Below, piece after piece: positions 1 to 64,000 of a DNA stretch of 64,000 nt. Under the pieces are notes generated by a model, which was not told the DNA's origin, did not search any database, and worked only from the letters and a program-made list of their open reading frames with translations. This DNA is from Bacteroidota bacterium (GTDB lineage: Bacteria > Bacteroidota > Bacteroidia > Flavobacteriales > Schleiferiaceae). Position 1 is the stretch's first letter; each line of letters opens with the position of its first letter. A program made the position numbers and the translations under genes. The stretch lies in assembly GCA_024742495.1 (NCBI GenBank), contig JANSYJ010000003.1:434001-498000 (forward strand), in the 5' to 3' direction.

Positions 1-274
1 CAATAGCACCAACGCTACTAACCGCTTCATTATTAAAAATACAGTCCCAAGAGGTACCACCATTCCTGCTCTCCCAAAGACCACCAGAAGCGGAACCGGC
101 ATAAATATGGTTCTCGTTACGCGGATCTACCTTTATGGCCGTAATCCTTCCACTCATGCCGGCTGGACCGATAGAGCGAAACTCAATATCATTTAAAAAC
201 TTTTTGGGAATGCTGTCTTGGGCATAAACAAGATTAAGGCTTAAGAAAGCCGCAATGAGTAAAATTCTTTGCAT
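1..274 (-). CDS. Secreted BNR/VPS10-like beta-propeller protein (N-terminal part only)
   Basis: The start codon lies at 272-274 on the minus strand and the gene runs off the left edge. About 91 residues are visible. They open with a signal peptide (MQRILLIAAFLSLNLVYAQ), followed by FRSIGPAGMSGRITAIKVD and a blade-like stretch, IYAGSASGGLWESRNGGTSW. The pattern IGP-x-GRI plus SGGLWES-x-GGTSW is typical of the large secreted WD40/YVTN/BNR-repeat proteins of Bacteroidota that are often annotated as sortilin-like or glycosyl hydrolase-like. The substrate is unknown. The fragment is too short to tell whether a C-terminal secretion domain is present. Confidence 0.75.
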   Translation of the reverse strand, partial: MQRILLIAAFLSLNLVYAQDSIPKKFLNDIEFRSIGPAGMSGRITAIKVDPRNENHIYAGSASGGLWESRNGGTSWDCIFNNEAVSSVGAI

Positions 275-283
275 AGTTGGTCT

Positions 284-871
284 TTAGTGTAAAGTTGGTC
301 GGATGGCTAAATCACTGAGAATATCAGCCTCTAAGGAAGCTAAAACTTCCCACCTTTCAAAAACCTCTGGGGCGGGAAAATAGTTCAAGGCCATATCTAC
401 AAAGACATGGCCGTGCTTGGCTTCACTGAGATAAATCATTCGGTAAAAATCGGCCAGCTTTTTATCCTCTATATGATCGCTTACCATTTTAAAGCGCTCA
501 AAGCCTCGGTTTTCAACAATTGAGGCGATGATTAAGCGATCGCGAAAACGTTCTTCTCGTCCGCTGTGCATGGTTTTCAGGAGCTTATCGATGTAGATGT
601 CTTTTTCGATACTATGGTTAAGCTGTAAACCTCTCTCCTCCATAATTTTGTAAACCAAACGAAAGTGCTCCAATTCTTCAATGCCGGTGTGGATGAGTTC
701 CGGAATGATTTCCCTGCGGTCCGGATATTTGGCCACAAAGCTCATGGCCATGCCGCTAGCTTTTCGCTCGGCGTCAGCATGATCTTTTAAGAAGTGATCG
801 AAATCGTTGAGAACGGCCGCAATCCAGGCCGGGGAGGAATCTATCTTTAGTTTTAAGTCGCTGCTTTTCAA
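284..871 (-). CDS. miaE: tRNA 2-methylthio-N6-isopentenyladenosine hydroxylase
   Basis: This 195-residue protein has the family's usual size. MiaE is a ferritin-like di-iron monooxygenase that hydroxylates the isopentenyl group of ms2i6A37 in tRNAs reading UNN codons. The expected carboxylate/histidine ligands are visible: Glu35 (DAERKASG), Glu66-x-x-His69 (EELEHF), Glu120 (VENRGFERF), and Glu150-x-x-His153 (SEAKHGH). The stop is 10 bases from the start of the next minus-strand gene, so the two could share a transcript, although their functions are unrelated. The call is firm because the ligand set and the ENRGFERF motif both match. The substrate is inferred from the family. Confidence 0.9.
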   Translation of the reverse strand: MKSSDLKLKIDSSPAWIAAVLNDFDHFLKDHADAERKASGMAMSFVAKYPDRREIIPELIHTGIEELEHFRLVYKIMEERGLQLNHSIEKDIYIDKLLKTMHSGREERFRDRLIIASIVENRGFERFKMVSDHIEDKKLADFYRMIYLSEAKHGHVFVDMALNYFPAPEVFERWEVLASLEADILSDLAIRPTLH

Positions 872-932
872 GGGTATGTTTCTTTTGGCAAGTTCAAAGA
901 TAAACAGCCCTTCGGATTTAAGGATTGCGCTT

Positions 933-940
933 TAAATTTG
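933..940 (+). promoter_or_regulatory. Bacteroidota -7 promoter element
   Basis: TAAATTTG matches the Bacteroidota -7 consensus TAnnTTTG. It ends five bases before the ATG at 946, so the transcript would be leaderless or nearly so. No good -33 TTG is seen at the expected spacing. The element lies downstream of the alternative TTG start at 925, which argues for the ATG at 946. Confidence 0.45.
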
Positions 941-945
941 GGGCC

Positions 946-2160
946 ATGGCAAAGGCTTCAAACCTTCAATCTTTACAGGTATTTTACCACCAACGCTTTG
1001 CGGCCGAATATTCCTTGGAGCCCTTGGAAATTAGTCCCGCCACTAAAGCGCTAATCGTAGTTCCTGCCTATAATGAAAATCCCGATTACTTAATCAAAAG
1101 CATTGAGCAATGTGCATTAACTAATCCTAATGAAATTGCTTTGCTATGGCTGGTCAATCAAGCAGAAGGAGAGGAGCACTATGATTTTCATAAAAAGCAA
1201 TTCCGGGATTTAGAACAGCGGCAGCTTGCGAATGAAATGAAAATTTACCCCTCTGCTGTTTTAGATTTAAAGCCCAAACAAGCAGGGGTAGGTTTGGCTC
1301 GGAAAATTGGTATGGACCTGGCTTTGGATGCTTTTGGGGCCATTGATTTTGATGGGCTTATCGTTTGTTTGGATGGCGACTGCCAGGTTTCTAACAATTA
1401 TTTGCAAAGCCTGATTGAATTAGCGCAAACTCCACTTAAAGGACTGGCTATTCACTTCGAACATCCTTTAGATGGTTTATCCGAAACGGATCAGGAGTAC
1501 ATTATTAAGTATGAAACTTGGCTACGTTACTACTCCCAAGCTTTAGAATGGGCTGGTTTGCCATGGTATCATCATACCGTGGGCAGCAGTATGGCCTGTC
1601 GCGCTAGTACTTATGCCCAAATTGGAGGTATGAATCGAAGAAAGGCGGGCGAAGACTTTTACTTCTTGCATAAGCTAATGCCACAAGGAAATTTTGTGAG
1701 TACAGCAAATGCGGTGGTTTATCCACAAGCACGCATTTCAGAACGAGTTCCCTTTGGCACCGGAAGAGCCATGTTGGAAATGAAGATCGGGAATAAGGAT
1801 TTTCTGAATCTTTACAATCCATTGATATTTAAAATATTAAAGGATATTATCTCAAACGAAAATTTAAGTGCTGAAAAATTAGTTGAAAACGCCTATTGGC
1901 TTGATTTCATGAAGGAACATCTTAAAATTGAAAGCTCCTATCAAGCGCTATTAAAAAGGCTTAATACCAGCAATTTTCCCAGTCAGTTTTTACTTTGGTT
2001 TGATGGCTTTAAGGTCCTGAAATTCGTTCATCATTTACAAAGCACTATTCCAGATTTGCCGGCTAAGGAAGCTTTGGAGGATTTACTTGGAATATGCGAC
2101 GATCCCTTGCCGGCCCTAATAGAATTGCGACAAAGAGATCGCAATAGGGGAAGGACTTAG
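946..2160 (+). CDS. Glycosyltransferase family 2-like protein
   Basis: The protein has 404 residues when started at the ATG at 946. An in-frame TTG at 925 is less likely because a promoter element lies between the two. GT-A fold signatures are visible: an N-terminal ALIVVPAYNEN strand-loop, the metal/nucleotide-binding LIVCLDGDCQVS (a DxD-type motif), and a downstream GEDFYFLHKL that supplies the usual acidic residue. No membrane segment stands out, so it is probably a cytoplasmic or membrane-peripheral enzyme. Donor and acceptor are unknown. It is followed 45 bases later by the AlkB-like gene on the same strand, which has its own candidate promoter. Confidence 0.75.
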   Translation: MAKASNLQSLQVFYHQRFAAEYSLEPLEISPATKALIVVPAYNENPDYLIKSIEQCALTNPNEIALLWLVNQAEGEEHYDFHKKQFRDLEQRQLANEMKIYPSAVLDLKPKQAGVGLARKIGMDLALDAFGAIDFDGLIVCLDGDCQVSNNYLQSLIELAQTPLKGLAIHFEHPLDGLSETDQEYIIKYETWLRYYSQALEWAGLPWYHHTVGSSMACRASTYAQIGGMNRRKAGEDFYFLHKLMPQGNFVSTANAVVYPQARISERVPFGTGRAMLEMKIGNKDFLNLYNPLIFKILKDIISNENLSAEKLVENAYWLDFMKEHLKIESSYQALLKRLNTSNFPSQFLLWFDGFKVLKFVHHLQSTIPDLPAKEALEDLLGICDDPLPALIELRQRDRNRGRT

Positions 2161-2168
2161 TATTAAGC

Positions 2169-2200
2169 TTGACAAGCATCGAGATTTGGCCTTATTTTTA
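2169..2200 (+). promoter_or_regulatory. Candidate promoter of the AlkB-like gene
   Basis: TTGAC at 2169 is followed after 21 bases by TATTTTTA (2193-2200), one mismatch from TAnnTTTG. The element ends five bases before the ATG at 2206, which again suggests a leaderless message. Confidence 0.4.
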
Positions 2201-2205
2201 GGGCG

Positions 2206-3246
2206 ATGAAATGGCGTTTTTTAAAATACCTGATGGCGTATTCAGTACCAGCGATGGTGCTGCTTTCCTTTCAGCTAAAGGGAATAGGGGCATACGCTCC
2301 CCTCATTTATGCATTTGCTTTAGTACCGCTCTTAGAATTACTGTTCAAGCCAAATCCGCGAAATTTAGATTTACAAAGTGAGGAAATGCTAAAGGATGAC
2401 CCTTGGTACGACTTCCTCTTGCGACTGATGGTAGCAGTACAAATCATCATTTTAGCTCTTTTCCTATTCGACCTTAAATCCAATCACTATGATGTTGCGA
2501 CCCTTATCGGAAGGGTTTCCTCCATGGGCATCATGTGTGGGGTCATTGGCATTAATGTCGGTCATGAACTGGGTCATCGTCGTTTAAAGTTCGATCAGTT
2601 TTTGGCCAAGATACTCCTAAGCACCAGCCTTTACGTGCATTTCTTCACCGAGCATAATTACGGTCACCATAAAAATGTAGCCACTCCCGAAGACCCAGCC
2701 ACTGCGCGTTATGGAGAAAGCCTTTATCGCTTTTGGCTACGTAGCATTATCTTTTCCTATATCAGTGCTTGGAAAATTCAAGCCCAGCTGCTTAAATCCA
2801 GAAAGGCGCCTTTTTGGTCTATTAAAAACGACCTTCTGCTTTGGCAGCTTTTTCAAGTTTTGGCTCTAGCCTTTATAGGCTTCTTTTTTACCTGGAAGAT
2901 TCTAATTGCTTTTTGTGCCGCGGCCCTTTTCGGTATGCTGCTTTTAGAAACGGTTAATTACATAGAGCATTATGGCTTAAGCCGAAAGAAGCTCAGTGCT
3001 TTGCGCTATGAAAAGGCCGAAGCGGAACACAGCTGGAATAGCGATCATATAGTGGGACGATTATTGTTATTCGAGCTCAGCCGTCATAGCGACCACCATG
3101 CTAACCCGCATCGAAAGTATCAAATACTGAAGCACCATGAAGAAAGCCCGCAATTACCTACGGGCTATCCAGGAATGATGCTTTTGAGTGCTATTCCACC
3201 TTTGTGGTTTAAGGTGATGAATAGCAAGCTTATTTTCCGTAGCTAA
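2206..3246 (+). CDS. AlkB-type integral-membrane di-iron monooxygenase
   Basis: This 346-residue, multi-pass membrane protein belongs to the alkane 1-monooxygenase/fatty-acid desaturase superfamily. The eight-histidine signature is complete: HELGH at 120-124, HNYGHH at 150-155, His255 in NYIEHYG, and HSDHH at 294-298, followed by the typical ANPHRKYQ. Members hydroxylate the terminal methyl of alkanes or related hydrophobic chains with electrons from rubredoxin or ferredoxin. No rubredoxin or reductase gene lies nearby, so partner and substrate are open. AlkB-like enzymes of other specificity share the same motifs. The helix layout and histidine set are seen directly; alkane as substrate is inferred. 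Confidence 0.85.
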   Translation: MKWRFLKYLMAYSVPAMVLLSFQLKGIGAYAPLIYAFALVPLLELLFKPNPRNLDLQSEEMLKDDPWYDFLLRLMVAVQIIILALFLFDLKSNHYDVATLIGRVSSMGIMCGVIGINVGHELGHRRLKFDQFLAKILLSTSLYVHFFTEHNYGHHKNVATPEDPATARYGESLYRFWLRSIIFSYISAWKIQAQLLKSRKAPFWSIKNDLLLWQLFQVLALAFIGFFFTWKILIAFCAAALFGMLLLETVNYIEHYGLSRKKLSALRYEKAEAEHSWNSDHIVGRLLLFELSRHSDHHANPHRKYQILKHHEESPQLPTGYPGMMLLSAIPPLWFKVMNSKLIFRS

Positions 3247-3331
3247 AGAAGATATAAGCAATACCGAAGGTAGCCCTAAACCCTTGTCTTGCCTCGCTAA
3301 TAAGGACTCACGGAATCCAGTGAATTTTATT

Positions 3332-6300
3332 TTATGCTTGGATATGCTTTAAAATTGTAGGATCCTTAATCCTTTTATCCCGAGCTAAAAGGAGCACTTT
3401 CGCCAATAATTCGGCTGTTTTAGGATCGTCATCTACAAAGGGTAAAAACATTCGGCCTCGATGTTGCGCAGGCACGGCAATAATGCTCATCTCTGGCCCG
3501 GCTATAACATGACAATTTGTGCTGCCGAGATGTACCGAATATTCGGCTAAATCTCCTTTAATGAGCACATGATTTCCCTTAACATCTAAGTTTTTCAATT
3601 TAAAAAGTCGAGCGGTTTCCTTTACAATGCTTGCTCTAAGCTCAATGCTCGACAGGCTAGCCTCAGGATCCACCTCGCCCACGTGAGCCACACTAACCAC
3701 CAAATCGAGATCGCGCATAATCTCCGAAAAGATTCGACCTTCAATGTCTTTTAGGTCAACGCGTTCCCCTTTGCTAAGCGAGCGAATCTCTAAACCCTCA
3801 ATTTGAGGAGCTTCTACTTCCGCAGCGGTAAACCAATCTGCCCTGGCCAGCATCGTAGCCACTAAGCGCTCTTGATGCATCACCTTTTGCAAGCCACTAT
3901 ATTCTTCAATAGTCCACCCTCGAGTTTTTAATAAGGCCACTGCTTTACGAGGCTGTATTTGATGTCCAGAATAGCGCCGAGAAAAATTAGCTTCCTTCAG
4001 TTCATCATCGGTAGGAGTGTAGAGCTCTCTAAAAATTTGCTTAAAAGGCTGAACCAGCTTATTATCAAAGCAGTACTGCTGAAACCCCGACCATTTTCCA
4101 GATTGGAATAAATCATAACAATGGGCAATTTTTAAATCACCATTAAGGCTAATCGTTTTCCCAGCATGATCCTGTAGCGATCCATTTCTCCAAAATCCTG
4201 GTTCTTGATCCCCAATAAATAGGATCTTATCTAACATTGGCTTCAATACCGGATGTTGCATGAGGTTTTCCAGTTCCTCGGCTTTAAATCTGTCGCCGCG
4301 AACCATAGCCTCTTCCAAGCTTTTTCGGCTACGTCGGTATTGCTCGCGCAAGCCTTTCACCATTTCCTTAAGCTTTAGCACTTCTTTATTCTTGCGCTCC
4401 TTAGCCGGAATCGACTTTAGCTTTTTATCATCGCGATAAGCCTTTACCGACGCTTTACCATGCTCATCAATTTCTAAAGCAATGCGTAAATCATCAATTT
4501 GTATTTGAGATGCGCTTTCCAAAACTTCGCGTGTCTCCTTACTTTCCATGGCCCATTCGAGACGCAGGGGATCAGGATATCCCGCTGTTCGTGCTAAATT
4601 CTCAAAAGCTACTTTTACAGCAATGGCCTCACTAGCTTGCCTTTGCGATCCATGTTGCTTACTCTCTTTTTTAAAATCTTGTAAAAATTTATAGCGTCTT
4701 AAAGTATCGGCCTCCGGATTATTCTTGTTGAGGGGAATTACCCCATAAACTCTTAAATAGTCTTGATTTCGCGTTTCCTTAATCTTGTTTAAAACAGCCG
4801 TAATTTTGGTGTTTCCGGTAATCACATCAGCGTAAAGCTTAGCCCTGCTGTGGCCATTACCACTAGAGATGTATTTAGCAGCTCGGTACAGTTTTTCCCA
4901 ATTGGCTTTGCCTAAAGATTTATAGGTTCTTTGAAACCAGTCGATATCCACCGCCCCAATATTAAAGTCAGCCATTTCTACCGAGGAATACTTCGCAATT
5001 TCACCCTCATTGCTGTTCTCATATTCATTTTTTGCATGAGCGTGTAGCCACCATACTCCAGACTCCATATTATTCCATCCTAAATAGATAGAGATGAGCT
5101 TAAGCCATTGCGGCGCATAAACGGCGGCTTCTACCAAACGCTTCTCGCTGATTTTGCCGGCGCTAATTTTATCATTAAAAACTGCTTGTTCTTCTTCAGG
5201 ATCGGGGTGACAGCTTTTAAGTAAAGCACTTAATACCTCTTTTTTAGTGTATTCATGATTGCCCCAAGAGTAGATATAACCACGGTTTAGGGTTTCCCTT
5301 CCCAATCCGTTTAAAATGGCAATAAAGTTTGCACTGCCGTAGATGCGATTGAGGTTTTGAGCCAAGTGAGTGAGGGGAGTAGAAGTCTCACCACGTATTA
5401 ACTCTACTTCAAGAATGCGATCTCTCACCTTATCCAGCATGGCTACCACAAAGGGATATTGCTCCTTTAAATCTTCTTGATTACCAACTGGTTCACTGGT
5501 AAGTCGTTTAATGGCATCTGGCATCATTATGCGCCAATAAAGGCTATCCTCATTGATCAATTTTAGCTCAAAGGCCTTTAAATAATCATCAAGCTCGGGT
5601 AAATACCTTTGCTGTAGTTCGTGCTTTTTGCTTGCGCTGAGATAGGACCATGAAACTAAATTCCAATACGTATTAAACTGCGAATGATTCATCTTATAAC
5701 GATGATTGCGAAGCACGTTTAGAGGTCCAGATACCATTTTTGCATCCCGCCAGGTATAATAATTCGTGTAATATTGATTATTATCAATTATATAGTGTCC
5801 TGCTTCAGCCAGACTAATTGAGCCGTAAAGAAGTGTTATATAGTCGCCAAGGAAGTCAATCGCCTCTTTAAGCGGGTATTTCTTCTCTAAAGCTCTGATA
5901 ATCCACGGTATAGGGTTTTGCCAATGTATGCCTTCTAGCTTAGGGATTTTCGGCACATAAATTTTACGGTCCATGGCCTTAAAATCAGCGGCTTTTAGAT
6001 TTTGATGATGGACCTCAAAGGCACCAAAAGAGTTGATGCTTATGAGCAATAGATCATTAGCCTGTAAACCAGATTTCAGGTACCAATTCTCCCAAACTTC
6101 ATGCATTGGAATTTTGGCGAATGCTTCCTCTGCAGTGTCAAAGGGGTTTCCGCCTTGGAAAGGCTGTAAAGACTGACCCAGTAGCTCGCTTACCATTTGC
6201 CCATTGTGATCCTTATAGCTAATCTCCTCTTTTTGATGGGCTCGAAAGAGCTCTCCTAAATCCTCTAAAGCATCATTAATTTTTTCGGCTTCCATGCTTA

Positions 6301-8332
6301 ATCCGGGCATCGAAGCTTGGCTGTATTTTTTTAAAACGCCACTTTGCTCGTTTTGCAAACGCGGACCCTCAGGATGTACCTTTTGGGGATCAAATATTTT
6401 ATAACCATTCTTAGCGCTATAGTCTTCTTTATCCTCATTTACATATTCAAAACCTTCAAGCACTAATGCCTCTCGGGCTGAAGGTTGATGACCATCCAAA
6501 AGCTTTTGTAAGTATTCATTTACAAAGTCTTTCTCACCCAAGTCTTGTAACTTCAAGAGTAAATCGAGTCCTGCTAATCGTTGCTCTTCACTCTTGGAAC
6601 TTAATAGTCTTTGAGCACTCGAGCACATAGTATCTACACCCGATTTTTGAATAAGCTCCAACATCGATTTACGGAACTCAGCTGATTTTCTTTTTAGGAG
6701 TGGCTCTAATTCTTCAATTCTAGACGCACTGAGCCTGGCATCTTTAAGGGCCGTCATAGCGCGTTGCCGAATATCTGAGGATCGATCACTAACCGCATCA
6801 AAAGCAAAATCAATTTGCCAGTCTTTTGGTCTAGTGTTTAATATTGGTTTTTGATCGTATGGACCATATCCCTTTAATACTCTAGCTGCCAACAGTGATC
6901 GTATTTCCACACTTAGATCATTGTAATAGGGAAGGACGCGTTTTAAATCCTCCTCTTTTTCTAAGTCTAATAAGTTTAGCATCAATCTATGGAGCGAAGA
7001 GCGATCTACGGTAAAATCGAGCCACTCAAAAATCCGTGAGGGAATTTTCTTTTTCTTAACGGGCATTCGGTCCTGTAAGGCTTCAAGCCTCTCAAAGAAC
7101 TTATGAGCTTCCTTTCGCTTTAGGAGCTTTAAAAAATTAGGGTCATCTAATAGTTCACATGCAAATTGTATAGTAATTGGGTCTTCACTCTCTAGGCAGC
7201 GCTGGGCATACTTTATGGAGAAAGTCGAAAGGCCAACTTGTTGAACGAAGTAAAGGGCAAGACTTCTTTTCTCGGCATCTTTGTTTATTAAATTATCTAT
7301 AAGCGGCATGCAATCAGCCACTTCCATTACTCCCTGCGACCAAAGTGCCATGTAAACCTCGGCATTGTCTTTCGACTCAATGGCTTCGGGAATAAGCTGC
7401 GGGTTATTTAAATATTGATCGGCTAATTCTAAGAAACGGTTCACTGTTTTTTCCCGTGCGGCGTCCCAGCCAAATCCTGCCCATACATCTATAGCTCGCA
7501 CTACAGAAGAGAATCGACTAAGCTTATGATCTAAAATCAGCTTAATCATATACTTAAGAGCTCCGAATGAAGTCTCATCCAAGCATTCTAGGATTATTTG
7601 TCGCAAACTTTCTTGCCTTTGCGCTCCCAGTAATAGTTTTCCAATGGCCTCCCAGCATTCGGGGTCATCACAAAGCAGCATGGCCTTAATTAATGCTCTA
7701 CTAGGTTTAGCGATTGGATGTCTGCCTAAAACTGCATCAAGACATAAGCCTCGAATTTTTGCATCGCCATTAGTAATGCTGCCTGCAATTACAAAAGCTA
7801 ATGCTGAAGCATTGGTGTTATTGGCATAGATAATTTTCTCCTCCAAAGAAAGGTCGTATTGCTCTTCTTGAAGAAGTTGTATTAAAAAGTTAATCTGTCT
7901 ACAGAAGTATATCTGCTCCAGTCCTTTAGAGCGAAATGATCGACGGTTATAGGAATCCTGATACATTAAGCTTCGTATCATTTTGAAGCCACTTTGAATG
8001 CCTAGAATCATGTCATCCTTAAAGAAAAATTTAAGAATCTCTTGGCGACCATCATTTAAGAAATCGACATTTCTTCCCGCATTATATAAAGCTCGAAAAC
8101 GAGCTTCATTTTGGTTAACTGAAGGAATATAGTAGTTGTGGCTATTATATTTTTCCTCTCGATCGGGATGCTCATTTAGCAGATGTAAGGCAAGACCAGC
8201 ATTGGTACGGCTTATTTTAAAGCCTAAAATCTTTCCAAATGTGGCTATAGGATTGTTGTAAATGCGCAGCAGCTTTTGGGCTTTCACTTTAATGTAGCCA
8301 TTACGCAGTCGAGATTGGAGAATATCACTCAT
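3332..8332 (-). CDS. Giant DUF4132-domain protein (MolR/YehI-like)
   Basis: This 1666-residue protein is the largest in the window. The N-terminal ~650 residues are mostly short amphipathic helices with repeated hydrophobic spacing, consistent with HEAT-like repeats. The region around residues 1240-1380 carries the DUF4132 pattern: LRLEWAM, an LKxIPAKxRK linker, a basic helix (LREQYRRSRKSLEEAM) and MQHPVLKPMLDKILF. The C-terminus (FLPFVDDDPKTAELLAKVLL, then IKDPTIL) matches the conserved tail of these proteins. The family includes E. coli MolR/YehI and has no established biochemical role. There is no signal peptide, so it is probably cytoplasmic. A 135-residue protein is encoded nine bases upstream and is probably co-transcribed. 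Confidence 0.8.
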   Translation of the reverse strand: MSDILQSRLRNGYIKVKAQKLLRIYNNPIATFGKILGFKISRTNAGLALHLLNEHPDREEKYNSHNYYIPSVNQNEARFRALYNAGRNVDFLNDGRQEILKFFFKDDMILGIQSGFKMIRSLMYQDSYNRRSFRSKGLEQIYFCRQINFLIQLLQEEQYDLSLEEKIIYANNTNASALAFVIAGSITNGDAKIRGLCLDAVLGRHPIAKPSRALIKAMLLCDDPECWEAIGKLLLGAQRQESLRQIILECLDETSFGALKYMIKLILDHKLSRFSSVVRAIDVWAGFGWDAAREKTVNRFLELADQYLNNPQLIPEAIESKDNAEVYMALWSQGVMEVADCMPLIDNLINKDAEKRSLALYFVQQVGLSTFSIKYAQRCLESEDPITIQFACELLDDPNFLKLLKRKEAHKFFERLEALQDRMPVKKKKIPSRIFEWLDFTVDRSSLHRLMLNLLDLEKEEDLKRVLPYYNDLSVEIRSLLAARVLKGYGPYDQKPILNTRPKDWQIDFAFDAVSDRSSDIRQRAMTALKDARLSASRIEELEPLLKRKSAEFRKSMLELIQKSGVDTMCSSAQRLLSSKSEEQRLAGLDLLLKLQDLGEKDFVNEYLQKLLDGHQPSAREALVLEGFEYVNEDKEDYSAKNGYKIFDPQKVHPEGPRLQNEQSGVLKKYSQASMPGLSMEAEKINDALEDLGELFRAHQKEEISYKDHNGQMVSELLGQSLQPFQGGNPFDTAEEAFAKIPMHEVWENWYLKSGLQANDLLLISINSFGAFEVHHQNLKAADFKAMDRKIYVPKIPKLEGIHWQNPIPWIIRALEKKYPLKEAIDFLGDYITLLYGSISLAEAGHYIIDNNQYYTNYYTWRDAKMVSGPLNVLRNHRYKMNHSQFNTYWNLVSWSYLSASKKHELQQRYLPELDDYLKAFELKLINEDSLYWRIMMPDAIKRLTSEPVGNQEDLKEQYPFVVAMLDKVRDRILEVELIRGETSTPLTHLAQNLNRIYGSANFIAILNGLGRETLNRGYIYSWGNHEYTKKEVLSALLKSCHPDPEEEQAVFNDKISAGKISEKRLVEAAVYAPQWLKLISIYLGWNNMESGVWWLHAHAKNEYENSNEGEIAKYSSVEMADFNIGAVDIDWFQRTYKSLGKANWEKLYRAAKYISSGNGHSRAKLYADVITGNTKITAVLNKIKETRNQDYLRVYGVIPLNKNNPEADTLRRYKFLQDFKKESKQHGSQRQASEAIAVKVAFENLARTAGYPDPLRLEWAMESKETREVLESASQIQIDDLRIALEIDEHGKASVKAYRDDKKLKSIPAKERKNKEVLKLKEMVKGLREQYRRSRKSLEEAMVRGDRFKAEELENLMQHPVLKPMLDKILFIGDQEPGFWRNGSLQDHAGKTISLNGDLKIAHCYDLFQSGKWSGFQQYCFDNKLVQPFKQIFRELYTPTDDELKEANFSRRYSGHQIQPRKAVALLKTRGWTIEEYSGLQKVMHQERLVATMLARADWFTAAEVEAPQIEGLEIRSLSKGERVDLKDIEGRIFSEIMRDLDLVVSVAHVGEVDPEASLSSIELRASIVKETARLFKLKNLDVKGNHVLIKGDLAEYSVHLGSTNCHVIAGPEMSIIAVPAQHRGRMFLPFVDDDPKTAELLAKVLLLARDKRIKDPTILKHIQA

Positions 8333-8341
8333 ACTAGGGAA

Positions 8342-8749
8342 TTACCAAATAGACCCACTTAAAAAGGTGAGTTTTATAAAACTAAAATTGTCGTGCTCCT
8401 TCACCTTAAAAGATTCATCTAAATCTTCTAAGGGGTAATCATTATGAAATAGGGCAAAAAGCCCATCCTCAAAGGCTTGCACTACAATATTGATAGCCTC
8501 AGATTCGGAGATGCTTTTGGAATTGATTCGATCACCAAAGGAAATTTTACCCTGGGTTTCGATTTGCTCTAAATTGTGGAGTAGGTGAGTGTCAGCTAAA
8601 CGCTGATTAAATGCATTTAGCTCATATTGAACGAAATGCGATAGAAAAGTACGCAGACTCAGAGACCCAGGAAGAGGGATGTCAACTTCCTTTTTCAGGA
8701 TTTTCTCCTGCTTAGAACCGAGGCTTTTCCGTTGTACAAAAACAATCAT
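8342..8749 (-). CDS. Uncharacterised partner of the DUF4132 protein
   Basis: I do not recognise this 135-residue protein. It has no signal peptide or membrane segment, and it is rich in charged residues with a mixed alpha/beta look (LPGSLSLRTFLSHFVQYEL, then EAINIVVQAFEDGLFALFHND). It sits nine bases upstream of the DUF4132 gene on the same strand, so the two are very probably one transcript and may act together. Its ATG is the outer end of a perfect 16-bp inverted repeat (8747-8787), which could mask translation initiation. The C-terminal run FSFIKLTFLSGSIW looks like a final beta-hairpin. Confidence 0.6.
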   Translation of the reverse strand: MIVFVQRKSLGSKQEKILKKEVDIPLPGSLSLRTFLSHFVQYELNAFNQRLADTHLLHNLEQIETQGKISFGDRINSKSISESEAINIVVQAFEDGLFALFHNDYPLEDLDESFKVKEHDNFSFIKLTFLSGSIW

Positions 8750-8787
8750 TCCCGCAATTTGTCGTGAATTTACAAATTGCGGGAATG
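8747..8787 (-). promoter_or_regulatory. Perfect inverted repeat overlapping a start codon
   Basis: The arms CATTCCCGCAATTTGT (8747-8762) and ACAAATTGCGGGAATG (8772-8787) are exact complements around a 9-base loop. On the minus strand the hairpin begins 16 bases after the ABC-F stop codon. It ends with the ATG of the following gene, then a T-rich stretch. It could terminate the ABC-F transcript, hide the downstream start codon, or both. Confidence 0.75.
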
Positions 8788-8803
8788 CAAAAAATTATAA
8801 TTC

Positions 8804-10483
<1,680 letters not shown>

Positions 10484-10547
10484 TCAATTGTCATTATTTA
10501 GTTTATTTAGAATGCTCGCTGATGATGACGTGTAATTCCATTCTTTT

Positions 10548-10799
10548 ATGGACCGAATAAATGCTAAATGCCCCAACTGTAGCTGGTCTCCGCCAGAAGG
10601 CGCGCATTGGAATTGTTTACAATGTGGACAGGATATCGATCATTTTACCAATGTTGGCCGTTGTTCAAGCTGCGGATTTACGCATGAGAATACCTATTGC
10701 CAAGCCGAAAATGGCGGCTGCGGCCAAAGTAGTAGTCATATCGATTGGTATGGTGACTTTGAATCGGGGCTTTCTAAAATCGATATTTTCAAGCCTTAG
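10548..10799 (+). CDS. Small zinc-ribbon protein
   Basis: The 83 residues carry three cysteine pairs: CPNC, CLQC and CSSC, plus later CQAENGGC. This suggests one or two treble-clef or ribbon zinc sites. It has no signal peptide. It is divergent from the ABC-F gene and its 3' end overlaps the convergent AlbA_2-domain gene by 11 bases. The cysteine spacing supports a real protein. A second frame across the same bases gives a low-complexity product and is rejected. The function is unknown; such proteins often bind nucleic acid or partner proteins. Confidence 0.6.
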   Translation: MDRINAKCPNCSWSPPEGAHWNCLQCGQDIDHFTNVGRCSSCGFTHENTYCQAENGGCGQSSSHIDWYGDFESGLSKIDIFKP

Positions 10800-11487
10800 C
10801 ATCTTCCTTTAGTCGGAAGCGAATACCTTTATCGTTAGCCTTATACTCGATAACCTCCCATTTTAAGAAAAGGGCCAAAATCTTTACGGCTTTGTAATTT
10901 TTAATTTGAGCAATGCGGGTAAACTTACTTACTGATATGTCCTCATTTTGAGAAAGGTAGTCGAATAAACTGCGCTCTGCGGGACCATAGGCCACGAGGT
11001 TTTTTCGCTGAACGTCAGGGTCTTTGTCAAGCATAAATTGCACCAAGACCTTATTGGCTACAAAATTTTCATCTGCCTGTCTTATATAAGCCAGTTTGCT
11101 GCCATCTCTTTCCTTAACCCGATGCGGTCTTTCATCACTCGGAGGAACATCAATAAGTAAAACCAAGCGATCATCGAGTTCAAAAACTTCGAAACTAAAT
11201 TTTACTTTGGGCTCACAATAAAGCTCTGCAGCACCCTCAATCATAAAGTACTCTTCCTCCGGATCAATACCCGCGATACGGCCATTATCCTTCACACCAA
11301 TTAACAATCTACCACCATCGGTATTGGCAAATGCTGATAGGGTGCGGGCTATCTTTAAGTTACTGTCAATGCGAAACTTAAAGTCCTGTTCCTGATGTTC
11401 TCCTTCACGTATTAAAGATCGGAGTTCATCCGGATCGCCCGTGGCCTTTTCCAGATTACGGTGATATGCGCCGCTTTCCAAATCCAT
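10789..11487 (-). CDS. AlbA_2 (Schlafen-like) domain protein
   Basis: The protein has 232 residues. Residues 25-150 show the AlbA_2 pattern: EGEHQEQDFKFRID, then TLSAFANTDGGRLLIGVKDN, GRIAGIDPEE, and a PPSDERPHRV loop leading to a YIRQADENF strand. The C-terminal third is probably a winged helix (DYLSQNEDISVSKFTRIA). AlbA_2 domains occur in putative transcription regulators and in nucleic-acid-binding or Schlafen-like proteins. The PhzF gene ends six bases upstream on the same strand, so this is the last gene of a three-gene minus-strand run with the efflux pump. The role is unknown. Confidence 0.7.
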   Translation of the reverse strand: MDLESGAYHRNLEKATGDPDELRSLIREGEHQEQDFKFRIDSNLKIARTLSAFANTDGGRLLIGVKDNGRIAGIDPEEEYFMIEGAAELYCEPKVKFSFEVFELDDRLVLLIDVPPSDERPHRVKERDGSKLAYIRQADENFVANKVLVQFMLDKDPDVQRKNLVAYGPAERSLFDYLSQNEDISVSKFTRIAQIKNYKAVKILALFLKWEVIEYKANDKGIRFRLKEDAKA

Positions 11488-11492
11488 TTTAA

Positions 11493-12278
11493 TTAATCTA
11501 CAATTTCACCTCGCCCTAAAATTAAGGCTTCGCCTTTTAGCAGTACTTGGTTCATGTGAAATCCACAGTGAAAAGCACCTCCACGAGGACTGAGTTGCAA
11601 AGCACTCATTTCCGTTTTCATAAGCCGCTCACTCCAAAATGGGGTAAGAATGGCGTGGGAAGAACCCGTGGCATGATCTTCTAGCTGTTGCACCTTAGGC
11701 ACTAGGGTCCTAGAAACAAAGTCAACCTCCTTTCCTGGTGCAGTAATAGTATATCCGAAAGGTTCCAATTGAGCGAGGGCGGCAAAATTGGGCTTCATTT
11801 TCTTTAAGGCCTCTTCAGATTCTACCAAGACTAAATCTTTGTTCGAGGTGGTGAAATAATCCTTCACTTTCAGCCCTAAGGCATCCTCTAAACCCGCCGG
11901 AGCAGGGCTATGATCAATCACTTCAATTGGATTTATCCATAAAAAATACGCTCCCTTATCAAAACCCACTTTTAAATGTCCTTCACGGTAGTGTAACACC
12001 GCTTTCTCTTCATCTTTAAAATCCTTAAGAAAGGCAGCTACCGCTAGCGATCCATGACCACACAATCCTATCTCGGAATCGGGAGCAAACCAGCGAACCT
12101 GATAATGACCTTCTTTTTCGGGCCAAATAAAGGTGGTTGCAGGTTGATTAAAGTCGGCGGCCCATTGGCTCATATAATCATCGCTAGGTGCTGACTCTAA
12201 ATAGATTACCGCGGCATTATTACCACGGAAATTTAGAGATTGATTATGGAAAACAGTAATAATACTAAACTTAGTCAT
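11493..12278 (-). CDS. PhzF-family isomerase/epimerase
   Basis: This 261-residue protein has the two-lobed PhzF/diaminopimelate-epimerase-like fold. Visible landmarks are FNQPATTFIWP near residues 44-54, the GLCGHGSLAVAAFL loop, the DFVSRTLVPK strand, and the DHATGSSHAILTPFW glycine-rich loop near the C-terminus. PhzF itself isomerises dihydro-3-hydroxyanthranilate in phenazine biosynthesis, but most members lie outside phenazine clusters, as here, and have unknown substrates. Its start overlaps the end of the efflux-pump gene by eight bases, implying translational coupling. No other phenazine genes are present, so a phenazine role is unlikely. Confidence 0.85.
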   Translation of the reverse strand: MTKFSIITVFHNQSLNFRGNNAAVIYLESAPSDDYMSQWAADFNQPATTFIWPEKEGHYQVRWFAPDSEIGLCGHGSLAVAAFLKDFKDEEKAVLHYREGHLKVGFDKGAYFLWINPIEVIDHSPAPAGLEDALGLKVKDYFTTSNKDLVLVESEEALKKMKPNFAALAQLEPFGYTITAPGKEVDFVSRTLVPKVQQLEDHATGSSHAILTPFWSERLMKTEMSALQLSPRGGAFHCGFHMNQVLLKGEALILGRGEIVD

Positions 12279-13470
12279 AGGATAGTTTTTGACGGCTATT
12301 GGTCCATTTAGGGCTCCATAGTACCGCTACTAATAGTAGTGCACTTAATCCAAATAAAGAAACCATTGGCCAAGCAGATTGATCGTGAAAAATAGAAATA
12401 TAAGCTGAAGCAGCAGTACCGGTGAGCATTCTTAAGGATCCCAAAAGTGCTGCTGCAGATCCCGCTTTGGATTTATAAGGCTCCATAGCTAAAGCTTGAA
12501 GGTTGGGGTTTATAAAGCCTAACATGCTTAAAAATAGAATAAAATTGACAATAAAAGCAGTGCTGTTTGTCAGACCAAAAACGACTTGAAGGACTAAGAT
12601 TAGCGCTAGACCAATAAAGGCCAAAGCCACGTATTTACTGAGAAGCAGCATATCATACTTTTTAAGTAAATAGCGATTGACTTGACTGGCGGCAATAAAA
12701 CAAATTGCGTTTAAGCCAAAGATATAAGCGTATTGAATTTCATCGAAATGCAGAATGTTACGCAAAACATAGGAAGAGCCGGAAATGTAGGCGAAGAGGG
12801 CTATCATGCCAAAGCATCCTGCCAAGGAAAAGACCAAAAAATGACGATCGCGCAATAGGTCTCGATAAGAAGCAATAATCTTAATCGGTTTTATAGAGTA
12901 ACTGGTATCAGCACCATGACTCTCTTTTAAAAAGAATCCCGCTAATAAGCTAATAAGCAGTGCATATCCAGATAGAAGAAGGAAATTATAACGCCAGCCA
13001 AAGTGCTGAAGTACCAATGATCCTAGCATTGGCGCTAGGATAGGAGCCAAGCCAAAAACAAGGATTAATGCCGATAGGGCACGTGCAATTTCATTGTGCT
13101 CGAAATGATCGCGAATAATGGCTCTGGAGGCAACCATACCTACTGAACCTCCGAGGGCCATTACAAATCGCAATGCAATTAAACTGTAAATGTCTGGCGC
13201 CAAAGAACATCCAATGCTACTAAAAGCATAAAATACCAAGCCAATAATTAAGGGGGTTTTACGACCAAAACGATCGAGCAGGGGACCATTAATCAACTGG
13301 CCAATCGCTATACCTATGAAATAGGCAGTAAGACTTAAGCTTACATAGTTAATCGGTGTATTGAGATCAATCGCAATTTCGGGGAAACCCGATAAATATA
13401 AATCTAAGGAAAGCGGACCCAAGGCAGCGATGGTACCTAGGAGCAGAATTAATCGAGTTTTTGGTTTCAA
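12271..13470 (-). CDS. MFS multidrug efflux transporter, Bcr/CflA type
   Basis: The protein has 399 residues and about 12 predicted transmembrane helices. It contains GPLLDRFGRKTPLIIGLVFY, the MFS loop 2-3 motif (G-x-x-x-D-R-x-G-R-K/R), and LDLYLSGFPEIAIDL in helix 1, which is characteristic of the Bcr/CflA drug-resistance subgroup. It probably exports small hydrophobic compounds by proton antiport across the inner membrane. The PhzF gene overlaps its 3' end, which hints that the pair handles a common small molecule. The upstream RNA helicase gene ends 24 bases away on the same strand. Confidence 0.88.
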   Translation of the reverse strand: MKPKTRLILLLGTIAALGPLSLDLYLSGFPEIAIDLNTPINYVSLSLTAYFIGIAIGQLINGPLLDRFGRKTPLIIGLVFYAFSSIGCSLAPDIYSLIALRFVMALGGSVGMVASRAIIRDHFEHNEIARALSALILVFGLAPILAPMLGSLVLQHFGWRYNFLLLSGYALLISLLAGFFLKESHGADTSYSIKPIKIIASYRDLLRDRHFLVFSLAGCFGMIALFAYISGSSYVLRNILHFDEIQYAYIFGLNAICFIAASQVNRYLLKKYDMLLLSKYVALAFIGLALILVLQVVFGLTNSTAFIVNFILFLSMLGFINPNLQALAMEPYKSKAGSAAALLGSLRMLTGTAASAYISIFHDQSAWPMVSLFGLSALLLVAVLWSPKWTNSRQKLSYD

Positions 13471-13494
13471 GCTAAATTCTTAAACCTTAGTGCT

Positions 13495-14808
13495 TTAATC
13501 CGTTTTTGGCTTTCCACCGCCATCGCCATTAGAATTTGAGCGTGGTCCTTTATTTCTCGGTTTATTGTTCCCACCCTTGTTAAAAGGGCGCTTGCCCTTA
13601 AAATTGCGGCCTTTATTTCCTCCACGACCTGTAGGTCTGCGTTTGGCACGATGACCATCCTCCCATTTAGGGGATTCACCCAGATGCTCTGGCGCCGAGA
13701 GCTTTTCGTATTGTCGATCTACAAATTCCTCAATGCGCTTAAATTTATAGATGTCTTCGCTATTCACAAAAGTGATGGCCATTCCTTTGGCCGCAGCACG
13801 AGCAGTTCTCCCCACTCTATGCACATAATCCTCGGCATCATTGGGCGCATCATAGTTGATTACCAAATCAATATCCTTGATATCGATACCACGACTAAGG
13901 ACATCGGTGGCCACCAGGATGCGGGTTTTCCGCGCCTTAAATTGCAGTAAAATTCTTTCGCGTTCACTTTGCTCGTAGTCGCTAGAAATTCCTTCCACAT
14001 TAAGACCTTTACGCTGCAGGGCACCAACCAAACGTTGAATCTTCTTTTTGGTAGAGCAGAAAATTATAATGCTTTTAAAATCTTCATGCTGCTTGATGAT
14101 ATGCCTTGCCAATCCGCTTTTTTGCTCTTCATGAGCCATGTAAACCAGCTGTTCAACTCCTTCGGCGGGTTTGGACACCGCAAGATTAACCTCACTAGGA
14201 TCTTGTAAAATTTCCTTGGCAAGCTTTCGGATTTTAGGAGCCATTGTTGCCGAAAACATTAAAGACTGACGCTTAGCAGGACATTCGGCGATAATCTTCA
14301 TGATATCATCATAAAAACCAATGTCCAACATTCTATCCGCTTCATCAAGAATTAGATACTGCAGCTGATCTAGTTTAACATATTCATTGCGGATATGTGA
14401 TAGCAATCGACCAGGCGTAGCAATTATAATATCGGTTCCTTCACTTAAAGCAACTCTTTCGGCCTCCCATTCCGGACCGGTACCACCGCCATAAACGGCA
14501 TAGGAGGTAAGGTCTGAAAAATAGGCAAGGCCCATTATTTGCTGTTCTATTTGGATGGCCAACTCTCTTGTTGGGCAGAGGATGAGGCTATCAATAACCC
14601 CTTTTTTTCGACCCTTAATGAGTTTATGCAATATTGGAAGTACGAAAGCCGCCGTTTTTCCGGTTCCGGTTTGAGCACAACCAATTAAATCTTTGCCTTC
14701 TAATATAATGGGGATTGCCTGTTCTTGAATGGGAGTTGCTTCCTCGAAACTCATATAGTGCAAGGACTCCAGCAGGTCTTCGTTTAGTTTTAATTCTGAA
14801 AACTTCAT
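13495..14808 (-). CDS. DEAD-box RNA helicase (RhlE-like)
   Basis: The protein has 437 residues and all helicase motifs in order: Q motif (TPIQEQAIP), I (AQTGTGKT), Ia (PTRELAIQ), Ib (TPGRLLSH), II (DEADRML), III (SATMAPKIR), IV (IIIFCSTKK), V (ATDVLSRGIDI) and VI (HRVGRTARAA). The C-terminal ~60 residues form a basic, glycine/asparagine/arginine-rich tail typical of RhlE-type helicases of Bacteroidota, likely for RNA binding. It acts in the cytoplasm on structured RNA, ribosome assembly or cold adaptation. It is transcribed away from the lipoprotein gene at 14991. Confidence 0.92.
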   Translation of the reverse strand: MKFSELKLNEDLLESLHYMSFEEATPIQEQAIPIILEGKDLIGCAQTGTGKTAAFVLPILHKLIKGRKKGVIDSLILCPTRELAIQIEQQIMGLAYFSDLTSYAVYGGGTGPEWEAERVALSEGTDIIIATPGRLLSHIRNEYVKLDQLQYLILDEADRMLDIGFYDDIMKIIAECPAKRQSLMFSATMAPKIRKLAKEILQDPSEVNLAVSKPAEGVEQLVYMAHEEQKSGLARHIIKQHEDFKSIIIFCSTKKKIQRLVGALQRKGLNVEGISSDYEQSERERILLQFKARKTRILVATDVLSRGIDIKDIDLVINYDAPNDAEDYVHRVGRTARAAAKGMAITFVNSEDIYKFKRIEEFVDRQYEKLSAPEHLGESPKWEDGHRAKRRPTGRGGNKGRNFKGKRPFNKGGNNKPRNKGPRSNSNGDGGGKPKTD

Positions 14809-14990
14809 AATGATTTTGCGCGTTTTTACGCTATCAGCGAAGGTGCTAAATTTCTAGCTTGTATTAGCTAATACAATTGATACTTAGCAAAAAACCTATG
14901 TTAACAAGTACGGGCGGGCCCCAAATTGAAATTAGATTTCCCGCTTTGGATTGCAGGCCCTAAATTAGCGGCAAAGAAATTAAACTCAGA

Positions 14991-15488
14991 ATGCGAAAAT
15001 ACTTGATTTGGGCCGTGCTGCCTTTGTTTTTAGCCTGCCAAAATACCAGCGTAAATGAAGAGCAAACCATAAGCTTCCTGGTAAGTGGCGATATGCTTTT
15101 CGAAGGACCTAATACCTTGCAAGGTGAAGGATCCTTAGACTTAGTGACCCTGGCTGAAAATGTTGGCTGCAATATGGAAGATATTAAGAGCGTTAAAGTT
15201 TCCGCCGCCAAAGCCGGCATGGAATCTACACAACAATCCATTACCGAGAGTGTTTTATTACAAGTGGTAAGCAACCAAAATGATTTAAGTACCATCGGCA
15301 CCTTAAATCCAGTGCCAGCAGAGGGTCCTTTAAACTTAAACACCGCTCAAGATATCGATTTGTTGCCTTATCTAAAAGATGAAGGGATGACTTGGGTTTT
15401 GGATCTTAATTTAAAAGAAGATCACATGGATGCCATGATGGCCAAAGGCCAAGTTTCTTTAATCGTTGAATATGCAGAAAGTAAATAA
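14991..15488 (+). CDS. Putative lipoprotein of unknown function
   Basis: The protein has 165 residues. The N-terminus MRKYLIWAVLPLFLACQNT is a lipoprotein signal with LFLAC as the lipobox and Cys16 as the lipidation site. The mature part is beta-rich and acidic, with EQTISFLVSGDMLFEGPNT and a final VSLIVEYAESK strand. This looks like a small beta-sandwich, as in other Bacteroidota envelope lipoproteins. I do not recognise a named family. The DUF2147 gene begins seven bases after its stop, so the pair is probably one envelope operon closed by the terminator at 15978. Confidence 0.65.
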   Translation: MRKYLIWAVLPLFLACQNTSVNEEQTISFLVSGDMLFEGPNTLQGEGSLDLVTLAENVGCNMEDIKSVKVSAAKAGMESTQQSITESVLLQVVSNQNDLSTIGTLNPVPAEGPLNLNTAQDIDLLPYLKDEGMTWVLDLNLKEDHMDAMMAKGQVSLIVEYAESK

Positions 15489-15495
15489 GCAGAAG

Positions 15496-15951
15496 ATGAA
15501 TAAATTGATTTTAAGTGTTTTAGTAGCGGTTTTTAGCTTATGCTCAATGGCGGCTCAAAATAAAGATGGTGATAAACTAGTAGGCGTTTGGAAACCTAGT
15601 GAGGGAACGGCTATGGTTAAAATCGATAAAATTGGTAATAAGTACTTTGGCAGGATTGTGTGGCTGAAAGAACCCTTAAATGAAGATGGTGAGGCCAAAA
15701 CTGATGTGAATAATCCGGATGAGTCATTACGCAGTACGCCTTTAAAAGGATATCGAATTTTAAAGGACTTTACTTGGGATGCCGAAGAAGGACTATGGCA
15801 AAATGGTACTATTTACGATCCTAAAAATGGAACCACTTATAATTGTAAGATCACTTTAACTGAAGAAAATAAAATTGAAGTACGCGGCTTCGTAGGAACG
15901 GCTGTTTTTGGCAGGACCGATGTTTGGACGCGTTTAGTTAAGAAGAAATAA
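15496..15951 (+). CDS. Secreted DUF2147 protein
   Basis: The protein has 151 residues when started at the ATG at 15496. This gives a clean signal peptide (MNKLILSVLVAVFSLCSMAA), whereas a start at 15466 would place ten polar residues before it. The mature protein shows the DUF2147 layout: LVGVWKPSEGTAMVKI near the start, KYFGRIVWLKEP, then GYRILKDFTWD, GTIYDPKNGTTYNCKI and the final VFGRTDVWTRL. The family is a periplasmic or secreted beta-barrel-like domain of unknown function, common in Bacteroidota and Proteobacteria. It follows the lipoprotein gene closely and precedes a strong terminator. Confidence 0.85.
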   Translation: MNKLILSVLVAVFSLCSMAAQNKDGDKLVGVWKPSEGTAMVKIDKIGNKYFGRIVWLKEPLNEDGEAKTDVNNPDESLRSTPLKGYRILKDFTWDAEEGLWQNGTIYDPKNGTTYNCKITLTEENKIEVRGFVGTAVFGRTDVWTRLVKKK

Positions 15952-15977
15952 AGAGCTTTAGAACTCTATAGAAAATT

Positions 15978-16006
15978 AAACCTCGGCTTTGTACCGAGGT
16001 TTTTTT
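15978..16006 (+). terminator. Rho-independent terminator
   Basis: The arms AAACCTCGG and CCGAGGTTT surround a 7-base loop and continue into a T run. It closes the lipoprotein-DUF2147 unit. Confidence 0.85.
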
Positions 16007-16051
16007 ATGCTCTACACTTCCGTGAAGTTAATAGATTCAATATGAATAAGA

Positions 16052-16552
16052 TCAGTCTTTTAGCTTGCGGATGGTTTTTTGGATAAAAACATTATTGGGA
16101 ATGGTAATTTCTTCCTGAGTATCGAGGGTCTTAATCTTTAGGAAGATCAATCCGATATCTAAAATGAGCCCTTTTACCTCGTACTCCTTAGCCTCCATTA
16201 TCGCGATAGAATCGCCAATTTTTATTGAATGGTTAAAGAAGATTAAAATACTAGAGGTTATATTGGATAATAAGGACCATTGTGCGAAAAGAGCGACCCC
16301 AACTATTGTTAGGGTAGAGCCTAAAAAGACTGCTATATCGGTTTGGTTTACGCCCCAAATTATTAATAATACCAATAAGACTATTGAAATAAATATGATT
16401 CTTATAGCCTTGTTTATCAGTTGACTTCGGAAGCTATGACTGTTGTTTTTTAAACTAAAGTTTCGGAGTAATTTCTTAAACGAAAAACGAGCTATAAAGT
16501 ATATCGCAAATACAATGGCCGTTTCAAAAATCTTAATGTAGTAGTCTTCCAT
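16052..16552 (-). CDS. Short MscS-family mechanosensitive channel protein
   Basis: The protein has 166 residues and three membrane segments: residues ~8-25, ~50-67, and the pore-lining helix IAVFLGSTLTIVGVALFAQW. This is followed by the MscS beta-domain start LLSNITSSILIFFNHSIKIGD and the conserved IGLIFLKIKTLDTQEEITIP and PNNVF. It stops soon after the beta domain and lacks the C-terminal alpha/beta cage of E. coli MscS, so it is a minimal version. It probably forms a small conductance channel in the inner membrane that opens on hypo-osmotic shock. It is flanked by small gaps and has no clear operon partner. Confidence 0.85.
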   Translation of the reverse strand: MEDYYIKIFETAIVFAIYFIARFSFKKLLRNFSLKNNSHSFRSQLINKAIRIIFISIVLLVLLIIWGVNQTDIAVFLGSTLTIVGVALFAQWSLLSNITSSILIFFNHSIKIGDSIAIMEAKEYEVKGLILDIGLIFLKIKTLDTQEEITIPNNVFIQKTIRKLKD

Positions 16553-16655
16553 AAAGTCAAGGTGGTAATTAGAAAAATAGTAGGCTTAAGAAAGTCTTTA
16601 TTAATCAAAGAAACCAACTTATCTAATCTAAAAGGAAAGATCCAATCAACTAGTT

Positions 16656-17741
16656 TTAAGGACTTACATAGCTCAGGCCTACGGTAAAGTAAGCAGTATT
16701 GGCCAATTGATTTTCCATGAAGTAGGGCTCTTCGCTGCCAAAAAAGCGCGTAAAATCGCCTCCTTCATCCACATTAAAACTGTAGTTGATGCGATAGCCA
16801 GCTTCAACAGACATCCAAAAGAAACCATTTAACTGACGGCTGTATGACAATCCCGCGCGAATTTCGGAGCGACGTAACTCCAGATCCTGAGCATCGTAAT
16901 AATTGGGAACAGCGGGCATAATATTCGGCTGCTCTGCTTGATTCATGCTATATGTTGCTCCATTAACATTAAAACCTAATCCCATATAGCTCAAGCTATT
17001 GAAGCGATAACGCAACATCGCTCTTGCCGGTAGAAGGGCTTCTATTCCCCATTTCTGGTTTTTAAAAGTGTGGTAGTAATATATAATAGGAACGTAGTTT
17101 AAAGCACCACCCAAATAGGTTCTCGATAATCCAAATGCATACATCAGGCGATCACTAGGCTTCCATCCGTATAATACGGCTAATGGAAATCTCAAATTGG
17201 AAATATCCACATTATCCGCAGTATAATTACCATTGAGCTCGGATTGTAATTGAGTTAAGATGAAATTACGCTCATTAAGTGGTTTAAAAACGGTAAGGGT
17301 TAAATTGGCGCGATTAAAAGCAAATTCGTCCATTTCCATAGCAAAGGGATGACTGTTAACATCGCTCATCTGATAGCTTTGCCTTTGGTAATTAACCCCT
17401 AGGTTCACCAAAATATTATTGCGTGAAACGATGGGGAAGTTACTTACGAAACTCACCTGATGCGCGGCGTCAATCTGTACGGCCTCTTCCGGGTGAATGG
17501 GCCTATTCATTGGTTCGCCCGCAACCAATTCATGCGCAAGTTGATGATTATAGAAAAGGCCAAATAGGCTGGTGGGACTTTGTCCTAAGACTTTATTATT
17601 GCAAAAGGCCTTTGCGGCCGGTGCCGCCAATTCATATTCCGAAAAATCGAATTCCTCCTCGGTGTTGGTGCTATCCTCTTGAGCAAACAATGAAATTTGA
17701 AGGCCAAAAAGCAAGAATGTTAGGCCAATAATCTTCCGCAT
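16656..17741 (-). CDS. DUF6268-like outer-membrane beta-barrel protein
   Basis: The protein has 361 residues when started at the ATG at 17741, which gives the signal peptide MRKIIGLTFLLFGLQISLFA followed by an acidic linker. A start at 17780 adds 13 residues before this. The body alternates short polar and hydrophobic strands (NILVNLGVNYQRQSYQM, LMYAFGLSRTYLGGALNY, GIEALLPARAMLRYRF). It ends with NTAYFTVGLSYVSP, a typical final beta-strand for BAM insertion, although its last residue is Pro rather than aromatic. The pattern matches DUF6268-type barrels in Bacteroidota. The function is unknown. A small gene with a signal peptide is divergently encoded 70 bases away. Confidence 0.7.
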   Translation of the reverse strand: MRKIIGLTFLLFGLQISLFAQEDSTNTEEEFDFSEYELAAPAAKAFCNNKVLGQSPTSLFGLFYNHQLAHELVAGEPMNRPIHPEEAVQIDAAHQVSFVSNFPIVSRNNILVNLGVNYQRQSYQMSDVNSHPFAMEMDEFAFNRANLTLTVFKPLNERNFILTQLQSELNGNYTADNVDISNLRFPLAVLYGWKPSDRLMYAFGLSRTYLGGALNYVPIIYYYHTFKNQKWGIEALLPARAMLRYRFNSLSYMGLGFNVNGATYSMNQAEQPNIMPAVPNYYDAQDLELRRSEIRAGLSYSRQLNGFFWMSVEAGYRINYSFNVDEGGDFTRFFGSEEPYFMENQLANTAYFTVGLSYVSP

Positions 17742-17811
17742 AATTCTAAAATTTGATACTAAAATAAGCAGGCAAACCACTTATGCGTAATTTTAAGGAA
17801 AATCAATCAAC

Positions 17812-18270
17812 ATGAAAATTAACTTAAGTCTATTATTACTGCTCTTAACCGGTTTAGTATCAGCACAAATCCAAGACGAAAAGAACTTAAATATTTTAAT
17901 GGATGATTGGCATAAAGCTGCCGCCACCGCCGATGCAGATGCCTTTTTTGGTAGAATGGCCGCTGAAGGAGTTTATATCGGTACAGATGCAACAGAGCGC
18001 TGGTTGCGTGATGAATTGAGAGAATGGGCAAAGGAGGCTTTCGAGCGTGAATCGGCCTGGACATTTAAAGTGAAAAATCGCAATTGGCATCAAATTTCAG
18101 CCGATGTTGTTGTGGCCGATGAAATTTTAGATACCTGGATGGGCGATTGCCGCACTACAGCGGTACTGAAAAAAGTGGAGGGTAAATGGCTGATATATCA
18201 CTATCAACTCTCGGTTACCATTCCAAATGAGCAAATAGATGACTTTAAAAAATTGATCGAAATAAAATAG
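17812..18270 (+). CDS. Secreted NTF2-like (SnoaL/DUF4440-type) protein
   Basis: The 152 residues start with a signal peptide (MKINLSLLLLLLTGLVSA). The rest follows the NTF2-like cone fold: an opening helix (LMDDWHKAAATADADAFFG), GVYIGTDATERW, a helix LREWAKEAF, then strands WTFKVKNRNWHQI, VVADEILDTWMGDCRTTAVL and GKWLIYHYQLSVTIP. NTF2-like domains bind small hydrophobic ligands or act as isomerases. Secreted single-domain versions in Bacteroidota have no assigned function. It appears monocistronic. Confidence 0.8.
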   Translation: MKINLSLLLLLLTGLVSAQIQDEKNLNILMDDWHKAAATADADAFFGRMAAEGVYIGTDATERWLRDELREWAKEAFERESAWTFKVKNRNWHQISADVVVADEILDTWMGDCRTTAVLKKVEGKWLIYHYQLSVTIPNEQIDDFKKLIEIK

Positions 18271-18375
18271 AGAAAGGCAATAGTCGCAAATGGAATAAGC
18301 ACTGGCGAGCGTATTACGCACTTTAAAAACATTTCAGAGGTATTTAATTTGAAGCACAAATCAAAAAATTAAATC

Positions 18376-18741
18376 ATGAGAAACTGTTTAGCCTGTGACA
18401 CCAAACTAGTAGGAAGAGTGGATAAGAAGTTTTGCGACTATAATTGTCGTAATGCCTATCACAATCATCACAACCAACCTACCCATAACCATCTTAGTAA
18501 GATTAATCGGCAACTGCTTAAAAACCACCGAATTTTAAGCGAGTTAAGTGAAGCAGAAGTACTTACGGCTCCTTTAGCTGTTTTAGAAACGATGGGTTTC
18601 AATGCTTTATACCGAACCATGGTTATCGATGATCCAAAAGAGGGTCAAATTTCATTTATCTACGACATCGCTTTTCAACAAAATGCTTTCGAGATTGTAA
18701 TATTGGACAAAGAGCTGGAGACCTTTAAGCAAACGGGCTAG
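18376..18741 (+). CDS. Zinc-ribbon (DUF2116-like) protein
   Basis: The protein has 121 residues. The N-terminus holds a CxxC...CxxxC zinc site, with NCLACDTKLVGRVDKKFCD and then YNCRNAYHN. This is the KFC-x-x-x-CRxAYHN pattern of a widespread Bacteroidota zinc-finger family, followed by a histidine-rich linker. The C-terminal two-thirds is a helix-strand domain (LAVLETMGFNALYRTMVID). It has no signal peptide, and a cytoplasmic location is likely. The function is unknown; a nucleic-acid or partner-binding role is only inferred from the finger. Confidence 0.75.
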   Translation: MRNCLACDTKLVGRVDKKFCDYNCRNAYHNHHNQPTHNHLSKINRQLLKNHRILSELSEAEVLTAPLAVLETMGFNALYRTMVIDDPKEGQISFIYDIAFQQNAFEIVILDKELETFKQTG

Positions 18742-18795
18742 TAGTGCCTAGCTTATAATTTTCGGATGGCCAGCTTCAAATGTTAATTAAGCCAT

Positions 18796-18852
18796 AAACC
18801 GCTAAGCATAAAGCGTTAAGCTTGAGAAAGGCCTTTCTTTTTTCCGCGGTTT
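18796..18852 (+). other. Possible structured leader upstream of the CrtA-like gene
   Basis: AAACCGC (18796-18802) and GCGGTTT (18846-18852) are exact complements. They enclose a palindrome, GAAAGGCCTTTC (18826-18837), directly followed by six T residues. This could be a weak terminator for the zinc-ribbon gene or a folded leader for the gene at 18863. Confidence 0.3.
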
Positions 18853-18862
18853 TATTTGAATT

Positions 18863-19564
18863 ATGAGCTACACGAAAATTAGTTTCTTTCATTTTCCCAA
18901 TAAAGCTTCTAAATGGTGGGCTTTTAAACAAATGCAACTAGCTCATGAAAACTTAGCCCAAGTTTCGGGATTAAACTTTTACCGATTAATGGGCAGTGGT
19001 GCAGGAGAGGGCTTTAGCATAAAGCCCGATTGGTCGGTTTATACTTTGCTCCAGGTTTGGGATACAGAAGAAAGTGCAATCAATTTCAATCAAAGCGCTT
19101 GGTATCAGGACTTGCTAAATCAAATTAACGGCGAATGGCATTTTGATTTAAGTCCCTATCATAGCAAGGGTACTTGGAAAGGTGAAAAGCCTTTTGTTCT
19201 TGAAAAGCCCGAAGATCACAATTTGATGGCGGTAATAACCAGGGCCCGAATTAAATGGACTCATTTACTGCCTTTTTGGATTTCAGTTCCGGCGGTATCA
19301 AAAGTTATTAGCAAACAGAAATCCTTGCTTTTTCAAAAGGGTATAGGCGAGTGGCCCCTTATTGAACAGGCCACATTTAGCATTTGGAATCGCGAGCAAG
19401 CCATGAAGGAATTTGCCTATCAGCAAGCCGAACACCGGAAAGTGGTGCAAAAAACTCGAAAGCTCAAGTGGTATAAAGAGGAGCAATTTACGCGCTTTGC
19501 GGTGCTAAATCATTCTGGTTCTTGGCCAAATAGTACCTTTGAAAACCTACCAAAAACCCTATGA
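18863..19564 (+). CDS. Spheroidene monooxygenase (CrtA)-like protein
   Basis: This 233-residue protein resembles CrtA throughout. It has ISFFHFPNKASKWWAFKQMQ at the N-terminus, the hallmark FYRLMGSGAGEGF near residues 40-52, then PDWSVYTLLQVWDTE, and a C-terminal heme-protein-like domain ending in KLKWYKEEQFTRFAVL. CrtA introduces a keto group into acyclic carotenoids. No other carotenoid genes lie in this window, so the carotenoid substrate is inferred from the family only. The start is the ATG at 18863. The stop overlaps the NhaA start by four bases (ATGA), so the two are translationally coupled. Confidence 0.75.
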   Translation: MSYTKISFFHFPNKASKWWAFKQMQLAHENLAQVSGLNFYRLMGSGAGEGFSIKPDWSVYTLLQVWDTEESAINFNQSAWYQDLLNQINGEWHFDLSPYHSKGTWKGEKPFVLEKPEDHNLMAVITRARIKWTHLLPFWISVPAVSKVISKQKSLLFQKGIGEWPLIEQATFSIWNREQAMKEFAYQQAEHRKVVQKTRKLKWYKEEQFTRFAVLNHSGSWPNSTFENLPKTL

Positions 19565-20895
19565 GTAAACTTAGCACTAGCTCTGAGCCCATTGATCATT
19601 TGCAAAAAAGAGTAGACAAATTTATTGGCAATGATGCCAGTATCGGATTAGTACTCTTCGTTTCAGCCGCCATGGCCCTTATAACCGCCAATTCCTCTTG
19701 GGGAGCAGAGTGGTATCATCACTTTTGGGAAAAAGAAATCACTATCAGTCTAGATGATTGGAGTTTCTCGATGAACCTTCATCATTTGATAAATGATGGA
19801 CTGATGGCCATTTTCTTTTTTATGGTTGGACTGGAAATTAAAAGGGAGTTTTTAATCGGCAGTTTGAATACCTGGAAAAAAGCCTCCTTACCGATTGGTG
19901 CCGCTATTGGCGGGATGCTAGCACCAGCTTTAATTTTCTTGCTCTACACTAGTGGTGAGGCCCAAAACGGTTGGGGTATTCCAATGGCTACCGATATCGC
20001 ATTTACTTTGGGCTTAATTAATCTGGTTCGAAATCGTATTGCACGTTCTCTAAAGATTTTTGTTACCTCCTTAGCAGTGGTAGATGATATTGGCGCTGTT
20101 TTAGTCATCGCCTTTTTTTACACTTCCAATTTAGACTTGCAACAATTGTATTATGCCGCCGGTGTATTGGCCTTTTTGCTGATAGCCAACCGCTTAGGTG
20201 TCAGATCAGTTTTGTTTTACACCACTTTTGGAATAGTAGGAATTTGGTCGGCTTTCTTTTATGCGGGCATACACCCCACAATTGCTGGTATTTTGCTGGC
20301 CTTTACCATTCCTGCTCGAACTAAGATTACCCGAAGGAATTTCATCCACTATGCTCGGAAATTCTTTAATGCCTATGATCGCACTAAGAGCTTAGATGAG
20401 CGTCACAATACCAGTAAAGAGGACCGCTTACTGGAGAAAATGGAGCATTTGGGTGACGAAGCGAGAGCGCCATTACAGAAGATTGAAAGTGGCCTACATC
20501 ACTTTGTTTACTTTGTAATCATGCCCATTTTCGCTTTTGCCAATGCAGGCGTTGAAATTAGTGGCGACTTTATTAGCCTAATCGGAAGTGGAATTGGACT
20601 AGGAATAATATTCGGGCTGGTATTCGGTAAAATGATAGGGATTAGCCTTTTCAGTAAATTAATGCTGGTTTTAGGAATCGCGGATATGCCCACTGGGGCC
20701 AATTGGCGACAAATTATCGGCGTTTCCTTCTTAGCGGGAATTGGTTTTACCATGTCATTATTTATCTCAGAACTTGCATTTGAAAATGACCTTCAAATTA
20801 CCCAGGCAAAAATGGCTGTATTGGTTGCAAGTGCCTTGGCCTCTATAATAGGCTTGGGGATTTTAGCCACAGGACCAAAAGAAGAGGCAAGCTAG
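19561..20895 (+). CDS. nhaA: Na+/H+ antiporter NhaA
   Basis: The protein has 444 residues and about 12 membrane helices. NhaA landmarks are present: LHHLINDGLMAIFFFMVGLE followed by IKREF, IGGMLAPALIF, GIPMATDIAFTLG, and the ion-binding aspartate pair in SLAVVDDIGAVLVIAFF. It exchanges two protons for one sodium ion across the inner membrane and supports pH and salt homeostasis, which fits a marine lifestyle. There is an acidic and basic cytoplasmic insert around residues 275-305 before GLHHFVYFVIMPIFAFANAG. It overlaps the CrtA-like gene by four bases. Confidence 0.95.
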   Translation: MSKLSTSSEPIDHLQKRVDKFIGNDASIGLVLFVSAAMALITANSSWGAEWYHHFWEKEITISLDDWSFSMNLHHLINDGLMAIFFFMVGLEIKREFLIGSLNTWKKASLPIGAAIGGMLAPALIFLLYTSGEAQNGWGIPMATDIAFTLGLINLVRNRIARSLKIFVTSLAVVDDIGAVLVIAFFYTSNLDLQQLYYAAGVLAFLLIANRLGVRSVLFYTTFGIVGIWSAFFYAGIHPTIAGILLAFTIPARTKITRRNFIHYARKFFNAYDRTKSLDERHNTSKEDRLLEKMEHLGDEARAPLQKIESGLHHFVYFVIMPIFAFANAGVEISGDFISLIGSGIGLGIIFGLVFGKMIGISLFSKLMLVLGIADMPTGANWRQIIGVSFLAGIGFTMSLFISELAFENDLQITQAKMAVLVASALASIIGLGILATGPKEEAS

Positions 20896-20980
20896 AAGGA
20901 TTTATCCCAATTTTTGAAGGTGCATAGACCTTTATGCTTTATTTTCGCAGCCAATTAATGGCAAACCCAAATTCGCAATA

Positions 20981-21850
20981 ATGAGCGTACTTGTAAACAA
21001 AGATTCGAAAGTTATCGTGCAAGGTTTTACTGGTAGTGAAGGAACTTTTCACGCTGGTCAAATGATAGAAGCAGGAACCAATGTAGTAGGTGGCGTTACA
21101 CCTGGCAAAGGTGGACAAAGTCACTTAGATCGCCCAGTGTTTAACACGGTAGCGGATGCCGTACAAAAAACGGGTGCCGATGTATCCATAATCTTTGTAC
21201 CACCAGCATTTGCAGCCGATGCCATTATGGAGGCCGCCGAAGCTGGAATTAAAGTTATTGTTGCTATTACTGAAGGTATTCCTGTAAAGGATATGATTAC
21301 TGTAAAGGAATATATCGCCGACAAAGACTGTCGTTTAATCGGGCCTAACTGTCCTGGTGTAATGACTCCCGAAGGTGCTAAAGTTGGTATTATGCCAGCC
21401 TTTATTTTCAATCCTGGTCGTATTGGTATCGTATCTAAATCGGGTACACTTACCTATGAGGCGGTTGATCAAATTACCAAAGCAGGTATGGGTCAGAGCA
21501 CAGCCATTGGAATTGGTGGTGATCCAATTATTGGTACTTCGATGAAAGAGGCGATTGAACTTCTAATGAATGACTCTGAAACCGACGGCATCGTGATGAT
21601 TGGTGAGATCGGCGGACAAATGGAAGCAGAAGCAGCACGTTGGATTAAAGAAAACGGCACCAAACCCGTAGTTGGTTTTATCGCTGGTGAAACTGCTCCA
21701 AAAGGTCGTACTATGGGTCACGCCGGCGCTATTGTTGGTGGTAGTGAAGATACCGCTCAAGCCAAAAAAGCTATTATGAGAGATTGCGGTATTCACGTGG
21801 TAGAATCACCGGCTACTATTGGTACTAAAATGACAGAAGTGCTTAACTAA
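20981..21850 (+). CDS. sucD: Succinate-CoA ligase alpha subunit
   Basis: This 289-residue protein matches SucD closely. It has [14 protein letters not shown] for CoA binding near the N-terminus, [34 protein letters not shown] and [10 protein letters not shown]. The phosphohistidine loop is [10 protein letters not shown]. With SucC it interconverts succinyl-CoA and succinate while making ATP or GTP in the TCA cycle. The SucC gene is not adjacent, as is common in Bacteroidota. The message ends at a strong terminator at 21872. Confidence 0.95.
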
Positions 21851-21871
21851 GCATACTTTTAAATAATTTAG

Positions 21872-21903
21872 AAATCCCAATGTTTAGGCATTGGGATTTT
21901 TTT
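21872..21903 (+). terminator. Rho-independent terminator after sucD
   Basis: AAATCCCAATG and CATTGGGATTT pair around a 6-base loop, followed by a T run of seven. Confidence 0.88.
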
Positions 21904-21939
21904 ATGCCGATTAAAGCCATAAACCCGTAGCACCTAAGC

Positions 21940-22779
21940 ATGACAATCCGGACAACTAAAAAGCAGTTCCTCCAGGAAATTCCGGAAGAGGCAAAAGGAG
22001 AATTTGAAAAGCGCTTTTTTCTCTTATTGGCAATGAAGTATGGCTATACCAGGCGCGATTTTCTTATGGAGGAGGATTTGGAGACCAATTCCTTAAGGGC
22101 TTTTAATGAAGACCTTAAAGCCTTAATAAAAGGAAAGCCTGTACAGCATATCATTGGCTTTTGTGATTTTGGAGGGCTCAAAATAAAAGTGGATGAGCGT
22201 GCCCTTATCCCCAGGCCCGAAACCGAAGAGCTTTTAGGAATTTGCCGAGCATTGCGTCCAGGAGCTAATAATGCAATTGATTTGGCAACGGGTAGTGCAT
22301 GCCTAGCATTAGGCTTAAAGCAAAACATCGAAAAGGTATATGCTCTTGAGAAAAGTCCTGAAGCATTGAGCCTGGCTCGTGAAAATGCAGAACTCAATGA
22401 TTCAAGTATTGAATTTATTGAAGACGATCTCCTTAGACCTCAAAAAAATTGGCCAAAGAATTTGGACCTTATTGTGAGTAATCCCCCTTATGTACGCAAC
22501 TTGGAGAAAGATGCAATGGAAGGGGAGGTTTTAAGCCATGAGCCGCATATGGCTCTCTTCGTTGCTGATGATCAGCCACTGGTTTTCTATCAAGCGATAG
22601 CGAAGTATGCCCACGAAGCACTGCGTGAAAATGGATTACTGGCCTTGGAGATCAATCAGTATTTGGGCACGGAGGTGAAGAACCTATTGAAAGCGTTTTT
22701 TATGGAAGTGGAGCTTAGGGAAGACCAATTTGGAAATACCCGCTTTGCAATAGCGCATAAAAAAAGGCCTACCGTTTAA
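21940..22779 (+). CDS. prmC: Release factor glutamine N5-methyltransferase
   Basis: This 279-residue protein methylates the GGQ glutamine of release factors RF1 and RF2. The N-terminal helical domain (residues 1-75) ends at PVQHIIGFCDFGGLKI. It is followed by LIPRPETEELL, the SAM-binding strand NAIDLATGSACLALGL, and the catalytic NPPY in IVSNPPYVRN. The SAM motif reads ATGSAC rather than the usual G-T-G-S-G, a minor variation. The stop codon lies inside the loop of the terminator hairpin at 22763. Confidence 0.92.
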   Translation: MTIRTTKKQFLQEIPEEAKGEFEKRFFLLLAMKYGYTRRDFLMEEDLETNSLRAFNEDLKALIKGKPVQHIIGFCDFGGLKIKVDERALIPRPETEELLGICRALRPGANNAIDLATGSACLALGLKQNIEKVYALEKSPEALSLARENAELNDSSIEFIEDDLLRPQKNWPKNLDLIVSNPPYVRNLEKDAMEGEVLSHEPHMALFVADDQPLVFYQAIAKYAHEALRENGLLALEINQYLGTEVKNLLKAFFMEVELREDQFGNTRFAIAHKKRPTV

Positions 22780-22790
22780 GGTAGACCTTT
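22763..22790. terminator. Bidirectional terminator between prmC and hup
   Basis: AAAGGCCTACC and GGTAGACCTTT pair with one mismatch around a 6-base loop holding the prmC stop codon. A tracts on one side and T residues on the other allow use by both convergent genes. Confidence 0.7.
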
Positions 22791-22810
22791 CAAATACAAA
22801 TATTTTTTAC

Positions 22811-23080
22811 TTAGAGCTTAGCATTAAGCTCAGATCCCGCTTTAAACTTAGCTACAGTTTTGGCTGGAATTTGAATAGTTTGGCCAGTTTGAGGGTTACG
22901 ACCTTCACGTGCTGAACGCTCAGACGTAGAGAAAGTACCGAAACCTACTAAAGATACACGGCCACCACTTGCAAGAGTATCAGTCACTTTATCGGTGAAT
23001 GCATCTAATGCTTTTTTGGCAGCAGCTTTAGAGATACCGGCTTCTGAAGCCATAGCGTCAATAAGATCAGCTTTGTTCAT
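22811..23080 (-). CDS. hup: HU-family histone-like DNA-binding protein
   Basis: This 89-residue protein is a textbook HU. It has MNKADLIDAMASEAGISKAA, then DAFTDKVTDTLASG, GRVSLVGFGTFSTSERSARE, GRNPQTGQTIQIP and AKTVAKFKAGSELN. The proline in the beta-arm tip (NPQTGQ) is the intercalating residue. It bends and compacts the chromosome as a dimer. A very good promoter lies at 23123-23156, leaving a leader of about 40 bases. Confidence 0.96.
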   Translation of the reverse strand: MNKADLIDAMASEAGISKAAAKKALDAFTDKVTDTLASGGRVSLVGFGTFSTSERSAREGRNPQTGQTIQIPAKTVAKFKAGSELNAKL

Positions 23081-23122
23081 TTCTTTAAATTTTGGTTAGA
23101 CAAATTGTGATTCGAACTCCAA

Positions 23123-23156
23123 CAAAAATAACCGAAAGCCGCTATCCACCAACAAA
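23123..23156 (-). promoter_or_regulatory. Promoter of hup
   Basis: Read on the minus strand: TTTG/TTG at -33, a 19-base spacer, then TATTTTTG, an exact match to the Bacteroidota -7 consensus TAnnTTTG. It is the best promoter seen in the window. Confidence 0.75.
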
Positions 23157-23239
23157 TCAGGCTAAAAAAGCAGACTATTGTTAAAAATTAAGAAAGTCTG
23201 TTAATAAAGTAATAATGTAAGTTTCTGTAAATCAATTTT

Positions 23240-24178
23240 TTACGAAATACAGCTATTTTCATCAATTTCTTGCCCATTCACGAAATCCAAGGCTTTCAGG
23301 CGTTTCTTGCCCTGTGGTTGGAGGCTGAGGAGCTCTAAATCATAATCTTTAGTGGCCATAAAAAGACTTTTTCCTTCCTTCCTTAAAGAGCCGGGAGCGG
23401 CGACAGATGAATGTTCACTAATGCTAGACTCGAGAATTTTAAGGGTTCCTTTGAAGCCGGGCAAGTCCAAATTTGCCCAAGCACCTGGAAAGGGAGACAT
23501 CCCTCGAATTAAATTGTGGATCTCTTGTGCCGACTTTGTAATGTTGATCTTTAAATCCTCTTTAAATATTTTGGGGGCCTCTTTAATTGCCGCGCTTGGC
23601 GCTTGAGCTATGGCATCCGCTTTATTGCTACTTATTAAGTCTATAGTTTCCAAAACTAAATTAGCGCCTCGCTCCATCATGCGGTCATGTAAAGATCCCG
23701 CATTCTCATTAGAACCGATGGCCATAGTTTCTTGCTTGATAACCGCGCCGGTGTCAATCTTTTCATCAATAAAAAAGGTACTTAAGCCACTTTCCTTTTC
23801 TCCATTTACGATAGCCCAATTTATGGGTGCTGCACCGCGATACTGCGGGAGGAGTGAGGCATGAAGATTAAAGGTGCCCAATGGAGGCATCTGCCAAACC
23901 TCCTTTGGAAGCATTCGAAAAGCAACAACCACAAACAGATCCGCTTCCCAAGATTTCAAGGAAGCTAAAAAATCGGGATTCTTTAATTTTTCAGGTTGAA
24001 GAATCGGAAGATCCAAGGCCAAGGCTCTTTCTTTAACGGCCGATGCTTTCAATTTTCGGCCTCTACCAGCTGGGCGATCTGGTGAGCTAATAATACCAAC
24101 AAGATCATGCTTAGATTCATGAATAGCATTAAGCATCGCCACCGCGAAAGGCGGCGTGCCCATAAAAACAATTCGCAT
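23240..24178 (-). CDS. fmt: Methionyl-tRNA formyltransferase
   Basis: The protein has 312 residues, the normal length. The N-terminal formyltransferase domain has IVFMGTPPFAVAML, SPDRPAGRGRKLK, and the catalytic FNLHASLLPQYRGAAPINWA, with the active-site His/Asp context (EKIDTGAVIKQE). The C-terminal tRNA-binding domain contains IRGMSPFPGAWA. It formylates initiator Met-tRNA. The DUF6588 gene ends nine bases from the Fmt start on the same strand. Confidence 0.96.
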   Translation of the reverse strand: MRIVFMGTPPFAVAMLNAIHESKHDLVGIISSPDRPAGRGRKLKASAVKERALALDLPILQPEKLKNPDFLASLKSWEADLFVVVAFRMLPKEVWQMPPLGTFNLHASLLPQYRGAAPINWAIVNGEKESGLSTFFIDEKIDTGAVIKQETMAIGSNENAGSLHDRMMERGANLVLETIDLISSNKADAIAQAPSAAIKEAPKIFKEDLKINITKSAQEIHNLIRGMSPFPGAWANLDLPGFKGTLKILESSISEHSSVAAPGSLRKEGKSLFMATKDYDLELLSLQPQGKKRLKALDFVNGQEIDENSCIS

Positions 24179-24187
24179 AAAAGTAGT

Positions 24188-25207
24188 TTAGATATCCCAG
24201 CTAAAGCCAAGATTTAAATTGACAGCACTAAAAGTTCCGAAAGTATAGTCGGCACTTACGTATCCAAATACCAAGAACTTAACCCTTAATCCTAAATTGC
24301 CTGCCCAACCACTGCCATTAGTGCTGCTTAAGTCGATAGGATCACTGATGCTTTGCTCTGGATTTAAAGGCTGTAATGGATTAAGGTATTCATAGGTCCC
24401 CGCTACTTTAAAGGAGGAATTGAGGTAATTATAGCCAACACCGCCATAAAAGGTTAGAAATAGCAACTTCTTACTAATAAGCAAACGAGTCATGAAAGCA
24501 TCAGCATTTAAGTCGATCCTTTTGTCATTGTTTGCATCGGGCTCTAAATCCTGACCTAAATTAAACTGTGAATAACTGGCAAAGGCCGCAATGCTAAAAG
24601 GAATGGCGGAACCCCCGGGGATGTATTGCTTTAAATTGTGTTTTAATCCCAGTCCCCATAAGCCAATCTCCGAACCTTCTAAATAGGGAATACCTGTGCT
24701 TGGCAGATAGTGGCCGCTAAGTTCAAAATCCAAGGGCAGGCCAACACCAGCATGGATAGTCATATTTGGCGCTATGGCATAACCCAAACCAGCGGGCATA
24801 TTAAACCTACCTCCAGAAAAAGCCCTCAAGGTCGGGTCCGTATATTGTAGTTCTGGCCCAGGGGCATCTTCACCAAAGACCGTAGGAGCCACATTATCAT
24901 TGGGGTTCACCAATTCTAATTCCTCCAATTTACTGGGGTCAATAGTGAAAGTTCGAAATTCATTTGGAACTATTGTAACCGAAGGTGTAAATCCAATCTC
25001 AAAGCGGCCAGTACGTTTAACTTTTGCGGTATTGTACCAGCCTTGGGTTAAACTAAAAGCCATTGCCTCACTAAAGGGGGCTAGATAAGCCGAGCCTAAA
25101 TAGTTGATGTCATTTTGAGTTCCAGCGATGGAAGGTCCGAATGAGATTTGAGCCTTTGAACTGAAAGCTAGTCCAGTAATTAGGATAAGGAAGGATAATT
25201 TCTTCAT
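24188..25207 (-). CDS. DUF6588-like outer-membrane protein
   Basis: The protein has 339 residues. The signal peptide MKKLSFLILITGLAFSSKA is followed by a beta-rich protein with alternating strands and glycine-rich turns (FNMPAGLGYAIAPNMTIHAG, LLFLTFYGGVGYNYLNSSF, AGNLGLRVKFLVFGYVSADY). The C-terminal strand is AVNLNLGFSWDI. The length, the DPIDLSS region and the barrel pattern match the DUF6588 family of Bacteroidota outer-membrane proteins. The function is unknown. It lies between recQ and fmt on the same strand. Confidence 0.75.
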   Translation of the reverse strand: MKKLSFLILITGLAFSSKAQISFGPSIAGTQNDINYLGSAYLAPFSEAMAFSLTQGWYNTAKVKRTGRFEIGFTPSVTIVPNEFRTFTIDPSKLEELELVNPNDNVAPTVFGEDAPGPELQYTDPTLRAFSGGRFNMPAGLGYAIAPNMTIHAGVGLPLDFELSGHYLPSTGIPYLEGSEIGLWGLGLKHNLKQYIPGGSAIPFSIAAFASYSQFNLGQDLEPDANNDKRIDLNADAFMTRLLISKKLLFLTFYGGVGYNYLNSSFKVAGTYEYLNPLQPLNPEQSISDPIDLSSTNGSGWAGNLGLRVKFLVFGYVSADYTFGTFSAVNLNLGFSWDI

Positions 25208-25246
25208 GGCGACTTTTCCTCAAAAATACTAAAATCAAAAGGCTGT

Positions 25247-27130
25247 TTAGTTTAAACGGAATTTTTCTCCTTCCATAATTATCCGCTCCTGGGACCTTAG
25301 TTTTCGAATGTGCATTTCCGCCTTTTTAGCATCATCAAAGAGTGCCAGGAGCTGTCCATAGGTCATTGCATTCTTCTTTAAGGCTTGGCTAATGATTCTT
25401 TGATAATCAACATCTTGAGCTTTTCGTTTACGACAAACATCACAATGTCCGCAGTCCTCTTTTACCTCTTCACCAAAATACTTCAACAAGGTTTTTAAAC
25501 GGCAAAGAGCATCGTTTTGAACAAAGTTAACCACCGCCTCAATTTGGTCTTCCAATTCTTTTTTGCGGTTTTCCAGAAATTCGGGACTAATATTTAAATC
25601 CTTAAAGTGCTGGCGATCATGTAGCAAGGCAATGCTAGCTTGATTTGATGCAGGTAGATAATCGATTAGATCATGGCTCTGCATCATATTAAAAGACTTC
25701 CTAACTTTATAAGTGCTGGTATTGAGTCTTTGGGCAATGATGTTCTCATTAATTCGTCCAAAATCTAAATCGAGACCGCCGTAAGAGCGCAAGACAACTT
25801 TGAGCAATTGATCCATATCTGCATTTTGTAGCTGGTAGTCGTAAAGCGTCCTGCGATCCGCTTTTAAGCGCAACATGGCGAAATTGCGTCCCTGAGCATT
25901 AAATTCTAAAATACCTTCTTTATTTAAGATAGAAAGCGATTGCAAAACCAGGTTGGGTGTAAAACGGTAACGCTGGCAGAAGGCTTGAATGTCAAAGTCA
26001 TAATGACTTCCTTCGGCGCTTCCTATTCCAATTTGCAAGTAGTTGAGTAGGCCTCGGTAAACGCGAATAACATCCTTTCGATCGGGGAAACTATGCTGAA
26101 ACTTTTGTCTTAATTGCGCTATATCCGAAGGTCCGACCAGGACAAATGACCAAGCTCTATTTCCGTCTCGCGCGGCCCTTCCAGCTTCTTGAAAATAAGC
26201 CTCTAAGGTATCTGGTAGGTCTAAATGGATAACCAATCTAACATCCGGTTTATCGATTCCCATTCCAAAGGCATTGGTACAAACCATAATCCGGCAGCGG
26301 TTTTCTACCCAATTGCCTTGTTTTTCTTGTCGTTGATCCTGACTTAAGCCCGCGTGATAAAAATCCGCCGAATAGCCCGTTTCCCTTAGCCATTTGGCCA
26401 CCTCCATAGTACCTTTTCGGTTTCGGAGATAAATTAAGGCACTGCCTTTTACCTTGTCTAATAAGTCTTTACAACGGCCCCATTTATTATCGGTTTTTAA
26501 AATGTTATAAGCCAGTTCTGGCCGAACGAAGCTTTTCTGAAAGACTTTGGCTCCCGCGTTAAAATGCAGTTTATCCTGAATATCAAGTACCACTTTAGGG
26601 GTGGCGGTGGCGGTTAAGGCGATAAAAGGGATATCGGGAAAGTGTTCCCGTAACTTGTGAATTTCTAAGTAGGGTGGCCTGAAATCATATCCCCATTGAC
26701 TGATGCAGTGGGCCTCATCAATTACGATGAAGTTTATTTTAATAAAGCTAAGTCGATTAAGTAATTTCTCGGATTGCAGGCTTTCCGGAGATAAGTAAAT
26801 GAACTTGTAATAAGCATTGCTTGCATTTTGAAGTGCAAGTTCTTTTTGACTTGCATTTAAGGCAGAATTATAGGCTACAGCATTGATGCCCACCTGCTTT
26901 AAATTCGCTACCTGATCGGCCATTAAGGCAATTAAAGGGGAAATAACCAATGTGCAACCTTCCTTAGCCAAACCGGGAACTTGAAAGCAAATTGATTTAC
27001 CCCCGCCGGTTGGCAGAAGCGCTAGTGTATCATTGCCTTCGAGCGCCGAATTGATGATATCCTCTTGAAGTGGCCTGAACTTATCATAAGACCAATATTG
27101 TTTTAATATGCGATGGATATCACCATTCAT
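25247..27130 (-). CDS. recQ: ATP-dependent DNA helicase RecQ
   Basis: The protein has 627 residues. The helicase core carries motif 0 (FRPLQEDII), I (LLPTGGGKS, residues 38-46), II (IDEAHCISQWGYDFRPPY), III (ALTATATP), IV (IIYLRNRK-like), V (TNAFGMGIDKPDVR) and VI (QEAGRAARDG). The zinc-binding RQC domain shows CRLKTLLKYFGE and CGHCDVC. The C-terminus is short, and no clear HRDC domain is visible. It unwinds DNA 3'-5' during recombination and fork repair. The downstream fmt side is separated by the DUF6588 gene. The start overlaps the upstream ATPase gene by four bases. Confidence 0.93.
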   Translation of the reverse strand: MNGDIHRILKQYWSYDKFRPLQEDIINSALEGNDTLALLPTGGGKSICFQVPGLAKEGCTLVISPLIALMADQVANLKQVGINAVAYNSALNASQKELALQNASNAYYKFIYLSPESLQSEKLLNRLSFIKINFIVIDEAHCISQWGYDFRPPYLEIHKLREHFPDIPFIALTATATPKVVLDIQDKLHFNAGAKVFQKSFVRPELAYNILKTDNKWGRCKDLLDKVKGSALIYLRNRKGTMEVAKWLRETGYSADFYHAGLSQDQRQEKQGNWVENRCRIMVCTNAFGMGIDKPDVRLVIHLDLPDTLEAYFQEAGRAARDGNRAWSFVLVGPSDIAQLRQKFQHSFPDRKDVIRVYRGLLNYLQIGIGSAEGSHYDFDIQAFCQRYRFTPNLVLQSLSILNKEGILEFNAQGRNFAMLRLKADRRTLYDYQLQNADMDQLLKVVLRSYGGLDLDFGRINENIIAQRLNTSTYKVRKSFNMMQSHDLIDYLPASNQASIALLHDRQHFKDLNISPEFLENRKKELEDQIEAVVNFVQNDALCRLKTLLKYFGEEVKEDCGHCDVCRKRKAQDVDYQRIISQALKKNAMTYGQLLALFDDAKKAEMHIRKLRSQERIIMEGEKFRLN

Positions 27131-27663
27131 TGCAGTCCTAAATGATCTAAAATAAATTGGAGGCGCTCTTCAGGTGCGGCTTTTGGGACTTCTATAATTT
27201 TATAAGCGAAATCTTCGTACATCGCTCTTAAAGCTCGATCAATATCCAACATGAGCTCTCGATCTTCCCAACGCACTGCATCGGTACCATAAATCTCCTC
27301 CCAAGGAGGCATTAAAAATATGGTAGGGTGGTAGGTGTAGCCTTTAGCTTTGACCTCTAATTCCTTATTCTGATGACCGTCCCGGCGCAAGTAAGCCAGA
27401 TTGTCGGGCACTCCACGATCATAAAAAACCAATCCCTCCTTAGCGTGGTGATATTGTTCAACCTGACGTTTAAACAGCTCCTTACCGAAACTTGTATGGT
27501 CCTTCCAAGGAACCATATCCGAGTTTAAGGCTTGTTGCTCCGCTATGAGCTGCCGCGCCATTTCCGGAATTACTTGATAACCCTTTGCCTCTAACAAATT
27601 AAGCACAGTGCTTTTACCAGTGCCTGGAGCTCCGGTTACAATAACCCTTTGTATATCTGGCAT
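27127..27663 (-). CDS. AAA_28-type P-loop ATPase
   Basis: The protein has 178 residues. Walker A (VTGAPGTGKST) opens the protein, followed by LLEAKGYQVIPEMARQLI and VFYDRGVPDNLAYLRRDGH, the standard AAA_28 layout shared with NadR-like kinases. The C-terminal YKIIEVPKAAPEERLQFI is also typical. It is probably a small nucleoside/nucleotide kinase or regulatory ATPase of unknown substrate. It overlaps recQ by four bases (ATGA), so the two are coupled, and it begins two bases from the end of the DUF962 gene. Confidence 0.75.
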   Translation of the reverse strand: MPDIQRVIVTGAPGTGKSTVLNLLEAKGYQVIPEMARQLIAEQQALNSDMVPWKDHTSFGKELFKRQVEQYHHAKEGLVFYDRGVPDNLAYLRRDGHQNKELEVKAKGYTYHPTIFLMPPWEEIYGTDAVRWEDRELMLDIDRALRAMYEDFAYKIIEVPKAAPEERLQFILDHLGLQ

Positions 27664-27664
27664 A

Positions 27665-28144
27665 TTAGTACTTAAGGCCTATTTTTTTGTAGATGAATCC
27701 AAGTATCCAAGCTGGGCCAATCATTAAAAATTGCAAATCTTGGAAGAAGGAAGGCTTAGCTCCCTCAATTTTATGACCGATAAATTGGCCGATCCAAGCC
27801 AAAACAAAGATGCTTAAACTACTTTGCCACAAAGGTATTTCCATTTGAGCCAAGAGCTGAGTTAGCCACAAACATAAAAAGGAGAATAAAGCGATGCCAA
27901 TAAAAAGGGGCAGGGATAGGCGTAAATAAAAGAGCAAACCCACTGCTATTAGCAGGGTTCCAAAATGGATGTAATCTTTATAGGGCTCTGTAGCCCAAGA
28001 GTTTAAAAAATCATGTGGTATGCTTGCCAACAAGGCAATGATGCTGAAAAATATCGCGGGAACGCAGATATAATGGATTAATTTATTGGTTTGGTTTTGA
28101 TGACTAACCGCGTATTCATCAAACCAGGATTGAATGCTCTTCAT
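27665..28144 (-). CDS. DUF962 / Mpo1-like membrane protein
   Basis: The protein has 159 residues when started at the ATG at 28144. The longer reading from 28261 would run through the opposite gene's start region. The sequence begins MKSIQSWFDEYAVSHQNQTN followed by KLIHYICVPAIFFS, with the conserved H-x-N-x-x-N-x-x-I-H signature. It has four membrane segments and ends with IGPAWILGFIYKK. In yeast, the related Mpo1 is an iron-dependent dioxygenase for alpha-oxidation of 2-hydroxy fatty acids. A similar lipid-modifying role is inferred. The gene is divergent from the DUF493 gene across 49 bases. Confidence 0.8.
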   Translation of the reverse strand: MKSIQSWFDEYAVSHQNQTNKLIHYICVPAIFFSIIALLASIPHDFLNSWATEPYKDYIHFGTLLIAVGLLFYLRLSLPLFIGIALFSFLCLWLTQLLAQMEIPLWQSSLSIFVLAWIGQFIGHKIEGAKPSFFQDLQFLMIGPAWILGFIYKKIGLKY

Positions 28145-28193
28145 TATAGTTGTTTTGGCATTGCCTAAAGTAAAGATTTTTGAAATTTGCAGC

Positions 28194-28475
28194 ATGGAAA
28201 ATCCCAAAGAGAAATACACCAAACTACTGGAACAACTTAAGGACGGTTTTGATTGGCCCACGGTTTACATGTTTAAATTCATTGTGCCGGCAGACAATAG
28301 CAAAATTGCCCAGGTGGAAAACCTTTTTAATAGCACCGAAGCTCAGGTTAGTATGCGGAATTCAAGCAAGGGGAATTTTGTGAGTGTTACGGCCAAAGAA
28401 TTAATGATGAGTCCCGAAAGCGTTGTGGAGCGCTATCTTCAGGCGGAAGGTATAGAAGGACTTATTTCGCTATAA
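28194..28475 (+). CDS. DUF493 (YbeD-like) protein
   Basis: The protein has 93 residues when started at the ATG at 28194. An earlier start at 28134 would overlap the divergent gene and add hydrophobic residues not found in the family. The protein shows the ACT-like DUF493 pattern: FDWPTVYMFKFIVPADN, a VENLFN helix, SMRNSSKGNFVSVTAKELM and the final YLQAEGIEGLISL. The E. coli homologue YbeD has an ACT-like fold and may act as an allosteric regulator, but its target is unknown. Confidence 0.8.
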   Translation: MENPKEKYTKLLEQLKDGFDWPTVYMFKFIVPADNSKIAQVENLFNSTEAQVSMRNSSKGNFVSVTAKELMMSPESVVERYLQAEGIEGLISL

Positions 28476-28497
28476 AGCGCTTTTAAAAGGTTTTTAA

Positions 28498-28680
28498 TTA
28501 TTGACCTAGTGGTTCTGCTTCTAATGAAACTAGCTGAAGGTTTTCGGCTATTATCTTAAATTCAATTGGATTACAGCACCTTTCGCAATCCTCAATGTAT
28601 TCTTGTTCGGGAAGAGATAAGTCGGCCAAAATGGAAACCCCTGAAAAGCAATAAGGACAAGTATAAAAAAGCTCTTCCAT
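28498..28680 (-). CDS. CPxCG-type cysteine-rich protein
   Basis: The 60 residues have two cysteine pairs, YTCPYC near the start and EDCERCCNPIEF in the middle. This forms a small zinc ribbon of the CPXCG family (with CPYCF here in place of CPYCG). Its start codon abuts the stop of the glycosylase gene. It is probably co-transcribed with that gene. The function is unknown. Confidence 0.75.
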   Translation of the reverse strand: MEELFYTCPYCFSGVSILADLSLPEQEYIEDCERCCNPIEFKIIAENLQLVSLEAEPLGQ

Positions 28681-29469
28681 CTATAATTTTTGTTTTTCGG
28701 GAACTATAAAGGTTCCTCTGCCACCAACAACAAGTCTTTCCACCGGTGAATTTGGAAATTTGGGATGGACCGCCTTTTCTTTTCTGTAATTCACGAAAAA
28801 ACCTTCTGGGAATTCTCCATAATGGGTATCGCGATCAATGGCAATACGCACCACCTCTTGCGCATTGAGAAGTAGCTCCTGTAATTTTTCAGAACTTATG
28901 GAATGACATGGCTTTTTGGGGTGAATGCCGCAGTTGAACAATACTTCATCGGCAATCCAATTACCGATGCCGGCAAAATGCTTTTGATCGAGTAATGCGG
29001 TTTTTATAGCAATTTTCCGAGTCGATACTTTCTCCCTAAAATACTCAGGGGTAACGCTTAAAAGATCTTCACCTAAATTACTGCTTTCACAAAATGCTTC
29101 GGGGGAACTTACCAATTGAATTACTCCAAATTTGCGTAAATCCCGAAAGGCGAGCTTATCACCATCATCAAATTGGAAAACAAATCGGGTGTATTTAGGA
29201 AGTTCCTTCGATCTGAAAATTTCCAGATCACCGGTCATTCCAAAATGCAAATGAAGCCAGCTATTTTTACTGGTCTTTAAGAATAAATACTTCCCAATGC
29301 GTTGACTTTCTGTAAACTTAGCACCAATTAAGGCTTTTTCTAAGTCCTTAGGTTCTGACTTAAAGACCTTAAAAAGAGGGTCATGGAATTCCAAACCCAC
29401 TATTTCTTTATCCATTGCCGCGTTTTCAAAATAGCGGCGCATTATTTCTACTTCAGGTAATTCTGGCAT
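28681..29469 (-). CDS. Fpg/Nei-family DNA glycosylase with a zinc-less finger
   Basis: The protein has 262 residues when started at the ATG at 29469, which gives the required MPELPEVE N-terminus (Pro2 is the catalytic nucleophile and Glu3 the acid). The conserved lysine is in RIGKYLFLKT, and the helix-two-turn-helix is GIGNWIADEVLFNCGIHP. The C-terminal finger (YRKEKAVHPKF...VERLVVGGRGTFIVP) keeps the GGRGTFIVP hairpin but has none of the four zinc cysteines. This resembles the zinc-less finger of plant/fungal Fpg and NEIL1 more than classical bacterial Fpg. It excises oxidised purines or pyrimidines. It is divergent from the exonuclease-GIY-YIG gene across 44 bases. Confidence 0.88.
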   Translation of the reverse strand: MPELPEVEIMRRYFENAAMDKEIVGLEFHDPLFKVFKSEPKDLEKALIGAKFTESQRIGKYLFLKTSKNSWLHLHFGMTGDLEIFRSKELPKYTRFVFQFDDGDKLAFRDLRKFGVIQLVSSPEAFCESSNLGEDLLSVTPEYFREKVSTRKIAIKTALLDQKHFAGIGNWIADEVLFNCGIHPKKPCHSISSEKLQELLLNAQEVVRIAIDRDTHYGEFPEGFFVNYRKEKAVHPKFPNSPVERLVVGGRGTFIVPEKQKL

Positions 29470-29513
29470 CTTATCTTTGTTTCCGACTAAAATAATACAG
29501 TCTATATAGCGCA

Positions 29514-30860
29514 TTGTTTGCAATTGTTGACATAGAAACCACTGGCTCCTACGCCAAGGGCAATGGTATTACCGAAATCGCCATCTACATTAGTGATGGC
29601 CTTAAGGTGATTGAAAAATTTGACACCCTATTAAATCCTCAAAAGCCCATTCCTTACGCTATTCAAAAGCTCACTGGCATTAACGATAACATGGTGGCGG
29701 ATGCACCAAGCTTTGCAGAGAAAGCTGAGGAAATTAAGGCTCTTTTAGCCGATCATATTTTTGTAGCTCACAATGTTAATTTCGATTTGGGATTTGTGCA
29801 GGCGGCCTTTAAGGAACTGGGCTACAGCTATAATCCTCGACGATTGTGTACTGTGCGCTATGCACGTAAAATCATCCCGGGCCTGCGCTCATATAGCTTA
29901 TCCTCTTTATGCCGTCATTTCGGCTTAAAGAACGATCAGGCACACCGAGCTTGGGCCGACACCGAAGTTACCAGTCATATCCTGCATGATTTATTAAGCA
30001 AGGACCTAGCGGGCCTTTGGCAAAGTATGATTAAGCTTAACAAAGGTGAAATCAATTTACCAGCAAATCTTCCTGCCCAGGAGTTTCACGATCTTCCTAT
30101 GGCAGCTGGGGTGTATTACTTTTACAATGACAAAGGTGAAATCCTCTACATTGGTAAGGCAAGTCGCTTAAAATCAAGGGTTGCCAGTCATTTTAGCGCG
30201 GATAAGAGCAGTGCGCGAAGCATGGCCTTTAAAAGAGAAATCGCCCATATTCATTTTCGCTTGTGTGGGAATATACTAATCGCGGGTCTCTTAGAAGATC
30301 ATGAGATTCGCAGATATTGGCCGCCACATAACAAAGCTCAAAAGAACCCAAAATTGAAGTTTGGCGTCTTCGCTTATAAAAATCAAAATGGCGATTGGTG
30401 TTTAGGAATAAATAGGATAGGAGGGCAGCAGGCTTTTATCGCTAAGTTTCACAGTTTAGAAAAGGCTCGTACTTGGCTTGCACAAAAGGTGGAGGAGAAA
30501 GATTTAAACCCTGCCTTATGTGGTTTTCCCTCCAAAAGTATTGCCGGGTTAGCGCATAATGAAGGGGTAGAAACCCTTTTTGGAGAACTACGTGAAAATC
30601 ACAATGCCCGCTTGTACTTAGGTGCTGGACGACAAGATGGCGAACGCTCTTTTGTATATCTCAATCAGGAAGGATTTCAGGGTATTGGTTTTGTACCGCC
30701 AGACATTTCCGTTCACCGTCCGGAGGAATTAGAGCCCTATTTAGAGCCTTTGAACCGCAGTGCCAGCACGGAAGGCATACTGCGCGAGGGTTTGGATAAA
30801 CTAAATTTGAAGCTTATTGAACTTCCCGCAGGAATTCAATCGAGTGATTTACTTTTTTAA
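29514..30860 (+). CDS. DEDDh exonuclease fused to a GIY-YIG nuclease (UvrC/Cho-like)
   Basis: This 448-residue fusion starts with a TTG codon at 29514. No in-frame ATG exists upstream before a stop, and the protein must begin just ahead of AIVDIETTG. Domain 1 (residues 1-165) is a DnaQ-like DEDDh exonuclease with DIETTGS, HNVNFDLGF, and HRAWADTEVT. Domain 2 (from ~195) is GIY-YIG: AGVYYFYNDKGEILYIGKA, then SRVASHF, a catalytic-type Arg/Glu region and LLEDHEIRRYWPPHNK. The C-terminal ~160 residues look like the UvrC-family middle region. It probably incises and trims damaged DNA in repair. It is divergent from the glycosylase gene, suggesting a repair pair. Confidence 0.88.
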   Translation: MFAIVDIETTGSYAKGNGITEIAIYISDGLKVIEKFDTLLNPQKPIPYAIQKLTGINDNMVADAPSFAEKAEEIKALLADHIFVAHNVNFDLGFVQAAFKELGYSYNPRRLCTVRYARKIIPGLRSYSLSSLCRHFGLKNDQAHRAWADTEVTSHILHDLLSKDLAGLWQSMIKLNKGEINLPANLPAQEFHDLPMAAGVYYFYNDKGEILYIGKASRLKSRVASHFSADKSSARSMAFKREIAHIHFRLCGNILIAGLLEDHEIRRYWPPHNKAQKNPKLKFGVFAYKNQNGDWCLGINRIGGQQAFIAKFHSLEKARTWLAQKVEEKDLNPALCGFPSKSIAGLAHNEGVETLFGELRENHNARLYLGAGRQDGERSFVYLNQEGFQGIGFVPPDISVHRPEELEPYLEPLNRSASTEGILREGLDKLNLKLIELPAGIQSSDLLF

Positions 30861-31671
30861 GAGTCGCAGCAGGTAATTCGCTGGAAATCATCGGATGAAC
30901 CCTATCAAAAGTATGTCCTGTTTCGGGAATAATAAAAACCCTGGCTTCAGGGCACCAGGCTTTAAGATCGTAAGCAGCCTTTACGAATACGGCTTCATCA
31001 TCATCACCATGCACGATTAACCAAGGAATACTAATGCTTCTGGCCACTTTTTCTAAATCCAATTCCGATTTATGCGCTTTGTATTCTTCATACAGTTTAT
31101 AAGATATGGGCATATCTTGTTTGGTCCGCGCATTTTTACGGGTATAAAAACCTTTTTCCCGCCATGCTTCCAATTCGCTAGGCGATAAGCTATCCCATGG
31201 CGTGCGGCAATGCGATACGCTGGCCCAGGTAATTATGCTTTTAATGGCTGATGAATTAGCGGCAAATAAAATAGTATCGGGTCCACCACGACTATGCCCA
31301 ATTAGGCTAATGTTTTCCAAGTTTGGTTTAAAATCGAGATGCCCGGATTGAATAAAATTTAAAACACAGCTCAAATCATACTGACGTTTTAAATAAGAAT
31401 CCTCTTTGTAGGCCTCTAAATTATAAAATTCTGTAGGGCGGGCAGGAGTGGTGCCATTGTGGCTAAAATTGAATTTCACAAAGGCGAAACCGGCCTTGGC
31501 AAATTCAGCAGCAATTTGGTTCATTCCGCCCCAGTCTTTAAAGCCATTGATGCCATGAGCATAAATTACTACCGGTAATTCTGCCTGCTCTCCAGCGGGA
31601 ACATGGACGTCCATGGCCATAGGTATTGAAGCACTACCACTAAGGGTATATTGATAAATCTGCGTTTCCAT
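30814..31671 (-). CDS. Alpha/beta hydrolase
   Basis: The protein has 285 residues. The alpha/beta hydrolase nucleophile elbow is GHSRGG, with the oxyanion motif VVIYAHGINGFKDWGG near residue 40, acid HGDDDEAVFV, and catalytic His in PETGHTFDRV. It has no signal peptide. The substrate is unknown; small esters or dienelactone-like molecules are possible. Its 3' end overlaps the convergent exonuclease gene by 47 bases. The terminator at 31689 separates it from the DUF2911 gene. Confidence 0.85.
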   Translation of the reverse strand: METQIYQYTLSGSASIPMAMDVHVPAGEQAELPVVIYAHGINGFKDWGGMNQIAAEFAKAGFAFVKFNFSHNGTTPARPTEFYNLEAYKEDSYLKRQYDLSCVLNFIQSGHLDFKPNLENISLIGHSRGGPDTILFAANSSAIKSIITWASVSHCRTPWDSLSPSELEAWREKGFYTRKNARTKQDMPISYKLYEEYKAHKSELDLEKVARSISIPWLIVHGDDDEAVFVKAAYDLKAWCPEARVFIIPETGHTFDRVHPMISSELPAATLKKVNHSIEFLREVQ

Positions 31672-31688
31672 TGGGCTCTTAAAATATT

Positions 31689-31733
31689 AAACCCTGAAGC
31701 CAAATCAGACTTTCCGATTTGGTTCAGGGTTTT
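31689..31733 (-). terminator. Terminator after the DUF2911 gene
   Basis: AAACCCTGAA plus CCAAATC pair with GATTTGG plus TTCAGGGTTT, with one bulged G and a 9-base loop. The minus strand continues into a T-rich stretch. Confidence 0.75.
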
Positions 31734-31767
31734 CAGCTTTATAGCATTGCAAGCGGTGAGCTGAAAT

Positions 31768-32625
31768 TTATTTGGCTGACCATTCTTTCATGGCTTTCTC
31801 AATCATATCGCCATAGCCGAAATCTTTTCCTGCTTTCTCTGCGGCGGAAACGCCTATCTCCATGGCCATCTCTGCTGCTTTTACGGCTCCTTTATTGTCA
31901 CCTAAGCGATTTAAGATTTCGCCATGCACGTAGTGACTGTACCAATTATCCTTTTTAAGCTCTAAAGAAGTAGTCATATACTTCAGCGCCATCTTTTGGT
32001 CAATATCATTTCTGCTGTAATAAATAGCAGCATTGCGATTAATTGCCCAAAGGTCTTTTTCTTCGCCATTGGCTAGAGCTTCCTTGATATTGGAAATAGC
32101 TTTCTTTTGAACGTCTACTTTAATTGGAACTACAATCTTGGTGTTTTCCCAAGAGATCTCCATATTCGCTTTTCCATCCATTATCGACTGAAAGTCAATG
32201 GTGAAGGTTTCAGTCATTTCCGACTTCATTGGCTCAAGCTCCAAACGAAGCACATCCATTGCTTCGTCGTAACCATCGGTACCGTAAAGCTCCGTGTTTT
32301 TGTTGAGGATTAGCGTCCATGCTCCATTTGAAGGAATAGAGAAAATGCTGTAAGTTCCAGCAGGAACCTCTTTACCCGCAAACATTACTGGGGTGTTGAA
32401 GCTAATAGCGGTGGCTTTATTAGCACCAGTGCGCCATAACTTATCGTAAGCTTCTAGGCCGCCGAAAATTTCGCGTCCTTTAACACCAGGACGGCTATAT
32501 TCTACTTTAAAGTCGGTTAATCCTACTCTTTGTTCCAGGGTTGAGAAAGGACTTGGCTTCGGTAAATCCTGAGCCGATAATTGAATCGCCGCAAAGGCTA
32601 AAACTGCTACTAATACTTTTTTCAT
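31768..32625 (-). CDS. Secreted DUF2911 protein with TPR-like C-terminus
   Basis: The protein has 285 residues. The signal peptide MKKVLVAVLAFAAIQLSA is followed by the DUF2911 domain (residues ~20-170) with VEYSRPGVKGREIFGGL, KLWRTGANKATAISF and GKEVPAGTYSIFSIP. The C-terminal ~100 residues are helical and TPR-like (ALKYMTTSLELKKDNWYSHY, then GEILNRLGDNKGAVKAAEMA). The family is periplasmic or secreted in Bacteroidota and has no known function. The terminator at 31689 ends its message. Confidence 0.85.
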   Translation of the reverse strand: MKKVLVAVLAFAAIQLSAQDLPKPSPFSTLEQRVGLTDFKVEYSRPGVKGREIFGGLEAYDKLWRTGANKATAISFNTPVMFAGKEVPAGTYSIFSIPSNGAWTLILNKNTELYGTDGYDEAMDVLRLELEPMKSEMTETFTIDFQSIMDGKANMEISWENTKIVVPIKVDVQKKAISNIKEALANGEEKDLWAINRNAAIYYSRNDIDQKMALKYMTTSLELKKDNWYSHYVHGEILNRLGDNKGAVKAAEMAMEIGVSAAEKAGKDFGYGDMIEKAMKEWSAK

Positions 32626-32668
32626 GTAATTCTATTTTGGAGTTCAAACATAGAAAAAGCAATTCAGT

Positions 32669-33373
32669 TTAAAATCCCTTAAATTTTCCTTCTTGAAATT
32701 CGAATTTATGAAGCTTTCGATCTAGCAATTGCGTTTTGAAATTTGAATAATGCTCTTGACTGCTAATAAACTCTTGCACGAGTTCGGTGTAGTTTCCCAT
32801 TATACCCATTAATAACTCGCAAACTTCACGCACCGCATGCTCATTACCTTGACTGGCGGTAATATAATCAGCCATATCCGAGCCAGCAACTAGGCCAAGG
32901 AAGAGGGGGTTAGCTAAACGGCCCACGCAAAATCGAAGACCAACCTGTCTGGCAATAGCCAAGTCCAGCACATCATCATATACATAACAAATTTCATGTG
33001 CTTGGAGCTTGAATTCGCTTAGGAAATGATTTAGGGCTTCTCCCTTTCGGATCGCCTTTTGGTAAATCACATCCCCTTTATGGGATTCCATTAAATGCAC
33101 GGCATTGGTATTGTGAGCACCGGTTACCACCCCTAATAATGGCGTTTCTTGGTACTTTAAAAAATGAGCGTAGCGCAGCAATCGCAAGCCAGCGGAATCC
33201 ACTTCGCTAAAAACACTACTGCCTCCAGCATGTTTGCTACCGTCATTAAAAACACCATCCCAATCGAATAAATAGGCCTTAATTTCGGGCAATTGACTTT
33301 GAATGTCAAAAGCGCTCTTTAAAAACTGACCACCGATGTCTGAGAAATGACTCTCAATATCAATTAGTTCCAT
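32669..33373 (-). CDS. KdsC-like HAD phosphatase
   Basis: The protein has 234 residues. The HAD motif I is FDWDGVFND (Asp37 nucleophile, Asp39), motif II lies in LLGVVTGAHN, and motif IV is YVYDDVLDLAIARQVG. Cap-less type C0 HAD phosphatases such as KdsC have this layout, and GLRFCVGRLANPL echoes the KdsC tail. The substrate (KDO 8-phosphate or a similar sugar phosphate) is inferred. It is divergent from the LpxH-like gene, and both may serve the envelope. The C-terminal ~60 residues extend beyond typical KdsC. Confidence 0.7.
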   Translation of the reverse strand: MELIDIESHFSDIGGQFLKSAFDIQSQLPEIKAYLFDWDGVFNDGSKHAGGSSVFSEVDSAGLRLLRYAHFLKYQETPLLGVVTGAHNTNAVHLMESHKGDVIYQKAIRKGEALNHFLSEFKLQAHEICYVYDDVLDLAIARQVGLRFCVGRLANPLFLGLVAGSDMADYITASQGNEHAVREVCELLMGIMGNYTELVQEFISSQEHYSNFKTQLLDRKLHKFEFQEGKFKGF

Positions 33374-33487
33374 ATCTTAATGCTTGAAATTCTTGTGTTA
33401 AAATCTGAGGATAAAGATTCATGATTTAATCTTTAGCTAAGCTACAATTCACACAGACGCCTAAGCTTTGTCCTAAACATTTTTATT

Positions 33488-34333
33488 ATGGCAAAGCGCA
33501 AAGTAGACTTAGTGGTAATTTCCGATGTTCACTTAGGAACCTATGGTTGTAGAGCCGAAGAGCTTTATAATTACCTAAAGTCAATTAAGCCTGACATCCT
33601 AGTTTTAAATGGTGACATTATCGATATCTGGCAGTTCCGTAAACGCTATTTCCCAAAATCCCATTTAAAAGTACTTAAGCAAATAATAAGCATGGCTAGT
33701 AAGGGTACGGAGGTTCATTATCTAACCGGAAATCACGATGAATTCCTAAGGCGCTTCAGTGATTTGAAAATGGGAAATATTAACCTGGCCGATAAGCTGC
33801 TATTGCCTTTGGCAGAAGGTAAAGCTTGGTTTTTTCATGGAGACATATTTGATGCCTCCATTCAAAGTGCGAAATGGTTAGCCAAGTTTGGTGGTTGGTC
33901 TTATGATCTTCTTATTCGCATAAATAGCATCTTAAACTGGTTCCTTCGAAAAGTAGGTAAGGAGCCTTATAGTTTTTCGAAGAAAATAAAGAACTCGGTT
34001 AAGAAGGCGCTAAGCTACATTCAAAGTTTTGAAGATGCGGCGGCAGAACTAGCCATAGAGCAAGGTTACAAATACGTAATTTGCGGCCACATACATCAGC
34101 CCCAGCTGAGAGTTGTGAATTATGAAAAAGGTGCTTGTTTGTATTTAAATTCGGGTGACTGGATTGAAAACTTGACCGCTTTGGAGTACCATGAAGGCCA
34201 TTGGGAATTGTATCAACACGAAAAAGCGCCTATTATGGAAGAAGATAGTGAGCAGGAAGAAGCGCTAAACGATTTGAACTTGGAAAGAATTTTAAAAAAG
34301 GTATTAGCCAATGAAGATGGCATCAGGATCTAA
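33488..34333 (+). CDS. LpxH-like metallophosphoesterase (UDP-2,3-diacylglucosamine hydrolase type)
   Basis: The protein has 281 residues. Calcineurin-like metal motifs are complete: SDVHLG (Asp13, His15), NGDIIDIW (Asp43), GNHDE, HGDIFD and GHIHQP. The NGDIIDIW pattern is typical of the Bacteroidota branch of the LpxH-related family, which cleaves UDP-2,3-diacylglucosamine in lipid A synthesis. It overlaps the frameshifted glycosyltransferase gene by 23 bases, so the two are coupled. The C-terminus is acidic. Confidence 0.85.
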   Translation: MAKRKVDLVVISDVHLGTYGCRAEELYNYLKSIKPDILVLNGDIIDIWQFRKRYFPKSHLKVLKQIISMASKGTEVHYLTGNHDEFLRRFSDLKMGNINLADKLLLPLAEGKAWFFHGDIFDASIQSAKWLAKFGGWSYDLLIRINSILNWFLRKVGKEPYSFSKKIKNSVKKALSYIQSFEDAAAELAIEQGYKYVICGHIHQPQLRVVNYEKGACLYLNSGDWIENLTALEYHEGHWELYQHEKAPIMEEDSEQEEALNDLNLERILKKVLANEDGIRI

Positions 34334-35322
34334 AATTAAGGTCCTTTATGCCTTTCAAGGCACGGGAAATGGACATGCTTCCAGAGCGCTGGAGCTGATA
34401 CCGCATCTGCAAAAGCATTGTGAGTTAAAAGTGCTTTGTAGTGGATCCAATAGCCAATTAGACTTGGGTTTTCCTTTAGATTATCACTTTAAAGGGATTA
34501 GTTTTAGCTACAATAAACAGGGCGGTTTAAGCTATTGGCAAAGCTTTCGCAATGCCCGCTTTTGGCGATTTAAAAAGGAAGTTGACCAACTTGATCTTTC
34601 CACCTTTGATTTGATTTTAAATGACTTTGAGCCGGTTAGCGCCTATGCGGCGAAAAAAAAGTAAGGTTCCCTTGATTGGCTTAAGTCACCAAGCTGCTTT
34701 TTTAAGTCCTAAGACTCCGCGGCCCAAGGCTAAAAACTTATTTGCAGAATGGGTATTTAGGAATTACGCCCCATGCAGCAAGGCTACAGCATTCCATTTT
34801 GAAGCTTATGACGACTTCATCCAACATCCTATATTACGATCAAAAGTTAAAGACTTGAAACTTAGCCAAGCGGGTAAGTATCTGGTTTATTTACCCGCCT
34901 ATAATGAGCAATTGCTAAAACAGCTATTAAGTCAAGTTAAGGAAGCAGAGTGGTTGATTTTCAGCAAAGAGTGTAAGGAAGATTATCACTTTCAAAACCT
35001 GGAATTCCGAAAAATTGATGGCGATTCCTTTTTGAATGAGCTTGCTGCCGCCAAGGGCTTGCTATGCTCCGCCGGCTTTGAAGCACCCGCTGAAGCACTT
35101 TATTTGAAAAAGAAGCTTTTCGTTATCCCAATAAAGGGCCAATACGAGCAAGACTGTAATGCTGAAGCACTGAATTTAAAGGGCGTACCTTCGGTTAAGA
35201 CCTTAAATAAAAACAGTCTTTCGGCCCTTAAAAACTGGGTGTCTAATCCCCAACAACTAGAACCACAAAAAATAACTGCCGCGGAGGATTTGATTATCAG
35301 TATTTTAGATAATCTTAAATAA
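34311..35322 (+). pseudogene. Glycosyltransferase (MJ1255-type) split by a frameshift in an A8 run
   Basis: Two adjacent reading frames together encode one glycosyltransferase of about 335 residues. The first (34311-34664) holds the N-terminal GT-B half with FQGTGNGHASRALELIPHL. The second (in frame before 35322) continues with VPLIGLSHQAAFLS and ends with a C-terminal domain (LLCSAGFEAPAEALYLKKKL). The frame changes at eight A residues (34653-34660), where removing one A would join the halves exactly (AYAAKKSKVPLIG). It could be a true mutation, an assembly error, phase variation, or transcriptional slippage. Adjacent LpxH-like and glycosyltransferase genes suggest an envelope role. Confidence 0.75.
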
Positions 35323-35391
35323 TCCATTCCGAGCCCTAGGAGCAAGGGATTATACGAATGCGAAAGTCTATCGTTATTTCATTGTATTTCT

Positions 35392-35399
35392 TACTTTTG
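35392..35399 (+). promoter_or_regulatory. -7 promoter element of bamD
   Basis: TACTTTTG is an exact match to TAnnTTTG. It ends 11 bases before the bamD ATG. No convincing -33 TTG lies at the usual distance. Confidence 0.45.
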
Positions 35400-35410
35400 C
35401 AAGCTGATTT

Positions 35411-36220
35411 ATGAAGAAAACTCTTTTACACGTATTCGGTCTCTTGTTGGTTTTCAACTTGGTTTCTTGTAACGAGTATCAAAAGGTACTGAAGAGCCCC
35501 AATGTTGATTACAAGTACAAAAAGGCAATTGAGTATTACGAGGCTGGTGAGTACGAGAAGGCTTATCCCTTGTTTGATGAGCTTTTAGTGCTTTATCGCG
35601 GATCGGAAAAGGCCGCGGATGTTTACTATTATTATGCGATGAGCAGCTTCGAAATAAAGGATTTTATTTTGGCCGCTTACCATTTCAAGAATTTCGCAAA
35701 AACCTTCCCGAATCATCCCAAAACGGAAATGGCCTACTATATGGTGGGTTTTTGTCATTATTTAGAATCCCCAGAATTTAGTCTAGACCAAGACTATACT
35801 TTCAAAGCGATTAATGATCTTCAGCTATTTGCCAATTTATATCCAAGTAGTGATATGTTGCTTAGCGCCAATGAGTTGATTGAAGAACTTCGTGCTAAAC
35901 TGGAGCGTAAATCTTACGAAAGAGCGGTGCAGTATTATAATATGGAATACTACCAATCGGCAGTGGTAAGTTTCAATAATGTTATTGATGATTATCCTGA
36001 CACCGAGTATCGCGAAGAAGCGATGTTTCGAAAATGTATTGCTGCTTTTAGATTAGCTGAGAATAGTATCAGCGAAAAGCAATTACAGCGCTACATTGAA
36101 AGCCGCACCGCTTATATCGAATTCAAAGAATATTTTCCGGAGAGTGATTATGTGAAAACCTTGGATAAGGTTTTTGTAAACATCAATCCGGTAATAAATG
36201 AACTTAAATCTCAATCCTAA
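35411..36220 (+). CDS. bamD: Outer-membrane assembly lipoprotein BamD
   Basis: The protein has 269 residues. The lipoprotein signal ends at FNLVSC, with the lipidated cysteine at residue 20. The mature protein is a TPR array (YEAGEYEKAYPLFDELLVLY, AADVYYYYAMSSFEIKDF, YPDTEYREEAMFRKCIAAFR). BamD is the essential TPR lipoprotein of the BAM complex that inserts beta-barrels into the outer membrane. It opens the conserved bamD-rpoZ-coaBC-DUF4835-recN cluster. Confidence 0.92.
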   Translation: MKKTLLHVFGLLLVFNLVSCNEYQKVLKSPNVDYKYKKAIEYYEAGEYEKAYPLFDELLVLYRGSEKAADVYYYYAMSSFEIKDFILAAYHFKNFAKTFPNHPKTEMAYYMVGFCHYLESPEFSLDQDYTFKAINDLQLFANLYPSSDMLLSANELIEELRAKLERKSYERAVQYYNMEYYQSAVVSFNNVIDDYPDTEYREEAMFRKCIAAFRLAENSISEKQLQRYIESRTAYIEFKEYFPESDYVKTLDKVFVNINPVINELKSQS

Positions 36221-36232
36221 AAATCCACTTTA

Positions 36233-36565
36233 ATGGACTTTAAAAGAGTAGACGCACCAAAAAACACCGTAACCCGCGATCATAACGATATTGATCGTCC
36301 TACTGGTAACCTATACGAAGCAGTATCTATTTTATCGAAGCGCGCAGATCAAATTGCCGAAGACTTAAAGGTAGAATTGCACGAGAAATTAAATGAGTTT
36401 GCTACTCACAATGAGAATCTTGAAGAGATTTTTGAAAATAAGGAGCAAATTGAAGTATCTCGTTTTTACGAAGGTTTACCCAAGCCACATCACATTGCGG
36501 CTAAGGAATGGGAAACGGATGAAATTTACTTCCGTCGTCCTGCCGACGAGCAAACTGAAGAATAA
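36233..36565 (+). CDS. rpoZ: RNA polymerase omega subunit, Bacteroidota type
   Basis: The protein has 110 residues. It matches the Bacteroidota omega form: MDFKRVDAPKNTVTRDHNDI, GNLYEAVSILSKRADQIA, and a C-terminal extension rich in acidic residues with EVSRFYEGLPKPHHIAAKEW. Omega stabilises the beta-prime subunit. It lies 12 bases after bamD and three bases before coaBC, as expected in this lineage. Confidence 0.9.
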   Translation: MDFKRVDAPKNTVTRDHNDIDRPTGNLYEAVSILSKRADQIAEDLKVELHEKLNEFATHNENLEEIFENKEQIEVSRFYEGLPKPHHIAAKEWETDEIYFRRPADEQTEE

Positions 36566-36568
36566 GTT

Positions 36569-37777
36569 ATGCTGAGCGGAAAAAAGATACTACTGGGAAT
36601 TACTGGTGGTATTGCCGCTTATAAAACTACGTACCTCGTGCGACTGCTAATTAAGGCGGGTGCCGAGGTACGCGTCGTTTTAAGCCCTAGTGCCCGCGAA
36701 TTTGTTACGCCTTTAAGCTTATCCACCTTAAGTAAAAATCCAGTTTATTGGGCTTATTACGATAAGGATGCCGAAGATGGCCTTTGGAATAATCATGTGG
36801 AGCTTGGCCTTTGGGCCGATTTGATGATTATAGCGCCTCTAACCGCCAATACCATGGCAAAAATGGCTCAGGGGCAATCGGATAATTTCTTAATGGCGGT
36901 TTATCTTTCTACAAAATGCCCGGTGTATTTTGCGCCAGCCATGGATTTGGATATGTATAAGCATCCGGCCACCCAAGCTAATATAGAAGGCTTGCAAAGT
37001 TTTGGACATATATTAATTCCGGCTGAAAGTGGCGAACTAGCTTCCGGTTTAGAAGGCCAAGGCCGAATGGCTGAACCTGAAACCATTCTAAAAACGATTA
37101 ATGATCATTTGGCAACTAATGCACCTTTATACGGCAAAAACATCTTAATAAATGCCGGGCCAACTTATGAAGCTATAGATCCCGTTCGTTTTATAGGCAA
37201 TCGCTCCTCGGGAAAAATGGGTATGGCTTTAGCCGAAGCAGCTGCTGACTATGGCGCCTCGGTTCATCTAGTTTTGGGTCCTAGCTCGGTAAGTACTAAA
37301 AACCCGCAGATCAATATTGTACGTGTAGAGAGTACAAAAGAAATGTATGAGGCCTGCTTGGATCAATTTCCTCAGGCCGACTGGAGCATTTTAAGTGCGG
37401 CAGTATCCGATTATCGTCCGAAAAATGCGGCCGATCAAAAACTGAAGAAAACGGGGGATACGATGCATTTGGAGTTAATTGAAAATCCAGATATTTTAAA
37501 GACCTTAGGAGGATTGAAGCGGAATGATCAGCTATTGGTTGGATTTGCTTTAGAAACACAGAATGCGGAAGAAAACGCAGTAAAAAAGCTAAATACCAAG
37601 AATTGCGATTGGATCGTTTTGAATCAGGCCGATAAAACAGAAAGGGGATTTGGGCATGATACGAATGAAGTATTGCTCATCAGCCGCCAAGGCCAAAAGG
37701 AAAAATTAGAATTAAAACCTAAGAAAGAATTAGCGTATGAGATTTTGGATCGGCTTATTCAGCATCATACTGATTAG
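36569..37777 (+). CDS. coaBC: Bifunctional CoaBC
   Basis: The protein has 402 residues. It carries the CoaC flavoprotein decarboxylase domain (ILLGITGGIAAYKTTYLVRL, NHVELGLWADLMIIAPLTAN, FAPAMDLDMYKHPATQ) and the CoaB ligase domain (ILINAGPTYEAIDPVRFIGN, GKMGMALAEAA, SAAVSDYRPKNAADQKLKK, NPDIL). Together they convert 4'-phosphopantothenate to 4'-phosphopantetheine in CoA synthesis. Its end overlaps the DUF4835 gene by 41 bases, an unusually long overlap. Confidence 0.95.
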   Translation: MLSGKKILLGITGGIAAYKTTYLVRLLIKAGAEVRVVLSPSAREFVTPLSLSTLSKNPVYWAYYDKDAEDGLWNNHVELGLWADLMIIAPLTANTMAKMAQGQSDNFLMAVYLSTKCPVYFAPAMDLDMYKHPATQANIEGLQSFGHILIPAESGELASGLEGQGRMAEPETILKTINDHLATNAPLYGKNILINAGPTYEAIDPVRFIGNRSSGKMGMALAEAAADYGASVHLVLGPSSVSTKNPQINIVRVESTKEMYEACLDQFPQADWSILSAAVSDYRPKNAADQKLKKTGDTMHLELIENPDILKTLGGLKRNDQLLVGFALETQNAEENAVKKLNTKNCDWIVLNQADKTERGFGHDTNEVLLISRQGQKEKLELKPKKELAYEILDRLIQHHTD

Positions 37778-38633
37778 TCAAAATCTTAATGCCCAAGAGC
37801 TTAACGCCAGGGTACAGGTGCTTACTCCTAATATTCAAGCTACCAATAAGCAACTATATACCACCCTTGAAACGGCGGTAAGAGAATTTTTAAATAACCG
37901 CAAATGGACGGATGAAACCTATGCTTTGGAAGAACGCATAGACTGTCAGTTTGTAATTACCATTAACAGCAGAAACAACAACACTTACGATGGTCATTTG
38001 CAGGTGTTTTACAGTCGTCCTATTCACAATTCGGATTATTCATCTCCCGTTTTAGTGCATCGCGATAATGATTTTACATTCGATTACCTGGAGTTTGACC
38101 GATTGGATTTTGCGCCCAATACCTTTATCTCTAATCTAACCAGCGTGTTAGCCTATTACGCCTATATCATTATCGGTTTAGATCACGATACCTATGCGCC
38201 GATGAGCGGCACCGATTATTACAATGAGGCCCAAAACATTGTTGGTAATGCGCAAAGCAGTAATTATGGTGGTTGGGATAGCTTTGGAGGCAGTAATAAA
38301 AATCGCTACTGGCTTACGGATAACTTAATCAGCCCTGCTTTTAATAATTTTCGTACCGGACTATATACGTATCACCGCCAAGGTCTTGACCTCATGAGCA
38401 AACCCGCTCAAATACGTACGGCGAAATTAAATATTAAGGAAAGTCTCAAGAGCTTAAAGCAGGTGAATGATCAGCGTAGAAATAGCTTTATTCTGCAATT
38501 ATGGTTTGATGCGAAACAGGCGGAGATCGTGAAAATATTTAGTGATGGTGCTCAAGTGCCCAGCGCCGATTTAAAGGAAGTACTCTTAGAGATAGATCCC
38601 AACAACGCTTCCGAGTATCAAAAAATCCGCTAG
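37737..38633 (+). CDS. Secreted DUF4835 protein
   Basis: The protein has 298 residues. The signal peptide MRFWIGLFSIILISQNLNA is encoded within the overlap with coaBC. The body shows the DUF4835 pattern: ELNARVQVLTPNIQATNKQL, ERIDCQFVITI, HLQVFYSRPIHNS, and the YYAYIIIGLDHDTYAPMSGT stretch, followed by WFDAKQAEIVKIF near the C-terminus. In this lineage it sits between coaBC and recN. It is probably periplasmic or outer-membrane associated; the function is not established. Confidence 0.9.
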   Translation: MRFWIGLFSIILISQNLNAQELNARVQVLTPNIQATNKQLYTTLETAVREFLNNRKWTDETYALEERIDCQFVITINSRNNNTYDGHLQVFYSRPIHNSDYSSPVLVHRDNDFTFDYLEFDRLDFAPNTFISNLTSVLAYYAYIIIGLDHDTYAPMSGTDYYNEAQNIVGNAQSSNYGGWDSFGGSNKNRYWLTDNLISPAFNNFRTGLYTYHRQGLDLMSKPAQIRTAKLNIKESLKSLKQVNDQRRNSFILQLWFDAKQAEIVKIFSDGAQVPSADLKEVLLEIDPNNASEYQKIR

Positions 38634-38641
38634 TAAAAATC

Positions 38642-40300
38642 ATGTTAAGCCACTTACGCATATCAAATTTTGCGCTCATTGAAGAATTAGACCTCAATTG
38701 GCATGAAGGCTTTACAACCATTACTGGAGAAACAGGAGCGGGTAAATCCATTATGCTAGGTGCTCTAAATCATCTATTGGGAAAAAGAGCAGATTTAAAA
38801 GCACTTAAAAACCCCGACTTAAAATGCGTAATCGAAGGTAGCTTCAGCCTAAGCCCACAGCCTTTTCAAGCCTTATTCGAGGATCTTGATTTAGATTTTG
38901 AACAGGAGACCATCATCCGTCGGGAAATACTACCCAGTGGCAAATCCCGGGCCTTTGTAAATGATAGCCCCGTGCGTTTGGACAGTTTGCAAGAATTGGG
39001 AATGCACTTAATTGACATCCACAGTCAGCATGATACGCTTTTGCTCAATGACGCTACTTTCCAGCTCAAGCTTATTGATAGTTTTGGTGAGCATCAGGAG
39101 CATTTAACTGAATATCAGAAGCTTTACAAGCAATGGACGCAGCTTCAAAAAGATATTGAGGGACTAAAAGATGAAATGCGCGAGGAGGGAGGCGATCAGG
39201 ATTACCTTGCTTTTTTGCATCAGGAATTAGTGGACGCCAAATTAATTCCGGGAGAAGCAGAGGAACTGGAAGCAAAGCTTGATCTGATGGAGCAATCTGG
39301 AAAGCTCAATGCCGCTCTTTCCCGCATACAAGAAATATCGGATAGCCCCGCACAAGGTTTATCGGCCTTACTCGGAGAATTAAAATTAGAGTTGCAAGGC
39401 ATTTCAAAATTGGCGGATTCTTTAGGGGAGTTTCATCAAAGGGCGGAAAGCCTATGGATTGAGTTTAATGATCTACGTCAAGAAATAGAAACCTTTAGCG
39501 CTGATAGTAGCTTTAATCCCGCCGAAAAAGAAAACTTGGACGACCGCTTAAGTCAGTTGATACATTTACAACGAAAGCATCAATGCCTTGATGCCGAAGA
39601 GCTTATCGCTAAGCGCGATGGCTTAGAGGCGAGAATCTTGGCTGCGGAAGCCCGAGAAGAAAACTTAGCAAAAGCAGAAAAAGAAGCCCAGGCTCTTCAT
39701 TTAAAATTAAGTGATCAAGCGGAGCAATTGCATCAAATACGCAAAGAGTTAAAAGCAGAACTGGAATTGCAAATACTGCATCTGTTGAAAGAGCTAAATA
39801 TGGCGGATGCCTTATTTACTATTGCTATTGAGCCGAAAAGCGATTTTGACCGCATGGGTAAGGATCAGGTGCAGTTTTTATTTTCAGCAAATCCAGGACA
39901 AGCGCCTAGAAGCCTCCAAAAAGTAGCTTCAGGCGGTGAATTGTCTAGGGTAATGCTCGCTTTAAAATCAATTCTTGCGCGTTCCAAAGGACTACCGACA
40001 ATTATTTTCGACGAGATAGACACCGGAGTTAGTGGTGAAACGGCATTAAAGATTGGTGCTATTTTAAGAAATATGGGACAGCATATGCAAGTTATCTCTA
40101 TTAGCCACTTAGCCCAGATCGCTGCTGGCGGTCAGCAACAGTATTTAGTTAAAAAGCACAGTAGCGAAAACTCAACTCGAAGCGAGATTTTCCAACTAAA
40201 CCAAGAGCAACGTTTAAAGGAGATTGCCCGTCTTTTAGGGGGTGATCAGATCAGTGAAGCCGCACTTGCAAATGCACGGGAACTTATTCAGGCGAACTAA
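38642..40300 (+). CDS. recN: DNA repair protein RecN
   Basis: The protein has 552 residues. Walker A (TGETGAGKSI, residues 28-37) is near the N-terminus, and a long coiled-coil region runs about residues 150-380. The ABC signature SGGELSRVMLALKSI and Walker B (TIIFDEIDTGVSGETA) sit near the C-terminus, followed by the QVISISHLAQIAA D-loop/His region. RecN is an SMC-like ATPase for double-strand-break repair. It is the last gene of the bamD cluster. Confidence 0.95.
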   Translation: MLSHLRISNFALIEELDLNWHEGFTTITGETGAGKSIMLGALNHLLGKRADLKALKNPDLKCVIEGSFSLSPQPFQALFEDLDLDFEQETIIRREILPSGKSRAFVNDSPVRLDSLQELGMHLIDIHSQHDTLLLNDATFQLKLIDSFGEHQEHLTEYQKLYKQWTQLQKDIEGLKDEMREEGGDQDYLAFLHQELVDAKLIPGEAEELEAKLDLMEQSGKLNAALSRIQEISDSPAQGLSALLGELKLELQGISKLADSLGEFHQRAESLWIEFNDLRQEIETFSADSSFNPAEKENLDDRLSQLIHLQRKHQCLDAEELIAKRDGLEARILAAEAREENLAKAEKEAQALHLKLSDQAEQLHQIRKELKAELELQILHLLKELNMADALFTIAIEPKSDFDRMGKDQVQFLFSANPGQAPRSLQKVASGGELSRVMLALKSILARSKGLPTIIFDEIDTGVSGETALKIGAILRNMGQHMQVISISHLAQIAAGGQQQYLVKKHSSENSTRSEIFQLNQEQRLKEIARLLGGDQISEAALANARELIQAN

Positions 40301-40303
40301 GAC

Positions 40304-40333
40304 TTGTAATATCGCGGTATTCGCGTATTTTTA
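40304..40333 (+). promoter_or_regulatory. Candidate promoter of the propeller-lipoprotein gene
   Basis: TTG (40304-40306) is followed after exactly 19 bases by TATTTTTA (40326-40333), one mismatch from TAnnTTTG. The start codon is 22 bases further on. It shows that the gene can be expressed independently of recN. Confidence 0.45.
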
Positions 40334-40355
40334 ACCTCCTATTAATGAAGACAAC

Positions 40356-41462
40356 ATGAAAAAACTCGCCCTAGCCCTCATCGGTATTTTTGTAATTAGC
40401 GCTTGTGGAGATGATGATGATTCTGGAAGCGGTGATCTTATACCCACTACTCCTAAAGCCTATATTGGTATTGAAGGCACCTCGCCAAACGGCATTAGTA
40501 GTTTAGCAGAATACAATACCACAAATCAAAGCATCGAGAATAACGTCTTTCGCAAAGCCAATATTAACCCGATGGGATCTCAATTGAGCGACATCATGTA
40601 CGATGCCGATCAAAATCAATTTGTTCTTCTAGTTCCGGGTTCTAATAAAATTATTTACATCGATGCTAATAGCCTCGTAATCAAGCGCCAGATAAAGGAT
40701 CTAATGCAAGTTCGCAAGGTGGCCAAGGTTTCCGATTTCCTTTATTATGTTAGCTCTCCCGAATTAGGAGGTATTTATGTTATAAATGCCATTAAGGGCA
40801 ATATTCGATCGGAAATTGAAATTGATGGAATTACCAATCCAACCGAAATTAAGGTTTGGGAAGATATGGCCTTTATTTGCAATACCGGTAGTCCAATTAC
40901 CCGCGATAGTACGGTAACTATTATGCGCACCACGGAAGATACAATCATCAGTCATTTAATGGTTGGGCATTCGCCAAACAGTATGGTTATTGACGAAGAA
41001 AACCAACTGTGGATTATGTGTAGTGGTGAGTTTAACGCTACCAGCCCGCTCACCAGTGGCGTTGGTTCCCTTTGGACTTATAATCTTGATTCATTAAAAA
41101 TGGCCGTGGATTCTGGGCTAGCAATTATGCCAGACACGGTAAGGTATTTTCAAGATAATCAGCTTAGACCAGGTCACTTGACTTATGATGAGTCTGGCAA
41201 AAACCTTTATTACATCACTGGCGCTCCAACTGGCTCAATTTCCAGCTTTAATAAAGCGCAGCGTCGAGTTTCTGAAACTCCACTTATAAGTGGAAACTTC
41301 TACGGTTTAAATTTCGATGATCGCAATTTAGAACTCTATGGAATGCGCACGCCAATGGACATTGAGGAAGATGGCTTTTTAGAAGTTTTCGATCCCGTGG
41401 GCAATGTAAAAGTGAGTATTCGGATAGGAGTGAAGCCTGTTGATGTCGTCTTTAAGCAATAA
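40356..41462 (+). CDS. Beta-propeller lipoprotein (YncE/DUF5074-like, possibly BtuG-like)
   Basis: The protein has 368 residues. The lipoprotein signal ends at IFVISAC with the lipidated cysteine at 17, followed by an acidic DDDDSGSG linker, a common surface-export feature in Bacteroidota. The rest is a run of YVTN/NHL-type propeller blades (LVPGSNKIIYIDANSLVIKR, YVSSPELGGIYVINAIKGNI, MVGHSPNSMVIDEENQLWIM). BtuG proteins of gut Bacteroides are surface propeller lipoproteins that capture vitamin B12. This gene overlaps a CobT-like gene by 23 bases, so a B12-related role is plausible but inferred. Confidence 0.7.
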   Translation: MKKLALALIGIFVISACGDDDDSGSGDLIPTTPKAYIGIEGTSPNGISSLAEYNTTNQSIENNVFRKANINPMGSQLSDIMYDADQNQFVLLVPGSNKIIYIDANSLVIKRQIKDLMQVRKVAKVSDFLYYVSSPELGGIYVINAIKGNIRSEIEIDGITNPTEIKVWEDMAFICNTGSPITRDSTVTIMRTTEDTIISHLMVGHSPNSMVIDEENQLWIMCSGEFNATSPLTSGVGSLWTYNLDSLKMAVDSGLAIMPDTVRYFQDNQLRPGHLTYDESGKNLYYITGAPTGSISSFNKAQRRVSETPLISGNFYGLNFDDRNLELYGMRTPMDIEEDGFLEVFDPVGNVKVSIRIGVKPVDVVFKQ

Positions 41463-42450
41463 GACTTTTTACTTTAAGCCTCTTTTAAAAAAGGAGGAGG
41501 CTTTTCCAATACGCAGCAAAGAAGCGGGCGTATTAATTCCAGAGGAATATAAATCACTATTAGAGTGGATTTCAAGATTTCAAGGCGGACAGTATCCCTG
41601 TCTGTTGGAAATTGATATTCTAAGTTTTGCCGGTGATCATGGAATTCAGAAATCCTTAGGGAAATCTACTTTTCGTAGTGGTGAATTTTTGCTAGAGGCC
41701 GTTAAAGCGGATGCTTTAGTACAGTTATTTGGTCCTCGTCAAGGCCTTGGTCAAATTCAACAATATTGGGTTGATCTAGGTGTAGACTATCAATTTGAAT
41801 CCAATCTATCCTATTGGCTAAATCACAGTAATAAACTTGTTAACAGCAAGGTAAGGCCAAGGACCGAAAGTTTTACTTTATACCCAGCTATGACCGACAT
41901 GGAAATGGCTTCGGCCTTTCATGTTGGGCGAAAATTAATAGATCGCGCTCATTATCATAAAAGGGATTTGATTGTTCTTCATAGTCTCGGCGATGGTCAG
42001 TTATACAGCGTTTATAATTTAGCTTACGCTTTAAGCGCGAGCAATGCTCAATTCTGGTTAGATCAATTCGGGAAAGAGCTATTTGATCCAAAAACACTAT
42101 TGGAGCTGCAGAAAGCAGCAAAAAGACATCCCATTAGTCACGATCCATTTACGAACCTCTGCTTTTACGGTGGCTTTGAAATAGTAGCCTTATGCGGTGC
42201 CATGTTGCGATGTGCCGAACAAGGCCTTCCTTTTTTACTAAGTGATCCAGCTTCAATAATAGCTTGGCAATACGCTGAGAAAATCGCACCCGGTATTTCG
42301 GCTTACGGCTATGCTATAGGATCTTATGCCTCAATTCTAGAGGAAGGCTTTAACGCTATACAGGAACCCCTTGGAAACTCTTTAAATGGCGAATCCTGGT
42401 CTCCTGTGCTATTGAAGATATTTCAAGCGCTCAGCAATATTGAGCATTAA
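41440..42450 (+). CDS. CobT-like nicotinate-nucleotide:dimethylbenzimidazole phosphoribosyltransferase
   Basis: The protein has 336 residues. CobT landmarks are present: FAGDHGIQ, KVRPRTESFTLYPAMTDMEM, LIVLHSLGDG and PFTNLCFYGGFEIVALCGAM. CobT activates the lower ligand base of cobalamin as alpha-ribazole phosphate. The usual C-terminal RLGEGTGA motif with the catalytic Glu is not seen; a degenerate SLNGESWSPVLL may take its place. This suggests divergent substrate use. It overlaps the propeller lipoprotein gene and is followed across a terminator by the convergent DUF6580 gene. Confidence 0.75.
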   Translation: MMSSLSNKTFYFKPLLKKEEAFPIRSKEAGVLIPEEYKSLLEWISRFQGGQYPCLLEIDILSFAGDHGIQKSLGKSTFRSGEFLLEAVKADALVQLFGPRQGLGQIQQYWVDLGVDYQFESNLSYWLNHSNKLVNSKVRPRTESFTLYPAMTDMEMASAFHVGRKLIDRAHYHKRDLIVLHSLGDGQLYSVYNLAYALSASNAQFWLDQFGKELFDPKTLLELQKAAKRHPISHDPFTNLCFYGGFEIVALCGAMLRCAEQGLPFLLSDPASIIAWQYAEKIAPGISAYGYAIGSYASILEEGFNAIQEPLGNSLNGESWSPVLLKIFQALSNIEH

Positions 42451-42451
42451 A

Positions 42452-42480
42452 AAAGCCCCGCTAAATTAGGGGGCTTTCTT
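42452..42480. terminator. Bidirectional terminator between the cobT-like and DUF6580 genes
   Basis: AAAGCCCC (42452-42459) and GGGGCTTT (42470-42477) enclose CTAA-A-TTAG, which extends the stem. The T tract is best on the minus strand. Confidence 0.8.
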
Positions 42481-42499
42481 AAAATATTTTTCTTGGCAT

Positions 42500-43048
42500 C
42501 TATTTGACCAATTCCGCCTGCTCCGTAGAGTTTTCGTATACGCGATAGAAGCTATAGATTATTGCGCCATAAACCAGGGTTCCGAGCACCTGATTCATTA
42601 AGAAGGGAATTCCCGCAAGGTAGGCACTCATTAAACCACTAGGATCCATAGGGTACAAGATACCGCCGGCCCAAACGCCTAAATTGGTGATAAGGTAAAA
42701 TAGGATGGAGGATACTAATCCGCCCAAGGCTAAACTCTTCATTTTAGAAGAAGAAGCACTATTGAAAAAGCCCAAGATTGTTACTAATGCATAAGCACCA
42801 TAAATGTAAATCGCACCACTGGTAAGCCAAGTCATTGAACCGGTGCTGTATAAAGTGTTATTAATAATTAAATCACTAAAAAAGACGATCACTAAAGGGA
42901 AGAGTAGGGCAGCCGCTTTGTTCTTAAAGAGTAGGCCACCGGCAAAGGTCACCGCTATCATCGCAGTAAAATTGGGCCAAGGCGCTATTAAACGACTTCC
43001 AATGGCTAGTGCAGCAAAGAACACTAAATAAACGAGAGACTTCTTCAT
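42500..43048 (-). CDS. DUF6580 membrane protein, putative transport S component
   Basis: The protein has 182 residues and about five or six membrane helices (MKKSLVYLVFFAALAIGSRL, NFTAMIAVTFAGGLLF, ALLFPLVIVFFSDLII, then GIPFLMNQVLGTLVYGAII). Size and layout resemble ECF-type substrate-binding (S) proteins. DUF6580 proteins are often annotated as putative transporters. The neighbouring CobT-like and propeller genes raise a link to cobalamin or its precursors, though no ATPase or T component lies here. Confidence 0.65.
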   Translation of the reverse strand: MKKSLVYLVFFAALAIGSRLIAPWPNFTAMIAVTFAGGLLFKNKAAALLFPLVIVFFSDLIINNTLYSTGSMTWLTSGAIYIYGAYALVTILGFFNSASSSKMKSLALGGLVSSILFYLITNLGVWAGGILYPMDPSGLMSAYLAGIPFLMNQVLGTLVYGAIIYSFYRVYENSTEQAELVK

Positions 43049-43091
43049 AATTCAAATTCTGGTTGGCAAAGTTAATAAGCTTAAGTCAAAC

Positions 43092-43655
43092 TTAGCCCTC
43101 TGGGAAGTATTCTCTGAAACTTCGATCCGAATAAAATACCACTATTCGCTCCACCTGCTTGCCCTCAGCCTTATATACACTTGTTTCAAGCTTCTTTTCT
43201 GGCCTTCTAAAGTCTTCCTTTTCAGTTTTTTCATGGCTTTGGCTTGGGGTATCCCTTAATTCTGAGCTATCCTTTTGTGAACTTGCCTCTATAATTGACT
43301 CCTTTTCCACCTCGATATTCGGCAATGGTGCGCCACTAGGGACGGATACATAACGTGCGCCAGGGGGTAAGGGGTTTTCCGTTTTAGTAGTCGATATAGC
43401 AGTTCTTTCTGACTGAATATCCTTTTGATCAGTCGCTTCATTAAGCAGTTGGCCACTACCGTTTAAGAGATAGGCTAAATTAACATTTGTATATACATTT
43501 GTAATTTGCTGTACCAAATGTAAAGAGGGATTATTCCTTCCACTTAAAACGTGACTAATGATAGCAGGGGCAACCTCTATACTTTCTGCAAAGCCTTTGT
43601 TTGTTAAGGATAGATGTTCGATAAGCTCCCTAATTCTAGCCGCAATATCATTCAT
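43092..43655 (-). CDS. XRE-family transcriptional regulator
   Basis: The protein has 187 residues. The N-terminal ~65 residues are a Cro/CI-type helix-turn-helix (IRELIEHLSLTNKGFAESIE, then IISHVLSGRNNPSLHLVQQI). The remaining ~120 residues are polar and low-complexity (charged, Ser/Thr/Glu/Lys-rich), ending in ERIVVFYSDRSFREYFPEG. This domain layout is common in Bacteroidota regulators of unknown targets. Several TACAwwTGTA sites lie in the 155 bases before its start and inside its coding sequence, which suggests autoregulation. Confidence 0.8.
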   Translation of the reverse strand: MNDIAARIRELIEHLSLTNKGFAESIEVAPAIISHVLSGRNNPSLHLVQQITNVYTNVNLAYLLNGSGQLLNEATDQKDIQSERTAISTTKTENPLPPGARYVSVPSGAPLPNIEVEKESIIEASSQKDSSELRDTPSQSHEKTEKEDFRRPEKKLETSVYKAEGKQVERIVVFYSDRSFREYFPEG

Positions 43656-43671
43656 AAAAAAAAGGATTTAC

Positions 43672-43681
43672 TACAAATGTA
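43672..43681. promoter_or_regulatory. Operator-like site TACAAATGTA
   Basis: TACAAATGTA fits the TACA-ww-TGTA pattern repeated around the XRE gene. It lies 17 bases upstream of the start codon. Confidence 0.4.
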
Positions 43682-43783
43682 ATAAACCCTTTCGAATTGT
43701 ATACTATGAAGATTTGTCAGTATTCTAAATTACTTTAGATGTGTATAATATACTTATTGAAAATGAACAAGTTAAGTCTTAAG

Positions 43784-43810
43784 TATACAATTGTATATAC
43801 ATTTGTATAT
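43784..43810. promoter_or_regulatory. Double operator-like palindrome
   Basis: TATACAATTGTATA (43784-43797) is a perfect 14-base palindrome. It overlaps a second inverted repeat, ATATACA-tt-TGTATAT (43795-43810). Both contain TACA-ww-TGTA and may bind the neighbouring XRE regulator. Confidence 0.45.
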
Positions 43811-45117
43811 CACTCTAGTAATTGCCATTTATAGATTTCCTCGCCTTGGCTATTGAAGTACTGTAATTCTAATCGTCTTTCTTTCCGCTTACCGCTGATG
43901 GTCATTAGGGCAAAGTTTCGTTCGGTTATTAAAGAACCTTCAATTCTTAGTTCATTTTTTTCCGTCACCTTAGAGGCTGCTCCGCTTGTAAGTGGTGATA
44001 CTGTAAACTCGTAAATAGTGTTTCCATTGGAGAGTTCGAGTTTGCTAAGCTCACTATGATGTCGATCGCCACTAATGAATATTACATTCTTTAGTCCTTC
44101 CTCTTCGATACGCTTAATGATATAAGCTCTTTCTTCCTCGTAATTAGAGTGGTTTTCGTAAACCTTAGCGGTATTAAGAAATTGTCCGCCGGTTAGCACA
44201 AACTTAAAAGGAGCTCTGCTTTGTTTTAAAAGATCAATCATTCGATCAATTTGGGTTTTCCCAAAAATTTGCTCTGGATGGTGGTCGCTTTGCTCGCTGC
44301 GGTAATAACGGTTGTCCATCATTATAAAATCACAATCTCGGTAATTGAAACCGCTAAAGGTGCAAGGCAAGTCGCGGTATCCAAAAGAAGGATTAGGCCA
44401 AAAGAGTTTAAACATCTCCAGGGCCCGATCGCGGTAAAGCCATGATCCACTGGCGTCGTTTGGACCAAAGTCATGGTCATCCCAAATTGCGTAATTATTA
44501 CAGGAAGCCATTAAAGCTTGGATCTCACGAAGTTTCCTACTATGGGTATATCGTGCTAAGTAGCCAGATCGGCTAAAGAAATCAGCCTCCCGCAGATAGA
44601 TATTATCACCAAGCCAAAGCATCGCATCAGCCTCTTGTTCCTCAATATGCTTAAATATCCCATAATCACCACCGTAGCCCTTACCCGGTCTATCGTAGGC
44701 TTCTTCATTAATATACATGCAGCTGCCCATGGCGACCTTAAAACTAGGAGGATCGGTGCGGTAATCCCACAAAGGTTCGGTATCAAAGCTTAATGGGAAA
44801 TCAAAATTTTGAACGTCACCGTTTACCAGAACCCGATAGTCATAGATTTCACCAGGCTCTAAATTCCTAAGATAGAGCTTGGCAGTATTACCGGTATTGG
44901 CAGATGTGCTAACCGGATCTGTTTTAGAAATTAAATCTTCAGCCTTAACCGACCAATACTCAATCTCGACAGTCGCGCTTTCCGTCAATTGCAGCCACAC
45001 TAAGGCCTCCCGCATTTCGGCATAGCCTAAAACTGGACCCGAAAGTACTTTTGGTGCTTGCGAAAATGCGGCATAGCCTAAGAGCCCGAAGGCCAGGCCG
45101 AATAGATATCTTTTCAT
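43810..45117 (-). CDS. PhoD-like alkaline phosphatase
   Basis: The protein has 435 residues when started at the ATG at 45117, which yields the signal peptide MKRYLFGLAFGLLGYAAFSQ. The start at 45141 is less likely. Metallophosphatase landmarks are MGSCMYI, LWLGDNIYLREADF, YAIWDDHDFGPNDASGSW, MMDNRYYR, VFISGDRHHSEL. PhoD-like enzymes cleave phosphate mono- or diesters outside the cytoplasm with Fe/Ca cofactors. The C-terminus ends in beta strands without an obvious T9SS domain. Confidence 0.88.
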   Translation of the reverse strand: MKRYLFGLAFGLLGYAAFSQAPKVLSGPVLGYAEMREALVWLQLTESATVEIEYWSVKAEDLISKTDPVSTSANTGNTAKLYLRNLEPGEIYDYRVLVNGDVQNFDFPLSFDTEPLWDYRTDPPSFKVAMGSCMYINEEAYDRPGKGYGGDYGIFKHIEEQEADAMLWLGDNIYLREADFFSRSGYLARYTHSRKLREIQALMASCNNYAIWDDHDFGPNDASGSWLYRDRALEMFKLFWPNPSFGYRDLPCTFSGFNYRDCDFIMMDNRYYRSEQSDHHPEQIFGKTQIDRMIDLLKQSRAPFKFVLTGGQFLNTAKVYENHSNYEEERAYIIKRIEEEGLKNVIFISGDRHHSELSKLELSNGNTIYEFTVSPLTSGAASKVTEKNELRIEGSLITERNFALMTISGKRKERRLELQYFNSQGEEIYKWQLLE

Positions 45118-45220
45118 AGAGTTATAATTAAATCTTGGCAATTTAGCTCTAAATACAGGCTTAAGGGAGGTACTAACTATTTCTTAATATCCTAAATTCG
45201 AGCACCCAAATTAAAACCTG

Positions 45221-46363
45221 ATGGACACACTACTTTCAAAGGGCCTTACTAAAGTCTTGGACGCTAAAAGGTGGCTGCGCTACAAGGATTTAGATCCACT
45301 TTTCGAATTCATAAACACTCATGACGTTTTCCGTTCCGAAGAATTTGGGAAAAGTGAGGAGGGGCGACCTTTGAGAGCGATTTACTGGGGAAGCGGTCCC
45401 AAGCGACTTATCATTTGGACCCAAATGCATGGCAATGAACCAACCGCTACGCATGCATTGGACCTTCTAATACAATCACTGGTTCATGACATTAAAGTCA
45501 AGGCCTTGGAGAATAAAATAAGTTTGGCTTTGGTGCCGATGCTTAATCCAGATGGAGCGGAGCGTTTTCAAAGAAGGAACGCCCTGGGAATAGACTTAAA
45601 CAGAGACGCTGTTGCTCAATGCAGTTCTGAGATACAGGCATTCTACAACTTATTGGATCAGTTTAAGCCAAATTGGGCTTTTAATATGCACGATCAAAGA
45701 AATCTGTTTTCCATTGGTGCTCAAAATAAAAGTGCTACCCTCAGTTTTTTAGCGCCCTCCCCAAATGAAAACCGACATATTAGTTTAGAACGAAAGGCCT
45801 CTATGCAAATGATAGGAGCCTTAGGCCTTCATTTAGAGCAGCACCTTAAAGGGCATTTTGGAAGGTATACTGATGAATTTTATCCCAAAGCTATTGGCGA
45901 TAATCTAATGAAGGCGGGGATACCTAATATTCTCTTCGAAGCAGGCTATTACCCCAATGATCACTTGCGTGAGAAATCTTGTTTTTTGATCCATCAAGCA
46001 CTTTTAAAAAGCTTAGAACTTATTGTTGATGAGCAGTGGCAGTACACGGATACCGAATCCTATTTTAAGATCCCAGAAAATAAAAAGCAACTTCGAGACA
46101 TGATCTTTAGAGGTCTCAATTATCGTGGCTGCACAATGGACCTCGCTCTGATGCGAGTAGAAATGCCGATGCGAAGAAGTGGCCAATTAGAGATCTTGCA
46201 TGAAATCGTGGACATTGGTGATTTATCCGCTTTTCAGGGTATTGAAGAACATGAGGGAGGTAGCTTACAAAGTGAAAGAGATTTAGGTATTAATCAGATT
46301 GCAGACTTCACCTGGACAGGGGCGCGTAATTATACTTTTAAGAATGGGAAACTATTACAGTAA
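45221..46363 (+). CDS. M14-family zinc carboxypeptidase
   Basis: The protein has 380 residues. The zinc ligands fit QMHGNEPTATHALDLLIQ (HxxE) and FNMHDQRNLFS, with the substrate region LVPMLNPDGAERFQRRN and IDLNRDA. The catalytic Glu is likely in NILFEAGYYPND. It has no signal peptide, so it may act in the cytoplasm on peptides or amidated compounds. The gene overlaps the aldehyde dehydrogenase by 20 bases, so both may be coupled. Confidence 0.85.
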   Translation: MDTLLSKGLTKVLDAKRWLRYKDLDPLFEFINTHDVFRSEEFGKSEEGRPLRAIYWGSGPKRLIIWTQMHGNEPTATHALDLLIQSLVHDIKVKALENKISLALVPMLNPDGAERFQRRNALGIDLNRDAVAQCSSEIQAFYNLLDQFKPNWAFNMHDQRNLFSIGAQNKSATLSFLAPSPNENRHISLERKASMQMIGALGLHLEQHLKGHFGRYTDEFYPKAIGDNLMKAGIPNILFEAGYYPNDHLREKSCFLIHQALLKSLELIVDEQWQYTDTESYFKIPENKKQLRDMIFRGLNYRGCTMDLALMRVEMPMRRSGQLEILHEIVDIGDLSAFQGIEEHEGGSLQSERDLGINQIADFTWTGARNYTFKNGKLLQ

Positions 46364-47696
46364 AAACCCTTTTGATCAGAGCTTAATTGCTGAATTCGAT
46401 TTAGATAGCCCTCAGATTTTAGAATCTAAGGTACTGAAAGCAAGCGCTTATAAACCTCTTAAGTTAAACAATCGCATCAACAAGGTTCTGGCATTGGCAG
46501 CCTATCTTCAAGAGAACAGAAAAAGCTTGGCTCAGAGCATTAGTTTGGAAGTGGCTAAGCCCTTAAAAGAATCTCGAGCTGAGATTGATAAGTGTATTAA
46601 ACTTTGTCAATACTATGCGGATTCAGCGGAAGAAATTCTAAAAACTGAAGAATTGGATATCGATGGCTCAAAGGCTTATCGGTCCTATGAACCATTAGGA
46701 ATTGTACTGGGAATAATGCCATGGAATTTTCCCTTTTGGCAGGTCTTTAGATTTGCGGTTCCGACGATTCTCGCTGGAAATTCTGTTTTACTTAAACATG
46801 CCCCTAATTGTCAGCTTTGCGCTGAAAGCATTAATGAAGCCTTCAATTTAGCGGGATTCTCAGATTCTACCTATCAGAATATTCGTCTGGAGAATGAGGC
46901 CATTGCCACTTTAATAGCCGATGATCGAATCCAGGCCATTAGTTTAACCGGAAGTACAAAAGCAGGGAAGGAGGTAGCGCAAAAAGCCGCTTTTTCTTTA
47001 AAACCTCAGGTTTTGGAATTAGGCGGTAGCAATGCTTTTATCCTTCATCACAGTGCTTCAATTTCAAAAGCGGCGGCCATAGCTGCTCAAGCCCGATTAA
47101 TGAATGCGGGGCAAAGTTGCATAGCAGCCAAAAGGTTTTTAGTGCCGCGAACCTTGGAATTGGAATTTCTAGAAGTCCTTAAAGAAGAGTTCAGCTCTTT
47201 TAAAATGGGGGATCCAATGTTGGAGGAAACAGATTTAGGTCCAATGGCCCGAATGGATTTAAAGGAAAAGGCGCTGTTGCAAATGCAAGAAAGCATGGCG
47301 CTTGGCGCGAAATTAGTGCTCGGCGGTGGAGGAGAGGGCCTCTTTTTAGAAGCGACAATTCTCAGTGAGGTAAAGCCAGATATGCCTGTTTTTAAAGAAG
47401 AAGTTTTTGCTCCAATTGCTGCGGTATGCCTTTACGATACTTGGGAAGAAGCCATTGCCCTAAGCAATAACAGCTCATTTGGACTAGGGGTAAGTTTAAT
47501 TGGCGATGATGAATCCTTTTTAATGGATCAAGCCTCCTACTTTAAGGAAGGTGCCGTGTTTATAAATGAATTGGTTAAAAGTGATCCACGACTTCCATTT
47601 GGAGGAATTAAGCAATCGGGATATGGGCGAGAGCTAGGCCCAGAAGGGCTGCGAGCTTTTACCAACCTTAAAACCATTTACAGAGCAAAGCGCTAG
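46344..47696 (+). CDS. Aldehyde dehydrogenase, succinate-semialdehyde type
   Basis: The protein has 450 residues when started at the ATG at 46344. The NAD-dependent ALDH motifs are LGIMPWNFPFWQVFRF, LTGSTKAGKEVAQKAA, catalytic Glu in LELGGSNAFIL, and catalytic Cys in MNAGQSCIAAKRF. The C-terminus has PFGGIKQSGYGRELGPEGLR. The sequence is closest in type to NAD-dependent succinate-semialdehyde dehydrogenases. The exact substrate is not proven. Confidence 0.88.
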   Translation: MGNYYSKNPFDQSLIAEFDLDSPQILESKVLKASAYKPLKLNNRINKVLALAAYLQENRKSLAQSISLEVAKPLKESRAEIDKCIKLCQYYADSAEEILKTEELDIDGSKAYRSYEPLGIVLGIMPWNFPFWQVFRFAVPTILAGNSVLLKHAPNCQLCAESINEAFNLAGFSDSTYQNIRLENEAIATLIADDRIQAISLTGSTKAGKEVAQKAAFSLKPQVLELGGSNAFILHHSASISKAAAIAAQARLMNAGQSCIAAKRFLVPRTLELEFLEVLKEEFSSFKMGDPMLEETDLGPMARMDLKEKALLQMQESMALGAKLVLGGGGEGLFLEATILSEVKPDMPVFKEEVFAPIAAVCLYDTWEEAIALSNNSSFGLGVSLIGDDESFLMDQASYFKEGAVFINELVKSDPRLPFGGIKQSGYGRELGPEGLRAFTNLKTIYRAKR

Positions 47697-47881
47697 AGAA
47701 ATCGCTTAAAGATGTAAAAAAGGAAAAGCACCACCACAATTCCCGCCAATACATAAAGACTTCCATTGTAGTGAATCTTATGTAATTTTAAATCTTTGCG
47801 ATAGCTCCAAATTAAATAGCCCACAAAGACAAACATAAATACCCCGGCAAAAATCCAGTGACCGGTACCAATATTATCCAT
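47693..47881 (-). CDS. Small two-helix membrane protein
   Basis: The protein has 62 residues when started at the ATG at 47881. The two membrane segments are WIFAGVFMFVFVGYLIW and GSLYVLAGIVVVLFLFYIF, joined by a short basic loop (RKDLKLHKIH). It overlaps the convergent aldehyde dehydrogenase by four bases and is divergent from the MazG-like gene across 27 bases. The function is unknown. An upstream start at 47944 would overlap the divergent gene. Confidence 0.65.
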   Translation of the reverse strand: MDNIGTGHWIFAGVFMFVFVGYLIWSYRKDLKLHKIHYNGSLYVLAGIVVVLFLFYIFKRFL

Positions 47882-47908
47882 AATCAAAAATCTGGTGCAA
47901 AGTAAATC

Positions 47909-48295
47909 ATGAAAAAGCAAATAGCCGCAGTAGAAGCCTTCCATAAAGCCTTTAAAATCGATAATCGTTATGAAGCCACTGCTGATATTGACGAGAAAAC
48001 GAAAATTCTTCGCTACAAATTAATGCGGGAGGAAAATGAAGAGTACCTCGAAGCCGCACAGAACGGGGACCTGGTAGAAATAGCCGATGCTTTGGGCGAT
48101 ATGCTTTACATCCTTTGCGGAACCATATTGAGTCATGGCCTTCAGGATAAAATAGAGGAAGTTTTTGAGGAGATTCAGCGCAGTAATATGTCTAAGCTCG
48201 ATAAAGATGGTGCGCCGATTTACCGGGAAGACGGAAAGGTTCTTAAAAGCGACTTATACTTTAAGCCCAATATTAAAAGTATTTTGGAGTCATAG
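47909..48295 (+). CDS. MazG-like nucleotide pyrophosphohydrolase
   Basis: The protein has 128 residues. The metal site motifs are LMREENEEYLEAAQ (EExxE) and EIADALGDMLYILCGTI (ExxD). It is an all-alpha NTP-pyrophosphatase similar to MazG or PRA-PH, cleaving nucleotides to monophosphates. Typical annotation in Bacteroidota is nucleoside triphosphate pyrophosphohydrolase family. The substrate is unknown. Terminator follows at 48369. Confidence 0.85.
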   Translation: MKKQIAAVEAFHKAFKIDNRYEATADIDEKTKILRYKLMREENEEYLEAAQNGDLVEIADALGDMLYILCGTILSHGLQDKIEEVFEEIQRSNMSKLDKDGAPIYREDGKVLKSDLYFKPNIKSILES

Positions 48296-48368
48296 TATCA
48301 AATGCTGGTCGTTGAAAAATGGCAGCGGAGATAAAAATCGATTTTCCCCTGGCCTTAGAGAATAAAAT

Positions 48369-48412
48369 AAATCCCGGAATGTCTTCTTTACAGAAAGACG
48401 ACTCCGGGATTT
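48369..48412. terminator. Bidirectional terminator after the MazG-like gene
   Basis: The outer arms AAATCCCGGA and TCCGGGATTT pair exactly, with an inner pair GTCTT/AAGAC. T-rich ends lie on both strands. Confidence 0.75.
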
Positions 48413-48486
48413 TAAATTTTTCCCTTTCCAAAATGCTGCGAAGCTCTTTCGAGCTTTGAAGCGATGTGGAGGAAGTATTTCAGCTT

Positions 48487-48786
48487 TTAATGCTTTTGCA
48501 TTTTGGTTTTAAGCTTGCGGATTTGACCTTTTAGCTTATCCACAGATTCTAAAACCGCTTTTTCGAAAGAAGCTTCATGACTCTCTGCAAAGAGATCATT
48601 CCCTGGAATGTTGAGCTTGATTTCAGCTTTTTTATTTTGCTTGGCATCATCTTGAATTAGCTTCAGATATACCTCTGCGCCAACTATTTGATCGTAATAT
48701 TTGTGCAGACTAGATACTTTTTCTTCGGTGTATTGAAGCAACTCATCGCTTGCTTTAAAGTCTACAGTTTGGATATCCCACTTCAT
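48487..48786 (-). CDS. Short HPF/RaiA ribosome hibernation factor
   Basis: The protein has 99 residues. The beta-alpha-beta-beta-beta-alpha pattern of HPF is visible: WDIQTVDFKASDELLQYTEE, KVSSLHKYYDQIVGAEVYLK, KAEIKLNIPGNDLFAESH, EASFEKAVLESVDKLKGQI. It binds the 30S subunit in starved cells and stabilises inactive ribosomes. It is a short form without the dimerisation domain. Confidence 0.9.
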   Translation of the reverse strand: MKWDIQTVDFKASDELLQYTEEKVSSLHKYYDQIVGAEVYLKLIQDDAKQNKKAEIKLNIPGNDLFAESHEASFEKAVLESVDKLKGQIRKLKTKMQKH

Positions 48787-48868
48787 TGGTGATAGATTAA
48801 ATTTAGATGTACAAAGATAGGCTTGGCATTAAATTAGCAGTTATTCACCAATAAAATTCTATAAATAG

Positions 48869-48876
48869 TAGTTTTG
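48869..48876 (+). promoter_or_regulatory. -7 promoter element of the TPR gene
   Basis: TAGTTTTG matches TAnnTTTG exactly. It ends 21 bases before the ATG at 48898 and overlaps the alternative TTG start at 48874, supporting the later start. No clear -33 TTG is visible. Confidence 0.45.
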
Positions 48877-48897
48877 CAACCAAAGCCAATTTTTAAA

Positions 48898-50190
48898 ATG
48901 AAAAGACTAATTCTTTTAGCAGTATTATTTTTCGGTTTTTCGGCCATGGCCCAAGAAAAACCCATTATCTCATCCGCTGTTATTGCCATAGATCGTAATA
49001 ATGATGTTCAATCAGCCAAAGGCTATATCGACGAAGCTCAAAATGTTGTTTCGACAAAAGCCTTAAGTGAAATTCGTGAAAAGGACCTTTCTAAGTTTTA
49101 TTACTACAAGGGACTTATCAATTACCGCGTGGCGAACAGTAGCGATGAAAGCATTAAAGCGCTCGACCCTAATGCCTTAGACAAAGCGGTTGAAGGTTTT
49201 AGTCAATTACTGGAATTTGAAAAGAAAACCGGTAAAAAGCGCTATTCCGACGAAGCCAACAAACAAATGACCGTTTTATCTAACGATATCGCTCGTCGCG
49301 GCATCGCAGCCAGTGGAGCTGGTGATTATGAAAGTGCTTATAATGATTTCTTGAAATCATATACCCTTAAGAAGGATATTGCCAACACTGTAGATACCAA
49401 TATGTACTACAATGCTGCTTTAATGGCTCAGCAAAACAAAACTTACGAAAAGGCTATTCCCATTTATGAGGACTTAGTAAAGATGGACTACCACGGTACA
49501 CGTTTCTTCGGAATCAATATTGAAACAGGGGATACCATGGACTTTTCGAGTGGACCACAGATGAAGACTTTCGTGGAAGCGGGTAAAATTAGAGAGGCAC
49601 AGACTTCCGGTGACGTTCGTCCAAATCTCTATACTACCTTAATTTACTTAACCCTTGAAGAAGGCGATACCGCCAGTTACAAGAAGTATTTATCGGAAGG
49701 TAGAACGAAGTTTCCTAATAATGTTGACATCCTTAAAGCAGAATTACAATTATTCTTTGACAATAAGGAATACGACAAGGCATTGGCAAACTTAGATCAA
49801 GCCATTGCGGCAGATCCTAAAAATGCAGTGATGTATTATAACAAAGGGGTAATTCTACAAACAGAAATGAAGCGCACGGCAGCAGCCTTGGAAGCATATC
49901 AGAAGACTTTGGAGGTAGATCCTAATTATACTGATGCATTATATATGTCTAGTATCATTTACATCGACAGCGCAAATGCCATTGGCGATCAAATGAATGA
50001 ATTGCCATTAAACGCTACAACAAAGTACAAGGCCTTAGAGGAAAAGCAAAAGGAAGTATTTACCGTTTCCTTACCATATTTGGAGCAAGCTTATAATAAT
50101 AATAAGGAAGATGAGCAGGTGAAAGGAGCTTTGACCCAAGTTTACCGCGCTTTAAAAATGTACGACAAGGCAAAAGCCTTAATGGATTAA
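48898..50190 (+). CDS. Secreted TPR-repeat protein
   Basis: The protein has 430 residues when started at the ATG at 48898, yielding signal peptide MKRLILLAVLFFGFSAMAQE. It is built mainly of tetratricopeptide repeats (AASGAGDYESAYNDFLKSYT, AALMAQQNKTYEKAIPIYED, MYYNKGVILQTEMKRTAAAL, ALYMSSIIYIDSANAIGDQM). It is probably periplasmic, where it would scaffold proteins. No enzyme motif is seen. Terminator follows at 50203. Confidence 0.85.
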   Translation: MKRLILLAVLFFGFSAMAQEKPIISSAVIAIDRNNDVQSAKGYIDEAQNVVSTKALSEIREKDLSKFYYYKGLINYRVANSSDESIKALDPNALDKAVEGFSQLLEFEKKTGKKRYSDEANKQMTVLSNDIARRGIAASGAGDYESAYNDFLKSYTLKKDIANTVDTNMYYNAALMAQQNKTYEKAIPIYEDLVKMDYHGTRFFGINIETGDTMDFSSGPQMKTFVEAGKIREAQTSGDVRPNLYTTLIYLTLEEGDTASYKKYLSEGRTKFPNNVDILKAELQLFFDNKEYDKALANLDQAIAADPKNAVMYYNKGVILQTEMKRTAAALEAYQKTLEVDPNYTDALYMSSIIYIDSANAIGDQMNELPLNATTKYKALEEKQKEVFTVSLPYLEQAYNNNKEDEQVKGALTQVYRALKMYDKAKALMD

Positions 50191-50202
50191 TACTAAAAAA
50201 GA

Positions 50203-50234
50203 AAAGGAGGTTTTTTGAAATCTCCTTTCTTTTT
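50203..50234 (+). terminator. Terminator after the TPR gene
   Basis: AAAGGAG (50203-50209) pairs with CTCCTTT (50222-50228), with extra TTT/AAA pairs inside, followed after one C by five T residues. Confidence 0.7.
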
Positions 50235-50261
50235 GAAATATGTATTTGACATAATATTAAT

Positions 50262-50370
50262 TATAAGGTAATATTTGAAATCTCTGCAATACGAGCTAAG
50301 CGAGTATTTAGCATAATATCAGCCCCGAATGCTTTCGGGACGACAGATATTATGTTAAGGAGATTTCGAA
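50262..50370 (+). repeat. Structured direct repeat, copy 1 (left side of the island)
   Basis: This ~109-bp element shares most of its sequence with 55970-56084, including 35 of 37 bases from AATACGAGC to CATAATATCAG. It folds with an outer stem GAAATCTC/GAGATTTC, a small AATAC/GTATT-type hairpin, and a long hairpin CATAATATC/GATATTATG. The tip of this hairpin is closed by CCCGAA/TTCGGG. The tip differs from copy 2 but pairs in both, as expected for a conserved structure. Confidence 0.75.
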
Positions 50371-50793
50371 CCGCATTCACGAATTACCCTTTAGGGAATC
50401 TTGTTCTTTAGTTTTCCAATAACGATATTAGGTTTCCGCTGCGCTTCAGACAAACGTTCAAATAAAGATTCATCTCGCCGAGTTTGAAACTAAATTTCAC
50501 TTCCGATAATCTTCTGTAATTAGCTACAATGTATGAAAAGGTACAATTTGCTTGGCTTGAACCAAAACGAAGCAAAAGTTCAAGGCTCACAAAAAAATGC
50601 AACCTGTTTTTTGTCTGGGCTACCTTGGCCGTCCCTTCCGGAACGGTCAGGCGGGAGTTTGGCCGGGTGATATCCTCAATTCTTCGGAGCTTCCCGGTCT
50701 CACTAAAGCCCATGCTGCAATCAGAGTGCTATTTTTTTGAAGGCCGAAACATCATATATCAATTATCTGAACCTAATGATAATATCAATGATT
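50371..50793. other. Gene-poor flank of the island
   Basis: About 420 bases between the left repeat and the caspase-like gene hold no convincing gene. A GC-rich patch (about 50620-50700) stands out from AT-rich surroundings. Two overlapping open frames on opposite strands have no recognisable domain or signal and are judged non-coding. The patch could be a remnant of an older element. Confidence 0.5.
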
Positions 50794-51411
50794 TCAATTA
50801 CCCTCAAAATCCTTAAGGCAAATATTGTTACCATGCATGATCAAGGCTTTTCTGTTATCAACTAAAGAAGCTGCTACCAGTGGGTTAATCTCATACATTT
50901 TGTCAATTTCATCGTTATATTTTTTTTTCATTGCATTTAAAGCAGTAAGAGTATCTGACCCATCAAAAAATTGAATTAGACCATGATTGGCACACTCAAC
51001 AAAAGGTGGAAAAAAGTTTGTCCAGATGAATACAGGCTTAGAATAGCCAATAAAACATTGGCATTGATTAACGCCGACTAAATCTCTACCAAGTTCCTTT
51101 CCTGAGCTACAGGAAAATGTGTAAACAAAGCCTCCTTTAAAGGCACTTCCATTCTTCATAATAGACACATATTCTACATCAGCCGCTTTTAGAAGTGAGT
51201 TATCATCTCCATGTGAATAAGCCCCAAAAATAAACTGAGGAAGATGGTTAATGCATAAGTATATAGCTAAATCATTCAATTGACTACTCCCAAGTTCTGT
51301 AATAGAGATATCCTTAGACTTAAAATATTGGGCTATATGGGACTTGCACTCAAGAAAGAAATCTCCTAATGATTTGTCTTTCTCATCATATGCTATTAGA
51401 ATCTTCGCCAT
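50794..51411 (-). CDS. Candidate caspase/CHAT-like cysteine protease (island effector)
   Basis: The protein has 205 residues. It starts with a Rossmann-like strand (AKILIAYDEKDKSLGDFFLE). It then shows a catalytic His pattern, FIFGAYSHGDDNSLL (His67 before Gly68), and a Cys pattern, FVYTFSCSSGKELGRDLV (Cys101), 34 residues later. This matches the HG...[S/A]C-x-[S/T]G layout of caspase, CHAT and gingipain-like peptidases. The strand after Cys101, CQCFIGYSKPVFI, fits the fold. It has no signal peptide. It is the last gene of the five-gene operon; the start overlaps the receiver-gene stop by one base (TAATG). The protease assignment is inferred from the motif pair alone. Confidence 0.5.
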   Translation of the reverse strand: MAKILIAYDEKDKSLGDFFLECKSHIAQYFKSKDISITELGSSQLNDLAIYLCINHLPQFIFGAYSHGDDNSLLKAADVEYVSIMKNGSAFKGGFVYTFSCSSGKELGRDLVGVNQCQCFIGYSKPVFIWTNFFPPFVECANHGLIQFFDGSDTLTALNAMKKKYNDEIDKMYEINPLVAASLVDNRKALIMHGNNICLKDFEGN

Positions 51412-52007
51412 TACAATTCCTTTTTGCCCCTCAATAGTAAATCAATGGTTAGAGCATTAAGCTTGGCTGCAAATTCTTTACCCACCTCAGTCTGACTTCT
51501 AATTTCGTAAAGGATATTGTTCAAGGAGTATGATTTTCCTTCCGTAGATATGTATATCGGCTTATCCTTGTCTTCATTACTCTCTATGATCCAATCTTCT
51601 ATTGTATTATCTAAACTTGTTTTAAGTTGAATATACGCCTTGTCTATGATCTGCATAGATTCCTCAATAGTGGAATCTTTACTAAGAAACCCAAAAGCAT
51701 GATTATTAATAAAGTCGCTAAACTCCTCTTCCGTCTGATTTATACCACTCCAAAGAATAACTGGGATAAGTGCAGAAGATTTATATATTTCATCCAGTAA
51801 TTTATGTCCATTAGATTTATCACTTTCAGAAAACTCAATATCAAGCAGCACAATTAAATTTAAGCTCAAATTTTCCTTAATAAATTCTAATCCCTCATTG
51901 GGATTATTAAAGAAGTGAACCTTATCATATTTATCTTCAATACTATAAAGCAATGAATGATCTTCAATATCCTCACTATCATCTAATACAACAAAATTAA
52001 CTTTCAT
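51411..52007 (-). CDS. Stand-alone receiver-domain (REC) protein
   Basis: The protein has 198 residues. Residues 1-130 form a CheY-like receiver with the complete active site: acidic pair Asp9-Asp10 (VVLDDSED), phospho-acceptor Asp56 (LIVLLDIEF), Ser87 (VILWSG), and Lys110 (GFLSKDS). There is no DNA-binding output domain. The ~65-residue tail (GKSYSLNNILYEIRSQTEVG, then KEFAAKLNALTIDLLLRGKK) may bind a partner. It lies five bases after the GHKL kinase-like gene and overlaps the caspase-like gene by one base. A phosphorelay from the GHKL protein to this one is a natural inference. Confidence 0.8.
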   Translation of the reverse strand: MKVNFVVLDDSEDIEDHSLLYSIEDKYDKVHFFNNPNEGLEFIKENLSLNLIVLLDIEFSESDKSNGHKLLDEIYKSSALIPVILWSGINQTEEEFSDFINNHAFGFLSKDSTIEESMQIIDKAYIQLKTSLDNTIEDWIIESNEDKDKPIYISTEGKSYSLNNILYEIRSQTEVGKEFAAKLNALTIDLLLRGKKEL

Positions 52008-52012
52008 AATTC

Positions 52013-54136
52013 TTATTTTTTAAATGGTAGTTTAATCCTAAATGTTGCACCATTAGGTTGCAACTCATTCTCCGCCACTTCTATTTCACCTTGCATTGCT
52101 TCAACTCTTGTCTTGACCATGTACAATCCCATTCCTGCACCTCCCTCCTCTGCAGTTTTGGTGAAAAAAATATCAAACACCCTATATTTATCTTCTTCTT
52201 TTATACCAATGCCATTATCAGAGAATAGAATAGTCACATCATTTGAGGTAGTTATAGAGCTACATTTTATCACCTTATCCTCCATTCCTTTTAAGGCTTT
52301 AATAGAGTTTGAGATCAAATTATCAAAAATGTCCTCTATAGCTTTCCTGTTGTAGTTTAAAATTAAATCTTCTTTAATATCCACAATAGTAGATATACCT
52401 TCTTCAACAAATCGATCTTGATAGATATCATAAAATAAATTAAGTACCAACTCTCGTAGATTTATTTCCTCTAAATCAGTATCCGACTTAGCATATTTAA
52501 GCATAAAATCCACACCTTTTCGAAGCTTTAACATCTCTTTATAAATATTCTTTGCTATTTTCAAGAACCTATGCTCTAATTCTGGATTTGGGTAATTTTT
52601 ATGGAAGTACTCTGCACTAGTTAATATATGACCAATTGTATGCTTAGTCATGTGGGAAAACATAGCTGCATAGGTTTGAAGTGAAACCAAACTGAAAAAT
52701 AAATTTTCTTTTTGCTTGCTTTCTTTTTCCAATTTAGCGTAATCCTTAATACTCTTGTTCACGCTTCCCTGTATCTTCCCTAGATTTACCTCAATGTTTC
52801 TTAATTTTTCTTTGACTTGTGGTGAGGCATTCTTCTTAATGGAGGCTATGTCTTTCTTGAGAGACTTCAAATCCTTGTTTGCACCACCTAAATTGGATTT
52901 TGTAACTTCTCTATCAACTTTTCGGACATATTTATAATATGATTCTAACTGTACAATTTGCTCAATAATCAATTTCCTTAATTCTTCCCAAGCTTCATTG
53001 TCTACGAATCCTTGACGATTAGTGGACTCCACAATATTTGGATTTTGTTCATCTGATATCTCGACATACCCTAACAAGTCCCTACTGCCAAATCTTTCGA
53101 AAAAGCCTGAATACCTTCTTTTATCTAAGCCTAGAATGTCCTTTTGCTTTTCTTGATTTGCCACATATTCTGCAAATGGTGTTGTAATAATACCATCACG
53201 ATAAATTTTTATTCCATCAATATCCGTTTTGAAGTGTTTCTTGTACTTGGTCTTAGCTTCTTGATCAAAATAATAAATGTGAAGTTTTAGAAGACCGCAT
53301 GGCCGAGGAGGAACATTTATAACCTTTAGACCCCCTTTATCATGCTGCAAAATTTCTTGAGTATTATTTAACTTATTGTATGATAAGTCAATCTTTTTTG
53401 TCGCAAAATCTATCAGCTGTAGTTTTACTTTTCTATCCTCAAAGCCTTCGTACGGTGCTTTGATTTTGATATTGAATGGGTATTGAGGCTGAACCTCTGA
53501 ATTTGGAGAAACTAGTTTTGATAATTCTTTATAGGCTCTGTTTATATCATCTTTACTCCAAACTTCATTAACAGATGAGATTTCAAGAATAGTACCCTGC
53601 TGATCTTCTGAACCCTCTTCGAACCAATATCTATTTTCTACATCAGTAAAGAATGGTTTCTTTTCTTCGAAGTCCAATTTAAGTTGGTTATCCTCAAGCC
53701 TAGAGTAGTATGACCAATCTGTTTCTAAACAAATTAATTCCGTGGCACCCTTTTTCTTTGTCCTTAGAACTAGTTTATCTCCCAATTTATCCACTGCGAA
53801 GCGCCCAACACCTTTTTTTCCTGAAACCTTTCTATAAAACGGTGCTGGTGATAATCGTTCTCTCCTTTTACTGCTAGTACCAATAACCATCCACTTGTTT
53901 TGTATATCGGAAAATTTCATTCCAACACCATCATCTTTGATGATAATCTTCGAGTTATTGGTTAATGGATTAATGTCTTGGAATTCAACAGTCACGTTCC
54001 GAGCATTGGCATCATATGCATTTTTAACCAATTCAAAAAGAGCGGTTATTCTATCGGTGATAAGCTCTCTTCCTAGTAAGCGATACGCACTAACATCAAA
54101 ATTAAATGTTATAGTTTTTTCCTCGCTTCTTACCAT
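52013..54136 (-). CDS. Dual-GHKL ATPase / histidine kinase-like protein
   Basis: The protein has 707 residues and two GHKL ATPase modules. The N-terminal module (1-~250) is MORC/MutL/Hsp90-like: N-box ELVKNAYDANA (Glu35, Asn39), DDGVGM at 68-73 and GKKGVGRFA at 106-114. The middle is coiled-coil with charged residues (~400-480). A His-rich motif, MFSHMTKHTIGHIL (His495, 499, 503), precedes a histidine kinase-type HATPase with DNLISNSIKAL (Asn606, Asn610), SDNGIGIKEED at 639-649 and GGAGMGLYMV at 665-674. There is no membrane segment, so it would sense an intracellular signal. The gene lies one base from the methyltransferase gene and five from the receiver gene. Confidence 0.85.
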   Translation of the reverse strand: MVRSEEKTITFNFDVSAYRLLGRELITDRITALFELVKNAYDANARNVTVEFQDINPLTNNSKIIIKDDGVGMKFSDIQNKWMVIGTSSKRRERLSPAPFYRKVSGKKGVGRFAVDKLGDKLVLRTKKKGATELICLETDWSYYSRLEDNQLKLDFEEKKPFFTDVENRYWFEEGSEDQQGTILEISSVNEVWSKDDINRAYKELSKLVSPNSEVQPQYPFNIKIKAPYEGFEDRKVKLQLIDFATKKIDLSYNKLNNTQEILQHDKGGLKVINVPPRPCGLLKLHIYYFDQEAKTKYKKHFKTDIDGIKIYRDGIITTPFAEYVANQEKQKDILGLDKRRYSGFFERFGSRDLLGYVEISDEQNPNIVESTNRQGFVDNEAWEELRKLIIEQIVQLESYYKYVRKVDREVTKSNLGGANKDLKSLKKDIASIKKNASPQVKEKLRNIEVNLGKIQGSVNKSIKDYAKLEKESKQKENLFFSLVSLQTYAAMFSHMTKHTIGHILTSAEYFHKNYPNPELEHRFLKIAKNIYKEMLKLRKGVDFMLKYAKSDTDLEEINLRELVLNLFYDIYQDRFVEEGISTIVDIKEDLILNYNRKAIEDIFDNLISNSIKALKGMEDKVIKCSSITTSNDVTILFSDNGIGIKEEDKYRVFDIFFTKTAEEGGAGMGLYMVKTRVEAMQGEIEVAENELQPNGATFRIKLPFKK

Positions 54137-54137
54137 C

Positions 54138-55259
54138 TTAGCTCATTTCTTTGATTTGATTAAATACCGCTTTAGCCAATAGCGGTGGTACAGCATTACC
54201 TATTTGCTGTTGCATGTACATTAATGTGCCTTGAAAAATAAAGTCATCAGGGAAACTTTGAAGTCGAGCAGCTTCCCTAACTGATAGACCTCTATTCTCA
54301 TATGGATGTATTAACATGTTTTTCCGATAGTTTGAGATAACTACAGAAGGTCTGTTAGAATTTAATCTCTTGTAAATCCCTGAGTGACAATTATTTTTTT
54401 CTTTATAGTTGGTCATCAGTTCATCGGGTATCGCCCTCCAATTTTGTCCCTGACCTATATATGAATATCTCTCGATTACATAATCCTTATTTCTAGACAC
54501 ATAGTTTTGCTTGGAAGTGGTTGATTTTCGTCGCATTGAATCTGCAAAGTGATTGTTAGCTTCGAACTTATAAGGAAGGTCATCAATTAAATCCCCATTT
54601 TCTAAACTTGGTAAGTCTTCAATTGCATTTGCCACAGTCAAGCTATAATTAAATTTCTCTGGAAACCTGTATTTCACTCCTCGCCTATTTCCCACCATGA
54701 AAAAACGGTTTCTATCCTGCGGAACTCCATAATTAGATGCGTTCAAAACGTCATAGCTCACAGTATAGCCCAATTTCTCTAATCGACTTTTTAGGGTTTG
54801 CACCACCCTCCCTTTTTGAAAACTTTTGAATCCCTCTACATTTTCAAAAACACACCATTCAGGCTCTAGGGTGGCAATAAATCTCAGAAACTCTTCAAAC
54901 AGGCTGTTTTTTTCATTCATAGAGTTTCTTGTAACAGTATTGGAAAGAGAAAACCCCTGACAAGGAGGGCCGCCAAATAATACGAATGGAGGGGTATTGG
55001 CAAGCTTTTCTGGCTTGACATTCCTAATGTCCTCAACTATTACAGATGATGTTTTATGATTTTGTTTAAACGTATCAGCAGCATATTTGTCATTTTCTAC
55101 AGCAAAGGAGATATTGATACCGGCCATCTCCGCACCGAGACTCATACCACCGGCTCCACTGAATATGTCACAACCATGGATTGAAGCTGAAGGTTGATCT
55201 ACTACTCTCCTATTATTTTCTTTGGATAGCAAATTTATATCTTGGACTAACGTGCTCAT
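54138..55259 (-). CDS. C5-cytosine DNA methyltransferase
   Basis: The protein has 373 residues. All core motifs are visible: I (DIFSGAGGMS, 31-40), IV with catalytic Cys100 (GGPPCQGFS), VI (ENVEG, 139-143), VIII (QDRNR, 181-185), and IX/X (REAARLQSFPD, QQIGNAVPPLLAKAV). The target-recognition region lies at about residues 190-320; the recognised sequence cannot be read. Unusually, the operon has no restriction endonuclease gene. It lies four bases after the XRE gene and one base before the dual-GHKL gene. Confidence 0.93.
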   Translation of the reverse strand: MSTLVQDINLLSKENNRRVVDQPSASIHGCDIFSGAGGMSLGAEMAGINISFAVENDKYAADTFKQNHKTSSVIVEDIRNVKPEKLANTPPFVLFGGPPCQGFSLSNTVTRNSMNEKNSLFEEFLRFIATLEPEWCVFENVEGFKSFQKGRVVQTLKSRLEKLGYTVSYDVLNASNYGVPQDRNRFFMVGNRRGVKYRFPEKFNYSLTVANAIEDLPSLENGDLIDDLPYKFEANNHFADSMRRKSTTSKQNYVSRNKDYVIERYSYIGQGQNWRAIPDELMTNYKEKNNCHSGIYKRLNSNRPSVVISNYRKNMLIHPYENRGLSVREAARLQSFPDDFIFQGTLMYMQQQIGNAVPPLLAKAVFNQIKEMS

Positions 55260-55263
55260 ATAC

Positions 55264-55482
55264 TTACTGCTCTATGAGTTTTAAATTTTCACACACTTCA
55301 TTCAGCAGCTCACAAGGATCAGCCGCAATTGCTTTTGCTATTAAATAAAGTTCATCAACTCTCAATTGAGTTTTTGAGTTATTAGCTAATTCGCTTGATG
55401 GTGTTTCACTAATGCCTGTTTTTCGAGCAACATCAGAACGATTAACTGATTTTTTAGAAAGATATACCCCTAGCGCTGTCAT
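55264..55482 (-). CDS. Small XRE-type regulator of the island operon
   Basis: The protein has 72 residues forming a single Cro/CI helix-turn-helix (GVYLSKKSVNRSDVARKTGI, then DELYLIAKAIAADPCELLNE). It is the first gene of the operon, four bases before the methyltransferase. Its position is like that of controller proteins in restriction-modification systems, which delay effector expression, but it could also be a repressor of the operon. Confidence 0.75.
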   Translation of the reverse strand: MTALGVYLSKKSVNRSDVARKTGISETPSSELANNSKTQLRVDELYLIAKAIAADPCELLNEVCENLKLIEQ

Positions 55483-55969
55483 ATTAATCCAATTCTAAGT
55501 TTTTCATTCATATGTCTATAAGTCCAATTGGCACTTACCGCTAAAACTCATATCTCCTGAATATATCTACAGCTGATCCGATTTTACGTACAGCATAGCC
55601 AATAATCAGAAAAATCCAAATATATGTATTCTATGATTGCATCAACAAGGGGAGCTACTAGACTTATAGGGTAGAAATTGACATAGTGAACCCTATCATT
55701 ATCAATTAAGTATCTTGACATTTAACCTTCAGGCCGTTAAAGTTCGCTCCGCTCCTAACCCCCCCCTTCCTTGCTCCTCCCTTTTTTAATTCGTCAAGGA
55801 AGCCCGCGCCCAAAGCAATAAAAAAAATGAAAGCTTAATTCAATGCACGTTGAAGATGAGATATCGTGAACAGAAGAAAATTCACGTACAGCCTTCTGGC
55901 AAGCCCCCGCTTTCAGGTTCCGCTGAGCTGCGCCTGAACCCAAAGCTATATTTACATAATGCAGTACAC
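55483..55969. other. Intergenic region upstream of the island operon
   Basis: About 490 bases without a supported gene. It contains AT-rich sequence next to the XRE start, a C-rich patch near 55757-55790, and a hairpin TTCAGG/CCTGAA (about 55912-55938). The operon promoter must lie here, but no clean -33/-7 pair is seen. The 70-residue frame at 55794-56006 overlaps the right repeat and is judged non-coding. Confidence 0.5.
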
Positions 55970-56084
55970 TATAAGGTAAATTTAGGAGTCTCCGTAATAC
56001 GAGCAAAGTGAGTATTTAGCATAATATCAGATATAACGGCCGTAAGCCTTTTATCGGCTTATATTATGTTACGGAGATTTCGAA
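55970..56084 (+). repeat. Structured direct repeat, copy 2 (right side of the island)
   Basis: This ~115-bp element is a direct copy of 50262-50370. Here the outer stem is TCTCCGTAA (55989-55997) with TTACGGAGA (56069-56077). The small hairpin is AATAC/GTATT and the long hairpin CATAATAT (56020-56027)/ATATTATG (56061-56068), with a TAAGCC/GGCTTA tip. Changes from copy 1 keep the pairing. Confidence 0.75.
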
Positions 56085-56303
56085 TTGACAAATGCCATTG
56101 AAAGAAACCAATACTTAAGATAGCTTTCTACTGAGCCACTTTATACTTATCCATTAAACTTGAAACCTTATCCAGATTGCATAAGAAAAATGAGATTCAA
56201 ACTCGTGTCTTACTGCTAATTGACAAAATTCTAAGGAATCTCTATGCAATTCGTTAATTAATCGTTTCTAGCGAATTTGAATATAGCCTTGACTTATTAT
56301 CAC
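56085..56303. other. Intergenic stretch right of the island
   Basis: About 220 bases between the right repeat and the terminator at 56304. No gene, repeat or promoter that I can support is visible here. Confidence 0.5.
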
Positions 56304-56335
56304 AAAAAAAAAGCCATCCAATAAATCAGATGGCT
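56304..56335 (-). terminator. Terminator after the small two-gene unit
   Basis: AGCCATC (56312-56318) and GATGGCT (56329-56335) pair around a 10-base loop; on the minus strand the stem runs into nine T residues. Confidence 0.8.
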
Positions 56336-56363
56336 CTTTAGCAAACAACAAAAAAAGCAAGCT

Positions 56364-56459
56364 TTATGCGAATAAGGCTTGAAGGCCCCATACCAAGGCC
56401 AGGGCTATAAATAGCAGATACTTAAGCTTGCGATTGAGGTGGAATTCGCGTATCATCAT
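56364..56459 (-). CDS. 31-residue single-pass membrane peptide
   Basis: This short frame was read directly from the sequence. It encodes MMIREFHLNRKLKYLLF followed by IALALVWGLQALFA: a basic N-terminus and one hydrophobic helix ending at the stop. Its ATG overlaps the stop of the upstream gene (TAATG), and a good terminator follows 28 bases later, so it lies exactly in a transcribed, coupled position. The function is unknown. Confidence 0.5.
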   Translation of the reverse strand: MMIREFHLNRKLKYLLFIALALVWGLQALFA

Positions 56460-56797
56460 TATAGCATTTTTAAGATTGAATTTTCACCAGCGTGTATGCG
56501 GACGCCTTTAAGATCCTTAGGATAGTTTGTCCAGCGATAATGGGCCAACATTTTCTCTAATGCATTTGACATTCGGCCTTCAGGTGCTTGACCCTTAAAA
56601 TCGAATTCATAAATACCATCAACCGGCGGAAAGTCGTAAGAACGGAGCTCTAAGGTGGGTTTGCTCCATCCCGCGGCTAAGGCAAAGCCTGTTGCCTTAA
56701 TCTTCAATTCGAATTGACCTTGATTTTGACTGATCTCCAAGCTAACATCGGTAACCTCCTTAATCATAAGACCTTCTATACTAAGTACTTTCATCAT
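56459..56797 (-). CDS. Small protein of unknown function
   Basis: The 112 residues show no signal peptide or membrane segment. Pattern: VLSIEGLMIKEVTDVSLEIS, then alternating beta strands (FELKIKATGFALAAGW), SYDFPPVDGIYEFDFKGQAP and a C-terminal MLAHYRWTNYPKDLKGVRIH. It looks like a small beta-sandwich. I do not recognise the family. It overlaps the 31-residue membrane peptide by one base. Confidence 0.55.
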   Translation of the reverse strand: MMKVLSIEGLMIKEVTDVSLEISQNQGQFELKIKATGFALAAGWSKPTLELRSYDFPPVDGIYEFDFKGQAPEGRMSNALEKMLAHYRWTNYPKDLKGVRIHAGENSILKML

Positions 56798-56921
56798 TCA
56801 ATAAATTACTTGTACAAAGATGATGGCACAGCTAATAGCAGTCAAGAGGGAAAGTCCTGATTCTTTAGGGGAAAATCCCCCTTTTTAATAAGGCTTATCC
56901 CCCACTTTGCTTTTTGCATGC

Positions 56922-56950
56922 TTGGAAATTCAGAATTGCCCTTACTTTTA
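56922..56950 (+). promoter_or_regulatory. Candidate promoter of the signalling cassette
   Basis: TTG (56922-56924), an 18-base spacer, then TACTTTTA (56943-56950), one mismatch from TAnnTTTG. The leader to the ATG at 56983 is about 25 bases. Confidence 0.4.
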
Positions 56951-56982
56951 CTTCATCAACAGCAACAACAAAAATTAAGAAC

Positions 56983-57312
56983 ATGTCTAAACCAATTTCA
57001 TGGGCAGATGCCAAAACCATTATTAATGCTTATCAGGCAGATTCATTGCAAATTCCCGCTGGAGGAGGCCAAAAATTAAAGGGTTTAACCGTAGATGCTG
57101 ATAGCTTGAGAGCTATACTAGATAACCCAAGTGCTGATATTGAAAAGGTCTTCATGATTCTTGCCATGAAAGAAGATCCAACAAACGGTAAAGAAGTTAC
57201 ACTTGTGTTAGCCGGTGTAGATGACGCAGGCAACTTAATTACTAATAATGCTTATGATTATACTTCACCTTGTCCTGAAGATTGTCACGATTTGAGCACG
57301 CACTTAAGCTAG
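56983..57312 (+). CDS. Small soluble Bacteroidota protein ending in a CPxxC motif
   Basis: The protein has 109 residues when started at the ATG at 56983. The earlier ATG at 56914 is upstream of the candidate promoter. Sequence features are SWADAKTIINAYQADSLQIP, a VDADSLRAILDNP helix, FMILAMKEDPTNGKEVTLVL, and the C-terminal SPCPEDCHDLS. From memory, similar ~110-residue proteins ending in a CPxxC-type motif are frequent in Bacteroidota, often next to a membrane protein and a two-component pair as here. The function is unknown. It is three bases from the membrane gene. Confidence 0.65.
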   Translation: MSKPISWADAKTIINAYQADSLQIPAGGGQKLKGLTVDADSLRAILDNPSADIEKVFMILAMKEDPTNGKEVTLVLAGVDDAGNLITNNAYDYTSPCPEDCHDLSTHLS

Positions 57313-57315
57313 ACA

Positions 57316-58032
57316 ATGATGGCTGGGATGATATTTTTTTCCTTCCCCCCCTGGGATCCTGGATTTATGGTTGCAATCCTAAATCCGGGATTCCTTTTTT
57401 CCTATGCCATCTTTTTTTCCGCTGCAGTGTATGGAGTCCGCCATTTTAAAAAACTAGCACCGGCCTATCGAGTTCTAGTCCTACTATTAGTCACGGTTAC
57501 CATCTCCGAAACGATGAGTCGCATTATTGCTTATCAATACAACTCTACCGTTCCAGTTTATCATTTCCTAATCCCTTTTCAAATAGTATTTCATAGCCTA
57601 ATCTTTAAAAACCTATTTATTGCAAAAAGTGCTTCGCGTCTCTTTTTAATTTTAGGGGGAATTGTTTTGATGCTTTCGATTGCCATCAGCATTAACGACG
57701 GCCTTTTTGTGTTTCCCTCCTTTAATATTACTTGGTTAAGCTTCTATCTTATTCTAGGCACCCTCTACCTCTTTTTCCAATTGGTTCAAAACCCGAGCGA
57801 TAAAAGTCTATTTAGCCTGGCTGAATTCTGGTTTGCTATGGGAACCCTTTTCTTTTATGCCGGAACCTTTTTAATTTATGGGCTTTATGATTACTTCACC
57901 ATCGATGGCCGAAGATTACCCTCTTGGGTTTCGAAGGTCACACTAACGCTTAATTGGATACTTTATCTATCCTATTTTATATCAATATACCTTGAGCGTA
58001 TAAAAGCCCCATCGAAACATGAATCTCATTGA
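57316..58032 (+). CDS. Seven-helix-like membrane protein of a signalling cassette
   Basis: The protein has 238 residues and about seven membrane segments (PGFLFSYAIFFSAAVYGV, YRVLVLLLVTVTISETMSRI, FLIPFQIVFHSLIF, LFLILGGIVLMLSIAISI, LSFYLILGTLYLFFQLV, FWFAMGTLFFYAGTFLIYGL, LTLNWILYLSYFISIYL). It overlaps the histidine kinase gene by 14 bases. It may be the membrane sensor or accessory of the kinase, whose own input is only a single helix. Several start codons are possible at the N-terminus. Confidence 0.75.
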   Translation: MMAGMIFFSFPPWDPGFMVAILNPGFLFSYAIFFSAAVYGVRHFKKLAPAYRVLVLLLVTVTISETMSRIIAYQYNSTVPVYHFLIPFQIVFHSLIFKNLFIAKSASRLFLILGGIVLMLSIAISINDGLFVFPSFNITWLSFYLILGTLYLFFQLVQNPSDKSLFSLAEFWFAMGTLFFYAGTFLIYGLYDYFTIDGRRLPSWVSKVTLTLNWILYLSYFISIYLERIKAPSKHESH

Positions 58033-58801
58033 TGATGTAGAATTTCTACTAGTATTCGGAACCTTTATGGCCGGTATCCTAATAGCTTTTATCATTCTTA
58101 TTGTAATCCTTTATCGAAGATCTCAACTCAAAATGCAATTAGAAAGACAAAACTTCCAACAAAGCCTTTTGGAGACCGAAGTGGAAATCCAAGAACAAAC
58201 CTTGCATAATATTTCCCGAGATCTTCATGATAATTTCGGTCAAATCGCTTCTCTGATAAAAATTAACTTGAACCTTTTAAGTAAGGATTTGCCAGAACTT
58301 GACCGAAATCGCATCAGCGAAAGCAAAGACCTACTTAGCAAACTAATAGGTGATATTAGAGTACTCTCCTCTTCCCTAGCTGCTGAAAACCTCGAAAAAC
58401 AAGGCCTTGCTAAACGTATCGAATCCGATTTAGACCGAGTTAAACGAACAGGCGCCATCGAGGTAAATTACAATACCAATTTTAAGGAGGACCTAATGAA
58501 ACCCGATTCAAAAGTATTTTTGTATCGAATATTTCAAGAAATACTTAATAATGCCTTAAAGCATTCACAGGCTTCTAAATTTGAGCTTGATCTGAAAACG
58601 GAGCAAGGTGCATTCTCACTGCACTTTAAGGACAATGGTGTGGGTATTAGCACTCAGAAATTAGAAAACCCGCAACGTGGTTTAAGTGGGAATGGCCTGC
58701 TGAACATGCGCGAACGCTGTAAAATACTGGGAGCCGATTTAAGTATAAACTCCAAAGCAGATATAGGAACTTCAATTAGCATTACAATTCCTTCGAAATG
58801 A
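58019..58801 (+). CDS. NarX/LiaS-type sensor histidine kinase
   Basis: The protein has 260 residues. One N-terminal membrane helix (VFGTFMAGILIAFIILIVIL) is followed by a coiled coil and a HisKA_3 dimerisation domain with phospho-acceptor His70 (ISRDLHDNFGQIA). The HATPase domain has N-box FQEILNNALKHSQAS, DNGVGIS and GNGLLNMRERCKILGA. It would phosphorylate the LuxR-type regulator encoded by the next gene, with which it overlaps by four bases. Confidence 0.92.
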   Translation: MNLIDDVEFLLVFGTFMAGILIAFIILIVILYRRSQLKMQLERQNFQQSLLETEVEIQEQTLHNISRDLHDNFGQIASLIKINLNLLSKDLPELDRNRISESKDLLSKLIGDIRVLSSSLAAENLEKQGLAKRIESDLDRVKRTGAIEVNYNTNFKEDLMKPDSKVFLYRIFQEILNNALKHSQASKFELDLKTEQGAFSLHFKDNGVGISTQKLENPQRGLSGNGLLNMRERCKILGADLSINSKADIGTSISITIPSK

Positions 58802-59454
58802 CGGACGAGAAAAACATAGAAATTGCCGTGGTCGATGACCATAGTCTTTTTAGAAAAGGATTAGTCAATCTCATTCAGCAAATAAACCCGCGCTTTAAGG
58901 TGATATCAGAAGCTTCTCACGGTCAGGAGCTTATAGATCAACTACAAGCCGGTTTAAAAGTGGATTTAGTGGTCTTAGACCTAGATATGCCTCGCTTAGA
59001 TGGTCATGATACATGCAAGATTTTAAAAAGGAATTTCTCCGATTTGGGCATTCTGATGTTAACCATGAAGGATGATGAAACTTCCTTAATCCGTTTATTG
59101 AGGGCCGGTGTAAATGGTTACCTCAATAAAGATGTAGAGCCAGAAGAATTGGAATTGGCCCTAATCTCAATCTTTGAAAATGGTTTCCATTATACCGATG
59201 CCATGACCGGCAAACTGGTGAATGCCCTAAAAGATCCGGCCGAAGGCAAAATGCCGGAAATCAATGACCAAGAACTGAAATTTATCGAATTAGCGGGAAC
59301 CGAATTAACTTATAAGGAAATTGCAAGCAAAATGAACCTGAGCGAAAAAACCATTGATGGCTATCGCTCTCGATTATTCGACAAATGTGAAGTTAAGTCT
59401 AGGGTTGGTTTAGTGATGTTTGCCGTGCGCAACCATTTAATTTCCATCGAGTAA
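58798..59454 (+). CDS. NarL/LuxR-type response regulator
   Basis: The protein has 218 residues. The receiver domain holds acidic pair Asp13-Asp14, Asp61 as phospho-acceptor (VVLDLDMPRLDG), Thr (MLTMKDD) and Lys (YLNKDVEPEE). The C-terminal LuxR helix-turn-helix is ELTYKEIASKMNLSEKTIDG. It is the partner of the kinase at 58019. The end overlaps the convergent oxidoreductase gene by 18 bases. Confidence 0.93.
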   Translation: MTDEKNIEIAVVDDHSLFRKGLVNLIQQINPRFKVISEASHGQELIDQLQAGLKVDLVVLDLDMPRLDGHDTCKILKRNFSDLGILMLTMKDDETSLIRLLRAGVNGYLNKDVEPEELELALISIFENGFHYTDAMTGKLVNALKDPAEGKMPEINDQELKFIELAGTELTYKEIASKMNLSEKTIDGYRSRLFDKCEVKSRVGLVMFAVRNHLISIE

Positions 59455-60612
59455 ATCGGCGGCTCTTTTCCCCGTAATAGCACTAAGGGCCACTCCCATT
59501 CCGCCAAACCTACCGCAATACCATAAATTGCTTTCTAGCTCCTCCACTATTGGCTCCTTACTTTTGGCCGTAGCAATAATTCCCGACCATTGCTGATCGA
59601 TTTCATATCGGCCCTTTAAATTCAAGTGTTGATCTAAAAAGTCTTGTAAATGACTTTGCAAAAATTGATTGAGCCCCAGCTCATTGGTAGTTTCATTTTC
59701 AGCATCCAAATGACGTGCACCGCCAATTAAAAGTCGATCCTTTACGGTTCTAAAATAAATATAACCCTCTTGCGCATGGTAGTTCCCCGCATTTAAACCA
59801 TGATTAAAGGCCTTGGTTATTAAAACTTGGTTGCGAGCTGGACTAATGTCTAGACTCGTCCCATTTATGCCAAAAGCATTGGTACAATACAGTAATTTCT
59901 TGCATTGCCAACTTCCGGCTGAAGTCCTTAGCCTCCAATAATCTTTTAAGCCTTCCTGCGCTTTTACTTCAACACCCTTTAAAATTGTAATCCCTAAATC
60001 CTCAGCTTTTAGCTCCAAAACGCTTAAGGCCTTGGCAGGATGCAATTGAGCTTCCAAAGGACTATACACCGCTTGGATAATATTGCTAAAGGATTTCTGC
60101 ACCGCCCTTCGCTGAAATAAGGGAGCACCTTGGTTGAGATCTATAAACTCATCATTTACATGCTCCATAATGCCGTTGGCGTTTTGCGCAGCCTCCTCCT
60201 CTCCTTTCAAGAATAATTCAGTTCCACCTAAAACCTGAAAGTCCATATTGGCCGAACCCACGAGATCCTTTAAAAAGCGCAGCCCTTCCAACCTTTGCCT
60301 TAACAAGCTAAAAGCCAAATCCCTTCCCATTGTGCCAATGTCAGCCTGAATTTCCCCTAAGGTCCCATAACAGGCAAAACCCGCATTCTTGGTGGATGCA
60401 CCCTCGGCGTAAACCGCCCTCTCTAGCACTAAAACCTTCCACTTAGGATGATTCATTTTAGCATGAATGGCCGCGGATAAACCGGTAAATCCCGCTCCCA
60501 CAACGATTAACTCTTGTTTCGAGGGTATCAAATCTCGTTCCCAATAAGACCAGGTTTTCTTAGTCATTGCAGCACTGCTTCTGGCTGCATTCTTTTTTAG
60601 CTTGTCTGACAT
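59437..60612 (-). CDS. FAD-dependent oxidoreductase (DAO family)
   Basis: The protein has 391 residues. The FAD-binding GxGxxG motif is LIVVGAGFTGLSAAIHAKM, followed by GASTKNAGFACYGTL, and a C-terminal GRFGGMGVALSAITGKRAAD that completes the cofactor site. The DAO fold covers amino-acid and sarcosine oxidases. Substrate unknown. A short basic N-terminus precedes the FAD domain. It is divergent from the USP gene across 64 bases. Confidence 0.85.
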   Translation of the reverse strand: MSDKLKKNAARSSAAMTKKTWSYWERDLIPSKQELIVVGAGFTGLSAAIHAKMNHPKWKVLVLERAVYAEGASTKNAGFACYGTLGEIQADIGTMGRDLAFSLLRQRLEGLRFLKDLVGSANMDFQVLGGTELFLKGEEEAAQNANGIMEHVNDEFIDLNQGAPLFQRRAVQKSFSNIIQAVYSPLEAQLHPAKALSVLELKAEDLGITILKGVEVKAQEGLKDYWRLRTSAGSWQCKKLLYCTNAFGINGTSLDISPARNQVLITKAFNHGLNAGNYHAQEGYIYFRTVKDRLLIGGARHLDAENETTNELGLNQFLQSHLQDFLDQHLNLKGRYEIDQQWSGIIATAKSKEPIVEELESNLWYCGRFGGMGVALSAITGKRAADLLDGN

Positions 60613-60676
60613 TTATCATTCTATAGGTCTAAAATCTCGACTAATATCGTAAGAGCAAACCACTTGATCTATATAG

Positions 60677-61468
60677 ATGAAAAATCGACAAATTCTCTTC
60701 CCAACGGATTTCTCCGAATCTAGTTTAAACTGCCTAAATGCCGTTTTACCTTTTATTATTGAAGGTGACAATAAGCTAACTATCGTTCACGGTGCCCAAC
60801 GCGAGCGAAAATCTTTGGCGGCCGACAAAGTGGCCATCGAAGAAACCTTTCAGGCCTTTGTTTCACTATGTCCATTATTGGAAGAAGCCAACTATGAATG
60901 GCGCTGGGAATTTATGGGCTCCAAGGAATATATTTTGCAAGAGTCGGATAAGGTTGATTGCGATTTAATTATCATGTCCACTAAAGGCGCTAAAGGCCTG
61001 GATCGCCTTTGGGGAAGCAGAACCGAGTCTGTGGTTCGCGATGCGCTTGTACCGGTAATCGTGTTTCCAAGTGGCGCTGAGTTTAAAGGCATTTCCAAGA
61101 TTATACTGGCCGTAGATTATACCGAGATACCCAAAGACCATCGCTTATATCCCCTACTGCATTTGGCGGATCATTTAAAAACTGAAATCGACGTACTTAC
61201 CGTAAACCGCAAGGAATCGGATTTAAGTCGACAAGAAAAACGCAATAGAAAGCTCCTTAAATACAAGCTGGAAAGCTTCCCACATCGCTTTTCACATCAC
61301 TTCGAAAGTGAAGTAGGTAAAGGGCTCGTCGAATACGCTCAACTAAATGAGGCTTCCCTGCTTGCGATTATGCCGCACGATTATCATTTCATAGAGCAGG
61401 TTTTTCATGAAAGCGTTTCACGGAAAATGATTTATGAAAGTCCTATTCCACTCTTAATATTAAGCTAA
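60677..61468 (+). CDS. Tandem universal stress protein at the head of the V-ATPase operon
   Basis: The protein has 263 residues and two USP domains. The first starts ILFPTDFSESSLNCLNAVLP and contains LIIMSTKGAKGLDRLWGSRT, VVRDALVPVIVFPSG. The second (from ~residue 140) starts IILAVDYTEIPKDHRLYPLL and ends SPIPLLILS. The classical ATP-binding G2xG9xGS/T is only partly conserved. It overlaps subunit E by one base (TAATG), so it belongs to the ATPase operon and may regulate it. Confidence 0.85.
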   Translation: MKNRQILFPTDFSESSLNCLNAVLPFIIEGDNKLTIVHGAQRERKSLAADKVAIEETFQAFVSLCPLLEEANYEWRWEFMGSKEYILQESDKVDCDLIIMSTKGAKGLDRLWGSRTESVVRDALVPVIVFPSGAEFKGISKIILAVDYTEIPKDHRLYPLLHLADHLKTEIDVLTVNRKESDLSRQEKRNRKLLKYKLESFPHRFSHHFESEVGKGLVEYAQLNEASLLAIMPHDYHFIEQVFHESVSRKMIYESPIPLLILS

Positions 61469-62058
61469 TGAAAGCTGCATTTGAAAATCTTGAAAAGCTA
61501 AGTGCCGACCTGTATCAAAAGCTTATCGCTGATGCGGAAAATGAGATTAAACAACTCAAAGAGAAAGCAGCGGTCGAACGCGATCAACTAATGGCTAATT
61601 GCCTAGCGGATATTGAACAGCAAAAGACCAAAGTTCAGCGAAGTTTAGAGTTAGAACAGGAGAAAAAGTTGAGAGACTTGCAGCATCAGGCTTTAGCCCT
61701 AAAAGAAAAGCTAAGGCATGATATTCAACACTTTATAAGTGATGAGATTATTCACAAGCCCATCAACAAGGCCTTTAATTCCGATGAATTCATTCGGGAT
61801 TTAGTGCTCACCTTAGTTAAGCATTTCGATCCTACTAAATACAGCATCTCTTGGCCCGAAGAATGGGACGCCAAGCTTTTAAGCGAAATGCGAAGGGCCT
61901 TAGCGCTATGGAACTTTGAGGTGGATGGCCAAAAAGGAATGCGAATTGTTCAAAAGGATGAAGGCTTGGAAGTTCAGTTTAGCGCCGACAGCTTTGAACT
62001 ATTATTAAAGAATCATTTCGATAAAAAGCTTTTACCCCTGCTATTTAGTAATGACTAA
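61468..62058 (+). CDS. V/A-type ATPase subunit E
   Basis: The protein has 196 residues. An N-terminal long coiled coil (KLIADAENEIKQLKEKAAVE and on through QQKTKVQRSLELEQEKKLRD) is followed by a globular C-terminal domain ending in LLLKNHFDKKLLPLLFSND. Subunit E is the peripheral stalk of the V/A-type ATPase. It overlaps the DUF2764 gene by eight bases. Confidence 0.8.
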   Translation: MKAAFENLEKLSADLYQKLIADAENEIKQLKEKAAVERDQLMANCLADIEQQKTKVQRSLELEQEKKLRDLQHQALALKEKLRHDIQHFISDEIIHKPINKAFNSDEFIRDLVLTLVKHFDPTKYSISWPEEWDAKLLSEMRRALALWNFEVDGQKGMRIVQKDEGLEVQFSADSFELLLKNHFDKKLLPLLFSND

Positions 62059-62878
62059 TTATTACTACATATTAAGCTCCATGCCGCTCCTATCCTTGGA
62101 TAAGAGGCCCAAGGAAGATGAACTAGATGAGGCGATAGACCTTATAAAAAGGCAGCTTTCAGAAAATGATTTAGAGGCCTTTAATTGGTTTTTATTCCGA
62201 AACGATCTATATAACTTAATTGAGTATTGGCAGCATCATTTTCAAGGTTTACTTCATCGTTCACTTCGCAAACCCTACGGCTTGAGCAGAGAAAAGCTTG
62301 CTAACTTAAAAGCAAGCCCTGAGGATGTGCCGCCCTTCCTGCAAGATTGGTATGATGCCTATAAAGACCTTATCCCTCATTGGTCGACAAACCAAATAGA
62401 ACTAGCACTTAATGAGCTCTTTTTCAGTGAAGTAAAACGCTTAGAGAAAGGCTTTGTCCGGGACTATTTCCTCTTTGAAATGGAACTTCGAAAACAGATG
62501 GCTTATTTTAATCAAACGCGCTATTCCTTTCTAAGCAAGGTGGAAATAAATTCAAATTCACCGCTTTACGCTGATTTGCGTCGAGACCCACTTCAGTTAA
62601 GCGCAACATTATTACAGGAATATCCTCATCTCCAAGAGATACTATCTGCCCTGCAAACTAAAGATCCCACGCTCATAACTAGCGCGGTTCATCAAGTGCT
62701 GTGGCAAAAAGCTGATGCCCTTTGCGAGGGCCATTACTATGACATCCACGCGCTACTTAGCTACATCGCTAAACTGTTTTTACTCTACCGTAGAGAACAG
62801 CTAGCCAGCCCTAATAAAAGAGATCGCTTAGGGGTATTGCGCCAAGAAGCCCTTCAAAATTTTAAACAAAATGACTAA
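62051..62878 (+). CDS. DUF2764 protein of the V-ATPase operon
   Basis: The protein has 275 residues. It begins NYYYILSSMPLLSLDKRPKE, a hallmark of DUF2764, and contains helical regions (ALNELFFSEVKRLEKGFVRD, YFLFEMELRKQMAYFNQTRY) reminiscent of V-ATPase subunit C. It is found in bacterial V-ATPase operons at the position of subunit C and probably fills that role. It overlaps subunit A by eight bases. Confidence 0.85.
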   Translation: MTNYYYILSSMPLLSLDKRPKEDELDEAIDLIKRQLSENDLEAFNWFLFRNDLYNLIEYWQHHFQGLLHRSLRKPYGLSREKLANLKASPEDVPPFLQDWYDAYKDLIPHWSTNQIELALNELFFSEVKRLEKGFVRDYFLFEMELRKQMAYFNQTRYSFLSKVEINSNSPLYADLRRDPLQLSATLLQEYPHLQEILSALQTKDPTLITSAVHQVLWQKADALCEGHYYDIHALLSYIAKLFLLYRREQLASPNKRDRLGVLRQEALQNFKQND

Positions 62879-64000
62879 AGGAAAGATCATTGGAATACTC
62901 AGTAACCTGATACAAATCAAGGTTTTAGATTCCGTTAAACAGAATGAGATTTGTTTTGTAGAAAAGGGATCGCAGCGTTTAATGGCCGAGGTGATTAAGA
63001 TTAATGGAGCCATTGCCTTTGCCCAGCTTTTTGAGGCTGGTACCGGTTTACAAGCTGGCGACGAAGTTTCATTCACCGGCGAATTATTGGAAGTTAGCTT
63101 GGGCCCAGGCTTGCTCAGTAAAAACTTCGATGGCCTCCAGAATGACCTTGAAGCTATGCCGGGCAGCTTTATAAAAACAGGCCAAAGAAGCCCTGCCCTC
63201 GATTTAAGTCAAAGCCATAAGTTTAGTCCATTGGCTAATGTTGGTAACACCTTAATGGCGGGTTCCATTATTGGGGAGGTTCCAGAGAAAGCTCTGAAGC
63301 ATAAAATAATGCTCCCCTTTAAATTCAAGGGTGCTTATAAATTACTTGAAGTAGCCCACGCAGGTGTTTATAAACTAGATGATTGCATCGCTAAAGTAGA
63401 AGGTGAAGACGGTCGGGTTCACGAAATTACAATGGTGCAAAAATGGCCGGTAAAATGGCCTATTAAAGTATATAAGGAAAAATCAAGACCCTCTGATATT
63501 TTCCAAACTGGCTTACGGGTTATCGATACCTTAAATCCAATAACAGAAGGCGGTACTGCTTATATCCCGGGTGCCTTTGGTACGGGTAAAACCGTATTAC
63601 AACAAGCCATAGCGAAGAATAACCGAGCCGACGTGGTGATTTTAGTGGCTTGTGGAGAGCGCGCGAATGAGGTGGTGGAAATTTTTCACAGTTTCCCTGA
63701 ACTGGAAGATTTAGCCACGGGAGGGAAATTAAAGGATAAAACAACCATTGTTTGTAATACCTCAAATATGCCCGTTGCGGCCCGTGAAGCCTCGGTTTAT
63801 GTAGGTATGACTATGGCGGAATATTACCGTTGCATGGGATATAAGGTGCTTCTTTTGGCCGACAGTACCTCGCGCTGGGCCCAGGCCTTGAGGGAGATGA
63901 GTAACCGTATGGAGGAACTACCCGGCACCGATGCCTTTCCAGTTGAATTACCAGCTGTAATTGCCAACTTCTATGGTCGGGCGGGAATCACTAAAATGGC
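62871..64000 (+). CDS. V/A-type ATPase catalytic subunit A (N-terminal part)
   Basis: The gene starts at the ATG at 62871 and runs off the right edge; about 376 residues are visible. Landmarks are an N-terminal beta-barrel (GKIIGILSNLIQIKVLDSVK), the non-homologous A insert (residues ~110-190, with VQKWPVKWPIK), Walker A in PGAFGTGKTVLQQA, the GERANEV and YRCMGYKVLLLADSTSRWAQ stretch with Walker B. It hydrolyses or makes ATP as part of the rotary enzyme, coupled to H+ or Na+. Confidence 0.95.
   Translation, partial: MTKGKIIGILSNLIQIKVLDSVKQNEICFVEKGSQRLMAEVIKINGAIAFAQLFEAGTGLQAGDEVSFTGELLEVSLGPGLLSKNFDGLQNDLEAMPGSFIKTGQRSPALDLSQSHKFSPLANVGNTLMAGSIIGEVPEKALKHKIMLPFKFKGAYKLLEVAHAGVYKLDDCIAKVEGEDGRVHEITMVQKWPVKWPIKVYKEKSRPSDIFQTGLRVIDTLNPITEGGTAYIPGAFGTGKTVLQQAIAKNNRADVVILVACGERANEVVEIFHSFPELEDLATGGKLKDKTTIVCNTSNMPVAAREASVYVGMTMAEYYRCMGYKVLLLADSTSRWAQALREMSNRMEELPGTDAFPVELPAVIANFYGRAGITKM

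Follow-up and report, generated by a model that had tools for sequence, protein, structure and literature searches.

What could be the task of a protein that joins a MORC/MutL-like ATPase to a histidine kinase-like ATPase in one polypeptide? The initial annotation of the window, by which we mean the whole stretch of 64,000 nucleotides that was analysed, described such a protein and suggested that DNA triggers it. We found its gene in a cassette on the minus strand, in the order 72-amino-acid HTH protein, C5 methyltransferase, ATPase-kinase, receiver, and protease, the last four lying back to back. Because a DNA methyltransferase, a receiver, and a caspase-like protease are encoded in the same cassette, the ATPase-kinase is probably an immune sensor. 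We put a probability of about 55% on the reading that an immune (abortive-infection) cassette of restriction-modification (R-M) type was acquired horizontally, with the ATPase-kinase as its sensor-transmitter and the caspase-like protease as its restriction arm. The genes, catalytic codons, and bordering elements are as follows.

50262..50370, no strand: element of about 110 nt, copy 1, 3' edge of the cassette
50794..51411, minus strand: predicted caspase/CHAT-fold peptidase, 205 aa
51109-51111, minus strand: codon of peptidase Cys101
51211-51213, minus strand: codon of peptidase His67
51411..52007, minus strand: 198-aa receiver (Response_reg), with a C-terminal tail common to protease-paired receivers
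51840-51842, minus strand: codon of receiver Asp56
52013..54136, minus strand: 707-aa GHKL-HK protein (the ATPase-kinase), with a MORC/Hsp90-like ATPase, coiled coil/DHp-like helices, and a histidine kinase catalytic domain
54138..55259, minus strand: C5-cytosine DNA methyltransferase, 373 aa (PF00145, E=3.8e-74)
55264..55482, minus strand: 72-aa Cro/C1-type HTH protein (HTH_26, E=1.5e-7)
55970..56084, no strand: element of about 110 nt, copy 2 (direct, 74% identical), 5' edge of the cassette

Judging by its sequence, the HTH protein is a candidate controller of the R-M C-protein type. The open reading frames of at least 100 aa between the two elements are the four larger cassette genes and one 101-aa frame. 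Among the five named genes of the cassette, no restriction endonuclease gene was found.

Two ATPase domains in one polypeptide

Pfam placed HATPase_c_3 at residues 31-157 of the ATPase-kinase (E=1.1e-24) and HATPase_c at residues 597-706 (E=3.2e-26), and both were present in all 47 rows of an ATPase-kinase alignment. In an 88-row alignment, comprising the window protein and 87 relatives (the partial sequence L105 was left out), N39, D68, G70, K108, G109, N610, G668, and G670 were kept in every row, and N606, D640, G642, G644, and G666 in 85 to 87 of the 88. Since the motif residues of both ATPase domains are conserved, both nucleotide pockets look intact. We divided the protein as follows.

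52922..54103, minus strand: N-terminal ATPase and transducer, residues 12-405
52487..52822, minus strand: DHp-like hairpin, long helix 439-514 and helix 518-550 (AF2 model)
52652..52654, minus strand: codon of H495, the conserved H-box histidine
52016..52480, minus strand: C-terminal catalytic ATPase domain, residues 553-707

The AF2 model, computed from the 47 aligned sequences (mean pLDDT 82.5, pTM 0.63), has these parts in the order ATPase and transducer, helix 439-514, helix 518-550, and catalytic domain. Over residues 12-405 the model matched MORC3 (Z 21.1, rmsd 3.9, 301 aligned) and also Hsp90 proteins (Hsc82, Z 19.8), and its Foldseek matches included MORC2 with DNA and SMCHD1. Histidine kinases such as HK853 matched residues ~484-707 (Z ~20-21), and the catalytic domain of ThkA (3a0t) fitted the C-terminal part with Z 22.1 and rmsd 1.4 over 147 aligned residues. 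A model for BbrUII/HgiDII restriction enzymes (NF050001) matched residues 11-237 (E=4.4e-20), scoring 71.8 bits against a cut-off of 550. Pfam, motif conservation, and fold matches therefore agree on the double architecture proposed in the initial annotation, the first half being MORC3/Hsp90-like and the second histidine kinase-like. Pfam detected no sensor domain beyond the N-terminal ATPase and no DNA-binding domain in the receiver. Hence, we ruled out a conventional membrane-sensing kinase.

A predicted caspase-fold peptidase follows the receiver

The initial annotation named no output; the gene after the receiver encodes the predicted caspase-fold peptidase. This 205-aa protein had no match in Pfam, PADLOC, or NCBIfam at E≤1. 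Among its homologues no convincing family match was found, one distant homologue hitting Peptidase_C25 at E=0.12 only, and the best matches of the peptidase profile to PDB sequences were unrelated proteins, with CED-3 at E=0.22. The fold was identified from the AF2 model (pLDDT 90.8, pTM 0.88). Foldseek ranked activated SAVED-CHAT (8tl0) first (E=7.5e-8, TM 0.63 on the query), with separase and caspases after it, and VIA-align gave Z 17.0 for gingipain R and for SAVED-CHAT, 15.6 for separase, 13.8 for legumain, and 13.6 for MALT1. Residues H67, G68, C101, G122, and G194 were invariant in nine homologues, and His67-Gly68, Cys101, and both glycines were kept in all 12 that were aligned. In the model, H67 ends strand 60-67 and C101 comes after strand 95-100, which we take to be the layout of the clan CD catalytic dyad. 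We concluded that the predicted fold is near certainly that of clan CD (caspase/CHAT) and that the modelled peptidase is likely to be catalytically active.

The peptidase has orthologues at the corresponding position in the four closest loci (Algibacter L042, Bacteroides L043, Spirochaetaceae L044, and Thiomicrorhabdus L045); the ATPase-kinase of L043 is 51% identical to that of the window. Distant peptidases were detected by profile after the receiver in L046 and L047 (Bacillota) and in L059, and by eye in L038, on a Stenotrophomonas plasmid; L130, L131, and L132 were added when genomes of the window's class were searched by profile. In total, the combination of ATPase-kinase, receiver, protease, and C5 methyltransferase was complete in 11 loci, which belong to four phyla. 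The methyltransferase gene lies within the fetched stretch in every one of these 11, on the other strand in L045. The contig of L130 starts inside the ATPase-kinase gene, and this locus was left out of the methyltransferase and complete-locus counts. By eye, downstream genes of L044 resemble McrBC, so that restriction genes are not absent from all of the loci.

Most loci had been found through the ATPase-kinase, so a genome search with the protease profile served as an independent test of linkage. Of the 395 genomes sampled from the class, 5 reached E≤0.01 and four were accepted, the window's own included. Besides the window's own, all three accepted matches (G475, G655, and G230) lie directly after receiver and ATPase-kinase genes; a fourth, weak match among the 395 genomes does not. 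In the phylum sample, 3 of 390 genomes reached E≤0.001 and two were accepted, again with the window's own. We rejected a weak match in G546 (E=0.009, one stop), as the surrounding locus (L133) has no such system, and did not count a match in G117 (E=7e-5, four stops) as a member. The protease family is rare and sporadic in the sampled genomes. A tblastn search of plasmids with the window peptidase gave no match. Viral contigs scanned with the five closest ATPase-kinases yielded three relatives, none with a protease-profile match, which leaves little support for a phage-borne origin.

The receiver matched PF00072 (E=8.1e-8) and continues into a tail of about 72 residues. With leave-one-out profiles of the tail, the protease-paired receiver that had been left out came first in 11 of 12 cases (E from 1.2e-23 to 2.2e-6; L132 was missed). 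The background consisted of 75 products of the gene after the ATPase-kinase in other loci, most of them, though not all, receivers; none had a score better than E=0.01. By these profiles, the tail acts like a domain that goes with the protease, and it may be the part that contacts it. When the receiver sequences were read by eye, without a column count, the beta-5 lysine looked lost in L045, L130, and L131.

The output appears to change on a common chassis

To place the window's cassette among its relatives, we took the best 80 of 572 confirmed relatives as a locus sample, and the proportions given here therefore describe that sample; 7 of the 80 loci were of the protease type. The HNH label was given from a motif pattern in the three genes that come first downstream, the protease label by profile, and the HEPN-like label by motif. 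We compared a careful tree of 40 rows, from which the long branches L039 and L123 had been dropped, with a quick tree of 88 rows. Both put the window on the 30-row side of a supported branch, and the outputs in this 30-row clade were a protease (11 rows), a receiver with a HEPN-like tail (17 rows), and a bare receiver (2 rows).

The 17 HEPN-like rows carry a C-terminal R-x4-H motif on the receiver region, and its Arg and His were invariant in the 16 that were aligned. This loose motif is unspecific: of 63 genes that come first downstream in other loci, 23 contain it at some point. The strict form, RN-x3-H, was present in 16 of the 17 HEPN-like rows versus none of those 63 genes. With Pfam, the tails gave weak matches, to HEPN_Swt1 in 2 of 16 and to HepT-like families in 2 of 16, and because the matches are only weak, the HEPN identity is based on the motif. 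One bare-receiver operon (L053) has a gene for an HpaII endonuclease (E=1.9e-138) between the methyltransferase and the ATPase-kinase. In the other bare-receiver operon (L077), a gene of equal length lies at this position. A C5 methyltransferase was present in 17 of 17 HEPN-type loci, 0 of 12 HNH-type loci, and 21 of the 47 remaining loci.

On the careful tree, the protease label needs three changes; the supported (starred) branches force at least two, and a single change sufficed in 0% of 200 bootstrap trees. Given the output types within the clade and the label changes forced on the tree, there appears to be one ATPase-kinase/receiver chassis whose output alternates among protease, probable RNase, and restriction enzyme.

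Conserved phospho-sites and an altered H-box

The initial annotation had proposed His495 and His499 as sites to test for autophosphorylation and Asp56 of the receiver as the acceptor. The column of H495 contained histidine in 88 of 88 rows and, in a separate alignment, in 47 of 47. Hence, homologues without an H-box histidine, which the initial annotation would have counted against a kinase, did not turn up. H499 and H503, by contrast, are confined, within the five closest sequences, to the window protein and the Algibacter orthologue, and we therefore ruled out H499 as a phospho-site. Asp56 had been placed correctly and was Asp in all 42 receivers compared, which came from four groups; L097, in which the receiver region is split over two open reading frames, was left out of this count and of alignment A8.

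In canonical HisKA kinases, the acidic residue that follows the histidine serves as a base. The corresponding residue of the window protein is Met496. Of the 30 rows in the window's clade, 1 had an acidic residue at this position, versus 55 of 58 other rows; by output type, it was found in 0 of 11 protease rows, 1 of 17 HEPN rows, and 0 of 2 HpaII rows. With this acid lost, the clade may phosphorylate otherwise or not at all. The kinase module and the adjacent receiver of the initial annotation are thus borne out, but ordinary autophosphorylation and phosphotransfer by the ATPase-kinase are putative and not assured.

The most serious alternative retains the whole cassette and dispenses with phosphotransfer. 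The histidine kinase module would be an ATP-driven switch, the receiver a pseudo-receiver or adaptor, and the clamp ATPase would move the receiver-protease complex mechanically. Two observations would agree with this. The acid is lacking from 29 of the 30 rows of the clade and from 3 of the 58 others, and of the 12 receivers paired with a protease, 3 have an altered acid pair (L130 and L131 with His in place of Asp, L132 with Glu). However, both phospho-sites are invariant and the N and G boxes are largely intact, and such conservation is hard to explain without chemistry. We consider a relay free of phosphotransfer unlikely.

The cassette lies in a variable site

The two elements at the cassette edges are the only copies that a search of the window's own genome detected. 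As a single strand, copy 1 folds better than 200 of 200 shuffled sequences (z -3.9); the folding of copy 2 is less clear (z -1.9, with 10 of 200 shuffles as good). The same site differs among relatives. Three of these are congeners: the flanking genes are contiguous and the cassette is absent in G732, the site holds Gabija in G734 (GajA, E=1.4e-293; GajB, E=7e-235), and in G730 it holds a ThiF-type gene and a gene matching a dCTPase model (E=4.9e-113). The TPR gene of G733 is joined to a gene found further along in the window. Copies of the element are present in G735, whose contig ends nearby, and in G738, where three genes that were scanned gave no family match. Known defence genes were thus found at the insertion site in 2 of the 6 relatives read. 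We concluded that the cassette sits in a variable site that also receives known defence genes.

A selfish role must also be weighed, namely an addiction module: cells that lose the methyltransferase would be punished by the protease (post-segregational killing), and defence against phage would come second. It would account for the methyltransferase in 11 of 11 complete loci and for a candidate controller gene in the cassette. It would also suit L009 (genome G375), where the HTH and methyltransferase genes are kept beside a 197-aa ATPase remnant, as expected if the toxic part is lost first. Against this, the cassette is apparently chromosomal and shares its site with Gabija. We regard addiction as a rather improbable main role, and both roles could coexist.

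A proposed route from unmarked DNA to proteolysis

For the immune sensor-transmitter that we favour, the following course of events can be proposed. The C5 methyltransferase would mark self DNA at one site, and the HTH protein would probably delay the other cassette genes until marking is complete. A dimer of the MORC-like N-terminal ATPase would clamp DNA and react to unmarked sites; restriction enzymes of BbrUII/HgiDII type may use their related N-terminal module in this way. ATP-driven rearrangement would then switch the C-terminal histidine kinase module, which would change the state of the receiver, in the simplest form by phosphotransfer from H495 to Asp56. The receiver tail would release or activate the caspase-like protease, and the protease would cleave host proteins, stopping both cell and phage. 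Triggering of the ATPase-kinase by DNA, which the initial annotation had suggested, is inferred, and it gains strength from the C5 methyltransferase, the BbrUII/HgiDII match, and the HpaII gene of the sister operon (L053). At slightly less than even odds, then, unmethylated DNA would be reported rather than cut, by a MORC-type clamp that signals through a two-component relay to a caspase and programmed death, and caspase, HEPN-like, and restriction-enzyme outputs would be interchangeable.

Some clan CD proteins are pseudo-proteases, and the caspase-fold protein might be inactive or only regulatory, cleaving its own receiver or the methyltransferase (restriction alleviation) and not host targets. 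No conserved substrate gene was seen by eye in the loci read, as this would predict, but the catalytic His and Cys are kept in 12 of 12 homologues and other output genes or domains accompany the receiver in relatives, so that a purely regulatory protease is very improbable. Least probable of all is ordinary two-component signalling, in which a cytoplasmic kinase senses nucleotide levels and regulates genes, the methyltransferase and protease being unrelated to it: the domain order of a soluble kinase plus receiver would suit this, and sensing of NTPs was speculated upon in the main text of PMC8011034 by its 2021 authors, but the receiver has no DNA-binding domain in Pfam, the four genes are linked across phyla with 3 of 3 independent protease matches beside receiver and ATPase-kinase, and the cassette is bracketed by elements and absent from one congener.

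If the immune reading is true, it joins methylation-based self/non-self discrimination, two-component signalling, and caspase-type proteolysis. To our knowledge, these three have not been reported wired together. It would also give a function to genes that lie next to methyltransferases and are annotated as hypothetical proteins or as "sensor histidine kinase", and the role in R-M loci of GHKL ATPases, bacterial relatives of MORC silencers, becomes testable.

Comparison with known systems

Caspase-like immune proteases, SAVED-CHAT among them, resemble the window's peptidase in predicted fold and in using a protease as immune output. The window's cassette differs in having no SAVED or cyclic-nucleotide sensor, and the partner of its protease is a receiver. 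We know of no link to DNA methylation in SAVED-CHAT or other caspase-like immune systems. Detocs, a defensive two-component system, shares the use of kinase-receiver logic against phage; unlike the window's cassette, it has an ATP-cleaving enzyme on the receiver as effector and is not known to have a methyltransferase or a MORC ATPase. Type II restriction enzymes of the BbrUII/HgiDII family (NF050001) share the N-terminal ATPase region, whereas the match in the window protein ends at residue 237 and a kinase module comes after it.

The double-ATPase plan with a receiver and a C5 methyltransferase is already published. The main text of Bellieny-Rabelo 2021 (PMC8011034) describes proteins with HATPase_c_3, HEF_HK, and HATPase_c whose genes, with those for Response_reg_2 receivers, lie near C5 methyltransferase, Vsr, and HNH genes. 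These elements and the window's system are alike in a soluble protein with HATPase_c_3, histidine-bearing helices, and HATPase_c, an adjacent receiver, and a C5 methyltransferase nearby. They are unlike in that the window's system has a caspase-fold output, a PF00072 receiver, and no HEF_HK match. HEF_HK (PF19191) had no match in the window ATPase-kinase at E≤1 and matched 5 of the 47 rows of the ATPase-kinase alignment at E≤0.01. Among 62 first downstream genes, 2 matched PF19192 (Response_reg_2) and 31 matched PF00072, and at least one encodes no receiver. We therefore ruled out membership of the HEF_HK/Response_reg_2 group. No word in the main text of PMC8011034 begins with caspase, peptidase, protease, CHAT, abortive, or phage. 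Titles and abstract openings, a scope largely without subscription papers and preprints, contained neither an operon of methyltransferase, ATPase-kinase, receiver, and caspase nor a receiver-HEPN version; PMC12137116, PMC7159879, and PMC10952713 were consulted in excerpt.

The window protein has the GHKL ATPase, transducer fold, and adjacent C5 methyltransferase by which MORC/paraMORC proteins are recognized. In passages of Iyer 2008 (PMC2292703), paraMORC ATPases of R-M operons likewise combine GHKL and S5-type ATPase parts with DNA methyltransferases, and DNA looping is proposed for them. Their partners, in the same passages, are helicases, nucleases, and TIR, unlike those of the window protein, and words beginning receiver or caspase are absent from PMC2292703. 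Fusions of HEPN to paraMORC in R-M loci, as excerpts of PMC3710099 describe them, also couple a GHKL ATPase to a toxin domain. There, the HEPN domain is on the ATPase, whereas the sister clade described here has a HEPN-like tail on the receiver.

Apparent alternative outputs of the ATPase-kinase/receiver operon

In some operons with a C5 methyltransferase, the C-terminal tail of the receiver carries an R-x4-H motif and is HEPN-like. We name 16 such loci, in each of which the receiver is the first gene downstream of the ATPase-kinase gene (L052, L057, L117, L066, L113, L110, L082, L065, L116, L099, L095, L068, L049, L079, L114, and L122). No description of a receiver with a HEPN-like tail in a C5-methyltransferase operon was found in the literature searched. 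In a further locus, L053, a family scan identified an HpaII endonuclease gene (5919-6998) within the methyltransferase/ATPase-kinase/receiver operon; L077 has a candidate HpaII endonuclease gene in such an operon, at the same coordinates.

Plasmid, viral, and decayed copies

A conjugative plasmid of Campylobacter coli named pTet (L041, 6959-11389) carries a full-length relative together with genes for a response regulator and for a C5 methyltransferase, and some match was seen in 43 Campylobacter plasmid records. The HNH-type version (ATPase-kinase, receiver, and HNH-like gene) is found on a viral contig (L123, 6270-11854), where it also includes a gene that by eye resembles N6 methyltransferases.

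Locus L009 (genome G375, contig C4, 1489-3358) contains an HTH gene and a C5 methyltransferase gene, with an adjacent 197-aa ATPase remnant 69% identical to residues 8-191 of the window protein. The remaining system genes were absent from the 3.5 kb fetched, and L009 is perhaps a decayed copy. At L135 (genome G117, contig C10, 2215-2427), the match to the protease profile is broken by four stops, suggesting a possible pseudogene.

The insertion site

In two congeners, the chromosomal site equivalent to that of the window cassette is occupied by known defence genes:
L158 (G734), 1649-8972, Gabija
L159 (G730), 1974-7011, dCTPase-model gene and ThiF-type gene

The ~110-nt element that brackets the window cassette was found again close to the orthologous TPR gene in relatives, with more than one copy in each of genomes G735 and G738:
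Window, 50262-50370 and 55970-56084
L163, 6961-7052 and 10183-10308
L162, 1611-2034
L139, 1-108

One possibility is that some mobile element uses it as an attachment or cassette site.
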